DNA of 64,000 bases, taken from NCBI RefSeq assembly GCF_003473485.1, contig NC_053045.1:41458494-41522493 (forward strand). The letters are read 5' to 3'. The position numbers and the translations under genes were made by a program. The notes beneath the pieces were generated by a model. It worked only from the letters and a program-made list of their open reading frames with translations, was not told the DNA's origin and searched no databases. This DNA comes from Medicago truncatula (Eukaryota > Streptophyta > Magnoliopsida > Fabales > Fabaceae). Each line of letters begins with the position of its first letter. The stretch's first letter is position 1. Positions 1 to 64,000 of this stretch are shown one piece after another.

Positions 1-846
1 GTGAACCTCTTCTATAAATAGTTTGGTTAAACCTTATATGTGTCCTTCCCTTTGCTATCTACTTCCTCTCTTACTTGCTTACATGCGTAGTGTGCTTTCT
101 CTTAATCTTGTAACTTATTCCAAGCACTCTCATTTTTACCAAACCCTAATTTCACATTGTATTTATCTGATTCCCAGGATCTCCTTCTTATTCCTTCTCC
201 TTTGTTTATGTTGGTCTTGACACGTCAAACCTCACCTTGCATACTTCCCAAACCGAAGTCCCCAGTTGGGTGATTTCTTGAGTGTTTCCTACATCCTGAC
301 GCTATTTACAAACTTCCCAAAAATAACAACTTCAAAACATTTTTATCGTCCATCGATTGATGATTTGGTCTTGTTGACTTTGATGGAACATCTGCTCAGG
401 CTAAAGACTGAAGACTTGCGCACATTTTTTTGCTTACTGAATTATGTTATCATTGTGTTTGGTTGTGAGTGATAATTCCAAGCTTAAGCATTCTTTTAAT
501 AATAAAGAAATTCTTTAATTTGTTGGATATTTCATTGCAAATCACTTGGCTAAGTTAGCTAATAGACAACAATGATATTTGGAGATCCTCTAACTCCCCA
601 ACACACTTCAACATCTTCAATTTTTTCTTTTTTATATCTCATTCTTCATATCAGATCATCAATATTTTTTAATTATATTTTAATCATCAATATATCACGT
701 CTATGATGTAACACTCTTCATCTTGCCCAAAAACTATTTTGCTAAAGGTAATGAAGTAAAGTTTTTTTTTAACAGATCAAAATGGAATATAATATTAACC
801 AAAAGCGATTCACCTCACACAAGGCGTGCTGAAAGTAAAACACTAA
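1..846. other. AT-rich intergenic sequence, no gene seen
   Basis: No frame here has recognisable domains or exon structure. The short open frames are low-complexity. Nothing regulatory could be assigned. Confidence 0.5.
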
Positions 847-1237
847 GGCTTTGTTTGCGAGTTTGGAAGGGAAGGGAGGGGAAGGCTTGAGAAAAAAGGA
901 ATGAGCAAGTGGAAGAAATAGAGGAAAATGGGAGAGGAGGGCTTTGAGGAGTTAACTTTCCTTCATAAGACAAAACCCTCCTCATTTGGAGGAACTAAAA
1001 AAATGTATTGGGGAGGGTTTTGGGGGGCTTTGGAGGGTTAATAAGAATTTTTCAAATTTAAATCTATGTTGTTATTATATTTTTAAAATTAAAAATAAAG
1101 TAATCATATGCATTAATTTATCATTCTCTAAAAAACTACTCTTTTAAAAAAAATTGAAAGGTTTCTCTATTTTTCCACATATTTTGCACCCCTCAAAGCC
1201 TTTCCTTTCCTTCCCCTCCAAACTCCCAAACAAAGCC
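847..1237. mobile_element. PIF/Harbinger-like MITE with TAA target duplication
   Basis: The left end reads GGCTTTGTTTGCGAGTTTGG and the right end is the near-complement (CCAAACTCCCAAACAAAGCC). TAA flanks both sides (844-846 and 1238-1240). The 391-bp interior has G-rich and C-rich subterminal stretches and no coding capacity. The TIR and 3-bp TWA duplication are typical of Tourist/PIF-Harbinger MITEs. Confidence 0.75.
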
Positions 1238-1310
1238 TAAGAAAAGTACAATGTCATAGTTTGCGTCTAGCAAACAGGCACAAGAGAGCTACATATAAAA
1301 AAATTACAAA

Positions 1311-1611
1311 TAAACTCTCATTCAAAGAAATGGATGACACCAATCATGATAACAAAAAATAAAAGATGGCTGATTTAATTTGTTTTCAGCCACAAAAAGG
1401 AATTCGACTTCAATATTTCAACGAGAGCAAAAGGATCGGAGGCCGCATTTTTTAAGATGTGGTTATTTCTCTCTTTCCATATTGCCCACACACAAGCCAG
1501 CCAAATTAACTTAAAAAATAAATGAGAAGATCGAGGCATACCTGCCAAATGAATAAACTGATCAAATTGTTCTCCAATAATACCAGATGGAATGAAGTAA
1601 AGTAACAACAA
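1311..1611 (-). pseudogene. LINE (non-LTR retrotransposon) C-terminal zf-RVT remnant
   Basis: The minus-strand frame contains FFKLIWLACVWAIWKERNNH followed by SNSFLWLKTN. This pattern is familiar from the zinc-binding region (zf-RVT) after the reverse transcriptase of plant LINEs and related frames. Past an in-frame stop the homologous ending continues (FCYHDWCHPF) before another stop. Reverse transcriptase and endonuclease are absent, so this is only a 3' remnant. Confidence 0.6.
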
Positions 1612-1712
1612 CTAATAACTTTTTTTTACTGTTTTTCATAGGTGTCAAGGATAATCATATTCAATGCAATCAGATATTAAATATGTGGGTATCTCTCTCA
1701 TATGATATTGGA

Positions 1713-1716
<4 letters not shown>

Positions 1717-1769
<53 letters not shown>
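1717..1769. repeat. (TA)n microsatellite
   Basis: About 26 uninterrupted TA units directly left of a Stowaway-like MITE, which prefers TA targets. Confidence 0.9.
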
Positions 1770-1773
<4 letters not shown>

Positions 1774-2070
1774 CTCCCTCCGTCCCGAATTGTATGTCAT
1801 TTTAGAAAAATATGCGTCCCAAATTGGATGTCACTTTACAATATCAATGAAACATTAATGTTACTTTTTCTATTATAACCTTAACTATTTATTACTCTCT
1901 CTTATTTCAAGTCTTTTATTTATCTTTCCCATATTATTTATTAAGGACAATTTTGTAAAACAACTCATAATATCTCTTTTTCACACATATTAATTTTTCA
2001 CACAATATTAATTACATTTCTTAATATGTGTGAAATGCCCAAAACGTCATACAATTTGGGACGGAGGGAG
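1774..2070. mobile_element. Stowaway-like (Tc1/mariner) MITE, TA target
   Basis: The terminal inverted repeats begin CTCCCTCCGTCCCGAATTGT and end ACAATTTGGGACGGAGGGAG. TA lies on both sides (1772-1773, 2071-2072). The 297-bp interior is AT-rich and non-coding. The interior phrase TTTACAATATCAATGA recurs in the element at 18068-18312, so both belong to one family. Confidence 0.8.
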
Positions 2071-2119
2071 TAGGTGTCAAACGTCTTCTACTAGAGCCAA
2101 GAATAACATATAATAAATA

Positions 2120-2357
2120 CTCCCTCCGTCCCTATATATAAGACCATTTTGCCAAAATCACAGGAATTAAGATAGTTGATATTTGTATTAAAGTTGTTTG
2201 TAATCACTATTGTTTTTACAATTTTATCCTTTAAGAAAGAAGGTTAGTTTATGTTTTCAACATGTTATTTATTGTTGATTGAAGAAAAAGATTTAGGTCT
2301 TATAAAAAGGGACAAAATTTTTTATCAAAAGGATCTTATAATTAGGAACGGATGGAG
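2120..2357. mobile_element. Stowaway-like MITE, second subfamily
   Basis: The ends are CTCCCTCCGTCCCTATATAT and, diverged, TTAGGAACGGATGGAG. TA flanks at 2118-2119 and 2358-2359. The interior differs from the neighbouring 1774-2070 element, so this is a separate insertion. Confidence 0.7.
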
Positions 2358-3156
2358 TATTTAAGAATTAGTCACCATAATATATAGGGGTGTAAGAAAC
2401 AAAATGACCCGTTGAACTTCAAAATTTAATGCAAATCAATTCATTTGGTTTGGGGTTTTCTATGTTTGAATCTAAACCGAATCAAAATAAATTATGATTA
2501 GATTAAGTGAAACATTGATAGAGCCTCTCTAAGGTATTACAAGGAGGAACTAAACATTAAAACTAAACCGACTAATTGTTTTACTGTTATACCCCAATGA
2601 GGGAAGCAGGTCTTCAGATCTAATATGATAATGCTCCAGTAATTAAAAGAGATTATTTGCCAAACACCTATCATAAATTGGATTAAGTGAAACATTGATA
2701 GAGCCTCTCTTGGTAATCCTGGTCCTTCATCGTGTGGAGGTATTTTTAGAGACTACTGGTTACAAACCCGTGCTTCGCACGGGTTCAATAACATATTCGA
2801 TAAAAAAAAAAATCGAAAGAAGAGATGTTAAAATGACGGAACATTGTGATTCATCATAAAATATGTATGGGCTAATTAAGAGAGCATATAATCAGTTTAT
2901 GAGATTAGGAATTGACATAATATTTAGGATGAAAACAATTGGAACCAATAAAAAAACCAATGATGTGTGAATTTACATATTATCCAAAATTATAAAAAAG
3001 AGTGTTGTTGTTATAGAGTTATCAAAAAATGATTGATATCCATATTTACATCAAATGAAATCAAGCAAAGAAGTAGCATCGGTGAGTGAAGATAATCTAG
3101 TCTAGGATTAGAATTAAGGTGATCTGTTGAAAGTGCGGATCATGAACACCAAATCT

Positions 3157-3401
3157 TTATTTGGAAACGACTTGAACATGCATATTATTAGGTGCTTCTC
3201 TAGATCAAAAATTAATTTATCACCTACCTCTAACATATGTTCTCGGCAAAATTTGAACATTAGCCGCCTAAGTATTTTCTAACTTGCTCTCTTTGCCGTT
3301 ATCAAGCGACACTTATACATTTTTTGAGCTTCTTTGTCGATGAGTGTGATTGTTTTCCGTGTTCCTTTTAAAAATGTCATTGATATCTCATTTGAGAAGT
3401 G
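3157..3401 (-). pseudogene. B3-domain exon remnant (copy 2) in Helitron
   Basis: After a plausible acceptor (CCTAG at 3402-3406) the minus strand encodes a B3-like stretch: HFSNEISMTFLKGTRKTITL, then KCRLITAKRAS, stop, LMFKFCREHMLEVGDKLIFD. This fits the B3 pattern in which a GW..F.....L..GD core follows the first strands. An in-frame stop and a later frameshift relative to its neighbour at 3789-4037 disable it. Both copies end in a cognate stop (VVSK* / VVPK*). B3 proteins are plant DNA-binding factors of the pseudobarrel fold. Confidence 0.6.
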
Positions 3402-3788
3402 CTAGGTACAAAACAAATTGCATTGTTAATTAGAAGTTATATATATGTACATTTCTAAAACATTTACCAAAGCATTATAAAGATTTACTGTATAAAAACA
3501 ACATGTTTTATTTTGTTCAAGAGATTAGGAAAACAACATTACAATTAACATGATACTAATTGGAACCAATGAAGGAACCAACAATGTGCAGATTAACGTT
3601 ACATAATAGTTAGGTTTATAAAAGAGATTGCAAGTGTCATAGACTAACGAAAAAGGGATTTTTTTCCAATATTTACATCAGACAAAATGAAAAGAACAAA
3701 TGACATCCCAAAGTTAAGATAGTTTACGACTACAGTCCAAAGCGATACGTCAAAATAGTAGAAGTTCAAATAGTTCAACAACAAAGAT

Positions 3789-4037
3789 CTACTTTGGAAC
3801 AACTCGAATTTGCAAGTTCTTATGTGACTTTTCGAAATCAAAGATGAGCTTATCACCTTCTTCCATCACTCGTTATCTGCAGAAATTGAACCACTGCCCA
3901 CCCAAGTAATTTTCGTAGCTTGCTCTATCGGCGGTAATGAGGTGACAGTTATACTTTCTCTGTGTCTGGTCATCAATGAGAGTGATTGTTTTGCGCTTTC
4001 CTTTCAAAATTGTTCTTGACACCTCGTTTGGAAAATG
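3789..4037 (-). pseudogene. B3-domain exon remnant (copy 1) in Helitron
   Basis: The acceptor TTTAG|CA at 4038 opens a frame reading HFPNEVSRTILKGKRKTITL, then NCHLITADRASYENYLGGQW, FNFCR, stop, RVMEEGDKLIFDFE and ending VVPK-stop. This is a B3 domain with one internal nonsense codon. It is a close paralogue of 3157-3401 in the same orientation, so the two arose by tandem duplication of a single-B3 terminal exon. Confidence 0.65.
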
Positions 4038-4269
4038 CTAAATAGGAAAATAACTGCAATATTAGTCTAATGCATATTTACATGGATAAGATGTATGCGA
4101 ATATAGTTACATATAATTTATAAAATAAAGGTAGCATAACTGATTTTAAGCTAAAGAAAATGTAGCATGACTTCTAATTTATCTTCCTATAAAGTCTAGA
4201 TAAATGCATGCATGTACATTATATGTATCTCGTTAATCAATTAACATTGTTGAAACAAATGGAGATTAA

Positions 4270-4640
4270 GCATCACTTCCGCATCTGCATAAATAGCTAG
4301 CACCATTTGACATTGATTTCTTCGAACATTTGGTGCAACTCTCATAATACAATCCAAACTGGTTAGGATTGAATTTAGTTGTTTTCAAAATAGTGATGCA
4401 GTATGTTTCCTAACACAAATTATGCACATGAAATAAAGAATAATGTAATATGTATTTTTAATCTGTGCGTAAAAAAACTCAAAGCATGTTTGTGCATAAA
4501 AAAAGCAGACATTGACTAAATTTATAAATTCAGCAATTGGCCTAACCTGAGACAGTTTGGAAAAATCGTTGTACGAAGTACGTTGAGAAGAAGTCGAGCT
4601 CTGACTTAAGTTCTAACTAAAGCTTTGACTCTGAGCTTGA
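4270..4640 (-). pseudogene. RPA70-like C-terminal fragment (linker and zinc-finger exons)
   Basis: Two exons are visible on the minus strand. The first, ending at a GT donor at 4546-4545, is Ser/Gln-rich (SQSSTSSQRTSYNDFSKLSQ) with an upstream stop, like the linker of the RPA gene at 39068-41633. The second begins after TTAG at 4410 and encodes YCITILKTTKFNP, then LYYESCTKCSKKS and YLCRCGSDA. This corresponds to the C-terminal OB-fold and zinc finger of replication protein A. The splice position after ..SQ matches the intact copy. No DNA-binding domains A or B were found upstream. Confidence 0.6.
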
Positions 4641-5216
4641 GAAGTGTTAAGGTCACGACAACAATTCAAGAAATATGGTCAAAAAACAATCAAATCGGAT
4701 TGTGAAATAATAAGTTACTCTCACACTGTATTGTAAAATCATAATGCAAACTTACCAAGTCTTAAACTTCTCAACAACCGGATGATGTAGGTTGATGAGC
4801 AACCTCGAACCTGAACAATTGTTACATATATTTGGGTTGTCATTGACTACAAAATGGAAGGAAAGAACTCAAGGTAAATAGATGGTAAATGATAAAGCTA
4901 CGGAGTATTTTTCTCATAGTGTTACATCATCTATATTCCCACTACATAAGGAAAGACATCTTTCAGGTCATTATCAAACTTATACAAAATCCTATCATCT
5001 GATGCTGACAAAATAGAAAATAATACATTTTCTATTTAGCAATGTTTAGTTTTTTTTAATAAGAAAAAAATATGCATAGTTTGTTACGATATAAAGGTGC
5101 AATATATATATATATATAAGATAAGCATAATTTTTTTAGGCATCTATACATTTTTTGAAGAAAAGACATCTACAATTTTACTTTTAATTAAAATCAAAAG
5201 TTAATAAAAATTACAC

Positions 5217-6580
5217 GCATTAGCGTAACAAAAAACAAACACACATAAAATATTACTCTACACGCTAATATATGTGTCTGTATATTTGCGAGGTTGAAGA
5301 AAGAAAATAAAAATATTTTGTATCATTAAATGATAGCGTGAATAAAAATATTTATGAGGTTGTTATGATTAAACGATATTTAAATTAAATATATAAGTGA
5401 TAAAAAGATAATAAAATTTCTTTCAAAAAAAAGGTAATAAAATTAAATGGAAGCTCCTTAAAAAAAATTAAATAGAACGGCTAAAAAAAATTAAATGGAA
5501 GAAAAAAATATATTGAAATATAATATTAGAAAATAAAAGAAAAGGTTCCCCATGTGAATTGAAGAGAGATGCTTGTGAAATAAATTGTCGAGAAGTAGTT
5601 TTTTGAAGTAACATTCAACAACTTTTGGCCAAAGCTCATTTCATTTAATTTTATGCATTAAAAAAAAATTAGTAAGTACTTAATTGATATTGTACTTGGC
5701 CTAACTTCTCCTTAAAAATATAGAAAAGTTAAAAAAAAACCGGGACAAACGGTATCTTAATCTCCCACAATGGCAGTGTAGAAGCAACTGAATTTGGGAG
5801 AAATTTTTTTTTGAAAATAGTTAAAAATAAAAAAATTGAAAAATAGTCAAAAGTTTTTAAAAATATGAAAATTGGAAAATAGTTAAAAAAAAATCGGTGA
5901 GGTAGCACTCAACCAAGCAATACTAAAAAAAATTATATGCATTAGCGTAACAAAAAACAGACAGACGGACATAAAATATTACTTTAAACGTTAATGTGTG
6001 TGTATGTATATTCGCGATTTTGAAGAAAGGAAATAAAAATATTTGGTATCATTAAATGACGGCGTGAATAAAAATATTTGTGAGGTTGTGATGATTAAAC
6101 AATGGTGAAATTAAATATATAAGTGATAAAAAGATAATAAAATTAAATGGAATGGTTCAAAAAAATATAATAAAATAAAGTTAATGAAAAGAAAATATAT
6201 TGAAATATAATATTAAAACATAAAAGAAAAGGTTCACAGCGTGAGTTGAAGAGAGGTGCTTGTGAAATAAATTATCGATAAATAGTTTTTTGAAGTAGCA
6301 TTTAACAACTTTTGGCCAAAGCTCATTTCATTCAATTTTTTTGAACAAAAGTACTTTTTTTTAGTAAGTAATTAATTGATATTGTGTTTGGCCTAACTTC
6401 TCCTTAAAAATGTAGAGAAGTTGAAAAAAAGCCGGATCAAATGGTACCTTAATCTCCTACAACGGCAGTGTGGAAGCAACTGAATTTGGGAGAAAAAAAT
6501 TGGAAAATAGTTAAAAATATAAAAATTGGAAAAATAGTTAAAAGTTATTAAAAATTAAAAAATAATTTAAAAAAATTAGT
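5217..6580. repeat. Diverged 722-bp tandem duplication inside the reverse Helitron
   Basis: The phrase GCATTAGCGTAACAAAAAAC occurs at 5217 and again at 5939. It is followed in both copies by the same order of landmarks: ATAAAATATTACT, TCATTAAATGA, GGCCAAAGCTCATTTCATT, and GGCAGTGT..GAAGCAACTGAATTTGGGAGA. The copies differ by many substitutions and small indels, so the duplication is old. No coding capacity. Confidence 0.75.
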
Positions 6581-6696
6581 TGGGGACAAAAATGAAAATT
6601 CATAGGCCACTAGTGAATTAGTGAATTATCAAATTACCCCTCCTAAGGACAAAATTAGAAATTCAATGGACATGTATTTTTATATTAGTGTATAGA

Positions 6697-7611
6697 TATA
6701 TAACATGTTTGAATGTTTAGTATTTAGCTTTGTGATTTGAAAACTGGACAGGTTGTTATGTTGACTTTATTAACCTTTCTCATAAATTTTTTTAATATTA
6801 TTATAGTATATTTCTTCCGTCTCAAATTATAAATCACCTTAACAATTCTACAAAAATAAAAAAATATAGTTAATGTTGTATGAAAATAAAATTATGAGTT
6901 ATTTTATAAAAAAAAATTAAAAAATTGTTAATGACATTAAGAAAGTATAATTCATAGAATCGAAAGAATAGTGGGTAATACAATTGTTAAATCTATTTTT
7001 AAAATGAATTTGGGTTAACTAAATAATTGAGTGAAAATTGGTGTCATACAATTGTTAAATCTGGACTAGATGCCTAAATTATACAAATTAAATAACAAAA
7101 AGACCTGGATAAAAAAGAGTATGAAATAGATATTCAGCACAATTTTGAATTCATATTTGATGCTAGACAAATGAAGCTATTCAGAATAATTAGGTATTTT
7201 TCATCTCCAATTTTTCTTCCGATACCATAAAGAATAGTAATTGCAATATTCATATTGATTGATTAAAAAATAAAATACAGAAATAACAAACTTTATCTTT
7301 TTTTGTTCCTCTAATAATAACTGATCCTAATATCCATTTAAGTTAAGTGGGGAAAAATTCAGTTAGTTTAGTAGTAGAAAACAAATAGTAAAATCACTTT
7401 GCAACTAAATGTGATAACTAATTTTTTTTTTTCTTTCGGTGCATCGTTAATGAGAATCTCTCCAAACCTAGAAAGAGAGAAAAACCACATAGATTATGCA
7501 ACGATTAACATTTAATCCAGAAACATTTTCTAGAATCTAACATCCAAATACCAATTAGCACTTGCATATTATGATTAGGATTGTTATCAGTATCAATCGC
7601 CTCATCCTAAA
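6697..7611. other. Intergenic, with a degraded MITE-like stretch
   Basis: AT-rich. About 6813-6970 resembles a worn Stowaway-like element (CTTCCGTCTCAAATTATAAA on the left, weakly complementary TATAATTCATAGAATCGAAA on the right), too diverged to define ends. No gene seen. Confidence 0.4.
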
Positions 7612-8116
7612 TTATACCAAATTAAAACTGTTGAAACAAACAACATGATAGGTGCTTCGGTGCCCTTTATTTTCAAAATAATAATAATAATGGTGTCCTG
7701 AACTGCTGCTCCTCGATCCCACCCATGACCTGAAGTAAAGTTCCTTCAACTCCTTATAGAGTAAGATGAGAACGATTCTGATTAACATAGCTCCGTAGTT
7801 AATTGAAAGAACTTGTTTTCCGATGAGCATGCACAAAACAACAGCAACTGCAATATATTTCTTGGACTTGATATTCCTACACAAAAATTAAACACAGATT
7901 TGAGATTGATTTTCGTTCTTGAAATTATAACTCATAAGAAAAAGTAGTAGTAAATGAAACTTACATGAACAGAAACGACAATGCTTGAGTGACAGGAAAA
8001 CATATGACTAGAAAAAGTTTGAAGAAGAATGAAAGAATAGAGCGGCATAAAAGATATATAAAACAGTAACATAATAGGGTTAGAATTAAACACAGAAGTA
8101 TTTGAGTAGCTTCCAT
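7612..8116 (-). CDS. Small multi-pass membrane protein, unknown function (138 aa, two coding exons)
   Basis: The family is not recognised. The start ATG is at 8116-8114, just after an acceptor (TTTGCAG) that ends a 5'-UTR intron. Coding exon one runs to 7965 (AT|GTAAGT); coding exon two runs from 7876 to the stop at 7612. The joined frame is 138 codons with phase preserved. The N-terminal half is almost wholly hydrophobic (LLCLILTLLCYCFIYLL, ILSFFFKLFLVICF), followed by a basic turn (NIKSKKY), more hydrophobic segments (IAVAVVLCMLIG; MLIRIVLILLY) and a polar tail with Ser- and Tyr-runs (SSSSGHHYYYYF). This suggests three or four membrane segments with a soluble C-terminus. The TATA box and clean splice sites support a real gene, perhaps lineage-restricted. 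The 3' neighbour is a Helitron. Confidence 0.55.
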
Positions 8117-8149
8117 TATTTCTCTGCAAAATATACACAGAAATAGAAT

Positions 8150-8304
8150 AGAATTAGGGTTAGGGTTAGTTAGATTAATAAATATTTTATAACTAAATAA
8201 CTAGTTTGTTAGAAGGATTAACGAAGCACATACCGAGATGAGTAACGACAATGAGAGAGATTTCAATATGATTTCTCCAGCTTCAACTTTTCACCGTTTA
8301 TATA
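8150..8304 (-). promoter_or_regulatory. Core promoter, 5'-UTR intron and telo-box of the small membrane-protein gene
   Basis: On the minus strand TATATAA lies at 8304-8298, followed by an untranslated leader and the donor CTCG|GTATGTGC near 8233. The intron contains two and a half telomere-type repeats (CTAACCCTAACCCTAA, about 8154-8170), the telo-box motif common near plant transcription starts. The leader exon has no ATG in frame with the protein. Confidence 0.5.
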
Positions 8305-8659
8305 ATGACAGCTTGGGCTTTTCTTTCTCCGCGTTTGCTAAATATTTTATAAATCTTTTTAGAAAATAGATTTCTATTAAGAAAAAGAAAATAAGATATA
8401 GAAACTTTTTTGATAAAGATGTCATACGATAGCAATATTCCAATCATATCTTGGTGTTTCCCTATTTAATAATAAAAAATATATTTTTATATAGTAGTAT
8501 AAAAAAAGATTACGAAATCATTATTGTACCTTTATTTTAACTTGTAAATATTGCAATTATAATTTTATTTTAAAAAATTGCTTTTATATAGTAGTATAAA
8601 AACAGAAGATACCCGATTATAATTTTAACTTGTAAATATTGCAATTATAATTTTATTTA

Positions 8660-8972
8660 GGCTTAATTGCACTTTTGGACCCCTATCTTTCCAAAAGTTG
8701 CGGTTATGGACCCCTAACTAATTTAAATTCAAAACAACCCCCTATGTTTTGATTCTTTGGCAGTTTTGGACCCCCAAGGCAAAATAAAATAAAATATTGA
8801 CATGTGGCACCTCACTTAGGGTGCCACGTCAGCGTTGACCGAGTCAACAATGGACTGGGGGTCCAAAACTGCCAAAGAATCAAAACATAGGGGGTTGTTT
8901 TGTATTTAAATTAGTTAGGGGTCCATAACCGCAACTTTTGGAAAGATAGGGGTCCAAAAGTGAAATTAAGCC
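8660..8972. mobile_element. MULE-type MITE with long arms and 9-bp target duplication
   Basis: The element starts GGCTTAATTGCACTTTTGGA and ends TCCAAAAGTGAAATTAAGCC. The direct repeat TTTTATTTA flanks it exactly (8651-8659, 8973-8981), the 9-bp size typical of Mutator-like elements. The arms are complementary for more than 100 bp each around a central spacer (ACATGTGGCACCTCACTTAG region), so a transcript would fold into a long hairpin. Confidence 0.85.
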
Positions 8973-8984
8973 TTTTATTTAACA

Positions 8985-9046
8985 ATGCTCGAGGAATTAA
9001 TCTTCGACAGTTGTGCACTGAAGATACCCGATTTACACAAAAAAGA
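8985..9046 (+). repeat. SINE-like 3' fragment with short A tail
   Basis: GGAATTAATCTTCGACAGTT, GTGCACTGAAGATACCCG and ATTTACAC followed by A6 resemble 30080-30140 (GGGATTAGTCTCCGCAGTTG, then GATACTTGATTTACACCC and A8). Two diverged copies ending in A runs suggest a retroposed short element, truncated at the 5' end. Confidence 0.4.
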
Positions 9047-9241
9047 TCACGAAATCATTGGTACCATTGTTTTAACTTGTAAATATTGCATTTATAATTT
9101 TATATAGAAAAAAATAAAATTTAATTGAAATATGAATTGTCCAATATTGATTGTATAGTCACACGCTCGCAGACTACAATGACCATATCAAATTCAATCC
9201 TTGAGATCCTGAAACTCCTCCCCAAGTGAACCAAACATATA

Positions 9242-9387
9242 CTCCTTTCAGACACATTTATAAGCAAAAAACAATTTTTTAGGTACATTGAATAACTAAT
9301 GGATTTGGTTACATGTATGAACCATATACATTAGTTATTCAATGAATCTAACAAGTTGTGTTTTGCTTATAAATGTGATCGGGGAAG
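9242..9387. mobile_element. Palindromic Stowaway-like MITE
   Basis: The left arm (CTCCTTTCAGACACATTTAT, then AAGCAAAA..) and right arm (..TTTTGCTTATAAATGTGATC, GGGGAAG) are complementary nearly to the centre (AATAACTAATG / CATTAGTTATT). TA flanks at 9240-9241 and 9388-9389. Confidence 0.7.
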
Positions 9388-11715
9388 TATGTTCAATTAA
9401 AATCTTTCGTCTCCCCTTGTTTGAACCAAAAATATATTTAATTAAAACATCTCCCCCCCTATTAAAATTACTCCTTTCTTTCTCCTCTTTGCATCACATC
9501 TATTATTTTACCATGTATGTTTAATATTAATAAGAAAAAATTACATATTGCATCTTGGATATCCGAAGATCGATCCAAATTAAACCACATCTATGAAGCC
9601 CGTATACTCTAAATATAGAAATTAAACCGCATCTATTGATGGGGTGTGGTCCCCTAAATAAATAAACTACAAAACCACCTCTTAAGTATTGACTTTTTTG
9701 CAGTTTTGGCCCCCCAGATAAATTTTGACCAAGTCAATGCACACGTGGACGCCACGTGTGTATACTCAAACCACTTTAAATTTAGTATCCATAATAATTT
9801 CATTCCAGAAAGAACGATTATTAGTACTAGATAGATACAGAGCAATTCATTATTACTAATTTATGATATTTGGGTTTGGTCCAATAAGTTTCAGTTTCGT
9901 CCATGGTGCGTAATTGCTTGAATTGTTGAATAGCATAAATTAAGTAATTGCAGCAAGTGTTCAATAGGTTTGACCAAATATAGAAAACAAACAGATATAT
10001 GGGTACTTGTGGGGAAGTTATTACTCCTTGAGTTCATCATTCTATGGAAGCCTAACAGTGTGTGAGAAAATTCCAAAGGTGAGTATTGTTGATTGTTAAT
10101 TGAATCATCATTTTATCTTTGTTAACTGTTAACATGTAGAATTGTTTCTAATGTGTTTCATCATATTGTTTTTACAGGGACGCGGCGGAGAGGAAATAGT
10201 TACTTAGGTTAGGCGTTCAAGTAGGATTAGGAGCATTACCACTTCTCATGTATAACCAGTGAATAACTTTGCTTGCCTGCAATGTGAATGTATCTTTTTC
10301 TATTTTCTATTAACAAAGTGTCTTGTCTTCTGAATCTTCTAGCTTTGCTTATAAAATGTTGAATACCATAAACATATGCAGCTGCTCTGCTCATTTACAT
10401 ACCTTCTGAAAGTATTTTAAGTTGAGACTTCATAAAAATATTGCATTGAGTTTTTGGGAAGAAAAATTCTAAAAATGTGAGTGTACGTACTCCTACGTTA
10501 TTGTCTTTTTTAGATGAAGGACACCACTATATCACTGAGATAACTAAAATGAAGGTTCGAATCATAGTTCGAATTTTTTACACTTTATATCTAATTTTAT
10601 TTAGGCAAATGAAAATAAATATAAATTAACATTTAGGAATTAAAAATTAATTTAATAATAATATTAAATTAACAATTTTAATTTTTAAATACTTTAAACA
10701 TTAATTGATATAAATTTTATTATGAATTAAAAATGTCCTTTTATGTAATTTTACATCTATCAGCTAATTGAACCGTTAATTTTATCAAACACTTCAAGTA
10801 GCTTATCAGCTACTAGTCATCAGCTATAAGCCATCAGCTATAAGCTATCAGCTAGCTTATCAGTCATCCGTTATTTTTACAAAACAGAGCCAACATCGGT
10901 CCATTCATGATCTTTAATCTCTTATCAGAAGTTGAATTATTCCAATCTCACCGACATTTTGCCAATGTGAATTTGAATTTCAAGTAGTAAAGAAAAAAGC
11001 ACGTGTAGTATGTAATTCACCTCACTATAGTATTTTCAACTTCAAACAGTGTGTGAATGTGATGGTTAAATTAAATATCTATGAATGCATACATGCAATA
11101 TCCACGTTTCTGCTGAGTTTGTCTTGTCCTCACTGCTCAATCGTAGACTTTAACTGTAGTAGCTTGAATATTGTGTTCAGAAAAATCACTCAACAGTACA
11201 GTAGAATTTCTGAAACATGAAAACAACTTATCATGCACGCGAATGAACCAAAACAACCTCATTGTCAAGAATATCAATGATTTCAACCTCTAATTAATAG
11301 GATAAACATTTTGACTTGTTTTCTTGGATATAACCTAAAAGCAGCAAGACACCGACGAATTATGAATGAAATCTTACCCAACGTTTCTTTACATATTATA
11401 CAATCAATCTCTGACTTCAAAATTGAAATAATGCTTTTCTTGTTAAAAACTAGCTGGAAAGGTTACCCCATTACCTCATTTCTTAGGTGATGTGTTTCAC
11501 CTTGTAGAGTAGAATTTGAGTGGTTGGTGTCCAAATAAAGGGGAATAAATGAATAATTAGAAAAAGCTAAAAGCTATGACAGTAAATAATGGGTCCCAAG
11601 TGCTACATATTCTGGGGTTGAATGACAAATTAAATTCCTATATGTTAGCAATTTTGGATCAAAAACAAAAGTTGAGTTGGACATGTGATGTGTGAGCACC
11701 ATAGTAGAATATAGT
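9388..11715. other. Intergenic, no gene supported
   Basis: About 9640-9770 contains a half-copy of a palindromic repeat phrase (GCAGTTTTGGCCCCCCAG .. CACACGTGGACGCCACGTG) like the arms of the MULE-MITE at 8660. About 10790-10865 is a short tandem array of ATCAGCTATAAGC-type units. Short minus-strand frames at 9654-10076 show no splice structure or domains. A G-box-like CCACGTGT occurs near 9752. Confidence 0.4.
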
Positions 11716-11872
11716 CATTCATTGAACGCATTCATATAGTTAGAAGATCAGTAATTATCTAATCGAGATTAAACCTTTAAATCACAAACTCGATAATCTT
11801 TTTTTTTTATACTGTCCAATCTCGATCAGAGGGTCAGAGATCTTATAACTGTGTGGATGTGTTCAATGAATG
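11716..11872. mobile_element. Small TIR element (MITE), unclassified
   Basis: CATTCATTGAACGCATTCAT at the left is complementary, with a few mismatches, to ATGTGTTCAATGAATG at the right. The complementarity extends about 33 bp (GTTAGAAGATC / GATCTTATAAC). No clear target duplication, so the superfamily is open. Confidence 0.55.
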
Positions 11873-13674
11873 AGCAAAAAATCTGGATTCTTTAGTAATA
11901 ATGGCCATCATAAAAAAAATGAAAAGTGACCTAAGAGATATAACAAATAAGCAAGCACCCATGTACCCATGTGATGATTCCATGGTTTTATTCCCATTCT
12001 CACCAACATGTGAGCATCATCCATCCCCCTCTATTTGTAAACCACATAAACCTTTTTTCCAAGTCATTTTAGTGGGACCCACTAGACCTCACCATGTTTC
12101 CTCACATGTGCATTTATTTTCCTTTTTATTCAAAGACGTTTCAAACCCGTGCAACCCTGCTGTATTCTCTGTTTTGTTCTTGCTCAAATTTCATAGTCAT
12201 TGACTATAACTGCTATTCACCTACATGCGAACAATAATGGCCCATATCAGATAGCCTTCCATTGGAATACAGTGTCTCTAGTTTCTAGCATAATTTATTC
12301 ATTTACTGTGTACATTTGATCTGTCTGTTGTTATTCAAAGATTCGAATTGGATTCAACCCATATCTATCTGCATAACATTATTTATCAGTACACTCCATC
12401 AATATGAATGATTAAAACTAAAAATTGAAATAAATAGACTACTTCATCATTGAATTTATGTACATTGATCGAATTTGTTAATGAATTTTTTGAAATAGCT
12501 AAATAGTCTCTCAATTTACTCAATGTCCATCAAATGCATCCCTCTATCAAGTTTAGACGTTAGGCACGATGAAGTGCTTTTTAAACGTTGATGTTCGTCA
12601 CTTTCACATTTTTACTGCAAAATTAAACAAATTCTAATATCAAACTAAACCCTGCATACATGGGAGGCGACGCGGACGTATGCATTAGCCTTTAATGTTG
12701 CAAGTCATTGCGTCTAATGTTGGGACTTGATCGAGGGATATAATTGAATTAAATTGAGAGAGAAATATGGATTTTTTAAAAAACTTCAAAGGCAAAAGTT
12801 GTCGAATCCATGTAAATTCAAGAAGAAAATGGCTTATTCATTAAATAAAAGTAACAATTATATGTATGTCTCTACATGACATCACCAATCTATCATATCA
12901 CGAGAAGTGTTATGTACACTTTCTTTATAACATAAAATAGTGAGAGTCATATAAATCTCTCTTACTTTTTAATGGATGGCCTAGATCACACATGAAAAAA
13001 AATAATGGGAGAGAATCCCCTCCCTTTCTTAATATCATATACTAGCTCTCTCTTACTATCTCTTTCTATCTCAATAGTATGTCCACCTAACATTTTCCAA
13101 ATAAAATCGAGTTTAGTTGTTGTAAGATGAGTGCGGGAAAGAACAACGTTCAAATTGATGTATAAAGAGTACAGAGAAAAGATGAAGAAAAGTATCTTTC
13201 TTCTTTGGTGAGAAGGAGCAGCCATGAATAAGAGTCCCCAACATAATGATTATTCAAAATGATGTTCCTTGGAAGTCAAAAACACTTTTGTCCATTGAGC
13301 TTTCAGAAACGTGTACTTCACCAAATGCCAGCCAGTGCAGTGAATGTTTTCTTCCAAACCAATCACCCACTAGATTCTCACATGCAAACCAAATTCCCTA
13401 TACTCTAATCAAACATTTTCTTCTCGTTCTTCATAATAATAATAAATCATACATACAAACAAGAAAAATTAATCAAATACAGAAATTTAGTTCTATTTAT
13501 TTACCAGTCTAAATAAAATAAAAAGATTCTAAGCTTCATTAACTTCACAATTCACAAATCTATGTCCATTTTTTTTTCATCTATTTTTGTATTCAAATCT
13601 AAATAAATTTTCCACTAATGAATTACAAATTCTGAGAGATTAATACAATAATGAAAAGATAAAAAAAAAAAAAA
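11873..13674. other. 3' flank of the U-box gene, no gene supported
   Basis: A plus-strand frame at 11901-12203 and a minus-strand frame at 12986-13225 (starting MAAPSHQRRK) were inspected. Neither shows domains, introns or a promoter. The 3' UTR and polyadenylation site of the U-box gene should lie within about 13300-13674. Confidence 0.4.
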
Positions 13675-14907
13675 TCAGTCAAAATGTCTGCATGCAAAAT
13701 CATCAGAATTTCCAACGGAATCTTGAGGCCACGAATCCCGAAGAAGCTTTAGCAACAGTTGCGCCTTCCTCTTCGCTCTCTCAGTACAATCACTCTGCAC
13801 CAGAAGCAAAAGCTGAGTCAGCACCCCCGCCGCAACTGCTTCTCGTTGACACCGTTCCGATTCCGAACACAGCGCCATGAGTGCTCCGGCTGCGTACTCC
13901 GTCGCACGATCCGATATCTTTAATATTATCTTCACAAGCATCGGCACCGTGAGAGCATGACCGGCAAACGACGCGCAACCAGCTGGTACACGGCATAACA
14001 ACTCCACCGTTGCTAATGCTCTCTCAGCATCACACTTCTCGAAATCAGCAAGCCGGTCAATAAGTACTACAGGTGCACCGGCGGAAACAGCACGGTGGCG
14101 CGTTTGTTTCACCAAACATAAAGCGAACAAAGCTTTAATTCCTATCTTCAGTGCACGTGGATAGGAGATCGGATTCTTCAATATCTCAACAACACCGTCG
14201 TAGATCCCGTCAACATTGCTCACCTGAAGACGAATCTCCGGCGAGTGAGTTCCGGCGACGATGATTTCAATCAACGCTGCTGAGTTAACTCGAACATCGA
14301 ACGAATCATGTGAAAGAAGACTTGTAAGGTAGTTAATCTTATCTGAATCGGAAGCGAGTGAAGTACATTCTGACTCACTGAGTGGAAATAGAACTATTAA
14401 AGCGAGTGACTCATTTTTTAACTCGTCTAAACCGTTGTTAAAAAGAATAGGTAATATAATATTCCGAACGTTGAGAGAGGATATAAGAGAACGGTTATAC
14501 TCCGAGTCACGAGTTAACGATCTGAGTCGCCGGAGCGAGTTGAGACGTAGTTGAGTAGGGGCAGAATGTGAAGATATTTGGTTAAGTAAAGAACGAACAA
14601 GAGCAGCGTCTGCGGGTTGTTTAGGTGTTGGAATCCGCTGAACTCCAAAAGCGCGGTTGGAAACGCACCAATCTTGGATTAAACGGCGGAGGGTGTGATT
14701 TGGTATGAAGGTGAAATCTGTGAGATTGGTCCGGGTAACCGGACACGTCGTGTTACCGGTGTTAACCCACGACTCGATGCTATTTCGGTCGTAGGTTTGA
14801 CCGGTGGAGACGGTCACTGGGTCTCGCATGAGTTCGAGCGAGATTGGACATCTGAAGTGGTAAGGAATTTGAACCCCTAAATCTAATGGTTCTAAACAGC
14901 CACGCAT
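13675..14907 (-). CDS. U-box E3 ubiquitin ligase with ARM-type repeats, PUB25/PUB26-like (410 aa)
   Basis: This predicted plant U-box (PUB) ubiquitin ligase should receive ubiquitin from an E2 on the U-box and select substrates through armadillo-like repeats in the cytosol or nucleus. The U-box spans roughly residues 13-88 (IPYHFRCPISLELMRDPVTV, GQTYDR, W..TGNTTCPVT, IPNHTLRRLIQDWC). The phrase RIPTPKQPADAALVRSLLNQ after it is typical of the PUB25/26/27 group. Helical ARM repeats follow to the end (for example VNSAALIEIIV, GIKALFALCL, YAAGALMALCSE, AKRKAQLLLKLL). The frame is intronless and full length, as in PUB22-27 of Arabidopsis. The second codon is Arg and the start is the only sensible Met before the U-box. 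Codon use is more GC-rich than the surroundings. PUB25/26 relatives act in immunity and cold signalling, but a role here is only inference. Confidence 0.93.
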   Translation of the reverse strand: MRGCLEPLDLGVQIPYHFRCPISLELMRDPVTVSTGQTYDRNSIESWVNTGNTTCPVTRTNLTDFTFIPNHTLRRLIQDWCVSNRAFGVQRIPTPKQPADAALVRSLLNQISSHSAPTQLRLNSLRRLRSLTRDSEYNRSLISSLNVRNIILPILFNNGLDELKNESLALIVLFPLSESECTSLASDSDKINYLTSLLSHDSFDVRVNSAALIEIIVAGTHSPEIRLQVSNVDGIYDGVVEILKNPISYPRALKIGIKALFALCLVKQTRHRAVSAGAPVVLIDRLADFEKCDAERALATVELLCRVPAGCASFAGHALTVPMLVKIILKISDRATEYAAGALMALCSESERCQREAVAAGVLTQLLLLVQSDCTERAKRKAQLLLKLLRDSWPQDSVGNSDDFACRHFD

Positions 14908-15044
14908 TTTTTTTTTTATTTGGTTATGGGACAGAAGAGGAATGAGGTTTATAATAGGAGAGTGAGTACTAGTATAGTACGAGAAAATATAATAATGCTA
15001 AATGTGAAGGCTCTGAAAATTCTCTTTAGCTAAGTTGTGTGTGT

Positions 15045-15163
15045 GCTTTCTCTTATATGAGATGAAACAGAGGAACATACCCAACAGGAACAGAGAGAGG
15101 GACCAACCCTTAACTCTCTGCCATGCCCCCTGACTCGTTTATTGCCCCCTCCCACACGTGTGG
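15045..15163 (-). promoter_or_regulatory. Putative core promoter and palindromic G-box upstream of the U-box gene
   Basis: On the minus strand a TATA-like CATATAAGAG lies at 15060-15051, about 145 nt above the ATG. A 12-bp perfect palindrome, CCACACGTGTGG (15152-15163), contains ACGTGT, the core bound by bZIP and bHLH factors and part of ABRE elements. It lies about 100 bp upstream of the TATA-like box. Binding is inferred only. Confidence 0.45.
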
Positions 15164-15169
15164 TGTGTG

Positions 15170-18067
15170 GTGGCATGGCATCCAACTTGGAATCTAACCC
15201 TGGTTGGGGAATTCAATCACAGACAAAGGATTGGTCAAATGAAATATGCTTATTATGGGTCCCACTATTATTTTCCTGCCTAAAATCTTACTCCTGTGTA
15301 CATCAACTAATTACGCCTTGTCCTCCATTTCATTTTTTTACTTTATTTGTTACTAGTATTTTTTGGGGTCACTTTGCATTCTTCTTTTCTCTATTGTGTC
15401 TCTTTCATCTTTCTTTGCATTCATGGCCTTTTTGTTCTCTTTTCTTTTTTTTATCTTAGACTCTACTTTTGTTGTTTGGCAAATCGAGGTGAAAGAAAGC
15501 TTTGAACTTGTTTCATTGCAACTCTTTGTGTGTAGTGAAAGGTATCTACAGGAGATAGATCAATGTATATGATTATTTGATGGTTCATTGCAAAGTTATT
15601 GACTAAACCATTGTTTATTTGCATAACCTAATTAATCATCTTGTCAAAGCTTTTATAATTAAAAAGGAAAAGGTGGGAAAGCCTTTTATACTATTTATAA
15701 TCAATTGCAATGGATATATGGATGCCACTTGAAAAAAAATATGATGAAATTATCACACTGTTAAGAAATAAATGATATTTGATGTCAAAATCTCTCCCAA
15801 GCCGAATACACTTGTAAGCTCAAGAAGTTGGTTTATTGAAGATATAATATTAGTTGAATGAATAATTTAAACATCCATTGCCTTTTTGCTGGCATCTTGA
15901 AGCATATAGAGTGTACTAAGCATATGATTCTTAGCATATATTCTATCAAAACAAATGATTCTTAGTATACATGGATATGCCACACAAAAGAAGAAGCATA
16001 CATAGACTTGAGTTTTTTTTTTATTTTTTAAGGAAGACTTGAGAATTTTATATTAACTACAAATTATGTACGATATTAATTGTTTTGCACTTGTAGTATA
16101 ATTTTTTAACATGCATTCAATTAAATCACATTATAACATCACTTTATTATCGAGACGGATCAAATATATTTTGAGGTTTAAATAAATCTTACTATAATAG
16201 TTGTACCAAAAAAAAAAAAATCTTACTATAATAGGGTTTTTAGAAAAACACAGGACTTATTAAAAAAAATAAGTTTGTTAAGTTCAATGTTTGAACCTTG
16301 ATTAGGAAGGATATTAGGCCCTTATATTGGCCGTCTAAGTTGGACAGACAATTATAGTTAATTTACGTGTTATATATATTTATTGATTAAGTTAAATTGT
16401 TTTAGGTCATTATTGGTCCAAAATTTGGAGGTATTATAAAACCTTATTTTAGGCTGTTTGGCCCTATATATTATGTTGTTCATAAAATTTTCTCACAAAT
16501 ATGAAATAATTAATCATGATCATATGTGATTTGACGCATATGTAAAAATACTTTACACTAACCTACATATAAATTAAATTCATATGTAATTATTTCAATT
16601 TTTTAAGTGTATATGTTTTCTCTTAGAATTTCTCTTATTGTTCAATTGCATTTGAGAAATCCTTGCCTCATTATATTATCAAGGATTTCTCTTTTATCGT
16701 GTCTTATATCATTCTCTGAGGGAATCACTGTTAGGTATAACAACAAAACTCATATATGCAGGTACTTATCTGAACCAAATTCGATTTGACGGATTTTCTC
16801 CGATTTAAAAAACACGGGTACGAGATGGGTAACAGGGATATAAGTACCCACCCCGAACCTATACCCAAACCCGTCTCAAATGTAAAAAATCAATGTATTA
16901 CCCCTTTTATATAAATAAAAACTCAAACCCTAAATCATTTCACTCACACCGTTAGAGTCTTGGTCTTTCAGATGACACTCACTTATCATAATTCTCTCTT
17001 TTCTCCTTCTATATATCACACTCTAGGTCTCTTTATTTTTCATCACCATAGACATTGATCACCGTCATCTCTTTACTATATAATGCATTACAACATTGCA
17101 ATCGGGACTGAAAAAAACTTTTATTTTTATTCAAAAAAATTATACAATGAGGGGATGGGGATAGGGCAGGGATACCCAAACATGTTGGGAACGGGGATGA
17201 GATTCGATTTCTCATGCCTGATCACTGTACAAATAAACTTATTGACTAGGTACGTGTAGATTAACATGTAAGTATATTGGAGTAGGGTATGGGACGAAAA
17301 AGGTAAAATTCATCCTCAATCCGCCCCATTATCATGCCTAATCACTTTACAAATAAATTTGTTGACTATAATCTTCATTTGCATAAAGATATCTTTAAGT
17401 GTATAATGCAATTTAGGTAATGTAATGTTTAAAAATCTGAACATCAATATTTTTTTTTAAAGAATCTGTCTTCATAATTATAAAATAATATATATTATGA
17501 AACTTATAGAGTAGATAAAATCTAAGGATATTTTTTTCATTATTTGGTAGTTTGTTTGGTTAGAGGAATCAATGGAAATTGAAAAAAGAAATAATGGTAT
17601 AGGACCAAATATATATAGTGGAGAGTTTGGATAATAGATGAAATTAAGAAAGGAGCAGGTGCAAATAAGTTAGGGAATATGATTAGGTTTGAATCGTTTG
17701 GTAATGATGATGAGTCAAAGTCAAAGATGAAGAAATTAGAAGGAAAGTGGGGGGTCCAGGTTGTCTAACCTCTTTATTGAGCAAAAAACAACTTTCGTGT
17801 GGATAACAATAACGGGTGCTTGCCATCCTTAGTAAAGTGGTCCTATCTGTGGACGTGGTTGGTTCAACAAGTGACACCTACGTTAGATATTCCTTCATTT
17901 TCAATTAACCTACTTGCATCCATAAATCACAAAAATACCGGTGAACTTAACTTTATAAAAAACATAATATACGTCACAAATTATATACTCTATTCATTTA
18001 TTTTTAAAGTAAATTTCTCCGGTCATTGAGTTATTTGACAAAAAACAAATAACATTACTCAATTTTA
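15170..18067. other. Intergenic, repeat-derived, no gene supported
   Basis: Pyrimidine-rich stretch at 15340-15480. About 16790-17350 contains decayed G/C runs (CACGGGTACGAGATGGGTAA, TACCCACCCCGAACCTATAC, then GGGGATGGGGATAGGGCAGG), a repeat phrase rather than coding sequence. Open frames here lack domains and splice context. Confidence 0.4.
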
Positions 18068-18312
18068 CTTCTTCCGTCATAAATTATATATCGTTTTACA
18101 ATATCAATGAGATATTAATGTTGTTTTTTCTATTATATCATTAACTAGTTATTACTCTAACTTCTTTTAATTCTTTAATTTATCTTTTTTCATACATTTT
18201 ATTAAAGAGAATTTTGTAAAACAACTCATAATATTTCATTTCTACATAAAATTAATCATATTTTTTAATACGTATGAAATGTTCAAAACGTCGTATAATT
18301 TAAGATGGGGAG
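18068..18312. mobile_element. Stowaway-like MITE, same family as 1774-2070
   Basis: TA-flanked (18066-18067, 18313-18314). The ends CTTCTTCCGTCATAAATTAT and GTATAATTTAAGATGGGGAG are worn TIRs. The interior shares TTTTACAATATCAATGAGAT and the ordered landmarks of the 1774 copy, but has more substitutions, so it is the older insertion. Confidence 0.7.
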
Positions 18313-18859
18313 TAAGAAATAAAGCTCGAGCTTTGTCGTGAGAATGAGATTTTGGATTTGGTCATTTAACTAAATAAATTTTGGCTTGTATAAACCAAAT
18401 AGTGGTAAATATATTGATTTTGTTATCATGCTAATATCTCAAAATTCCTAAGTGTCGATGTCTATATAAATGGATAGGGTATATGTATATCTTAAACAGT
18501 TTATGACCTGTATTTTCCTATAAAAATTCAACTTGGTTTGAATAGAACAGTGTGCTTCCTTTGAAATTTATGTTGATGGTCCTTCGACCTCTCAACAACT
18601 AACTAGAAAATGTATAGATAGATAAGCAAACGCATCAAAAATAAAGTCGTATGTTATCAGGGGCGGATCTAGACATTAGGTATATGCGGAGTTAAAATTT
18701 TAAAGAAACAATAATACAAATTATATTAAAAATAAGAAATAATATTGTTTGATACAATACATTACAATGAAAATCGTCTTATATCCATTTGTCGAAAAAT
18801 GAGCTAAAATGACATCATCGTCTTCTATCCATCTGTTGAAAATGAGCTAAAATGACATC

Positions 18860-19250
18860 ATTGCTAATTGTTAAAAGAACATCTATTTCTATATATAAGT
18901 TACAAGACGATCACTTAGCCACTTATTGCTCATTTTGTTACATAGGTTACTCTTCACAACTTTCATATCCGAAAAAACACGTACAACACTTACAGTTGCC
19001 ACCGGCAAGAGTAAAGCCAACTTTAAAAGTTTATAAACCACGACAAATGTGTTGCACTTATTTGTTTCCACAAGATTTGCACAAATATCTAAAAGCCCTT
19101 TTAACTTAGCAAATTTTGGGTCAGATCGAACATTGTAACATAATTCTTAAATTGAGTGTGTAACGCCACTTTCAGCACATCTATAAAATCATTTGGATAA
19201 AACTCAGTCATCCTCAATAACTTGTTCACATCAAGTGCCGCACTCAAGCA
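18860..19250 (-). pseudogene. hAT transposase C-terminal remnant (dimerisation region)
   Basis: Minus-strand frames read LDVNKLLRMTEFYPNDFIDV and, after a frameshift, LLKLALLLPVATVSVVRVFS, then KSNLCNKMSNKWLSDRLVTY. LALLLPVATxSVxRxFSxMKxxKSxLxNxM matches the hAT C-terminal dimerisation signature of TTF-type zinc-finger / ZMYM1-like plant transposases. The catalytic part is missing and the frame is broken. It lies wholly within the hAT element's TIRs. Confidence 0.75.
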
Positions 19251-19304
19251 TGAAACACACCGTGAAAGTTCAGTATTCTGGTGCTGCTCTTTATTTATTA
19301 TCAA

Positions 19305-19334
19305 AATAAATAAATAAATAAATAAATAAATAAA
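19305..19334. repeat. (AAAT)n microsatellite
   Basis: About seven AAAT/TAAA units inside the hAT element near its right end, possibly a remnant of an A-rich stretch. Confidence 0.85.
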
Positions 19335-19397
19335 GGAAAAAGCATGTGGAGCTATAGCTCTACATTGCCCCAACATAGATCCGCCCCTGTATGTTAT

Positions 19398-21280
19398 AAC
19401 AACAGTTGGGTGAGATATTTGAACAATAGAATATGTTTGGTTTCGCTGTAGGAGGAGTTAAAATTAATTCTAAAATTGTCTTTTACTTTTTATTTTTTTT
19501 TTAGGAAAAAATTGTCTTTTACATGTTTAGGTGTTTTTTTTAGTAGAATTGATTTTGAACTTTTGATTATCATATAAAGGTAGAACTTGAAATTTTTTAC
19601 GTAAACAATTGATTTTTAATCTTCAATTTATTTTTCAACTCGGTTTTACATAAATGCAACCGGACATAAATCACATTACATTTAACTCACAACATCGTGT
19701 GATATTTTTTTGCTATGTTTTTAATTATTTTCTTTGCATTTGAAGGCAAATAAGAGGTTATTTAGGGGAGTTGTCGATAGTTTGAGGAATATTTTGTATC
19801 GTTTTCATTCAATTCAGTTTTATCTTAAATCATGCAACTTCGTAGGTGTTTTGAGTCTTTTTAGTGAGAAATCATGTGAATCGGCAAATCAAAACATCTC
19901 TTGAAGAATTGAGGATATGACGATTGAAGATCAATCGTTCTTAGAAGGTCTTTGAAGACAATACAAGTTGAAGAAAATTCATTTCAAATTCCAAGGCATT
20001 TCCAGACAGAAGAACGCTTGAAAAATGGACGAAAATTGCAAATTTCGCAAAGGAGCTACTGGCTCATGTGCATGAGGCAGCTCGGGCTACTGTCTCATGC
20101 TCTCCTGCACCTTATCCCATGCGCCTTACGTGCATAAATTGATGTTTGCTTGTTTTTAAAGCTGGATCGGTGGAAAAAAAAACCCAGTTTTATTCTCGTA
20201 ACCCCTAATTAATGATATACTATAAATAAAGACCCTTGCACACTCTTTTATTCATTCAGAAATCTAGCAGTATAAGGCAAGGGTCAAACATCAGAGCTTC
20301 AAGGCAAAAGATATCTATCATCCTTTTGTTCTCTCTTGGGTATATTTTTCTATTGTCTTATAATGATGTCGGTTGCCATATGTAACTAAACCTCTTTGAT
20401 TAGGGTTTCACGTTGAACCCCTTCTTATTTGTTAAATTCAATTAATAAAGTTTTTTATTCAGTTTATGATTCAAGTGTTTGATTTAATTTGTATATATTT
20501 GTCTGTTTATATACCATATCTTAAATGAAGAATATTAGAAGTGATATATTAGGAGTGACAACTCTAATTCCGTCCAAACAAGACAATAGTAAATTGCTTA
20601 GTTTCTGAATTAAATTCATTTAATTGAATCTAAGTATAGATTTAGAGATATGACTCATCTTAAGTATGAATTTCACTGCTATATCACGAGGTCATGTTCT
20701 ACTCTCTCAAATCCAAAGACAAGTCATAAACTAATAATCAATCAAATTAATTCCAACAAAGAGAGAAAGGGGTTCAACGATTCTTTAACCGTCGTTAAAC
20801 TTTTGAATCAAAATCCAATCTTGCATAGGGCAGAGCAATTAAAACCCTGTAAACCATTTCATCTCTTTTAAATTCATTTATTTATAATAAATTCCACTAT
20901 TTATCGAGTTGAACGACAATTTTTATGAAGAGAATAACTTACTACTTTACTACTTGTCTACGATTTGATCCACTTACCAATTCCATCCATCAGAAACCAA
21001 AATCAATCTTTCCTTCAAAATAAAATCAACTTACTTAAAATAAATTCATGTCACTACATAACAAAACATACACTTTGTTATATTCCACGCATTACACAAT
21101 TTTTATTGTGTTTGATTGAGTAACTTTCAGAATCTTGTGCATCACCTACACATGATATTTTGTCTTATAGGATAGTCTTTGGTTTCAAATACAAGCTATA
21201 TAAAATACAAAAAATATCATTTATATTTTTTTGCTCAATAACATTACCCCTCGTCTGATACCTCTCTCTATTAATTAATA
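19398..21280. other. Intergenic with possible LTR-like segment, no gene supported
   Basis: About 20215-20480 has a TATA-like ACTATAAATAAAGACCC, then a leader-like stretch and GATTAGGGTTTCACGTTGAA, CCCCTTC..AATTCAATTAATAAAG. This resembles the U5 side of plant LTRs, but TG..CA ends and a target duplication could not be fixed. About 19425-19675 may be a worn TIR element (ATGTTTGGTTTCGC / CAACCGGACATAAA). Confidence 0.3.
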
Positions 21281-21395
21281 CTTCCTCCGTCTCTATTTAT
21301 TAGTAATACATCTTTATATTATTATAGACCACATACATCATTAATTAAATGAATCTAAAAAGTTAAAATTTATTTATAATCGACAACGGAGAGAG
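21281..21395. mobile_element. Short palindromic Stowaway-like MITE
   Basis: CTTCCTCCGTCTCTATTTAT on the left pairs imperfectly with TTATAATCGACAACGGAGAG on the right. TA flanks at 21279-21280 and 21396-21397. 115 bp, non-coding. Confidence 0.6.
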
Positions 21396-23106
21396 TATAA
21401 AAGTTAGAAGTTGTATAAAAATTCAATATTGATGTTTGATTTTGAGTAGGAAAACATGAGAATTAATTTTTTTGTTAATAGTAATAAATTTCACGATTGA
21501 TATTGTTTTACTACTTTACCTTTTCGGAAAGAAAATTGGTTTACATTTTAATCATGATGTTTAGAGTGATTCACGCTTCCCTCTCCTTTGAGAAGTTTGA
21601 AATACATTCCTTTCTTGTATTAAAATATACATTTTTTTCTCTTGAGAAGTAAAAACGAGTAAATTACACTTCTTCTTCTCTTAAGAGATGCTCAAATTAC
21701 AAACTTCACTATCAAAAATTCAATATGCATTAAACTTTAATCAACTTTAACAAGAATAAATACTTCTATGATATCTGCTTGTGCCGCCATTTACGAAAAG
21801 ATAATTTTTTTAATAATTTTAATATCAATAATAATTAAATTTGGATCGTTATCATTAATTTAAATATTTTAGAATATACATTTCATTTTTCAATAGCCCT
21901 ATATTTACATGAGGTGTAATTTTTTCTAATATGTGTTACATAAAAAGTGAGGGAAGTGAATAATTTTAACATAAGAGAGAAGGATAGTGTAATATAAGCA
22001 ACTTTAAAAAAAGAAAAGTGTAATTTACTTTAATATTCATTATAATTTGCAAAAAAAATATGTAATGTAATTAAGAGTATGTTGGTAAAAAGAATAGTTT
22101 ATGGGATTATACTAAGTGAAGGTGGTCATGTAAAAGCATACAAGAACTTTTTTCTCCAGGGAAACGAGTAAGCGAATGAAAGGGGGAATGAAATAGAGAA
22201 AAATGTGAGAGCTACTAGAGACATGTGTTTCAGATTGACCCAATACTCATTTTTTCAACGGATCGTGTCACCCCAAGTCACTAGAGCTCACACAGACCAT
22301 AACATAGAGTCATAGATTTGTCATAAGTCCTTTAAGGACCGATACTCCCTTCAACCTTAATTATAAGAAAAAAATGTAACAAAAAACTGATGTCTTTGGA
22401 TTAAATTTTAAAACAATTACATGAACTTTGTTTGACATGTTTTTGTTCATAATCAAGGTTAGGGAAGTTATATTCAAACTTAAGTAAGTTTAATATTTAC
22501 TTTTTAGAGGTGTTGAAATTGGAGAGGATCTTAACTCGGATTTCTAATACTTATTAGTTAGAATTTAAGGATTCAGTTGACTGAGACTCAGATAAGATTT
22601 GCTTAGAATCCCTAAAACTAAAATTTGCTTAGAAAAGTGGTAGATTTTGTGATGTTTGGAAGTGGATGAGAATTGAGAGGACGGTGGGTGAATTTGGAGG
22701 CACGCGTGTGGGAAGAGACAAATGCGGCCCAGAAGCACGAGCACGAGCACGAAAGAAGGACGTTCAAGTGTGACCCTATTGTCTCTGGTCAACCCGGCAA
22801 TGTTTTGCAACTACAGCTTCTTCCAAAACACACTGTTCCCTTCTTTGCACGTGTATTCCAGCTGTTTTCATCCTCTTTTTTTTTTTTTTTTTTTTTTTTT
22901 GACTGTTTCTAGTAGTAGTAGTATAGTTTTGTACTATTTCCCTCCCTAGCTCTACACATGGAATTTGTTAAAGTTCTTAAAAATATAGTTGTTGTATTAT
23001 AATTGTTCTCTTTTTATTTGTTAAAGTTCTTAAAAAACAATAACTTTTTTAGTAATTTTGCATGGACATGCATTTGTGCTGGTTTGATTTTCATAATAAA
23101 TTTTAG
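21396..23106. other. Intergenic, one further worn MITE, no gene supported
   Basis: About 22345-22469 is a degraded palindromic element (CTCCCTTCAACCTTAATTAT .. CATAATCAAGGTTAGGGAAG). A GC-richer block at 22676-22850 is open in several frames on both strands, but shows no domain and ends in a T run of more than 20. It is not a gene on present evidence. Confidence 0.35.
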
Positions 23107-24921
23107 GATTAATAGAGTTTTACCCTATATAATATAGGTAATTTCTGGTTTACTCATTTAGGACATTTTTGGTTTCGAATCAGTCATTTTAAAAATAAAT
23201 AAAAAATTCCAGAATCCCCCTGACTCATCTGACTGTGCATATTTGATGACATGACACACTGAGTGGCGCGTTGACTGTGCATATCTACTTATGTAGTGTG
23301 TTGACTGTATAATTAATTTTATTTTTCAATTTTTAAGCGTACACGTGGCATTTGTGCATTTTTTTTTATTTTTAAAAATACAAAATAATATTAATTCATT
23401 TATATTAAATTAGAAATTTAAAAAAATCAAAAAATTGAAATTAATTATCGAAAATAAAAAACAACGTAAAAATTAGAAAACAAATCATATTTTTTTCCAA
23501 AATTAAGAAGATTTTTTTATATAAAAAATTCTAGAAAAAGATTATCTAAAATTTCAATTATTTAAACTTAATTCTTTTTAAAAAATATTATCTAAATTCT
23601 AGAAAAATATTTTCAATTTTTTATTTTTTAAAAATTCAGGAATTTTTTTAATTACGAAAACTATTTTCCAAAATTTAGATCATATTTTCTAATTATTTTC
23701 GAAAATTTTGAAATATATAAAGTTTCAGAATTTTTCATTTTTGTGAAATCTTCAAAAAAATAATCTGAATTTTTGGATTTTAAAAAATTAATTTTCAGAT
23801 ATTTTAAAAATAAAAATATGATGTGGAAGGGAGTTATACACGAGGCCAAATAAAAAAAATGTCATCTCAGCACCACATATTAGATTTTTCTGAGTTGGGT
23901 GGGGGGAATAAAAGGACGAATTCCAAACCAAATTCTTTTTAGACCATTTACAATGGTTGAAAATTTTCAATAACCCTCAACATCCACTTTTTCAATTCCC
24001 AACATTCCACATCATTTTCTCTCTCTTAATTCAACATCCATTCAATTTTTTATCTCTCCAATGATTTTTTTATTCAACACTCTACCCCACCACCTTTTAT
24101 TTCTTATTCTTATTTAATTTTATAATTTTGTTTTTATAATTATATAAAATTACAATTATCAATTATAATTAAATTAAAATAAAGATACACTTAACATTTT
24201 TTTTTTTGTAAAAACAAAATTTATTTAAAATTGATAATTGATTTGGATTTTGAGGATACACTCCACAAAATTTATTCTTAAAATAGATTTGGATTTTGAG
24301 GATGTTGGTTGGAAAATTGATTTGGGTTTTAAAGGTGTTGGTTGGGAAATTGATTTAGGTGTTGATAATTGTTGGGATTTTGGTAGCTAAATGGGTAATC
24401 AGAAGAATTTTGGGTAAACAAAGACTAAAACTTCAAAAGAAATGCTTTTAATAAGATTAAGAGAGTGAAAAACTTGGTTTTCTTTTCTGTGTCCAAATCA
24501 AATAATCCAAGAAAAAAAAATCACGAATTTTGGTAAAAATAAATAAATTATTATTTGCAATGAAATAATTGAGTCCAAATTATTAAGAAGATAAAAATCC
24601 AAACAGCCAATCGTGAAGCAACATGTGTCACTACTTTATCGACAACTCATTCTCTCTCCGCGTTTTCCTGCAAGCGACGCGCGTTGTCGGCGCGTGTCTC
24701 ACACGCGCCCAGCTTGGCAAATAAAAATGTGACGCGTGGCCCCTGCGGTCAGACTTTCAACATGTTTAAACCTTTCATCACCTCTCTCCTCTTCTCTCAT
24801 TTTCAATAACCCTCTCAAATGATTTCAATAGGTTGAAAATGGCATTCAATAAGCCATTGTAGATGGTCTTAGGGGGTAAACTGAAAACGACATATTTTAC
24901 AGGAAAAACACTATTAACTCT
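23107..24921. mobile_element. Possible older TIR element hosting the 23942-24868 MITE
   Basis: The left edge (TTAATAGAGTTTTACCCTAT, then ATAATATAGG..TGGTTTACTC) and the right edge (GGGGTAAACTG..CATATTTTACAGG..AACACTATTAACTC) are inverted copies with about a dozen differences. The later MITE sits just inside the right half. The interior is extremely AT-rich and non-coding. The superfamily and exact ends are unclear. Confidence 0.4.
23942..24868. mobile_element. PIF/Harbinger-type MITE (family copy 1) with TTA target duplication
   Basis: The ends are GACCATTTACAATGG and CCATTGTAGATGGTC, flanked by TTA on both sides (23939-23941, 24869-24871). The subterminal phrases TCAACATCCACTTTTTCAAT and TTTTATTTCTTATTCTTATT are shared with the element at 27400-28186. 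927 bp without coding capacity. Copy 1 has a GC-rich segment near 24650-24750 (GCGACGCGCGTTGTCGGCGC). Confidence 0.85.
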
Positions 24922-24928
24922 AAAAAAA

Positions 24929-25020
24929 TGTCAAGTAGTCTAGTGGTTAAAATTCACATTTTTTATGGTGAATAACTGGGGTATCCGGGATTCGAACCCC
25001 AACCCCTACATATAACAACA
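24929..25020 (-). repeat. tRNA-derived SINE fragment
   Basis: Read on the minus strand, a B-box-like GGGGTTCGAATCCC is followed by GGATACCCCAGTTATTCACC and the ending AACCACTAGACTACTTGACA. The same ending occurs in the SINEs at 31500 and 36931. The A-box half is missing, so the copy is 5'-truncated. Confidence 0.6.
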
Positions 25021-27094
25021 TATTTTTGTATCTATCTCTCTCCAACTTCCAAATCTCCATTTATTTTGCCAAATGGAGAGGATCTTCACCCAATCATATG
25101 CCCCTTACTCATAATATGTTGTTAAAGAAAAAGGGAAAATACACTCACACGGGGGGTGTGTTTAGTCAAACCAAATCCTCAAAAAGCAAGGTAAAGAGGA
25201 AAAAAAACAAGAAAAGGCACAGAAAAGGAAAACCAAATTCCTCTTCTAATCAAGTATAGTAAATTATATAAATTTCTTTTGCAAAAGTTTAAATACTTTT
25301 AGCATGAGGTAAATTAAGTATGAAATTTTAAGATAGCAGCGTTTAAAAATTTATATTTTATTAAAAAAATTGTAAATTTTTAAGTGATAGATTGTTCTAA
25401 TATTTTAAACATCATTGTAAAAATTCATTCAAACATGTGAAAGGCACATCTGAATTAGCTTAAAAACAACAACCAAACGTCGTGACTAAAAATATTTGGA
25501 ATACCAAAACCTTTTGAAAGTATTTCGAGAAACTAAAAACAAAATTTGAGATATTTAAGGGACAAAAAACTTACTTAACCCATAAATAATCAGTTTATTT
25601 TTTGCACCATAAGAACATCACCTAATTTTTATAATTTCAACACATAACATTATGATTAAGTTGGACCCACTAACACATTGATACAAACTTTTTTAAAATA
25701 ATGTATCACAATTCATCTCTTCAAAAACTAAATAAATCAAAGACAATGAAAAATAATATTTCGATGTCTCAATAGTGTAACATCAATGTTTATTTATACT
25801 GTGTCTTCCTGGACAAAGGCTCAACAATCACTCCTCATCCTCTTCCCAACAAACTTCTGCATACATGAAACATGCAAAAAAAAAAAGTCTTAAAAACGCA
25901 AGAAATGGGTTTCAAATCATATATACGGTATTCTAATTAAAGTGTGTAGAACAAACACGCAAACTTATATCATAATATCAAATATTCTAAGCATACCTTA
26001 TAATCATGATCAAAAGTGCATGACATAATAACGTTTCTTCAATTCTATTATATATACATGTGGTACTATTATAACTTAATCAAGAAAGTAAATTATAAAA
26101 ACACACTTAATAGCAAAAAAAAGTGTAACATGCCTCAATATGACTAATAAGATATTATTGGGTGATCAGTTAGGATTGACAATCAAAATACGCTCCATTG
26201 AGGTTGCACACAAGATATAAAAATCCTCAAGGCCAGAGTAGCGAATCTCTCAGGGTCTTAACTTTCTCAATTCATAAATTATTTTCTATCCACATACAAG
26301 TTCAATTATATGATGCATAAAGACCCCCTTATTCATTTTCAAAATGGAATACTGTTCTCACAATTCAGAGTTCATGTACATCATATTCTAAATATCAATT
26401 GAGTACCATCATATACTAGTTCACAGGTCACATTGATATTCTTTACAAATTCTTGTTTCAAATCATATGAATCACATAATTACACAAGTTCAAAACATAC
26501 TCGATCATCATTCCTCAATTTCGTGATTTGAGATAGTAGTGATAGGTTAAAAAACAAAAATATAATCGATTATATCAAAGATATCATGTACCAATATACC
26601 ACAACAACCTCACCACCACAAAATAATACAATAAAGAAGTAAATAATCTAAAAAAAAGAGTGGAGATTGATTCAGGTTGAATGTAAATGATTCAAAGAAC
26701 CACTTGACTGTGAATCAATTCGAAAATGACTTGTGACTAGATGAATTAATTTACATAGTTGTTTAGAAAGTAATAAAATACATTATGAAGTAAAAACTTG
26801 TTTAGAAAATGCTTAGTATTTTATGTGAACTTATTCAAAAGTAATAAAATAGTAGTGAATCAATTCATTATAGGGTGAATAAATTCACAATGATTCTTTA
26901 CACAAATAAATGGATTTTCAACATTTGGAAACTAACTCAATTCCATTTTAATTTTATTTACACCAAAAGTACAACCCAACGAAAATTAATATGCTCAAAA
27001 TCAAGCATACAAACATATTAAATTTAGCAAGGGTAAACTAGGGTGCTACTCCTAACTTTATATTTTGCAAAAATTTGGTTATAAAATTTGAAAA
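25021..27094. other. Intergenic / 3' flank of the F-box pseudogene, no gene supported
   Basis: AT-rich. A Lys-rich plus-strand frame at 25026-25259 is low-complexity. Several direct repeats of TTTAGAAA..AAGTAATAAAATA and GTGAATCAATTC occur at 26690-26900. No domain was found on either strand. Confidence 0.4.
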
Positions 27095-27399
27095 TTACCG
27101 TACAGAGTAAATCCGGATTGTGTACTTCACTATGATTGAAAGGTTAGCTGAAGCTCTTGGAAGTGACAATAGATCATTTGCCTTGCCAACCATTCTTGAA
27201 TCACAAATTACATTAATCTTTTCTATCACATGTGCTCTTGTAATCAAATGTTTCAGAAATTGCACTTCTTGATCTTTTCCTTTAAATCCCACCATTGTCA
27301 TAAATTTCAACTTGTGATTGATAAAATTGTACATTTGCTCCCTCTGCCAGAACATTGTCTTAGGAATCGGTAGAGCACAATCTTGAGAAGTAGCACTTA

Positions 27400-28186
27400 G
27401 ACCATGTATAATGATTTTTTCATTCAACATCCACTTTTTCAATTCTCAACACTCCGTATCATTTTCTTTCTTTTATTCAATACTCATTCAACTTTTACCC
27501 TCTCCAATAATTTTTCATTCAACACTTTACCCCACCACTTTTTATTTCTTATTCTTATTTAATTTTATATTTACATAAAATTACAATTATTGATTATAAT
27601 TAAATTAAAAAACACTTAACAATTTTTGTTTTTGTTTTTTGTAGAAACAAAATTTATTTAAATAATTTATTTTTATTTTCTTAACTTAAAATACAATACA
27701 ATAAACTAAGCACGCGACACACAAATAATTTAAAATGCAAGGCAGCAGCATACTAATAGAAAGATAATAATATTGAATTTTTTTTTTTGTCTCCAAATCA
27801 AATGAACCAAGTCTCTATTTATAGACAAAAAAAAATCATCAATTTTGGTAAAATTAAAAATTAAAAAAATTCATTTATCATGAAATAATCGAGTTTAAAT
27901 AATTAAGATGAGATTAATCCAGCAAGCCAATCAACAAGCGCCACATGTCAGCTCTTATCCACCACCACATTCTCTCTCTGCGAGAAAGTCCAGTCTAGCC
28001 TGTCAGGTTTGTGTAGTGCACTCTCCCTACAAACCACTTGTTTTGCTCCACATCTTCAGTTTGGCCCACCATTCTCCCATTCAACATCTTTCTCCTTCAC
28101 ATCATCATTCAACACACCATTGGAGCACTTCCACTTGTTGAAGGTTGCTTTCAACATATAGCAATTCAACGCCATTGAACATGGTC
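27400..28186. mobile_element. PIF/Harbinger-type MITE (family copy 2) with TTA target duplication
   Basis: GACCATGTATAATG at the left and CGCCATTGAACATGGTC at the right, with TTA on both sides (27397-27399, 28187-28189). It shares the subterminal phrase TCAACATCCACTTTTTCAAT and the region TTTTTATTTCTTATTCTTAT with the copy at 23942. It has landed at the start of the FBD-encoding last exon of the F-box gene, removing or displacing its splice acceptor. Confidence 0.85.
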
Positions 28187-30049
28187 TTAAACATGAATCT
28201 CCAAAAATCTATAAAATATAATTTCATTTTAAAAAATTATATTTCATACAAAAGAGTGTCATTCTTTAATGTGTATACGTTAAAAAATCAATAACATAAG
28301 GAACATTATAGTGCAATAAGGTTAATGGTCACATACCGGTATAGAAATTTCAAGGGTATTGAGACAGATGCATGACTTTAGTATGTATGAAAGTGCCAAA
28401 GCTTCTCTTATATTATTCAAATCCAATTCAATTGATAAGGTCGATAGATTTTGAAAAATGTTGTTTGAGATTCCTACATTTAAGTGATATATAGTTAGCT
28501 CAATTATATACTATAATGAAATGAAAATAAATCATAATCCATGTGAACATTCCAAATTAAATATTCATTATTTTATGCAATATACATTCAAATCACAGTA
28601 ATAAGACTCTCAATTGTGGCTGACAACAATCGTCTCAAAGATTTTAAATTGTGATTGTAGTGATGGTTGAACTCAAATCACAATCCTCAACATTGTAAAT
28701 AATCACAATGAAATACAACTTCAATCACAAAGATATCAAATATTTTGATGTAACAATCTAGATCACGTTGAATAATCTTTTTAAAATTCTGGTTATAATT
28801 TCTACATCAAGGTTTTAGAAGAAGTATTATCGATCTAGTAATCGCGACTATAAGTGTTGTTGCCCCAACTAGATAAATTTTTGTAATTTTATGTAATATC
28901 AACGATCATAAGATAAATAATTGATCACAATTTATAACCAAAATAAAAATAAAAAGGGAAGAACTTACAAAAAGAGCACTGCAATTTTCAAGAATTTCAT
29001 GAGTTTTGAGACTCTTTCCACTCGAATAAATGCTTTGCACAATTGGATCATAAGAAGAAGAAAAAGTATTGAGATTTTGAGAATACATTTTAAGACCCTT
29101 TTCCGGGTAAATTAGCGAATCAATCTCAACAACTTGAAGGCCCTCGATATAAATATCAATCTCTTCAACAATCAACCACTTAAGCTCCGAAAACTTAAGA
29201 TTAGGGTTTTTAATTTTGAGCACATCGAATCCATTTGACTTCTCCAAACTTAAGCATTTTTTTAAAATTCCATTGATTGTTTCACTCTGTATATCCATCT
29301 TCTTCAATTTCAAGAGCTTCAAATTTTCACCACTTATAAATGCAGATAAAGTGAAGAAAGTTTTGAAAATATCTCAGGAAAAAAATTGGGTTTCAGATCT
29401 TGATTGTTAGGAGCTAGAATTGAATTGAGACATTCTAGAATCAAAGAATTCAACCTTTTGTTTTTCTCCTTCACAATCTTAACCCATCCTTCCACGTCAC
29501 CAAGGGCAATATTTTGAGGGGAATGTTTAAAGAAAAATGTTAGATAGTACGGAACTTGTGGCGGCACTTTTTTGTTTTTGTTTTGAATAGTAAGTAATTT
29601 AATTAATTAATAGAGAGTTTAAAGGTAAGCAATCTTTTTATTTTATTTTTTTTGTTGAAAGGTTAGCACTCTTTAATCTTTAACACTAATTTTTTCGATT
29701 GAGGGAATTAATCTTAAGCAAATGGTGCAACAAATTGAAACGGTGCTGACCACCTTTTTCTTTGGTTGAATTGCATAACAATGAAGACATAGTGCATAAC
29801 AATAGATACCGTTCAGGTTTCTTATATGGTCAAGCGTCCGTGAATTTTCGTCAAAATAAATCCGGTACTATATAGCACTTCTCATGTTTAAATAATCGAC
29901 AACTTGTCAAATTATCTTGATGACGATCTAATATGGCATGAACTAGTTCACTATATTTTCGAGCATCTTCTTCAGTGGCTCGAAAGAATAATGGTTTTAT
30001 CATGCGTGTCCCATCAAAATCAAGGTGTGATGCATTAAAACTCTTAGGG

Positions 30050-30140
30050 AGAGCTTGCCGCCCATTTGGGTCCCACAATACTGGAGGGATTAGTCTCCGC
30101 AGTTGCGCACGGAGGATACTTGATTTACACCCAAAAAAAA
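30050..30140 (+). repeat. SINE-like A-tailed fragment inside the F-box exon
   Basis: CTTGCCGCCCATTTGGGTCC, CACAATACTGGAGGGATTAG, TCTCCGCAGTTGCGCACGGA, GGATACTTGATTTACACCC ends in A8 at 30133-30140. It separates the F-box (KRWEPFF) from the following conserved block (HLDFDGTRMIKP) of the host gene and supplies the premature stop on the minus strand. A diverged cognate is at 8985-9046. Confidence 0.5.
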
Positions 30141-30292
30141 GGCTCCCATCTCTTTGAAATGATGCTGCTTCTCACGGCTTGGTCGATGGAAAGATAAGAG
30201 ATGATGGAAGACAAAATGTCATTTGACAGTGTACTTATGAGATCTGGTTTTTCACGATTTTTTCTTGTTTTCTTTGTTTTTGATCTTGTCAT

Positions 30293-31499
30293 TTTTGTTG
30301 CAAGGAATCAAAACCATGAGGAGATGTCACTCTTGGTGAAATTGTTGTGTGAGAAAGGTTGTTTGCAAGAATTTTAATATATAACAAGATTGAATAGACA
30401 CAATTATATGATATGTTCTACAATTGGGCCGGCCCATTAGATTTTGAGGCCGAAAGCGATTTCTGAGTGATGCTTTATAAAAATAGCGAGGCCGTGTTAA
30501 AATTGATAAAATATTTGTATAAAATTTATGTATTTTTTTTTTATATTTTTGTAATTTATAGAAGAAATTATTAAAGTTAATGATGAAAAAATTTATTTTG
30601 TGTGTATGGAAAACATAATATTCCAATTCATTCATAATGTACGCTTAATTATTAGGACCTACATTCCATGTTAATTTGAAGAGTTTATTGTAAAGTCCAC
30701 AGCTCCTGGTTTAGTTACTTCACACTCTAGTCGACCATATCTAAAATCATACACATATTACATACACATGATGATATTCTATTTTTACACACGTACATAT
30801 TATGAATTAATACATTGATACATTATTAACAATGAATGGAAACTCAATAAAAAAACATAGGATTCAAAGAGAATAGTTATGGTAGAAGACTACTTGTTTA
30901 ATATAGAAACGGGTAAATAATTTTACGGATTAAAAAATGCATTCGACTGATAAAAATGTTGAAATTGTTAGGCCGGACGTCATGACCGAGGTTCAAACCT
31001 CAGTACCTCTACTTTGTGTGTGTGAGTTTATGATAACTTTTTCATCTCGTCTATCTGAAGAAGAAAAAATGCCCTCGATAGTTGAGTGTATCAAATTTAA
31101 AATACTAAAGTCTAACATTATTGAATCTATTGTGACACTTTTTTTTTTTTTTTTCATGTCACTTCACTTTTACGTGTATATAAAACGGGAAAATGCTAGA
31201 TATCAAGAATGATTTTATAAAAAAGATCCAAGAATGACATGGCACAATAATCACCTTTAGATTTCAGTCTTATTTATTAATCTTTCATAAAAAAAATAAA
31301 AAAAACATAACACCCACCACCCATGATTTCCGGCCAGGCTGAAATTTTATTGGCTAACATTAGTTTCAAGACTATTTCTTGATAAAATCTAAGGGTGATT
31401 ATTCTGCCATGTCATTCTTGAATTTTTCTTGATAAAATCTTTCTTGATATATAGCATTGCTCTATAAAACGACATTAATAGAAAACACATAATATTTCA
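30293..31499. other. Intergenic, no gene supported
   Basis: Near 30955-31000 a B-box-like GAGGTTCAAACCTC may mark another decayed tRNA-derived retroposon. A T run occurs at 31139-31154. About 31190-31450 contains phrases repeated in both orientations (ATTCTTGATAAAATCTAAGG..; TGACATGGCACAATAATCAC / GATTATTCTGCCATGTCA), probably a worn MITE. Confidence 0.35.
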
Positions 31500-31640
31500 T
31501 CCTCGTGAGCTTAGCTTAATTGGTAGGGATATTGCATATTATATGTAGGGATCGGGGTTCGAACCCCGGATACTCCACTTCTCCATAATTGAATTGTGTG
31601 AGCTCTAGCCACTAGGCTACTTGACAAAAAAAAAAAAAAA
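31500..31640 (+). mobile_element. tRNA-derived SINE, full length, with 17-bp target duplication
   Basis: The A-box-like segment TTAGCTTAATTGGTAGG and the B box GGGTTCGAACCCC (pol III internal promoter) are followed by a tRNA-unrelated body ending TAGCCACTAGGCTACTTGAC and an A tail of about 15. AAACACATAATATTTCA (31483-31499) and AAACACATAATATTCCA (31641-31657) form a direct duplication with one mismatch, typical of LINE-driven insertion. Confidence 0.82.
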
Positions 31641-31657
31641 AAACACATAATATTCCA

Positions 31658-32862
31658 ATTCATAATGTATGCTTAGTTATTTGGGCCTACATTCCATGTT
31701 AATTTGGAGAGTTTATTGTAGGCTATTACTTTTTCCACCCTGTCCAATTCTCACGCACCTTGTAAAATTTTTAAAAATGTCCCTGGATTTTCGGGTTTTA
31801 GAATCCGAAAACATCCGAAATGAATTCGGATTCTAAAACCCGGACTTCAAATAAAATCAATCAATTAATTTAAATTTTAGAAGACTACTTTGTTTAATTT
31901 GAGTGAATGTATCAATTATCAAATTTAAAACACTCAACACTAACATTATGGAATCTATTGTGACACTTTTCATGTCACTTCGTTTTCAAATGACATTATC
32001 TTATTAAACTTTTAAAACTAGACTTTTAACTCGTATGATGCAGATGTATATAAAAACATAAAAGAATTTAATAAAATACAATATTGCCATCAAAATCGTC
32101 CTAATAAGCCCTTCAAACATTTGGATTTTACCAAAGAGTATAATTAAGTTATAGTTCTTATTTTGTTTTTTTTTTGTCAAAAAGCAAGCAAGTATGTTTA
32201 ATAAATTTGATATTGGAAAATGCCGTATAAACATTCCTATGTTGTTCTCCTACAATTAATTTGATATTGAGTGTCGTGCAAATAGTTTTCCAAATGATTT
32301 TTCTAAAAATGTACAAACAACACCTCAATGACACCAAAGACACTCAAAAAATAAATGCTTATTTTATTTTTAGAAGGACCATCTATTTATTTAACCCAAA
32401 AAGAAATTATAAAATGCTGATCTTACTTACGACGTATCAAAAATATGTCAAACATTCCAATATTATAAAAGGCTGATCTTCAAGACACATTTGAATTTAC
32501 TTTAGGTGCATTTTCACTATATAAGATACCTTACCACCCACCACACGGTGCACACTGATAGTTTCACAACATCGAGTTAGTGAGCCCATTGCATACCTAA
32601 CATGACCGTAAAATTACAACTATAGCATTCAAATCTCACACCTACAATAAATAAAAACAAAATCCACTACACAAAACCCTGTATATTAATCTAAGGAATC
32701 AGTGTTACCAAAACAAGGATTTGGATTCTCTGCAGTGGGAAAAGGAAGCAGTTTCACACAGCGAATAGTTTCACACATCAAATGATCTTGGCTGTTAATT
32801 TGAGGCAAACTGTTGAGATCGAAAACTGTGTGACGCAGTTACTGCACTAAACCCAAATCCTT
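31658..32862. other. Intergenic and 3' flank of the PLC-like gene
   Basis: About 31770-31850 has an imperfect palindrome (GGGTTTTAGAATCCGAAAAC / GAATTCGGATTCTAAAACCC), perhaps a small MITE core. The 3' UTR of the PLC-like gene must lie just below 32863. Open frames at 32000-32480 lack domains. Confidence 0.4.
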
Positions 32863-35800
32863 TCACAATGCCAAGAGCATTGTCAAAATAGTAGTGGCAA
32901 AAGACAACAATAAAATAGCTGGCTTGCAATTTAGAATGCCAAAGCTGGATTCTAGTGTTGCTTCACGGAAAGGAGTTACTTCAGCCTCAGGTAACTCACA
33001 TGATGCTCCAAATGTCATGTTTGCCTGTGCAAATCAAAAACCAAAATTCAGTATACGCTAATAACATAGAAGAGAATGAGAGTAACGGCTACAAACCTTG
33101 CAGGAGGCTATGTTTCCACATCCACATACTAGATGGCCATTAGCTACATCAACTGCTTCTGGAGCTCCTCCTCCATCACTCCTCTAAAACATCAATGTGA
33201 CAGAAAAATGTTGATTATTTTTACTAGCATATCACAACAACCTTGCTTTATAAATTGGAAATATCAATTCAAAAGCTAGTTTTAGTTTATCATAAGCTAA
33301 TTAATAATATGCCACCTTGTAGAAATCAACAGCAATGAAATTAGGCCAACGCTTGCCAGCAGCTTGATAGCAAGTGTTGACCATATCAAGCAAAGGAGCT
33401 GAATTATCCTTGCAAGATTGAGTTACATCTGGAAGATCCTTAAAGAAGTTCACTAGGACTAATGATCTTGACGTTGTGTTCATAGACGGTGATTCTGCGC
33501 GATTCGGACATGAACCAGCCTTCATTCCTCCATTTGAATTTCCATCTGCAAAAGTGAAAATTGCACTCTCAAACTCCATTTACCATTTACGGATATACAA
33601 CTGAAATATTGTTACTAACTATGAAGAAATGACATAGATACTGATACCTGACACGTCACAAACACAGGCACTTAGACACAAATAATAGTTTAAATAATGA
33701 AAGTGATTGAATGTAACCGCATGTGTCAATGTCGGTGTTGATATTGGACACCGACATGTGTCAGACACCAAATAGGCAAATACGCCTTCAATTCGAGGTA
33801 TCAGTGCTGCATAGGTTACCAGTACCAAGGTTAACTTAAATTTTTGGAACTTGTACTTACATTGGTTTTCTACTAAATATCGCCACTCATACGCAATCCC
33901 TTCAGAAGCTTCCTTAGCTGCTTTTGAAGTGAAGACTACTAAACGCTGGTTCTTCTGGACCATATCATCTACCGTTGGCCAGTCTCCACCATTTTTCGGC
34001 ATTCGAGATACCGGAAACCAGTATTTTCTCAGCCCAGCAGCATTAAACACCTTTGTTAGGCCTTTTGGTGAAGTAACATAATCCTCGATAATGATAGTAA
34101 CAATCTCTGATGGATTTGCTTCAAGAAATACTTGAATCTCTTTTAGAACATTGATGGCAGGTTGCTGCATTGTTCACATTTTGGATAACTATTATTAATT
34201 ATGAAGTAAAAGCATAACCAGATTTCATATTCACAGAGAAATCAAGCTAAATGTCCAAGATGTGTTACTTACAAAAGCTGTGTAGTTGTAGCATTGGCCA
34301 CCAAATGAGTGACACAGCCAAACATCATTCTCAAAGTCATACAAGTCAAGCATCAATCCTCGTACACCATTCTGAAAGAAAAATGTTAAATATAAGCTTA
34401 AGGTACCAAAAACTGAAATCATTTATATCCTCAAAAGTTGTAATAGCTTAACTTTCTGTTAGGAATTGGACAATTAACAGTTGATAACTTCACTTTGTAA
34501 TATGCATATATTGATCAGTGTAATGAGGTATGTGAATAATCCTCATCAAGTCATTAATTGTGGCCAAGTTATGAAATGAAGTTATTTTTATTGTTTAGGT
34601 CCCGTTTGGATTGACTTAATTTTGAGTTTATACAAAACAACTTATGCAAATTTATAAGCTTCAAGGTATTATTCATAAGTTAGTCAAGGTAGTTTATGAA
34701 AAAACAGCCCACGAATATACAATTTTCGTTAGTGAGAACTTATGAACTAACATAAAAACTTATTCATAAGTTAAAAAATAAGCTAATCCAAACTGGCCCT
34801 AAGTTTGACTTATTTGAGCTTATCTAGTGACATAAGTACTTGTGAGAGTATTTGAGAGAGCTTATGAAAACAAATTGTGACATATCCATAAGTTGTTTTC
34901 AGCTTATTTTCATAAGCTCTCAAAAATAATTTACGAAAACAACTTGTAGATTATATAGAAACGGTTTGATTTTATTTTATCTTTTATTGTAGAACTAACT
35001 TATGCAAAACCATTTATGCTAAAAGCACTTAATTAAGCTGTTCATCCCAACATCATGAAATTACAAGTCTTCACATTTATTTTGCTTATGTTTGAACTTT
35101 GACCAATAAAGTTTCTTCCTAGCTAGATTTGATCACTTCAAAACAATTATCCAAAAACAGATGATGTTATTTATTTAATCGGTCTTCATCAACATGTCCC
35201 AACATGTCATTAAAAAACTACAAACAAGAAAATAGTACCATTTCATACTATGATACTAAGTCTCTAACTAATCCAACAAAACAAGTAATTAACTAATTAA
35301 TTGAACTATTCAACCATGTAAAAAAATCTTAGTTGTTGTTCAGTCAATTTAAAATATAATCTCCCATAATCACACATGCATCACATTCTCGAACTAAACT
35401 ATCATATATAGTGAATTATTATTCTCCAACAACCTAACAACCACTTTCAGACCTTTTCAATTAAAAAACAGAAAGTGGGGACATTGTGTTCTGATGCAAT
35501 ATTCAGAAAGCACAAGCTTAGCTTTCTCGGTAAGAAGGCTCAGACGTAACATAATGAGAGTCACGACAAATGATCATCTAACTAACATATGCTTTAAGTT
35601 TCAATGAGGATTCTTATTCTTTTCACTTTCATTTTTCTCAAATTTAAAACTTTCCTAGAAACAACTAAATATTATATGCTTGAAAATCGAGGCTAAAGAT
35701 AGTTTATAAACACCCATGTTCCTTTAACCACCCAAACATCTTTTACAAATGACAAAACCACGAGGACTTATACAAGACCCAGAGGGGACAATACCTAAAA

Positions 35801-36664
35801 AAATCGGTGTCGTGGATTTGAGATCAGAACACATTATAATCAATGATTTTGGAATTTAATTCATATACACGATCAGTCACTGAAAATGATTTCTAGACAA
35901 TCGATTAAGTTTAACTTTAATCATAACTACTTCTAAAACATATGATCGGTTGTGATTTGTTGACGTTATGTAACTTTTTATCACATCTTATCAAAACTAA
36001 ACTCATAATTTTGTAGGAAAAAAAGGGATAGAAGAGAACATTACATTAAGCTGAGCAGTGATGGTATCTTGCTGATTTGTAGGAGCAAGAATCACAGAAC
36101 CAGTAGCAGATTTCTGACCCAGAAGTGCAAATGAATTATGTGTTGTTAACCATGAATACCGATTAAATGGCAACCCTTTTACCTGTATAAAAACCAATAC
36201 TTTACAATGTTAGGTACCAAACCAACACATTCATAGCACAGGAAAACTTCAAAATGAACATAACAATAATATTAAAAGCAATGAAAGAAACAAAAAGGTG
36301 AGACCTTTGAAGTGGGGTTTGTTGGTTGAATACGAGTGCATCTTGGTCGCACGTTTCCATTTGCAACACATGTCTCACAGTGTAAACCTGAGTTGCAGTT
36401 TTTGTCTGCTAAGCATATTTGTCCTTGCTGCAAAAGGAGGTTTAGCTCAGAGAAGCAAATAGGGTTAACAAAAAAAAAAAAGTGTTAAAATTTAAAAGTA
36501 CTATGTAGTGTACCTTGAGAGCGAGAGAGGAATGGAGAAAAAGCAAAATGGCGAAAAGTGTTGTTACAACAAGAGTTGAATTCTGCAAGAGAGAAAATAG
36601 GTAAAGTGAAGTTTTTATTTTTGAACAGGGGAAAAAGAAGAAGAGAAAATAGAGATACCTTCAT
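32863..36664 (-). CDS. PI-PLC X-domain-like protein, GPI-anchored (At5g67130-like), 9 exons, 405 aa
   Basis: Coding exons on the minus strand: 36664-36659, 36582-36514, 36427-36305, 36182-36045, 34371-34273, 34164-33861, 33545-33316, 33183-33097, 33024-32863. All have GT-AG borders and phases join into 405 codons plus stop. The first coding exon is only ATGAAG. A signal peptide follows ([20 protein letters not shown]), then a Cys-rich segment ([16 protein letters not shown]). The PI-PLC X fold then carries both expected histidines, H81 in SWLTTHNS and H133 in DVWLCHS, and the acidic [10 protein letters not shown] strand. A second Cys region ([10 protein letters not shown]) and a hydrophobic C-terminus ([16 protein letters not shown]) suggest a GPI anchor at the plasma membrane or wall. 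These plant proteins lack the C2, EF-hand and Y domains of eukaryotic PLC; the enzymatic substrate is unproven. Large intron 4 contains a MITE. Confidence 0.9.
34598..34799. mobile_element. Intronic TIR element (MITE) in the PLC-like gene
   Basis: GGTCCCGTTTGGATTGACTT on the left is complementary to AAGCTAATCCAAACTGGCCC on the right with a few mismatches. A related inverted phrase set (AGCTTATGAAAACAAATTGT .. ATTTTCATAAGCTCTC) continues to about 34960, hinting at a second nested or composite copy. Located in the intron between exons 4 and 5. Confidence 0.5.
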
Positions 36665-36930
36665 GATTTGGTTTGTGGAGAAAATGTAGTAAATTGGAAG
36701 GTAAGGTAGTAATAATGGCAATATATATGTGACAGTTATAAAGAAAGGAGAAATGAATGCGAAATTTGAATTTGTGTAGCACAGGTGTGAAACCTATGAA
36801 CAAGACGTGTGAGCATAAACCAGTGCCCTTCTAGGGTGGACCGGGTTATTTAGGAGAAATACATACATACATATATATATATATATTTTTTTTTTTTAAA
36901 ATTTATCATGACCACTTTTTTTAATAATAA

Positions 36931-37056
36931 GCGTTGAGCATAGCTAAGTTGGTAAGACAATGCATTATTTTATGTAGGGGTCGAGGTTCGAATCTCGGAC
37001 ATCCAATTTATTCATTTTATAAGGTGAATTTCAACCACTAGACTACCTAAAAAAAA
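36931..37056 (+). mobile_element. tRNA-derived SINE, second copy
   Basis: TAGCTAAGTTGGTAAGAC (A-box region) and GAGGTTCGAATCTC (B box) are followed by the family ending CAACCACTAGACTACCT and A10. It shares its body with the SINE at 31500-31640. No convincing target duplication was found. It lies just upstream of the PLC-like gene's start. Confidence 0.7.
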
Positions 37057-37454
37057 ATATATCATAAATATGTGAGGAGTCTAAAGATCGAATTTGATCC
37101 ATACAATACCCCTGTGATATGCTCACCGAAACATGGTGAAATATATGTTTTTTTTAACAACCCAAAACACAGTGAAATATATGTTATTGTGCGACAAATG
37201 CATTTTGAGGCCTTTTCAATTTAAAGTTTGTATTGTACCAAAAAAAAAATATTTAAAGTTTGTATCCGATTAATCTTCTTAATTTTAGATTAGTCATTTT
37301 TGTCAAATTTATCATTTTTAAGTCAATTTAGTTCTTTAGTTTTTTTCCTTGTAAGAATTTTATTTATTTTTTTTATCAAAGATTTTATCATATATAGAAA
37401 ATTACATATGATTTAAAGAATAGGGTGCACGTTTTTACTCACATAAATGACCTA

Positions 37455-38008
37455 TCTATTATCTATATAAGAAAACAAATGCCTATCAAAAATGCACAAC
37501 TGTCCCTCCTTCTACATTTTTAACTGCACTGTAAGTTCACTTTATTGAAGGATAACATGGTAATAAAATTTGAAATGGGAGAACCCTGAGTTTTTTACCA
37601 CACTGTGACATTTCTAACCTCTTCATTACACTATTGATTCACTTTTATTTAAGGTTAAATGTGTAACATAAGGTATCATTGTTTCACTCTGATTGATTTT
37701 TTCTAACTACGACATTTCTACCCTTTTAGCATCTATTATCTATATAAGAAAACAAATGCCTATCAAAAATGCACAACTGTCCCTCCTTCTACATTTTTAA
37801 CTGCACTGTAAGTTCACTTTATTGAAGGATAACATGGTAATAAAATTTGAAATGGGAGAACCCTGAGTTTTTTACCACACTGTGACATTTCTAACCTCTT
37901 CATTACACTATTGATTCACTTTTATTTAAGGTTAAATGTGTAACATAAGGTATCATTGTTTCACTCTGATTGATTTTTTCTAACTACGACATTTCTACCC
38001 TTTTAGCA
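37455..38008 (+). repeat. Tandem duplication (2 x 277 bp) of the Helitron 5' terminus
   Basis: 37455-37731 and 37732-38008 show no difference by eye along their full length. Each begins with the terminal TCTATTATCTATATAAGAAA. The junction shares ATCTA with the sequence following copy 2 (ATCTACC), a 5-bp microhomology that could have produced the duplication. Confidence 0.85.
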
Positions 38009-39067
38009 TCTACCAAGTGCAAAATAAGAAGGAGGTTGAATTTGTAAATAGTAAGGGATTGCATGGTTTCAGGGTATTGTGCTGACAAAGCCTTCTATTG
38101 TCCAACGGATAAATTGAATACAGTCTATTACCCGCTCAAATCAACGCTATCAATCTGAGGGGTGGTATTACTTCTTTTTCTCTCAAAACTTCTTCATACT
38201 CTTTATCTCATAACTTCTTCACTCTTTCTCTCAATACAAACTCTTGCAAGGTTCAACTTTTTCACTTCTCAACAGGTAATTCTTAATCAGTAATGCATCT
38301 ATTTTCATCAATTTTTCAATTCTTCTTATGTTATAACAGATCGATTGACAGGCTGTTTAAAATGGGATTTACAAATTTTGTTCCAATACTTCAATTTGTT
38401 TATTTGTTTTGGTTATGTTTATTGTGAATTTAGGGATATTTATCTAAGAGCTATTATGAATTGTGAATTTATGGTTAGATTTTTTTTATTTTCATTGTTT
38501 GTTTTGATTATTTGGTTTGATTATTTTTCCAAACTTTTGATGTTTTGTATCACTTCATGCTCGTGATTTGTGTTTTTTCACTTCAAGGTTCTATTTTTAT
38601 TAAGATTCAATACCAAAAATAAGTTTTTCTTTTGTTGATTTTCAATACTGATGTGTTTAAAATCATGAAAAAGGATTTTTTAGTTGATTCTGTTTGTATT
38701 TTTTTCCAAAATCTTAGATGTTTTGTATCACTTCATGCTCTTAGTTGTGATGTGTTTAAGTTTCAGAAAAAGGTTGTGTTTTTTTTATGGGTTTTTAGTT
38801 GTCATGTCTTTAAAATCATGAAAAAGGATTTTTTTTTTTTTTGCTGATTTTGAGTTGTCATTTTTTTGTGCACTTCAAGTATGTTTAGCATCTTTAAAAG
38901 GGCAAACAGAAAAGAATAATAATCTACATGCCTAGCCATCTTAATCAAACGGTTTGGTTAACAAAAAAAACCAGCCTAGCCATTTTTATGTTTATAGCAT
39001 TAGTAGAACTGTCAATACAAGGTTATTGTTTTATTATGGACTTAATTTTGTTGTTTATCTATGAAGA
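38009..39067 (+). promoter_or_regulatory. Helitron-internal promoter and leader of the RPA-like gene
   Basis: No coding domain. CT-rich leader-like sequence at 38170-38270 ends TCTCAACAG|GTAATTC, a possible 5'-UTR donor. Further down, phrases with GTTTAAAATCATGAAAAAGG and TGTTTTGTATCACTTCATGC are repeated two or three times (38540-38830), suggesting internal short duplications. The exact transcription start cannot be set. Confidence 0.4.
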
Positions 39068-41633
39068 ATGGAAGATGATGAAGAGGTCGCTCGTGGTTTT
39101 GATAAGATAACAGACATTGATCAGAGTAAAGATGTGTGGGTCCTTGCTGTGAGGATTGTTGATCTTTGGCCGGTTATTGGCAAATACAAAAGTGAAAGTC
39201 TTGAAATGATCATTAAGGATGCTGAAGTAGGCTTTTCTTTTCAGTCTATTTCATTCTTTCAATAACTTCATTTCAATATCGCTTTACTGACTACTTCAAA
39301 ATTTACAACCATACAGGCTGATGTAATTCATATTACGCTCCCTAAAGAATTTCTCAATGCATTTAAACCTCAGCTGTTTTTGAACCAAACTTATGAAATG
39401 GAGAACTTTAAGGTGAGCAACAATGACAGCGTTGTCAAGGCCTGTGATCATCGATTTAGACTCACAATCACAGGTGCCACTGTCATTAGCAAGCAAGATT
39501 TTCCAGACATCCCTATGGCATCCTTCAACTTCAAGGACTTTGGTGAAGTCCTGGATGGTAAATACAGGCCAGATTTGGTGGTTGGTGAGTATTTCGCTTC
39601 AATGATACCCTTTACGTTTCAATTTATCCGATTTCTGATATATGTTTTTGCTAATCATAAGATGTCATTGGAGCCTTTCAAGATGTGACAAATACTAACA
39701 GGGGAAATGGGAGATTAAGATCAATTACTTTTACCCTCAAAGATGCTAGGTAAATAAATTGAATTACTCATCTATTGAATATGTTGGCTTATTTTAAATT
39801 TACATATGCAATATAGCAGTACTATTGTTCTTGACTGTTGCTTCACATGTGCTTTGATAGTGGCAATATTCTTCATTGTTGCTTGTGGGATGACCATGCC
39901 AAGCTGTGTGCCGATGAATTCGACAAATTTGATGGAACTCAACCTCAACCATTTGTTATACTTGTCAAACATGCAAGGGTTAAGCCGGAACAAGGTACCT
40001 ACATATTTATCAATTCGTTCAAATATTTTCATCTAAGATATTCGACCAATTGGTAACCTAAAAAGATAATTATTTGCAGCTCCTTACCCACTTTGCTTCA
40101 CAAATACTTGGGATGGAACTCGAGTTATGTTCAATCCACCTTTACTAGATGTTGCGCTGTTCAAAGAGAAGTATGTTTCAATATTTTGTATCCCGTACAT
40201 GCTCAATATTTTGTGAATCTTTTATATTGCTTGATTTATGTTTGTTTTGACTTAGGTTTAAAGATCTTCCATCAGATGCTCTTTCCTTATCTCAAACTGC
40301 TTCCCAATACAGTCAGGCCTCCCAATTTTCACAAAATACTGATATAATGTCTAATGCCAAATTTCTTAGTCTTGCTGAGATTTCTAATATCAGTCAGGTA
40401 CTTTTTCAGCACTATTATCTTCTGAACTACTATCCATATTTTATTCTTTCTCACAGTTATAGACTTTTGAGTACAGGAGTTGTCATGTGTCACCGTTGCC
40501 GAAATCATAAAGTTAAATGCTACAAGACATGGTTGGACTTATGATGGATGCAACCAATGCACTAGAAGTGTCAAGCTTGAAGGTGATAAGTGGATGTGTT
40601 ATCATAAACATAAAAATGATGAGCCATTGCCAAGGTATGGTGTATTGAAATATCACAGCCAATTAATGATTTATCACTGCTCATTTTCATAATGCACTGT
40701 GAATTCTACAGACTTTTTTTAACAATAGTATATTGACTATAATCCATTGTTCTTAATCTATTAGATACAAGGTTGAAGTCACTGCTGTTCATAAGGAAGA
40801 AAAAATCAGATTCATCTTCTGGGATGACTTGTCTGCTTCCATACTCAAGATTTCTGCTGCCGAGCTGAGGAAAAAGATGGTTAGGGTGAGTGCTGCATTA
40901 TGTTGCAACATTGTTTTCCTATATTATGCATGAATATTGCTTTTATTCATCCATGTTTAATCTTTAAGTCATATACACTAGGCTGGTCATACCAATCCAC
41001 GCACGTATCCAAAAACTCTTGATAAATTGCTACAGAAGAAGAAGGTTTTTAAAATTAAAGCGCTGCCAGGAGGAAATCCATGTTCGGTTCTCCAAGTTAG
41101 TGACAGTGAACCACTTCTGGCAAATCTGGAGAAACAATTTGGTTTGGTCGAGGTAAAATCTATACACATTTATGTATATTTCAATCCACTTTCAAAGTAT
41201 TTACAATTATTTACACTTCCTCATTTCCATACAGGCATCTTCAAGTAAGGAACCTCTTGGACTTGAGATGGCCGATATTGGAACTTCGAGTAAGCAAAGT
41301 GTCAGTCTTGGTTTTCTAGAGTTGTCATCCAAGGATACTTCTATGGTTGCTGTTGTAAGTCCCTACATCATATACATCTTTCTATCCCTCCTATATAGTA
41401 TTAGTTGTGTGATCAGAATTTTGATTTCCATTCTCACTATTGTACAGGAGTCTCTTTGCGGAGAAAACGATCTAAGTGTAACTTCTTCTACTCCTCCGGC
41501 CAAAAGACTCTCCATGGATGACACTGATTCTGAAGTCGTACCTGCTACACAAGATGTGCAGCCTACTCAACGTTCAACTACCAAAGTTACTAAGCCTCCA
41601 AGGAATACCAAAACTCCAAAGACCGAGCGCTAG
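39068..41633 (+). CDS. Helitron-borne replication protein A 70-kDa-like ssDNA-binding protein, 11 exons, 545 aa
   Basis: Exons: 39068-39226, 39317-39584, 39662-39749, 39861-39994, 40080-40170, 40256-40397, 40477-40634, 40765-40885, 40982-41152, 41235-41354, 41448-41633. All phases agree and give 545 codons without a stop. OB-fold stretches occupy roughly residues 15-235 (KDVWVLAVRIVDLWPV, YRPDLVVDVIGAFQDV, ILHCCLWDDHAKLC). A Ser/Gln-rich linker follows (about 250-280), then the C-terminal OB-fold with a zinc-finger-like C320, C323, C336, H338/H340 set in YDGCNQC..KWMCYHK. The tail is Lys/Thr/Pro-rich (TKVTKPPRNTKTPKTER). It presumably coats single-stranded DNA produced during Helitron replication. 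It resembles host RPA1 but is shorter. The same family left a fragment in the Helitron at 2753-6696. Confidence 0.87.
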
Positions 41634-42669
41634 ATGTTTTCCTCATATGTGTTCTATCAAGAACCACACAGGCTGATATTTATGACATTACTATAATGCC
41701 ACCTTTTGGACTATAAACTATGTTTAACTTTGATATTTTGTTGGTTGAATGTCTTGAGGAACCCCTCATGGAACTCAATTATCCTTTATTATCTTATCTA
41801 TTACCTACTCAGACAATTACCTTACTAATATTTCAGCTTCAATGTTGGTTGAATGCCACTCAACTCATTCATGACTATTATTTACCATCAATCTTATATA
41901 TTCTCACTGTGTCAATGTTTATATATGTTACTGCATGATTGATTATGCGCTAATCTCACTTTTAAGGAAAATGTTGAACCAATTATATTGAAAATTCATC
42001 ATATTGTCCTCTTAAATGAGATGTAAAATTCAAATTACCATAAATAACCTATTTCACTAACAACCCTACCTTAATTCTGGAATAATCACTTCATTCCCTA
42101 CAATTTCAACTCTTTATGATGCAGTTTGTTAGTCAATAAATAATCACTTTACTCTAGCTCCATTCTCCTAGGACTTCTTAAGTACATACTACAAAGGTAA
42201 CATACTTACTTTATCTTCCAAACTATTATAATATTATCACATTTGCTAATTACCACTTTTTCCTTTCTCATTTTCAAACTAGGAGTCCAAATATTACTTT
42301 ACAGCACTGATGTGACAGTAGCAGACTAACAAAGGATCTATAACCACACTAGCTATTTTTTCCTAGGACTTCTCAAGTACATGCTAAAAAGGTAATTCAT
42401 TTATCTTGCAATGTATTATAATATTATAAAACTTACTAATGACTTCTTTTAACTTTTTCACTTTCAAATTTTGGATTCAAATTTCATTTTTAAGTTGGAG
42501 GGAAGCCACTTTTCGTTTCAAATTTCATTTGAAATTTTTACCTTCTTTTCCATTTCAAAATACAGGATAAGTGCACAACTTCATAAAACACCTTCTTATT
42601 TTAGCTTAAGTAATACCATTATCATATTGCATTATCTTTCTCAACTTCTGAAATTAACTATACTTCTCA
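41634..42669 (+). other. Spacer between RPA-like and Rep/helicase genes
   Basis: No coding domain. The phrase TCCTAGGACTTCTTAAGTAC..CTACAAAGGTAA near 42170 recurs as TCCTAGGACTTCTCAAGTAC..CTAAAAAGGTAA near 42361, a diverged direct repeat of about 190-bp period that probably contains the helicase promoter. The sequence before 42670 has no recognisable TATA box within 40 bp. Confidence 0.4.
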
Positions 42670-45600
42670 ATGGAGGATGAAGATGATACAACAAGAAAGA
42701 ATAAAGCATCTTTAAGAAGATTGAGAAGAACAAATTATCTGAAACAAAGGATCCAAAAGAGAGCCAAGCTTGACATCAATGTTACAATCCAACGTACCCC
42801 TTTTGCTAATATCACTAACAATAATCTTCAATCAAATTTGCAGCAATCAAAACAAGGCAAAAAAACTAATCGGACTACTCAAATCACTCCTTCAACCAGT
42901 AACTACACTCCTAAACATCCATTTAACATAAACATTCCAAACATGTATCGTGATTCTTTTGGTGTCATTGGTTCTGTGATAAACAGTAACATTCAGACAC
43001 CAATGGGGAACCAACCTGTTTTTTCACTTAATGACAACACACCTCCACTTAGGCCAATATCATTGTTCAACAGAATACCTTATGACATAAATACCAACGG
43101 AAAAACACCGCTGCCAACACCAAACATTTTTTATCCTGAAACTCTTCCAAATTACACACAGCCAACGTCATCAACTAATTTTCAAATGCCCAAAAGAACT
43201 CCAAAGTTATTGAATCAACAAGGAGTAAACTTGATGAACAGGTTTTCTGAAGTTGACACAGACAAAGCTTCATCTTCAGGAGTCAATGATCAAATACCAA
43301 ATCCAATTGGAAGTTCTGATGATGATACAAGTTCTATTGATACTGAAGAACAAGCAGCCTTCATGTCACATCATGAATCTGAATCTAACAGCAGTGAAGA
43401 TGAAGATGAGGTTATGTCAATCAATAACAATACACAACTTCCAAATTTAGAAGCAGGTAATGTTATCAATATCCGTTGTTACAACAACCTCATTATTATC
43501 TTTTATATGCAATATAACTTTAACAACTATTTATTATTATCTCAGGTTATTCTGATATTGGTGATCCTTCTTTTGAATGTCGTAAATGTGGTGCATGCAT
43601 GTGGTACCAAGAACGTAGGAGGAAGTCAAGAGAAAGTTCTAATCCTGAGTTTGGAATGTGTTGTGGCAATGGAAAAATTCAAATACCTTTCTTGCCAACA
43701 CCTCCTCCGTTATTAAATGATCTTATGTTCAACAATTATTCAACTGAAAGCAAACAATTTAATCAGAACATAAGATTATATAATAGCATGTTTGCATTCA
43801 GCTCACCTGGATTTAAGGTTGATAAGGGAGTTATACCAGGGAGAGGTCCACCAACTATCAGAATTCAAGGCCAATCATGTCACCGAATGGGAAGTATGAT
43901 TCCTGCTGCTGGAAAGACTCCAAAATTTGCACAGCTGTATATATTTGATACAGATAATGAATTGCAAAATAGAGTTCAAGGGATAAGGTATAATTTTCAG
44001 AAAATTTTCTATCTTTTTAGTTTTCAATGTATTTTATTAATTCAATGTATAAATTAAACCACCCTTATGTTTCAGGAATCCTAATCTCAATATGCAAACT
44101 GTGTCAAAGTTGCAACAGATGCTTGATGACACCAACTGCCATGCTAAATCGTTTAGGAAAGCTCGTGATAGATTAAGGCAAGGCAATGTTGAGAACTTAA
44201 AGTTAAAGCTCATATCAGATAGAACAACTGATGGAAGGATTTATAATCAACCTACTGTCTCTGAAGTAGCAGCTTTGATAGTAGGTGATGTTGACTCTGC
44301 AGCAAGAAGAGATATAATTATGGAGAGGCAAAGTGGTCGTTTAGAAAGAATTGATGAGTTCCATCCAGCATATCTTGCATATCAATATCCGCTGTTGTTT
44401 CCTTATGGTGAAGATGGATATAGAGATGATGTTCTTCACCGAGGCATCGTTGCAGGTAAACAATCAAAGATGGATCGACTAACAATAAGAGAATGGTTAA
44501 CATTTAGACTTCAATCAAGGAAAACAGAAGCTATGACAATATTGTGTGCAAGGAGGTTATTTCAGCAGTTTTTGGTAGATTGTTTTACAATGATGGAGGC
44601 TGATAGATTGAAATGGTTGAGGAAAAACCAGTCCAAGTTAAGAGTTGGGAAATACAGAAGTTTGAGTAACAACCAAGGCAATGTAGATGGCCAGACTAAA
44701 AAGCAGGGTAAGAGAGTTGTATTGCCGTCAAGTTATGTTGGTGGTCGTAGGTATATGGATCAACTTTATTTTGATGGTATGGCCATTTCAAGTGATGTTG
44801 GGTTTCCCGATTTATTTATCACTTTCACGTGCAATCCAAGTTGGCCTGAAATACAACGCTTTGTTGGTGCAAAGGGTTTGAAACCACACGACCGACCAGA
44901 CATCATAGCAAGAGTTTTCAAAATTAAGTTTGATGAACTTCTCAATGATTTGACAAAAAAACATATCCTTGGCAAAGTAGTTGCATGTAAGTTTTATTTC
45001 TATATATCTCAGTAACTTTCAAAGTTTATTCTATAAACACTGACATAGTTGATTATTCTTTTTCCTATAGATATGTACACAATTGAGTTTCAAAAGAGAG
45101 GACTACCGCATGCTCATATTCTTATATTCTTGCACCCTTCCAGTAAGTATCCTACACCAGATCACATTAATCAGATAATTTCTGCTGAGATACCACACCC
45201 TGAGAATGATAGAGAACTGTACAAATTAGTTGGCACTCATATGATGCATGGACCATGTGGTTTAGCAAAACCATCATCCCCTTGCATGAAAAAAAAAAGA
45301 TAAATGTTCCAAGTTTTTCCCGAAAAAGTTTCAGGCAACCACAGTTGTTGATCATGAAGGTTATCCTGTGTACAGAAGAAGGGATAATGGTAGGCAAATT
45401 ATTAAAAATGGAATCAGCTTGGATAACAGATATGTTGTGCCACACAATCCATATTTATTGATGAAATATCAAGCTCATATAAATATGGAATGGTGTAATC
45501 AATCAAGTTCAATCAAATACTTATTCAAATATATTAACAAAGGATATGATAGAATCACTGCTGCAGTCGTTTCCGATGGCTCAAGTCAATCCAATGTAAA

Positions 45601-48202
45601 TGACAATGCAGATGAGATTAAACAATATCTTGATTGTCGCTATGTTTCACCTAGCGAAGCTTGCTGGAGGATATTTGCCTTTCCAATCCATGGAAGAAAG
45701 CCAGCTGTTGAAAGATTGTTCTATCATTTGTCTGGAGAGCAATCAGTTTATTTCAATGATTATGAGCAAGTGGATGATGTCCTACTAAAGCCTTCTGTTA
45801 CTGAATCGATGTTTACATCGTGGCTTCAATGCAACGCTAAATATCCTGAAGCACGATCTCTTACTTACTCAAAATTTGTGTCCAAGTTTGTTTATGTTAA
45901 ATCTACAAGAACCTGGAAACCAAGGAAAAAAGGATACACAATTGGAAGGTTAATGTGGGTGCCGCCGAGTACAGGTGAAGTCTTCTATTTGAGGATGATG
46001 TTAGCAGTTGTCAAGGGACCAACTTCCTATGAAGATATTAAAACTGTCAATAACATTTACTACGATACTTTTAGGGAAGCATGTTATGCAATGGGCTTCT
46101 TGGGGGATGATAAAGAATATATAGAAGCAATAAAGGAAATGAGTGTTTGGGCAACCGGTGTTTTCATAAGAATACTATTTGTAACTCTGCTACTTACCGC
46201 GACTATGGACAGGCCGGTTCATGTTTGGAATAACACGTGGAAGTGGTTAAGCGATGGTGTTCTATACGAACAAAGACGAGTGGCTAATAACAGAGGTATA
46301 ATTCTACTTATATCTTTTTTTATTATTGAATAATTCTATTCTCATTTTATTATATTCTAATCCTACCAGATTTGGAGCTAACCGATGATCAAATTAAGAA
46401 CTTAACTCTAACATTAATTGAAAAGCACATGGAGAAGAATAGAAGATCTTTAAAGGAATTTAAAGGATTTCCATACCCAACAGATTATGTCATGGAAGAG
46501 CTTGGTAACAGATTGATTTATGATGAGCTTAACTATGATGAAGATGCATTGAAGTTGGAATTCAAAAGACTATTCAGTACTGTAACAGGTAAAGTGCAAA
46601 TACATTGGTGTTATTTCGATATTTCTAACTATCAATTCATAGATTTAATATATATTTTATACAAATTCAGATGAACAAAGAGACATTTATCATAAAATAA
46701 TGTCTGCTGTTAATGGACAAAATGGTGGTGTGTTTTTCTTACACGGTTACGGAGGAACAGGCAAAACATTTATGTGGACAACTTTAGCTGCTTCATTGAG
46801 GAGTCAGGGTAAAATTGTTCTAACTGTTGCAACAAGTGGTATTGCTTCTCTTTTGTTACCTGGAGGGCGAACTGCTCACTCAAAATTCAAAATACCTGTG
46901 CCTTCATTTGAAAACTCAACATGTAACATTGATGGTGATAGCGATCTTGCAAAACTGTTAAAAGTTACAAACTTGATCATATGGGATGAGGCACCAATGG
47001 CTCATAAGTTCTGTTTTGAAGCTTTGGATAGAACTCTAAAAGACATTATGTCCGACACTGCGGACGGTGACAAAATATTTGGTGGCAAGGTCATTGTGTT
47101 TGGAGGAGACTTTAGGCAAATTTTACCAGTTGTGCCAAGAGCTGACAGGTCAGACATTATAAATTCATCAATAAATTCTTCATACATTTGGGATGAATGT
47201 ATTGTTCTAACACTGACTAAAAATATGCGCCTACGATTTAATGTTGGATCATCTGATGCCGATGAGTTAAAGACTTTCTCCGAATGGATACTAAAGGTTG
47301 GTGAGGGAAAGATATCTGAGCCAAATGATGGCATCGTAGATTTTGAAATACCTGATGACCTGTTAATTAAGGAGTTTGATGATCCAATTGAGGCTATTAT
47401 GAAAAGTACTTATCCAAACTTTTTGAATATGTACAACAATCCTGATTATCTACAGCAAAGAGCTATTCTTGCATCAACCATAGATGTGGTTGATAAAATA
47501 AATGACTATGTTCTTTCAATTATTCCAGGTATGCACAATCCTCATTATTGATTGACTTTATGATATACATTCAAAATTACTACATATTCACTAAACTGAT
47601 TCTGTTTTATTCATGAAGGAGAGGAGAAAGAATACTTCAGCTCTGATTCCATAGACAGGTCAGAAGTTAACGATCAATGCCAGTCTTTTCAGTTATTCAC
47701 TCCAGAATTCTTAAGTACATTAAGAACTTCAGGACTTCCAAACCATAAAATTAAACTAAAAGTTGGAACTCCTATAATGCTATTGAGAAATTTAGATCAA
47801 GTAGAGGGATTATGCAACGGTACTCGACTAATTGTTACTAGGATGGCTAATCATGTGATTGAAGCTAAGATCATTTCAGGTAAAAATGTTGGCAACCTAA
47901 CATATATACCAAGAATGTCCATGTCACCTTCTCAATCTCCCTGGCCTTTTAAACTTATCAGAAGACAGTTTCCTATTATTGTATCCTATGCAATGACTAT
48001 AAATAAGTCACAAGGCCAGACTCTTGACAGTGTTGGTCTATATTTGCCAAGATCAGTGTTCAGTCATGGTCAATTGTACGTTGCATTCTCCAGGGTCAGG
48101 ACTAAAGCCGGTCTAAAAATCTTGATTCATGATCTAGAAAAAAAACCACTTTCCAACACCACAAATGTGGTTTACAAAGAAGTTTTTGATAACCTTTACT
48201 GA
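42670..48202 (+). CDS. Helitron Rep/helicase (RepHel), 7 coding exons, one homopolymer frameshift
   Basis: Exons: 42670-43456, 43546-43987, 44076-44986, 45071-46295, 46370-46588, 46671-47528, 47619-48202. Reading continuity requires the A10 run at 45289-45298 to be one base shorter; as printed it stops at once (ATG, A10, GATAA). Otherwise the protein would be about 1,674 residues. Seen in order: a low-complexity Asn/Thr-rich N-terminus, a Helitron-type Cys cluster (CRKCGACMWYQERR, CCGNGK), FHPAYLAYQYPLLFPYGEDG, the HUH motif RGLPHAHIL (H727, H729), the tyrosine motif IKYLFKYINKGYDR, Walker A GYGGTGKT, Walker B IIWDEAP, and C-terminal SYAMTINKSQGQTL and AFSRVRTKAGLKI of the Pif1 family. Known role: nick, strand transfer and unwinding of the transposon. 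Either a sequencing error or a very young lesion inactivates it. Confidence 0.88.
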
Positions 48203-49224
48203 GTAAGTTTATTTCCCTGTTTTCATTAACTTTATTGTCAATATTAACATCAATATATATATATATATATGACTGTTTGTATCATAACAAAAAATTTCTT
48301 TTAATATCATGAAGTTTTCAAATTGTAACTTTTTTTTTTATACACAGATTGATCAACCTCGGTACATGCTTCAATTCTTTTTGGCTACTGATGAACATGA
48401 GCATAACTTGCAATTTTCAATTTTCATGGTAATTATTTTCTACATTTTATATATAATACTCAAATTATATTTTGGCCTCTGAATTGTTAATATAAATATA
48501 ATATTCATATGCTCATCTATGTTATACAAGAAGCCTATAGCATGTGGTCAAATATAACTCAATCAAAATTGGAATAAATATTGAATGAATTGACAAATCA
48601 TATCAACTCATTAATGAGACTAGATGAATGACTTCAACAAGACCACTCTTCATTGATATGTAAAGAATGCCTATAACTTATTACTTTATTGAATACTTTT
48701 GTTTACATAGGGTACACTATTTGCAGTAAAGAATACCTAATGATGGGAACACACACCAAGTTCAGCTGCAGCTGCAGAAACGTGAATCTGCACATGACTT
48801 GGAAATTGTTGCTTTTATATAGCTTTTTGGACTTACCAATGAATTTGTATTGCTGCAAGTTATGTTAACTTTATAGCTTCCTCAGGAATTGTCTTTGGTA
48901 GATGTAGCTTTTACATTTCAACAAACAATGCTTTTCAAGTTACACTCAATGAAATGGCTAATTAAGTTAAATGCATGCCACAATAAGACAAACTCATAAC
49001 TATTTGCTTGCATGCTTATATAGTCCTTTGGAATATTGCGTGCAGACTTTTGACATTTAGCTTCATATAATTTTATACAAAACAAATTATATTATATTGT
49101 TTTTTATTAAACTCAATAACGACAAACAAGATACATCCAAAATTACACATCAAATAATATATTATATATTTTTTTTAATGTAAATACATCTTCACTGCCA
49201 AATCATATATCTCTTCACTACTCA
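48203..49224 (+). other. Helicase 3' flank and B3-gene promoter region in the Helitron
   Basis: No coding domain. A (TA) stretch lies at 48253-48270. Nothing in this interval resembles the B3 or RPA genes; it should contain the helicase polyadenylation region and the first B3 gene's promoter. Confidence 0.4.
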
Positions 49225-50142
49225 ATGGAATCAAGTTCATCATCAATTAGTCAAGTACCAGCCAATGAAAGATCCGTAAATTGTAGCATTGCTCCTTTAA
49301 TGACATCCGAGCCTAATAGACCATTCTTCATAGCTGTCTGCACTGATGTAATACTACTCTTTCTCAATTCATTTTTCCGAGTTTTAATCATCACTTTAGT
49401 AACATTGTTTTATTTATTTGTATAACAGATCATTTGCGAAATAGATCCCCTTTTTGTTGCTGAACACTACGACGAACTAATAGACATCTGGAGCTTGCAA
49501 GATGGTTATGGAAATAGTCATCAAGTTCAATTTAACAAATTGATGCTTATGCCAATGCTTACGGAAGGTTGGCACCAATTCAGATTTTTTTATCATATAA
49601 CTTCAAATCCACTTATGTCTTTCACATATTTGGGTAATAGTACATTCCAAATCAAAATCTTCAATGGTTCTACACCAAAAAATGAATATCCACGATATCA
49701 TAGACATACTACTTCCTGTCTTAAAGATCTCACATTTGATGTAGACATGCCAGACAAAGATCCAATTAGTTCAAAATTGGTAACTCTTCTATCCTTCATT
49801 ATGTTTCTAAATCAATATTTTTTTTTTAACTATTTTTCAAACAAAAATATACATTATTTATTTCTTCCATTTCAGATTCTACCAACAAACCTTGGAAATT
49901 TCCTTCAACTTATAAATCATGAGTACTTAAGACTGTGTGGCACCTCTAACACTATCACTGTTTGCAAACTGATATTCAAAAAAGAAACGATAAATCAAGG
50001 ACCAACTGTCATAATTGGACGTGGATGGAAAGCCTTCTGCTTAACCAATCGAATTTATCCAGAAAGCCTTCTGGAATTTAAATGTGACTCAATCATGGCC
50101 AAAAACATCGTTTCCGTTATGAAAGTATCTAGACGTTATTAA
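49225..50142 (+). CDS. B3-domain (REM-like) DNA-binding protein in the Helitron, 3 exons, 246 aa
   Basis: Exons 49225-49347, 49429-49779 and 49876-50142 (GT-AG, in phase) give 246 codons. Two B3 pseudobarrel domains are visible. The first is about residues 45-120, ending in LTEGWHQFRFFYHI and FTYLGNSTFQIKIF, the classic GW..F....L.F.Y.GN..F.V.IF core. The second is about residues 160-235 with ILPTNLGNFLQ, YLRLCGTSNTITVCKLIFKK and IGRGWKAFCLTNRI..LLEFKC. A short Ser-rich N-terminus precedes them. B3 proteins of the REM type are plant transcription factors or chromatin-associated DNA binders. Here the gene is Helitron cargo in the same orientation as RepHel, and the following gene has the same exon plan. 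A role in the element's life cycle is unknown; capture from the host is the simple alternative. Confidence 0.72.
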
Positions 50143-50634
50143 CTTATAATCTATCATAGATTATTATTGTAGTATTGTTTTTACCTAATTATCTTAATGC
50201 ATGCTTTACTATTGTTCATCAATCAATTATTTATATCAATATTTTTTTATTAGAACCTCTGCAATATGCAATAACATAAGTTGGTAAAAATCTGGCCTTT
50301 TATTCCAAATTCTAGGCCCATTTAACAACTATTATTATTAAATGGTTTGAAAATCCAAATCCAAACACTAGCTAACAAATGGGTGTAGAATCTCAATAAA
50401 AACTCACCTTTATATGCTGCATATAGTCAAGATTCCTGATATAGATTAGATTGATGCACCATTCCATTATTCATACACGTTATCCTACTGCATGAAGGAT
50501 ATTTATCCCAATTTTATATTCTTCATTCTTTATACTTTTTAATATTTTGGTGCTACAAATACACATTGATAGACACTTCAACTATGTGACCAATAACAAC
50601 ATCAATTTTAAGCTTTCATAAAATCATCAACATA
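50143..50634 (+). other. Spacer between the two B3 genes
   Basis: No coding sequence seen. It carries the 3' flank of the first and the promoter of the second B3 gene. CTACAAATACACATTGATAG about 85 bp above the second ATG could be leader sequence. Confidence 0.35.
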
Positions 50635-51491
50635 ATGGCAAACTTCATCACAATGTATCACAATCCTCCCATTGATCATTTTCGTGCCGTAAAGTTATCA
50701 ACTCAGGTAATTTGACCTTAATTACTTAAATGTTTATTCTAAAAGTTTTTTTTTGATATAATGTTTCTACTCATTCTTTTAATATTCTATATAACTATAG
50801 GACCATGTCGAAGTTCAACCTGAATTTGTAGAAAAATACAAAGATGATCTCCAAGACCCATGGAATATTATGAATATGGATGGTGGAATGCACCAAATCA
50901 AATTCAAAATGAGCTTGTATAACCCTACTTTGAAGGATGGATGGGAACCACTCCAACAATATCATCATTTTCCAAACAATGTTGACATTATTTTTGGATA
51001 CTACGGAAATAATCTTTTTAAAGTTATAATGTTCAGGGAAGTATTTTGCGCTACTAAAATACCTTCTTTTCATAGTCGTAGCATGTATCCAGAGGAAGTC
51101 ATTATATTTGATATACACATTTCTGATAATGATTTAAACACTCCAATCAAGGTACGTTATCAATTTATATAGTTCATTTTCATATTTTTCTATATCTAAT
51201 GTTCAGTTTATTTTAAAGTTTTTCGCATGTTTGCCTTTTCAGATGTTGCCCAATCATTTTGGGACCTTTCTTCAGAACGACTTTCGCAGTCTTCTAACTT
51301 TGTGTTGTGATGATGGAACATTTTACTTTGTAGACATTATTCACTACGGTGATTACGTCGACGACCCTAATAGTGGAATTCAATGGAATGATTTCATACT
51401 TAGCAATTACATTGTTGCAGGACAGAAACTTCGATTTAAATTCGATATTAATACTACCTATATGTGTCATGTATTTCCTATTGATGTTTAG
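50635..51491 (+). CDS. Second B3-domain-like protein in the Helitron, 3 exons, 223 aa
   Basis: Exons 50635-50706, 50801-51151 and 51243-51491, in phase, give 223 codons. The start ATG (MANFITMYHNPP) opens a short N-terminus. Exon two is 351 nt, exactly the size of exon two in the gene upstream, and encodes a diverged B3 domain (FVEKYKDDLQDPW, LKDGWEPLQQYHH, FGYYGNNLFKVIMF). Exon three begins MLPNHFGTFLQ, as the other gene's begins ILPTNLGNFLQ, and encodes a second, weaker B3 (IQWNDFILSNYIVAGQKLRF, KFDIN). Protein identity to the neighbour is low, so the duplication is ancient while both frames stayed open. No target or function can be assigned. Confidence 0.62.
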
Positions 51492-51686
51492 TTTTAGCAG
51501 AATGTAACATAACTCATTGACTCCTATGTTCAAATTATTCTATGTATCCTATAATTACCATGTTTTCATACCCGAAGCCTCTACCCAATGAATACCAGTG
51601 TCTCTTTCGCTACGCTTTCAAATTGATTTTTTATTACCACTTCTAATAAATAATAATTTCCCCTTTACGTAATATTTCTCTTTATA

Positions 51687-51871
51687 TTCCATTTCATATC
51701 CTACCACCTAATCTGGGTAATTTTCTCCAATCAAAAAACCATGAGTACTTGAGGTTATGTGGCAGTTCAAATACTATCACTGTTTGCAAATTGATATTCA
51801 AAATCGATCCCGAAAATAATACAACATCTGTGACCATTGCAAGAGGATGGACAACATTTTGCTTGACCATG
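51687..51871 (+). pseudogene. Decayed third B3 copy (exon 3 fragment)
   Basis: Nucleotide similarity to 49864-50050 is obvious by eye: CATGAGTACTT, GTGGCA, AACACTATCACTGTTTGCAAA/AATACTATCACTGTTTGCAAA, TGATATTCAAAA. The frame still reads LRLCGSSNTITVCKLIFKID and IARGWTTFCLT. The acceptor TTCCATTTCAG of the intact gene is TTCCATTTCAT here, and exons one and two are missing. Confidence 0.75.
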
Positions 51872-51910
51872 TGTAATATTATTATTCTCCTCTTTTCTTT
51901 AAACTATATA

Positions 51911-52025
51911 CTACCTCCGGTCCTATTTATAAGAGAAATTTAGGTCAACAAAAGTGAATGTATTTTGACTGAATTTTTAACTAGATACATCAACTTTTGT
52001 AAACCCAAAATTCTCTTATATATCA
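51911..52025. mobile_element. Worn MITE inside the Helitron tail
   Basis: CTACCTCCGGTCCTATTTAT, AAGAGAAATTT on the left pairs with AAATTCTCTTATATAT on the right, but the terminal CTCC-type end on the right side is missing. It interrupts the stretch between the B3 fragment and the Helitron 3' end. Confidence 0.5.
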
Positions 52026-52162
52026 ATTTTTACTAATTTTGTTACCTGATAGCTTTGAAAAAATTTATTCACCAATAGATAATATTCAAGTATTTAATGA
52101 ATAATTAATAAATATTCAAATTATCATTATCAAAGGCAATTATACATAAATTCTATATATCA

Positions 52163-52193
52163 ACCCGTGCGTTAGCACAGGTATTGTTATTAG
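52163..52193 (+). other. Degenerate internal Helitron 3' terminus
   Basis: ACCCGTGC-GTTA-GCACAGGT forms a hairpin with one mismatch. Exactly 12 nt after the GCACAGG arm comes TTAG (TATTGTTATTAG), one base from the CTAG end used at 52389 (TATCTCGACTAG). This looks like an older terminus lying 196 bp inside the present one. Confidence 0.55.
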
Positions 52194-52341
52194 CTACCTT
52201 ACATTGTATACTATTACTTGAATATTTTCCCACATCAATTTAACTGAATACTAAGTGTACATACTTTATACAATTGTACACTATTGTTTTTTTTTTTAGC
52301 ATTGCTCACGCACCTCATAGTACAACGACATAACTTTTGTC

Positions 52342-52389
52342 GCGCGGCGCAGCCGCGCTACCCGTGCTCAGCACGGGTATCTCGACTAG
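52342..52389 (+). terminator. Helitron 3' terminal structure: two tandem hairpins and CTAG
   Basis: GCGCGGC-GCA-GCCGCGC (52342-52358) and CCCGTGC-TCA-GCACGGG (52361-52377) are both perfect 7-bp stems with 3-nt loops, followed by TATCTCGA and CTAG at 52386-52389, then T. The second hairpin is the standard Helitron transposition terminator; the first is an additional GC-rich one. This marks transposition ends, not transcription ends. Confidence 0.82.
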
Positions 52390-53084
52390 TTTAAAACTAA
52401 AAGAAGTGAATAAGACTAATTCGACAAAAACATTAAACTTAAAGGACCACATAATAGATTTGACCTTTATAATATCAATTAAATATTATTATTATTTTAT
52501 ATCGAAATATTAATTATATCTTTCGCTCCGTCGCCTTTAACAAAAACTTTTGAATCTTGTTAAAAAAACAAAAACTTTTGAATTTAAATAAAAACTTGAT
52601 ATGATAAAATTAAATTAAAATAAGTATTTCATTACCAAACTACTTAATAATCTCTCATTTTCATTTTCTTTTCATTCCTCTATCCTTTTTTTATCTACAA
52701 AGTGTAAAGAGGGCAGTGGCTAACTTATTCGAGTTTATTTTTTTTATGGATTAAAAATTGCTTTTATTTTTTGAGACTAAATTGGGTCTTGTGAATTTTT
52801 TTCAAAAACTAAATGGATCCTCATTCTTTATGTTTATTTGGTCTTTGTATGACAAGGATTAAAAAAAATTGAACTAAAGATCATTATTTTATAATCCAAA
52901 CATTCTATCACATTACAAAGGCCTCATTTGATCTGATTTCATCCATCCAAACACATCATTAATTTAATAGAATGTTTGAATTATAAAATAATGATATAAC
53001 TTTGAACATAAACGAGTGGTATCTATTTCATTATAGCATCTCATTATTTACTCTTATTGTTTGAACCAAAAGCTTTCATTCCTT
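52390..53084. other. Intergenic with a 115-bp TIR element at 52881-52995
   Basis: TCATTATTTTATAATCCAAA, CATTCTAT at 52881 and its complement ATAGAATGTTTGAATTATAA, AATAATGA ending 52995 form 28-bp inverted repeats with one mismatch, a small MITE of unknown superfamily. The rest is AT-rich and non-coding. Confidence 0.5.
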
Positions 53085-53885
53085 CATCTTTGTTGCAACA
53101 ATTTGGTGGGCTTGACGTCATCAAGACATAATATATTTAAACAAGAGATGGATATGGCGGTCTTTTGTGTAATAATGTTGGCTTCTAATTATGAGGATTT
53201 TTATGATTCATTCATAATTCAATTGATATTCTTCATGTTGAATTATTTGCAATTTACCAAGCTCTCATTTTGGCTAGGGAAATGGAAATTACGGAGCTTG
53301 TTTGTTATTCAAACTCACTGCATTGTCTTAATCTCGCCATGAAGTTTCATATTTATGCAGTATTGATCTAAAACATAAAGATCTAATTGAGGAGAGTAAT
53401 GTCACACTTTATTATATTCTAAGGGTGCGTTTGATTTGCTAAAAAATAAAGGACAGGACAAAACAACTCTAGTTGTTCAGTGTTTGATTTGTAAAACTGT
53501 TTCAGGTACAGGACAAATTGGATGCAAGGGACAAGACAAAAACTCATATTTTTGTCCCTCACCAAACCACAGCACAACTTTTTGTCCCACGTACAAGTTG
53601 TCTAAAATACCAAAATAGCATTTTGTCCCTCAAAAATCGTATAAAACAAAAAATTACTCAATGCCATAAAAAATTTGTCCTGTGTTGTTTTGCCTTGTGT
53701 TGTACTGTTCTGTCCAGTACTTGCTGTTTTGCAAACCAAACACATCCTAAGAGAAGAAACCAATGTACGGATTTATGGTCAATCTTAGAACATCCTTGAA
53801 TATTGAACATTGCTATCATGCTTCTCTGTGGACCTTCGAAGTCTTCTAAGGATAGATGCAGCCGAAACAATTTTTTCTAGAGAAT
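53085..53885 (+). pseudogene. LINE-type RNase H remnant, split by a MITE
   Basis: The plus strand encodes LHVELFAIYQALILAREMEI, TELVCYSNSLHCLNL, then HIYAVLI, stop, NIKDLIEESNVTLYYILR in broken frames. This matches the RNase H-like domain that ends many plant LINE frames (E..A...L..A...G...V..SDS). After the MITE at 53423-53747 the homologous continuation resumes (REETN.., then LLCGPSKSSKDRC). Stops and frameshifts occur before the insertion, so the element was already dead. Confidence 0.6.
53423..53747. mobile_element. PIF/Harbinger-like MITE with TAA target duplication, nested in a LINE
   Basis: The ends GGGTGCGTTTGATTTGC and GCAAACCAAACACATCC are inverted repeats with few mismatches. TAA occurs on both sides (53420-53422, 53748-53750). 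325 bp. The interior has repeated GGACAGGAC/GTCCTGT phrases in inverted orientation. Confidence 0.75.
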
Positions 53886-55533
53886 GATTTGCTTCTTTTT
53901 CTTTTAAACAATAAAAAGCGCTTATGTCATATTAGTAACTGAAGAAAAAGCTCAGCATTTTAAGTCTTGAAGCAATTTTTGTGAAAACATTTTGTTGAAG
54001 CAATTTTTTATCATTTTTTCCCCTAAAAAAAGTTGCTTTACGTACAAGTTCTCAAACATGAGATAGTGTGGATTGCTTTACTTCATAGGCCAAGCTTTAA
54101 CTAGAAAACCTTTGCAAGCTAAACCGTCCAGAACTAATGTATGCTTGTTCCCGTATTCTCACGCTATAACTATTTTATTGTCTGATATTATAGGTCGTTT
54201 TCATATTATTTGTAAATGGTGTTAATTATGGTAATTTCAAAAGTAAGGTACAAATTATAAAAATTAATTAGCATATTTTTAAATTTGCATGTCATTTACC
54301 ATAATTACTTATGTTATGAACCTCTAATAGGGTAATTTCTATATGATAACTGTGTGCACTTAAATCAATCTAGAATCGATATGATGTGACATAAATAATG
54401 GAGTTTGTCTAGAATTTGATATATGTCAGATGCATATGAAAAAATACCCGTCGAGACATCTCAACCTTTTAATTGATTTTGGAGAAAATTTTGGTTTGTA
54501 TTGCTTTTAGTTCAAGCAAGCAAGGTAATTGCATGGTCACCAACAAAGGCATATTCCACATAAAGAACTTGGGATAAATAGTTAGGCAATAATAATAGAC
54601 CATTTCCACAACGTAACGCTATGGGATTCAATTGTGCCTATGTGGTCATCATAATAGTTTCTTCTTTGTCTTCCCTTCCTTTTTTTTTCCTCTACCTTGT
54701 TGGCCGATACATTTAAGAAAATCAATCATCTTATATAACTTGATTATGGTATAACATGTCTCCTTAATCATCACACGCAACATGGCCATTCTAGTTTTAA
54801 CTTATAAGACTCTTTTGACATATACCAAAGAAGATATATGATGACAGAGTTAATGATATAATGCATTGTCATTTAATACAAATATTGATTTTCAAATAAT
54901 GTAAAAAGTAAAGACTCCATGACAGTTTAAATAATGAAAATTTATCATGTGAAGTCACACATGTCTGCGGAAGACGAATGAAATCAATCTTATTGTTAAA
55001 CTTAAAGCTAACCTCTGATATAGCACAAAATTTGTTATTTGCTACCCATAAAAGTACATATAATCATACATCATGCCAGGGTTTTCATGATTTTTATTTT
55101 TAATGCACCTTCAAGGTATTTTATAGGTATAATTTCACTTCATTATATACTCAAATGTACGTTATCAACATTATGTTCGTCCGTTCCCTCAAAAAAAAAA
55201 AAAACATTATGTTCGTCCGAGTGAAACTAGACTCGAATCTCTTAAATAATGTCTCAAATTTGAACTTTGTAAATGGAAAAAAATTACGTAATTGACAAGA
55301 GAGACTCTACTATAGATGAACATGTTCTTCAACTAAGATTAATGACCAACAAAACAAAAGTATGTATTTTGTCAAAACAAAAGTATGCTTATTAACTAAA
55401 TATATAGTGGAGGACAGAAACAGAAACCGTCAATATAACATATGTTCTTAAGCATGTAAGATCTACATCCCATGTAACCAAAAAAACGACATGAAAGTAT
55501 AGTTTCATACATTGCATATATAAATGACTGAAC
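53886..55533. other. Intergenic, no gene supported
   Basis: Around 54215-54310 an imperfect inverted phrase (GTGTTAATTATGGTAATTTC / CATTTACCATAATTACTTAT) may be a MITE relic. The 3' flank of the second PLC-like gene lies below 55534. No domains in any frame. Confidence 0.35.
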
Positions 55534-57617
55534 TCACACAAACAAATTTCGATTTGCAACATCTAATGCTTCTGGAGCTCCCCCACCATCACCTCTCTGA
55601 ATGCACAATCAACTGATCCATTCAATAAAATGTACCAATTTGTAACTTAAAATTAAATTAAATTAAATTAAATTAAATGGTTATAAAATTGTACCTTGTA
55701 AAAGTCTACAGCAATGTAGTTAGGCCATCGGTTACCAGCATCTTTATAGCAAGTATGCATCTTTCGAATCAATGGGGATGAGTTATCCTTACATGCTTCA
55801 TTGGAATTTAGGACATTTCTGTAATAGTTCATTAGGACTAGTGATTTTGTTGTTGTGTTCATTGGATATGATTCTGCTCTATGTAAACAATGATCTCTTC
55901 CCATTCCATCATTTCCATCTGCAATTTCACAAAGTCATTGAAATTGTCATTTACATTTACGGTATATAATCTGATCTTAGCAGAAAATAAGAGGTACTCA
56001 CATTTATTTTCCACAACATAGTTCCATTCATAGGCAATGCGTTCAGAAGCCTCTTTTGTTGCATTTGAAGTGAACACAATTAACCTATGATTCATTCTTA
56101 ACATTTTTTTAACTGTTAGCCAATCACTACCATTCTTTGGCATTTTATATACCGGAAACCAGAATTTCCTCAAACCAGCTTTATTAAACACCTTGTTCAC
56201 ACCATTTGGTGATGTTACACGATCCTTGATGAAAACGGTGACTATCTCAGTTCGGTGTCGTGTGAGAAATGTATTGATCTCTCTCAGAACATTAATAGCA
56301 GGTTGCTGTTCAATAACATCTCATAAATCAAACTCAGTGTTCTAAACAATGTATAAGAAATGCTTAACTTAATCAAGATTTTACCAAATCAAACGAAATT
56401 AGAAGACTATTAAAGAATCTCTTACAAAGGCGGTAAATATTGTGCACGGTCCGCGACACAACCAAATGTCACCATAGTAATCATGCATATCTAACATTAT
56501 TCCTCTCACACCATTCTGCAGCAGAAAATGGCTCATTAAAAGTATAGAAAAAATTTTACTAAGCAAAATTATAGACAGAATTATAAACATAGAACTTTTG
56601 ACACCTATTAGTAAAATGATTGTTCACTGAATTCAAATGTATTAGAAATTTATTTCATTCCCCTTTATTTTGATTCCTAAAGTCTTTTAATTTTAATCTA
56701 TAGTTTCCATATACATAAAACTTTTGACATACACGCAGCTGATCTGTAATGGAGTCTTCCTGGTTCATGACCGACGAAATTTTAGAGTCTATACTCAAGT
56801 TCGCTGCCCTCGAAGCATAAGAGTTGTGAGTTGTAAGCCATGAGTAATGGTTAAATGGAAGCTCCATCACCTACACATGCAAATCATTTATAATAATTAA
56901 TCTTTTACAAAGTTTATTTTAGCAGCTATAGAACATAAATGAAAAATGTATGATGAGGACTAAGGACTTTTGAAATAGGACTTGAAGTTCGGACTCGTGT
57001 ACACCGGCTTTGTGAGTTGCATTCCAGGCACTGCAGCCCCGTACCACAGTCATTGACGTCGCGGGAGCATGTTTCCCCAATCTGTTATGAATTGTTGCTC
57101 ACATGAAACAAAAATATGTCCTTAAAATCTTGATCATAGATTATTTGATGAATTGAAGATGAAGAGAATATACTAACACTTTGCAACTTTTGATATTAAG
57201 CTTTAAGAATCTCAAATTTTTAGGGTTAGGATGAAGTGTTAAAATTTAATTGTGAAATGTCTAGAGTCATGATGCCTTTGTTTATCACATAAATTTCTTA
57301 GTATAAAGTACTATGTATTTAATATGTATGGTTCATATATAAAGCAATTCAGTAAAGAATAAATTTCTTAACATAAGGTAGTATCACTATGTATTTATGG
57401 TTCAAATATGTAAAATTCTTCAACTTTTTAAAGAGTTTTTATATACTTTCTAATGATAATAAAGTACCTGAACAAGTACATAGCAACCAAATACAAGACT
57501 TGCACTAATCAAAGTTGCGATTAGAAGGTAATTCTGCAAGAAAATAAGGATGCAAGAGTGAAATTTATACAATGGTAGAGCATGCAAAATGTAAAATTTA
57601 ATCACACTTACCTCCAT
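55534..57617 (-). CDS. Shortened PI-PLC X-domain-like paralogue, 8 exons, 334 aa, catalytic His replaced
   Basis: Exons on the minus strand: 57617-57612, 57533-57468, 57081-56968, 56870-56733, 56515-56426, 56305-56002, 55918-55695, 55596-55534. Phases agree and give 334 codons plus stop. Exon sizes 6, 138 and 304 equal those of the gene at 32863-36664, and the first exon is again two codons (ATGGAG). A hydrophobic signal follows (YLLIATLISASLVFGCYVLV). The first active-site His is kept (H77 in SWLTTHNS), but the second is Arg (R129 in DIWLCRGPC) and the acidic IIIEDYV strand is VFIKDRV. The protein stops soon after GGGAPEALDVAN, losing the Cys-rich tail and GPI signal. It is probably secreted and catalytically dead, or on its way to becoming a pseudogene. 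Splice borders are all canonical, so expression remains plausible. Confidence 0.75.
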
Positions 57618-59511
57618 TAGCTATTTTAATTAAATTCTATTCAACAAATTACAACACCAAAGCTACTAATACAGATTATGTACTGAATTGCAATGAAAGA
57701 AAATTCAAATATTTCATTATCTACGATTGAAGACATCCAAGATTTCACGTTTCTATATTTTATCCAACTTCTTTTACATTACTTCTGCTCAAATTATTTC
57801 TATAATTAAATCAATTGAAGCTGAAATTTCAGATTTTGCCTTCTTGATGTCCTATTCCGACAGTTCCATTACATTTGTCTTAAGCAATTCCAAAGGGTTA
57901 TGGAGCTTAGAATAATAAAAATGTTTGGTCTTATCATTAATTAGATTCTTATGATAGCTCAGTTGGATTATTATAAAAAAAAAAAAAAAAAACTAAGATT
58001 TAGTTTTTGTATATTTTAAAAATAGTTGCAAGCAACAATAATTTTATAACCGTCTCTCAAAAGAGTTGGATTCACATGGGGATACATACAGGTAAGTCCA
58101 TACTACGAGTATGTTTGTTAGGAGAGATGGTCCAGACCTATGGTGGCCCTCAACAGTGTTGAGAGGTTAATAAATTCTCTTCTTTCATCCCTCAAAATAC
58201 AGCCGAAACGGAAAGAAACACCAATAGTCACGTAAAGGATTAAGCTTTTACAATATGTAAGAAAAGAATATCTCCTTTTTTGGGACAAAACTTATGTAAG
58301 AAATGATCCGTGGTAGATGGTATTTAAAATTATTAGAAATTTTTACGGCAAAGAGAGTGACATAATTGATGTCGGTTTAATACGAGTTACATATTTATTT
58401 GTTGTTGTTTTTATTGAATTAATTAATATCAATTAAGTTATTATCTCAATTGTAAAAATTAAGAGGATCGCTAACCTCTACTATTAAGAAATGACTTGTG
58501 CCATATTTGAAATTTTAAACATTTTTTAAGTGTTGATCCACCTATGATGCTGGCTCGTATCAATTTTTTTGCAACACAGTATATTTAAAAACCAAACACC
58601 GGTAACAACTCATTTAGACTCATCTCAATTGTATGTCAGTGTCAAAATAGATGACAATTAGGCTATTCATGAAAGAATGATGGGTAATTTACCCCAACCA
58701 ATACATATTAGCCACATAAATACATATTCATGAACTATCTTGACCCTACAAATAAATTCCTCATTTTCATTGGTTGGTGGATAAATTATCCACCATTCTT
58801 CAAAGATAATTTAGAAAAAATCGCCAAAAAAACAAACCATGCTGTCACAATAAAATGAAAGAAAGAAAAAAGACAAATGAAAAGTATAAATACAGGCACA
58901 CATGGACCTAATTCATGTCATAAATGCAGTAAAACATGATTTGTTTGTCATTTATATTTCTCTGAATCTGAACTCTTTTGGACATACTTGTCACGTTGCT
59001 CTCTTTTGGACATACTTGTCACGTTGCTTTTTCAACAACGAATGCCATTTTTGTGTAAATCAATTGAATTTTATTTTATATTCATCAAGACAAATCATTT
59101 TTTTGTTTACAATCAAGACAATTGATTTGTGTCCAACTTAAATTTAGACAACTTTATAAGTGATTAACACAGTCTAAAAATGTGGTTAATTATATCATAT
59201 CATCAACATATCACATCATTTTCTCTTATCTCATATCATATAGATTAGATCATCAACATATCACATCACATCACTTTCTCTTATCTCTTTCTCTCTTAAA
59301 ATATATACACCTATATTTTTTATTGCCCACCGAATATTTTCCCTACTATCATATACACACTCATCAATCACCAATGTAATTTACTATGAATTTAAATGTG
59401 GTTAACCATATTTATTAGGTGTTCAACTTAATGTAGATTTTTTCTCAAAACAAAAAAAACTAAATGAGAAGATTTGAACATCTGAAAATTATTGTTAATT
59501 ACACCCTCCGG
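57618..59511. other. Intergenic, no gene supported
   Basis: An A run of 18 lies at about 57976-57993. A direct repeat of CTCTTTTGGACATACTTGTCACGTTGCT (two units, 58971-59030) and a repeated CATCAACATATCACATCA phrase (59201, 59251) are local duplications. The upstream region of the second PLC-like gene lies near 57620. Confidence 0.4.
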
Positions 59512-59648
59512 TCACAAATATAACCAAAAATTCATATTTTAGATTTATACAATAAATGATATATGTTGTCTGCAATAAAGACCACATACATCATTTATTG
59601 AATAAATCTAAAACATATATTTTTGCTTATATATGTGACCGGAGGGTG
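59512..59648. mobile_element. Palindromic Stowaway-like MITE, 137 bp
   Basis: CACCCTCCGGTCACAAATAT at the left and ATATATGTGACCGGAGGGTG at the right. Complementarity extends almost to the centre (TTTAGATTTAT / ATAAATCTAAA). TA flanks at 59510-59511 and 59649-59650. A young-looking copy. Confidence 0.82.
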
Positions 59649-60634
59649 TACGTCTAAATTTCTTCAAAAAAAATAATTAATTATGTTAACAAAGTTACTT
59701 TAATAATTAATAAGTCTCAACATTTGATATATCTATGATTTTTCTAACATATACAATATTGTACATATTAAAGTAGTTAAAAGTAGCAACTTTTATAAAT
59801 AAATAAAGGAAAATGTTAACGAGTGCTCTTGGAACACTCTTTAAAACCTTTAAAAGGTAATTTTTTTTGTAATATTGGAAATTGAAATATTTGACTTCTT
59901 TTATGAAATAATTTTTCCTTTTGAAATACTTAAAGAGTGTCCTGGGACATTCGTTAACAAAACCCATAAATAAAAAAACAATTATTTATTAAAAAATTAT
60001 ATATTTAATATAAAATACACAAACTCTACCATAAACTTATTATTTTAAACTTCTGAACATTTACACATGGTAAAAAAAATCTATCTACTAATACGATTAA
60101 TTAGCCACGTATTTGAATGGTTAAAAGAATTGTCATGAAAGTCGTAAAAAGTTGGTTGTTGAAATAATACAACTGATTCAACAATTTGGTCAATTCACAT
60201 TTAATTTAACCAATAAATTTCATGGTAAATCCTAAGTCTAAATACACTATGTATGAATTATTTTGTGATTACAAGTTGAGAACAATTATCACATGGATAT
60301 TTTGAGAAGGATAGCAATATAGCATAACAACAATAAATAAATGAAGGGTAACCCTGGCCCCTAGACTCTAATTAAATGAAGGTGTACCCCACAAAAGCAT
60401 CAAATTTTTTTCTTGTTCTTCTTCATCACAACACATTCATTATACCAAATATCTCTCTCTCTCACACACACAGAGAGACCAATACACAGTACATTCTAAA
60501 AAGTCTCAAAAACCTATTGTTTTTTGCAAATTGAACACTATTCCCAAAATGGGTCATGTTCAAGTACCATCTTCTTGCATTGTACTTCCTTCAACTTCTT
60601 AAATTCTTCAACTTTCTTCATTTTCAACACCACC
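59649..60634 (+). promoter_or_regulatory. Upstream region and leader of the SPARK receptor kinase gene
   Basis: 60450-60480 is a CT/CA-rich microsatellite (CTCTCTCTCTCACACACACA) followed by leader-like sequence. An earlier ATG at 60524 is in the same frame and would add 37 residues, but the signal peptide begins at the ATG at 60635, which I prefer. About 59815-59960 holds a worn inverted repeat (AAAGGAAAATGTTAACGAGT .. GTCCTGGGACATTCGTTAAC). Confidence 0.4.
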
Positions 60635-63600
60635 ATGTTCCTCTACAAACTTCTCTTTTTGTTGGGTTTCTTACATTTTCTTGGAATGCACCTCCCTCTT
60701 CTAATGGCTGGTTAGTTCATTCATTCAGAAAAAGTTCTTTCCTTTCTTGGCTTTTGCATCATTTTCTTCAACCCCTTTTCCCCTTTTTTTGTTATGTGTA
60801 ACAAATCAAGTGCATTTATTGAATGACTATTCAATGAAGCTTGTTTCTTTCACTTTCTTTTTTGTCTTTTCTTAAATAAAGTTGCTTGAACTAGGGAACA
60901 AGTATCTTGATTAATTTGTAGCAATAGCATTTAGTAATAGTACTAGAATTGTTGCAGAAATCAGTATTGAAAATTTTCAGCAGACCCAAGATTTATAGCA
61001 TTGCAAAATGACAGCTATTACTCTAGGTCTGCTTAAAGTGGCAATTTTTGACTGCATTTAATACTAGTAATTGGATAAGTCTATATACCTGCATATATAG
61101 GTTACTTTCTCAGTTAAGATTTTTGTACTAGTATGAGCTACTCTTGATGAAATTGATGTTTTTAGTGCATGTTTAGTTCTAAGGTGACAAAAAATGATTT
61201 TGAATGAATTAATTTCGTAAAATGGATTTGCTTGAAAGTGAGTTGAATGTAAATTGGTTTATGTTTAGATACATATACATATAAGTGAGTTGAACAATGA
61301 ATGTCAGTTTAAAAATCACTTTTAGACTCAAAAGCTACAAATCCTAGCTTTCGGTTAGAATCAATTCTAGAGGCAAAATCAATTCTACTCGAGAGCAACC
61401 AAACATGTCAAAATCAATGTTACACTTACACCTCTAAAATCAATTGTGTGCGCTCCAAATGTGGAACCAAACATAGGCTTAGACTAGTTTTGTAGTGAAA
61501 TTTAAGGCATGTAACTGGTGATACAAAATCATCTGTGTCCTTGATGAAAATAGTCACCAGTTCGATCTTTGTTGCCCCCATTCTTTGGATGCAATGAGCT
61601 TTTGTAAGAAGGGGGACATTAATGGGGCTTCCACTGGATAGTGTAAGATTTTAGGAACCCTGAAACATAGCCTGCTGTCTTATTTTGTTCCTCTAATTAT
61701 AACAATGCTCTGAAGTAAAGGAAGCAGGTTTGGTGCAGTAATTGCATCCCACAGTTTTTAATCTCAACCGTTTGATCTCAGATTAACGGCAAAAGTCGTT
61801 TAGAATTGATTTTGTTATTGTGTAGTCTGAGCCGTCCAATCTCATATTAACAGCCGAGATCATTTACTGTGTGTAAACGTGTGATTTTCATACAAAATCA
61901 TATCCAGTCCATGTTTCTTCAATATTACTTATTAATTTCTCGTTCATTTTCTCGTATGTTTGAGATAATGTCAAAATGCATGTTGTAGTTAAATAAGACA
62001 CATTCCTGTGAACATCAAGCTTAAAGATTTCTTTGAATCCTAATCAGTAGTCAACTCCTTTCATTAAGATAAATGCATTTGCACAAAATTTTAATATTAT
62101 CCAAGGGGAATTTTGACTTTGCTAGGGAGCCAAAAGCTTTCATGTTGCTCATATAGTTACTCAAAATGGTAAAAGTAATAGAAGATGCATGTATTACAAA
62201 ATAATACGGTGAGAATTTCACGAAACAAATATTGGGATTTTCTCATGACAATAGTATTCTGTATACTTTCCCAGAAACAGCTTATATATTATATCTTGAG
62301 AACTGCAGCTGCATATTAACCTTGTGAGAGTTATCATGAATAGTGAAATCTTCAAAAAGTACTGGTAGTGAAGTGTTGGCTTTGCAGGTGACGGATTATA
62401 AATGTGATTTAGTTTTAGTGATCTGATATTGCTACTCCTTTTGCAGATTGCCCTTTGAATTTTGCTGCTTCAAACTTTACACTGGCATCCTCTTTATGCT
62501 CTGACCAAGGTGAGCGAGGAAAATGTTGCCGCTACATTAATGCTAATATTGCAATTTCTGTTGCTCATTTTGCTAATGCAACAAGCAACCTAGGGGTCCC
62601 TCTAAATACCTCTGATATCTGCCTCCAAACCATATCTCAGAACTTGCAACTTTATGGAGTTCCACGGCTTGCAACAGTCTTCTGTGGATTCGGGACAAAA
62701 ATTCGCGTTAATTATGAATGCAAGGGTCGAACTAGTGTTATGCAGATGCTGCAATCTCCCAGATTTGTGGAGGTCACAAAACATTGCAGATTGCCTCTTG
62801 CAAAGGAAAGTAAATGTAAGAAGTGTGTAAACGCGAGCATTGGTTATCTGCGCCAATTAGGAATTGAAGATAATATTACACTGAGTACATGTCGTGATGC
62901 TACTTTTGCTGCACTAGCAAGCCAAGTAGATGAGATGTATACCACTGATATTGCAAGTTGTTTCTTTGGCGTTCAAGGACTTCTCAGGACTCCTGGTAAT
63001 AACAGTTTAAAATAAAAAGTTTTAACGAGAATTGTTGTGACACACACTTCCTTAAGCTGTCTCTATGTACATGAGTTTATTCATTCGTTAATGCTACTAT
63101 ACATAATTATATGCATGAGACTCATTTTCATATGAAGCAATAGGATTGGATGAGATCTCTACTTTAGAATGTTATATATAATCATCATAAATGATAGCTT
63201 CTTATAAAATAAACAAGTGTTGCTCAAATCCCTTTCACGGCATGTCTAGAAACAGTACTCAAAATTAATTCTAAAATTGAATTAAGCATGGTAGAACTGG
63301 ATAAATTTCAACTCTTTTATTTTCCCTATTAAATATTAATCCCACGGCTATTCCTGTGGAGATTCCTTGTCAAAGACCAAAATGTTCATTTAATATATCA
63401 AAGACATGGACCAAATACGAAATATATCAAATGAAGTCAGTAAATTGTTACTGATAAGATTATAACATAGCTGATCATATTTTTGTAACTGTGATGCTAG
63501 TTTCAGAATCATCCCCATCATTACCTGCTCCTGAGGTTTCGCCAAGTCCACCAGTTGCTGCTGATAGCCCAAGTCAACTATTGTTAGGTCTACCAACTAA

Positions 63601-64000
63601 GGGAAAACACCATTCATATCACTTGGCATTAGTTCCATGTATTGCTATTGCAGTTACAGCTGTTGCTTTTGTGATGTTCATAGTCTTGATGATTCTAATT
63701 CGCCAAAAAAGCAGAGAGCTAAATGAGCCTCATAATTTTGGTAAACCCAGTTCGAAAACTGTTCCTTCTATGGCAAAATGGAAATTTCAGGAAGGTAAGG
63801 TTCTGATTTATTGCATTTTTTGCTTACTGTTTGAGGTCGTTTTTGTAATTTTTGGGAGAGGGGTGCAGGCTCGTCATCTATGTTTCGAAAGTTCAACTTT
63901 AAAGAGATAAAGAAGGCAACAGAGGGGTTTAGCACCATTATTGGCCAAGGGGGATTTGGAACGGTATATAAAGCTCATTTTAGTGATGGCCAAGTTGCAG
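60635..64000 (+). CDS. SPARK-domain receptor-like kinase (At1g49730-like), 5' part, cut by window end
   Basis: Exons 60635-60710, 62447-62995, 63507-63794 and 63869 to the window edge join in phase (348 complete codons visible). A signal peptide (FLYKLLFLLGFLHFLGMHLP) is encoded by exon one. Exon two is one complete SPARK ectodomain: DCPLNFAASNFTLASSLCSD, GKCCRYINANIAISVAHFAN, SDICLQTISQNLQLYGVPRL, and paired cysteines to CFFGVQGLL. Exon three carries a Pro/Ser-rich stalk and a transmembrane helix (LVPCIAIAVTAVAFVMFIVL). Exon four starts the kinase domain after FRKFNFKEIKKATEGFS with the glycine loop IGQGGFGTVYKAHF. The SPARK ectodomain is shared with the mycorrhiza-associated kinases ARK1 and KIN3, but this sequence resembles the At1g49730 branch, whose ligand is unknown to me. 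Catalytic Lys and later motifs lie beyond 64000. Confidence 0.9.
61165..61478. mobile_element. MITE with TTA target duplication in intron 1 of the SPARK kinase
   Basis: The ends GTGCATGTTTAGTTCTAAGG and GTGGAACCAAACATAGGC are inverted repeats with mismatches, flanked by TTA (61162-61164, 61479-61481). 314 bp. It contains repeated AAAATCAATT/AATTGATTTT-type phrases. PIF/Harbinger-like by its TTA site. Confidence 0.6.

Follow-up and report, generated by a model that had tools for sequence, protein, structure and literature searches.

The window, a 64,000 nt stretch of Medicago truncatula DNA, contains a Helitron, a large rolling-circle transposon, with an autonomous layout. This Helitron lineage very probably carries a resident, selected gene for a two-domain B3 protein, B3_1, behind its RPA-like and RepHel genes (Table 1). 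B3 is a DNA-binding fold. To our knowledge few Helitron accessory genes have been described, RPA in plants and others in animals, and our search of open-licence literature turned up no account of Helitrons with B3 genes among their components.

Table 1. Features of the Helitron in the window
Feature	Position	Strand	Basis
Whole Helitron	37455..52389	+	TC start after A, CTAG end before T
5′ end, two exact tandem copies of 277 bp	37455..38008	+	self-comparison
RPA-like gene, 11 exons, 545 aa	39068..41633	+	spliced model and Pfam
Imperfect direct repeats, 73–84%, spacing ~190, upstream of RepHel	42151..42490	+	self-comparison
RepHel, multi-exon, one frame break near 45290–45303	42670..48202	+	model in two pieces and Pfam
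B3_1, three exons, 246 aa, two B3 domains; resident gene	49225..50142	+	model, Pfam, orthologues
Block common to the window and the B3-bearing Helitron L050, missing in copies B and C	50346..52193	+	comparison
B3_2, three exons, 223 aa	50635..51491	+	spliced model
B3_3, third-exon remnant of a B3_1-type gene, without AG acceptor	51698..51877	+	sequence comparison
Decayed inner Helitron 3′ end (hairpin, TTAG); older	52163..52193	+	copy-end comparison
3′ terminal hairpin and CTAG	52359..52389	+	hairpin-plus-CTRR scan

The original prediction placed the element between a TC preceded by A and a hairpin with CTAG followed by T, and both ends were upheld. The 3′ hairpin has a 9 bp stem, TACCCGTGC, and a loop of 3, and stops 10 bases before the end of the element. 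At the chosen settings, a scan of both window strands returned no other hairpin-plus-CTRR site, and identical terminal letters followed by T were present in five copies with differing flanks: the window copy (W) and copies A, B, D and I. The unit recurs at several loci with differing flanks, the end-to-end reading being that of the window copy alone. With a TC start after A, a hairpin with CTRR before T, and a RepHel that combines Rep (HUH) with a PIF1-type helicase, the element has the canonical features of a plant-type Helitron. The 277 bp duplication at the 5′ end, the third B3 remnant and the decayed, older 3′ end are additional to the original account.

The four same-orientation, multi-exon genes that had been proposed were all recovered on the plus strand as spliced models, with GT–AG introns and consistent phases. 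The single frame lesion was also borne out; it lies in RepHel, and the reading frame is open at this position in at least one other copy. The motifs PHAH and KYINKGYD, spotted by eye in RepHel, are presumably the Rep (HUH) motifs. RepHel matched the Pfam families Helitron_like_N (2.8e-61) and PIF1 (2.2e-91), and the RPA-like protein matched DUF223 (8.6e-15, 55.4 bits versus a cut-off of 24.6) and Rep_fac-A_C (1.9e-6, 28.2 bits versus a cut-off of 28.5). An RPA-like gene also precedes RepHel in copies D and F, where the gene order RPA, RepHel, B3 is repeated. Viral contigs contained no relatives of the second RepHel piece or of B3_1. A passage of PMC4683698 describes plant Helitrons with RepHel and RPA, namely rice Mothra and its sister families. 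The window element has several features in common with these RPA-bearing Helitrons: it starts with TC, ends in a hairpin and CTRR, sits between A and T, and encodes RepHel and an extra RPA protein. It differs from them in the region after RepHel, which holds a resident two-domain B3 gene and further, variable B3 genes before the 3′ end is reached. RPA is a precedent for an acquired gene that became resident.

The B3_1 protein of the window matched Pfam B3 in two stretches (4.9e-7, 30.0 bits versus a cut-off of 30.1), and the orthologues in D (32.0 bits) and F (39.4 bits) exceeded the cut-off, again with two B3 stretches per protein. Three of eight exon-2 peptides gave weak matches to Pfam B3 on their own, the best at 0.0018. 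In their Pfam domain and its two stretches, the B3_1 orthologues are like plant B3/REM proteins such as At1g16640 (structure 1yel). Unlike At1g16640, the window B3 is transposon-encoded and the similarity is distant: a PDB search with an exon-2 profile placed At1g16640 (E-value 0.74) behind the unrelated Elongin-C (0.081) and ahead of OTOP3 (1.2), and a PDB sequence search with B3_1 returned nothing at E≤10. Pfam returned no family for B3_2 at E≤1; we call it B3 because it is homologous to the B3_1 family and has the same exon plan, exon 2 being 351 nt in both genes. Single-sequence structure predictions were too poor to use, with a mean pLDDT of 37.5 for B3_1 (exons 2–3 with the open intron between them) and a pLDDT of 49.3 for exon 2 of B3_2.

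The association of B3 genes with RepHel was examined across one genome, the window's own (430 Mb). The clade of the window RepHel was defined as loci with helicase identity of ≥76% (n=11), nine of which were read (W, A, B, C, D, F, G, H and I). Same-strand B3 coding DNA was found ≤12 kb from RepHel at 11/11 clade loci, at 5/12 loci of 60–75% identity and at 4/66 loci below 60%. Across the 89 RepHel loci scored, 20 had a nearby B3; 1000 random placements averaged 0.154 and never exceeded 2. No B3 lay within 12 kb on the opposite strand. The original prediction was to be abandoned if other copies lacked B3 genes; since every clade locus has one nearby, it stands on this point. The retention of a B3 gene by close relatives in the genome suggests that the gene contributes to how the transposon works and is not chance cargo. 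Two less similar RepHel loci, J and K (69–70% identity), lacked B3 both in the 6 kb read downstream of RepHel and nearby in wider searches, so some related Helitrons do without it.

We regard B3_1 as the resident component because all nine clade copies read have its orthologue after RepHel and before the 3′ end, five of them in intact form, and because the gene shows dN/dS of 0.20–0.31. The last value was obtained between subfamilies, at dS of 0.65–1.15; B3_1 is under purifying selection at dS near 1. Exon lengths of 123/351/264 nt were retained in eight of the nine copies, together with 18/18 GT donors and 16/18 AG acceptors. Start, splice sites and frame are all intact in W, A, D, F and H, and the damage in the other four comprises a frame break (B), a lost acceptor and a stop (C), a lost acceptor (G) and a lost start codon (I). 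Copies F, G and H share 99% identity, and the independent lineages read therefore number about four. The proposal that the pair of B3 genes forms a resident module, not cargo, thus holds for B3_1 only, on the strength of nine copies, 11 loci and purifying selection. The idea of the pair as a fixed third component finds no support: the B3 genes other than B3_1 differ from copy to copy, and B3_2 lies in the block shared with L050.

B3_2, the B3 remnant and the decayed inner 3′ end match L050 as a single block. The window copy may therefore be composite, a B3_1-bearing ancestor having gained all three as one block from a donor that was probably a second B3-bearing Helitron. A copy that appears to hold the 3′ gene block and old terminus of another Helitron bears on how Helitrons gain genes. 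B3_1 itself has moved between RepHel lineages. Between D and I, 3/80 fourfold sites differ in B3_1 and 43/97 in the helicase, and the two copies share a gap-free block of 1251 bp at 92.4% identity; fourfold sites were used, as dS of the RepHel last exon was undefined for W–I and W–D. Given this swapping, B3_1 and RepHel are not always inherited together.

Judged by analogy, the B3 proteins most likely bind the DNA of the very element that encodes them and sustain its expression, as VANC does for VANDAL. VANDALs are MULE-type transposons, whereas the window element is a Helitron. The Helitron would make its B3 proteins, which would bind its non-coding DNA and, once bound, protect the expression of its genes from host silencing; accessory B3 copies, differing between elements, would alter the range of DNA bound. 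The anti-silencing step, taken alone, is tentative. Passages of PMC5735166 and PMC10398659 present VANDAL/VANC of Arabidopsis as an anti-silencing transposon system, so that the activity has been reported for VANC but is hypothetical for the window element. Both systems have a transposon-encoded accessory protein, DNA-binding by prediction in the window element, that varies between related elements, and both have direct repeats in non-coding DNA. Unlike VANDAL/VANC, the window element yielded no clear enriched motif in its non-coding DNA when 7- and 8-mers were counted and compared with the window flanks. We speculate that the Helitron lineage took over a plant transcription-factor fold as an anti-silencing or self-activating factor, with B3_1 as the core and the variable B3 copies as a shared, recombining and traded set for recognising its own changing DNA; this would be an independently evolved counterpart of VANC. 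A selected, exchanged B3 gene is a concrete candidate for the means by which plant Helitrons evade silencing.

It is also conceivable, though unlikely, that the resident B3 proteins steer transposition, binding the element ends or target DNA and helping RepHel, with no part in silencing. In the copies read, a DNA-binding fold is encoded adjacent to the 3′ end and kept with RPA and RepHel, which would suit such a role; the existence of related Helitrons without B3 argues against it.

We consider repeated passive capture improbable. Under this explanation, a capture-prone host B3 family was taken up several times, and the constraint on B3_1 is that of the host gene. Maize Helitrons capture genes (PMC4683698; PMC3288121), and capture of gene fragments is described as frequent in the former. 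The window element likewise contains host-type genes, but differs in having one complete gene, under purifying selection, common to the clade copies read. The incomplete co-inheritance of B3_1 with RepHel would fit capture; the identical place, orientation and exon plan in all nine copies, and the presence of full intron-bearing genes instead of fragments, do not. Among 33 B3 loci ≥55% identical to B3_1, at least 14 are near a scored RepHel. Of 20 unlinked B3 loci (≥50% identity, away from scored RepHel), only four have been placed, which leaves room for capture, but Helitron DNA lay beside each of the four checked. No collinear host B3 locus, the other ground on which the original prediction was to be abandoned, was seen in this one genome, with four of the 20 unlinked loci resolved. 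The best nameable matches outside a Helitron context were B3 clusters of 23–33% identity, which may be host arrays and to that extent favour capture, but are weak.

A putative host-benefit or host-manipulating factor, in which B3 targets genes of the host, such as those for reproduction, and gives the element germline access, is similarly improbable, although plant B3 proteins feature as developmental regulators in passages of the literature.

In relation to the resident B3_1 gene, a maize RAV-like B3 gene insertion appears in a passage of PMC1657028, which does not term it a Helitron component, and a wheat Helitron is treated in part of PMC13286980. Some annotated B3 genes in genomes of this kind may be transposon genes.

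The Helitron in the window has ends of canonical type (see table), and its 3' hairpin, with a 9-bp stem, stops 10 bases short of the end of the element. The four plus-strand genes have GT-AG introns of consistent phase. RepHel carries one frame break, at a site that is open in at least one other copy. Pfam searches of the window genes supported DUF223, Helitron_like_N, PIF1 and B3, with Rep_fac-A_C just under its cut-off. B3_1 of the window scored 30.0 bits against a Pfam B3 cut-off of 30.1, and its orthologues in copies D and F of the element exceeded the cut-off in two stretches apiece. The window B3_2 protein was recognized by no Pfam family; it aligns to the B3_1 family (26% to B3_1) and has an identical exon plan. 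A B3 remnant lies 3' of B3_2 (dN 0.19 and dS 1.53 against B3_1; NG86, 60 codons). The first 277 bp of the Helitron are present twice as an exact tandem (37455-38008). This segment is single in all three related 5' ends compared (loci L003, L004 and L005 of the same genome), so the duplication is either a recent event or an assembly artefact.

Features of the window Helitron and of the second B3-Helitron arrangement
Feature	Location	Strand	Basis
Helitron	37455-52389	+	A|TC start; 3' hairpin, CTAG, then T
RPA-like gene	39068-41633	+	
RepHel	42670-48202	+	
B3_1	49225-50142	+	
B3_2	50635-51491	+	
B3 remnant	51698-51877		
Two-domain B3-like gene, second arrangement (L053)	C4:59060500-59066500		sequence
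Two-domain B3-like gene, second arrangement (L032 + L052)	C4:31306178-31316000		sequence

The genome searched, which includes the window (G000:C4:41458494-41522493), comprises 430 Mb in 42 contigs. The helicase search gave 103 matches at 89 loci; 89 of 1393 candidates were scored, and the counts are lower bounds. For B3_1, the best 150 of 169 matches were considered and 123 rows used, defining 68 loci. Same-strand B3 coding DNA lay within 12 kb of RepHel at all 11 loci with at least 76% helicase identity to the window (the clade), at 5/12 loci of 60-75% identity and at no fewer than 4/66 loci below 60%. The last figure is a lower bound because the B3 gene of a low-identity RepHel locus at C4:31.31 Mb, present by sequence, falls outside the B3_1 matches listed. 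No opposite-strand B3 was found within 12 kb at the 89 scored loci. Overall, 20 of 89 RepHel loci had B3 nearby, whereas random B3 placement gave 0.154 on average and never more than 2. Random placement takes no account of transposon clustering; a better comparison is provided by the low-identity RepHel loci.

Viewed from the B3 side, 14 of the 33 loci with at least 55% identity were near a scored RepHel and 19 away from one; below 55%, 8/35 were near. Four of the 20 B3 loci with at least 50% identity and no scored RepHel nearby were checked: those at C2:4.70 and C8:25.30 Mb have the family 3' end directly behind them, the one at C7:8.75 Mb belongs to the L050 element, and a helicase fragment of 73% identity accompanies the one at C6:21.20 Mb. 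Among the B3 matches listed, 11 of 28 family 3'-end matches had B3 directly upstream and 17 did not.

The 3' side of RepHel was read in nine of the 11 clade loci (the window copy W, and A, B, C, D, F, G, H and I), the window copy alone being read end to end; E (C4:4.52 Mb) and U (C6:31.58 Mb) contributed positions only. A B3_1 orthologue was positioned between RepHel and the 3' end in all nine. Since F, G and H are mutually 99% alike across the region behind RepHel, these copies represent about four independent lineages (W/A/B/C, D, F/G/H and I). The accompanying B3 genes differ among copies: A shares B3_2 and the remnant with W, B and C have a B3 gene other than B3_2 beside B3_1, D has one additional gene, F, G and H have two apiece, and in I B3_1 is the sole B3 gene within the 6.2 kb read. 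In the less related copies J and K (69-70%), the 6 kb examined 3' of RepHel (in K, without about 0.8 kb adjoining the helicase match) contained no B3, and none lay nearby among the matches listed. Behind RepHel of J we observed by eye a cytochrome P450-like ORF (L043, 1287-2096, minus strand). RPA also lies 5' of RepHel in D and F, and the order RPA-RepHel-B3 is therefore shared at 75% helicase-exon identity. In the stretch read, copy A is interrupted 5' of RepHel by other DNA.

Exons of B3_1 in the other copies were projected from the window model. Coding exons measure 123/351/264 nt in eight of nine copies, the exception being B (exon 2, 350 nt); donors are GT in 18/18 cases and acceptors AG in 16/18. 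Start, splice sites and frame are all intact in W, A, D, F and H (5/9). Of the other four, B is disrupted by a frame break, C and G have each lost an acceptor (C also has a stop), and I has lost its ATG. By NG86 on eight copies (B excluded), dN/dS values were 0.240/0.900 (W-D), 0.228/1.066 (W-F), 0.275/0.950 (W-I) and 0.183/0.648 (D-F). Between subfamilies the ratio was 0.20-0.31 at dS 0.65-1.15; W-C, with C damaged, gave 0.31, and D-I gave 0.46. W and D differ at 62/42/97 first, second and third codon positions. Judged from these substitution patterns, B3_1 is constrained while resident in Helitrons, unless a host gene under constraint served repeatedly as the source of the copies.

D and I differ at 43/97 fourfold sites in the helicase exon, 11/22 in the RepHel tail and 3/80 in B3_1, which lies inside a gap-free 1251-bp block at 92.4% (RepHel tail, 78.5%). 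With RepHel diverged and B3_1 nearly identical, transfer or conversion has carried B3_1 across Helitron lineages. At fourfold sites of B3_1, W diverges from D, F and I by 0.45-0.47, somewhat below the 0.54-0.61 of the helicase exon.

The original prediction had proposed the B3 pair as a possible resident module; for B3_1 we hold this with good confidence. The pair as it stands in the window is composite. B and C align to the window up to 50351 and again from 52198, and carry about 0.4 kb of different sequence in the interval. The window stretch so skipped coincides almost exactly with one (50346-52193) matching L050 in four pieces at 94-97%. L050 contains an RPA-like stretch (28% over the longest piece) and three B3 genes, with no RepHel within the 8.5 kb read, and terminates in a hairpin, CTAG, then T. 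Window positions 52163-52193 carry this hairpin again, decayed to TTAG, as an inner Helitron 3' end. We infer the direction of transfer: the W/A ancestor likely acquired B3_2, the remnant and the foreign 3' end as a single block. No TC start was found at the left edge, so the block is a 3' part of the L050 element. An imperfect inverted repeat with 39-nt arms (82%), MITE-like by eye, lies inside the block at 51925-52023.

Three distant-group RepHel loci have B3 5' of the helicase: C4:59.06 Mb (by position and sequence), C2:21.36 Mb (by position only, about 9 kb off) and C4:31.31 Mb. At C4:31.31 Mb no Rep part turned up in the 6 kb upstream, so this element is damaged or rearranged; its B3 scored 27.3 bits, under the Pfam cut-off. 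The B3 of C4:59.06 Mb clusters with the B3_1 type (support 0.971; B3 exon 2, 12 sequences). As a lead from a small tree, the B3 link may predate the clade, or distant Helitrons may have exchanged B3 genes. Weak B3 matches (23-33%) cluster at C5:24081419-24099124 and C1:27381534-27389589; these clusters may be host arrays and possibly distant donors.

The B3 domain is a double-stranded-DNA-binding fold of plants. Presence, order, constraint and exchange are what is established for B3 in Helitrons; beyond this, their B3 proteins might bind non-coding DNA of their own element, and such binding might keep the Helitron active. We put forward an anti-silencing role only tentatively. It would fit the encoding of B3 by separate genes, their retention across the clade, the change of accessory B3 copies between elements, and the direct repeats that stand 5' of RPA and of RepHel in the window; against it, no motif was enriched in the non-coding DNA of the element. 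VANC is described as a transposon-encoded anti-silencing protein whose targets are often tandem repeats, varying between related elements (PMC5735166). RPA in plant Helitrons is a precedent for an acquired gene turned resident (PMC4683698). Titles and abstract openings in an open-licence literature library yielded no description of B3 genes as Helitron components.

Two similar ORFs flank the Helitron, one on each side (33619-34173 and 55859-56320, both minus strand), so it seems to be located between host paralogues; by eye, we take them to be PLC X-domain-like genes. A further ORF of 440 aa at 13675-14997 (minus strand) is presumably U-box/ARM E3 ligase-like, also by eye.
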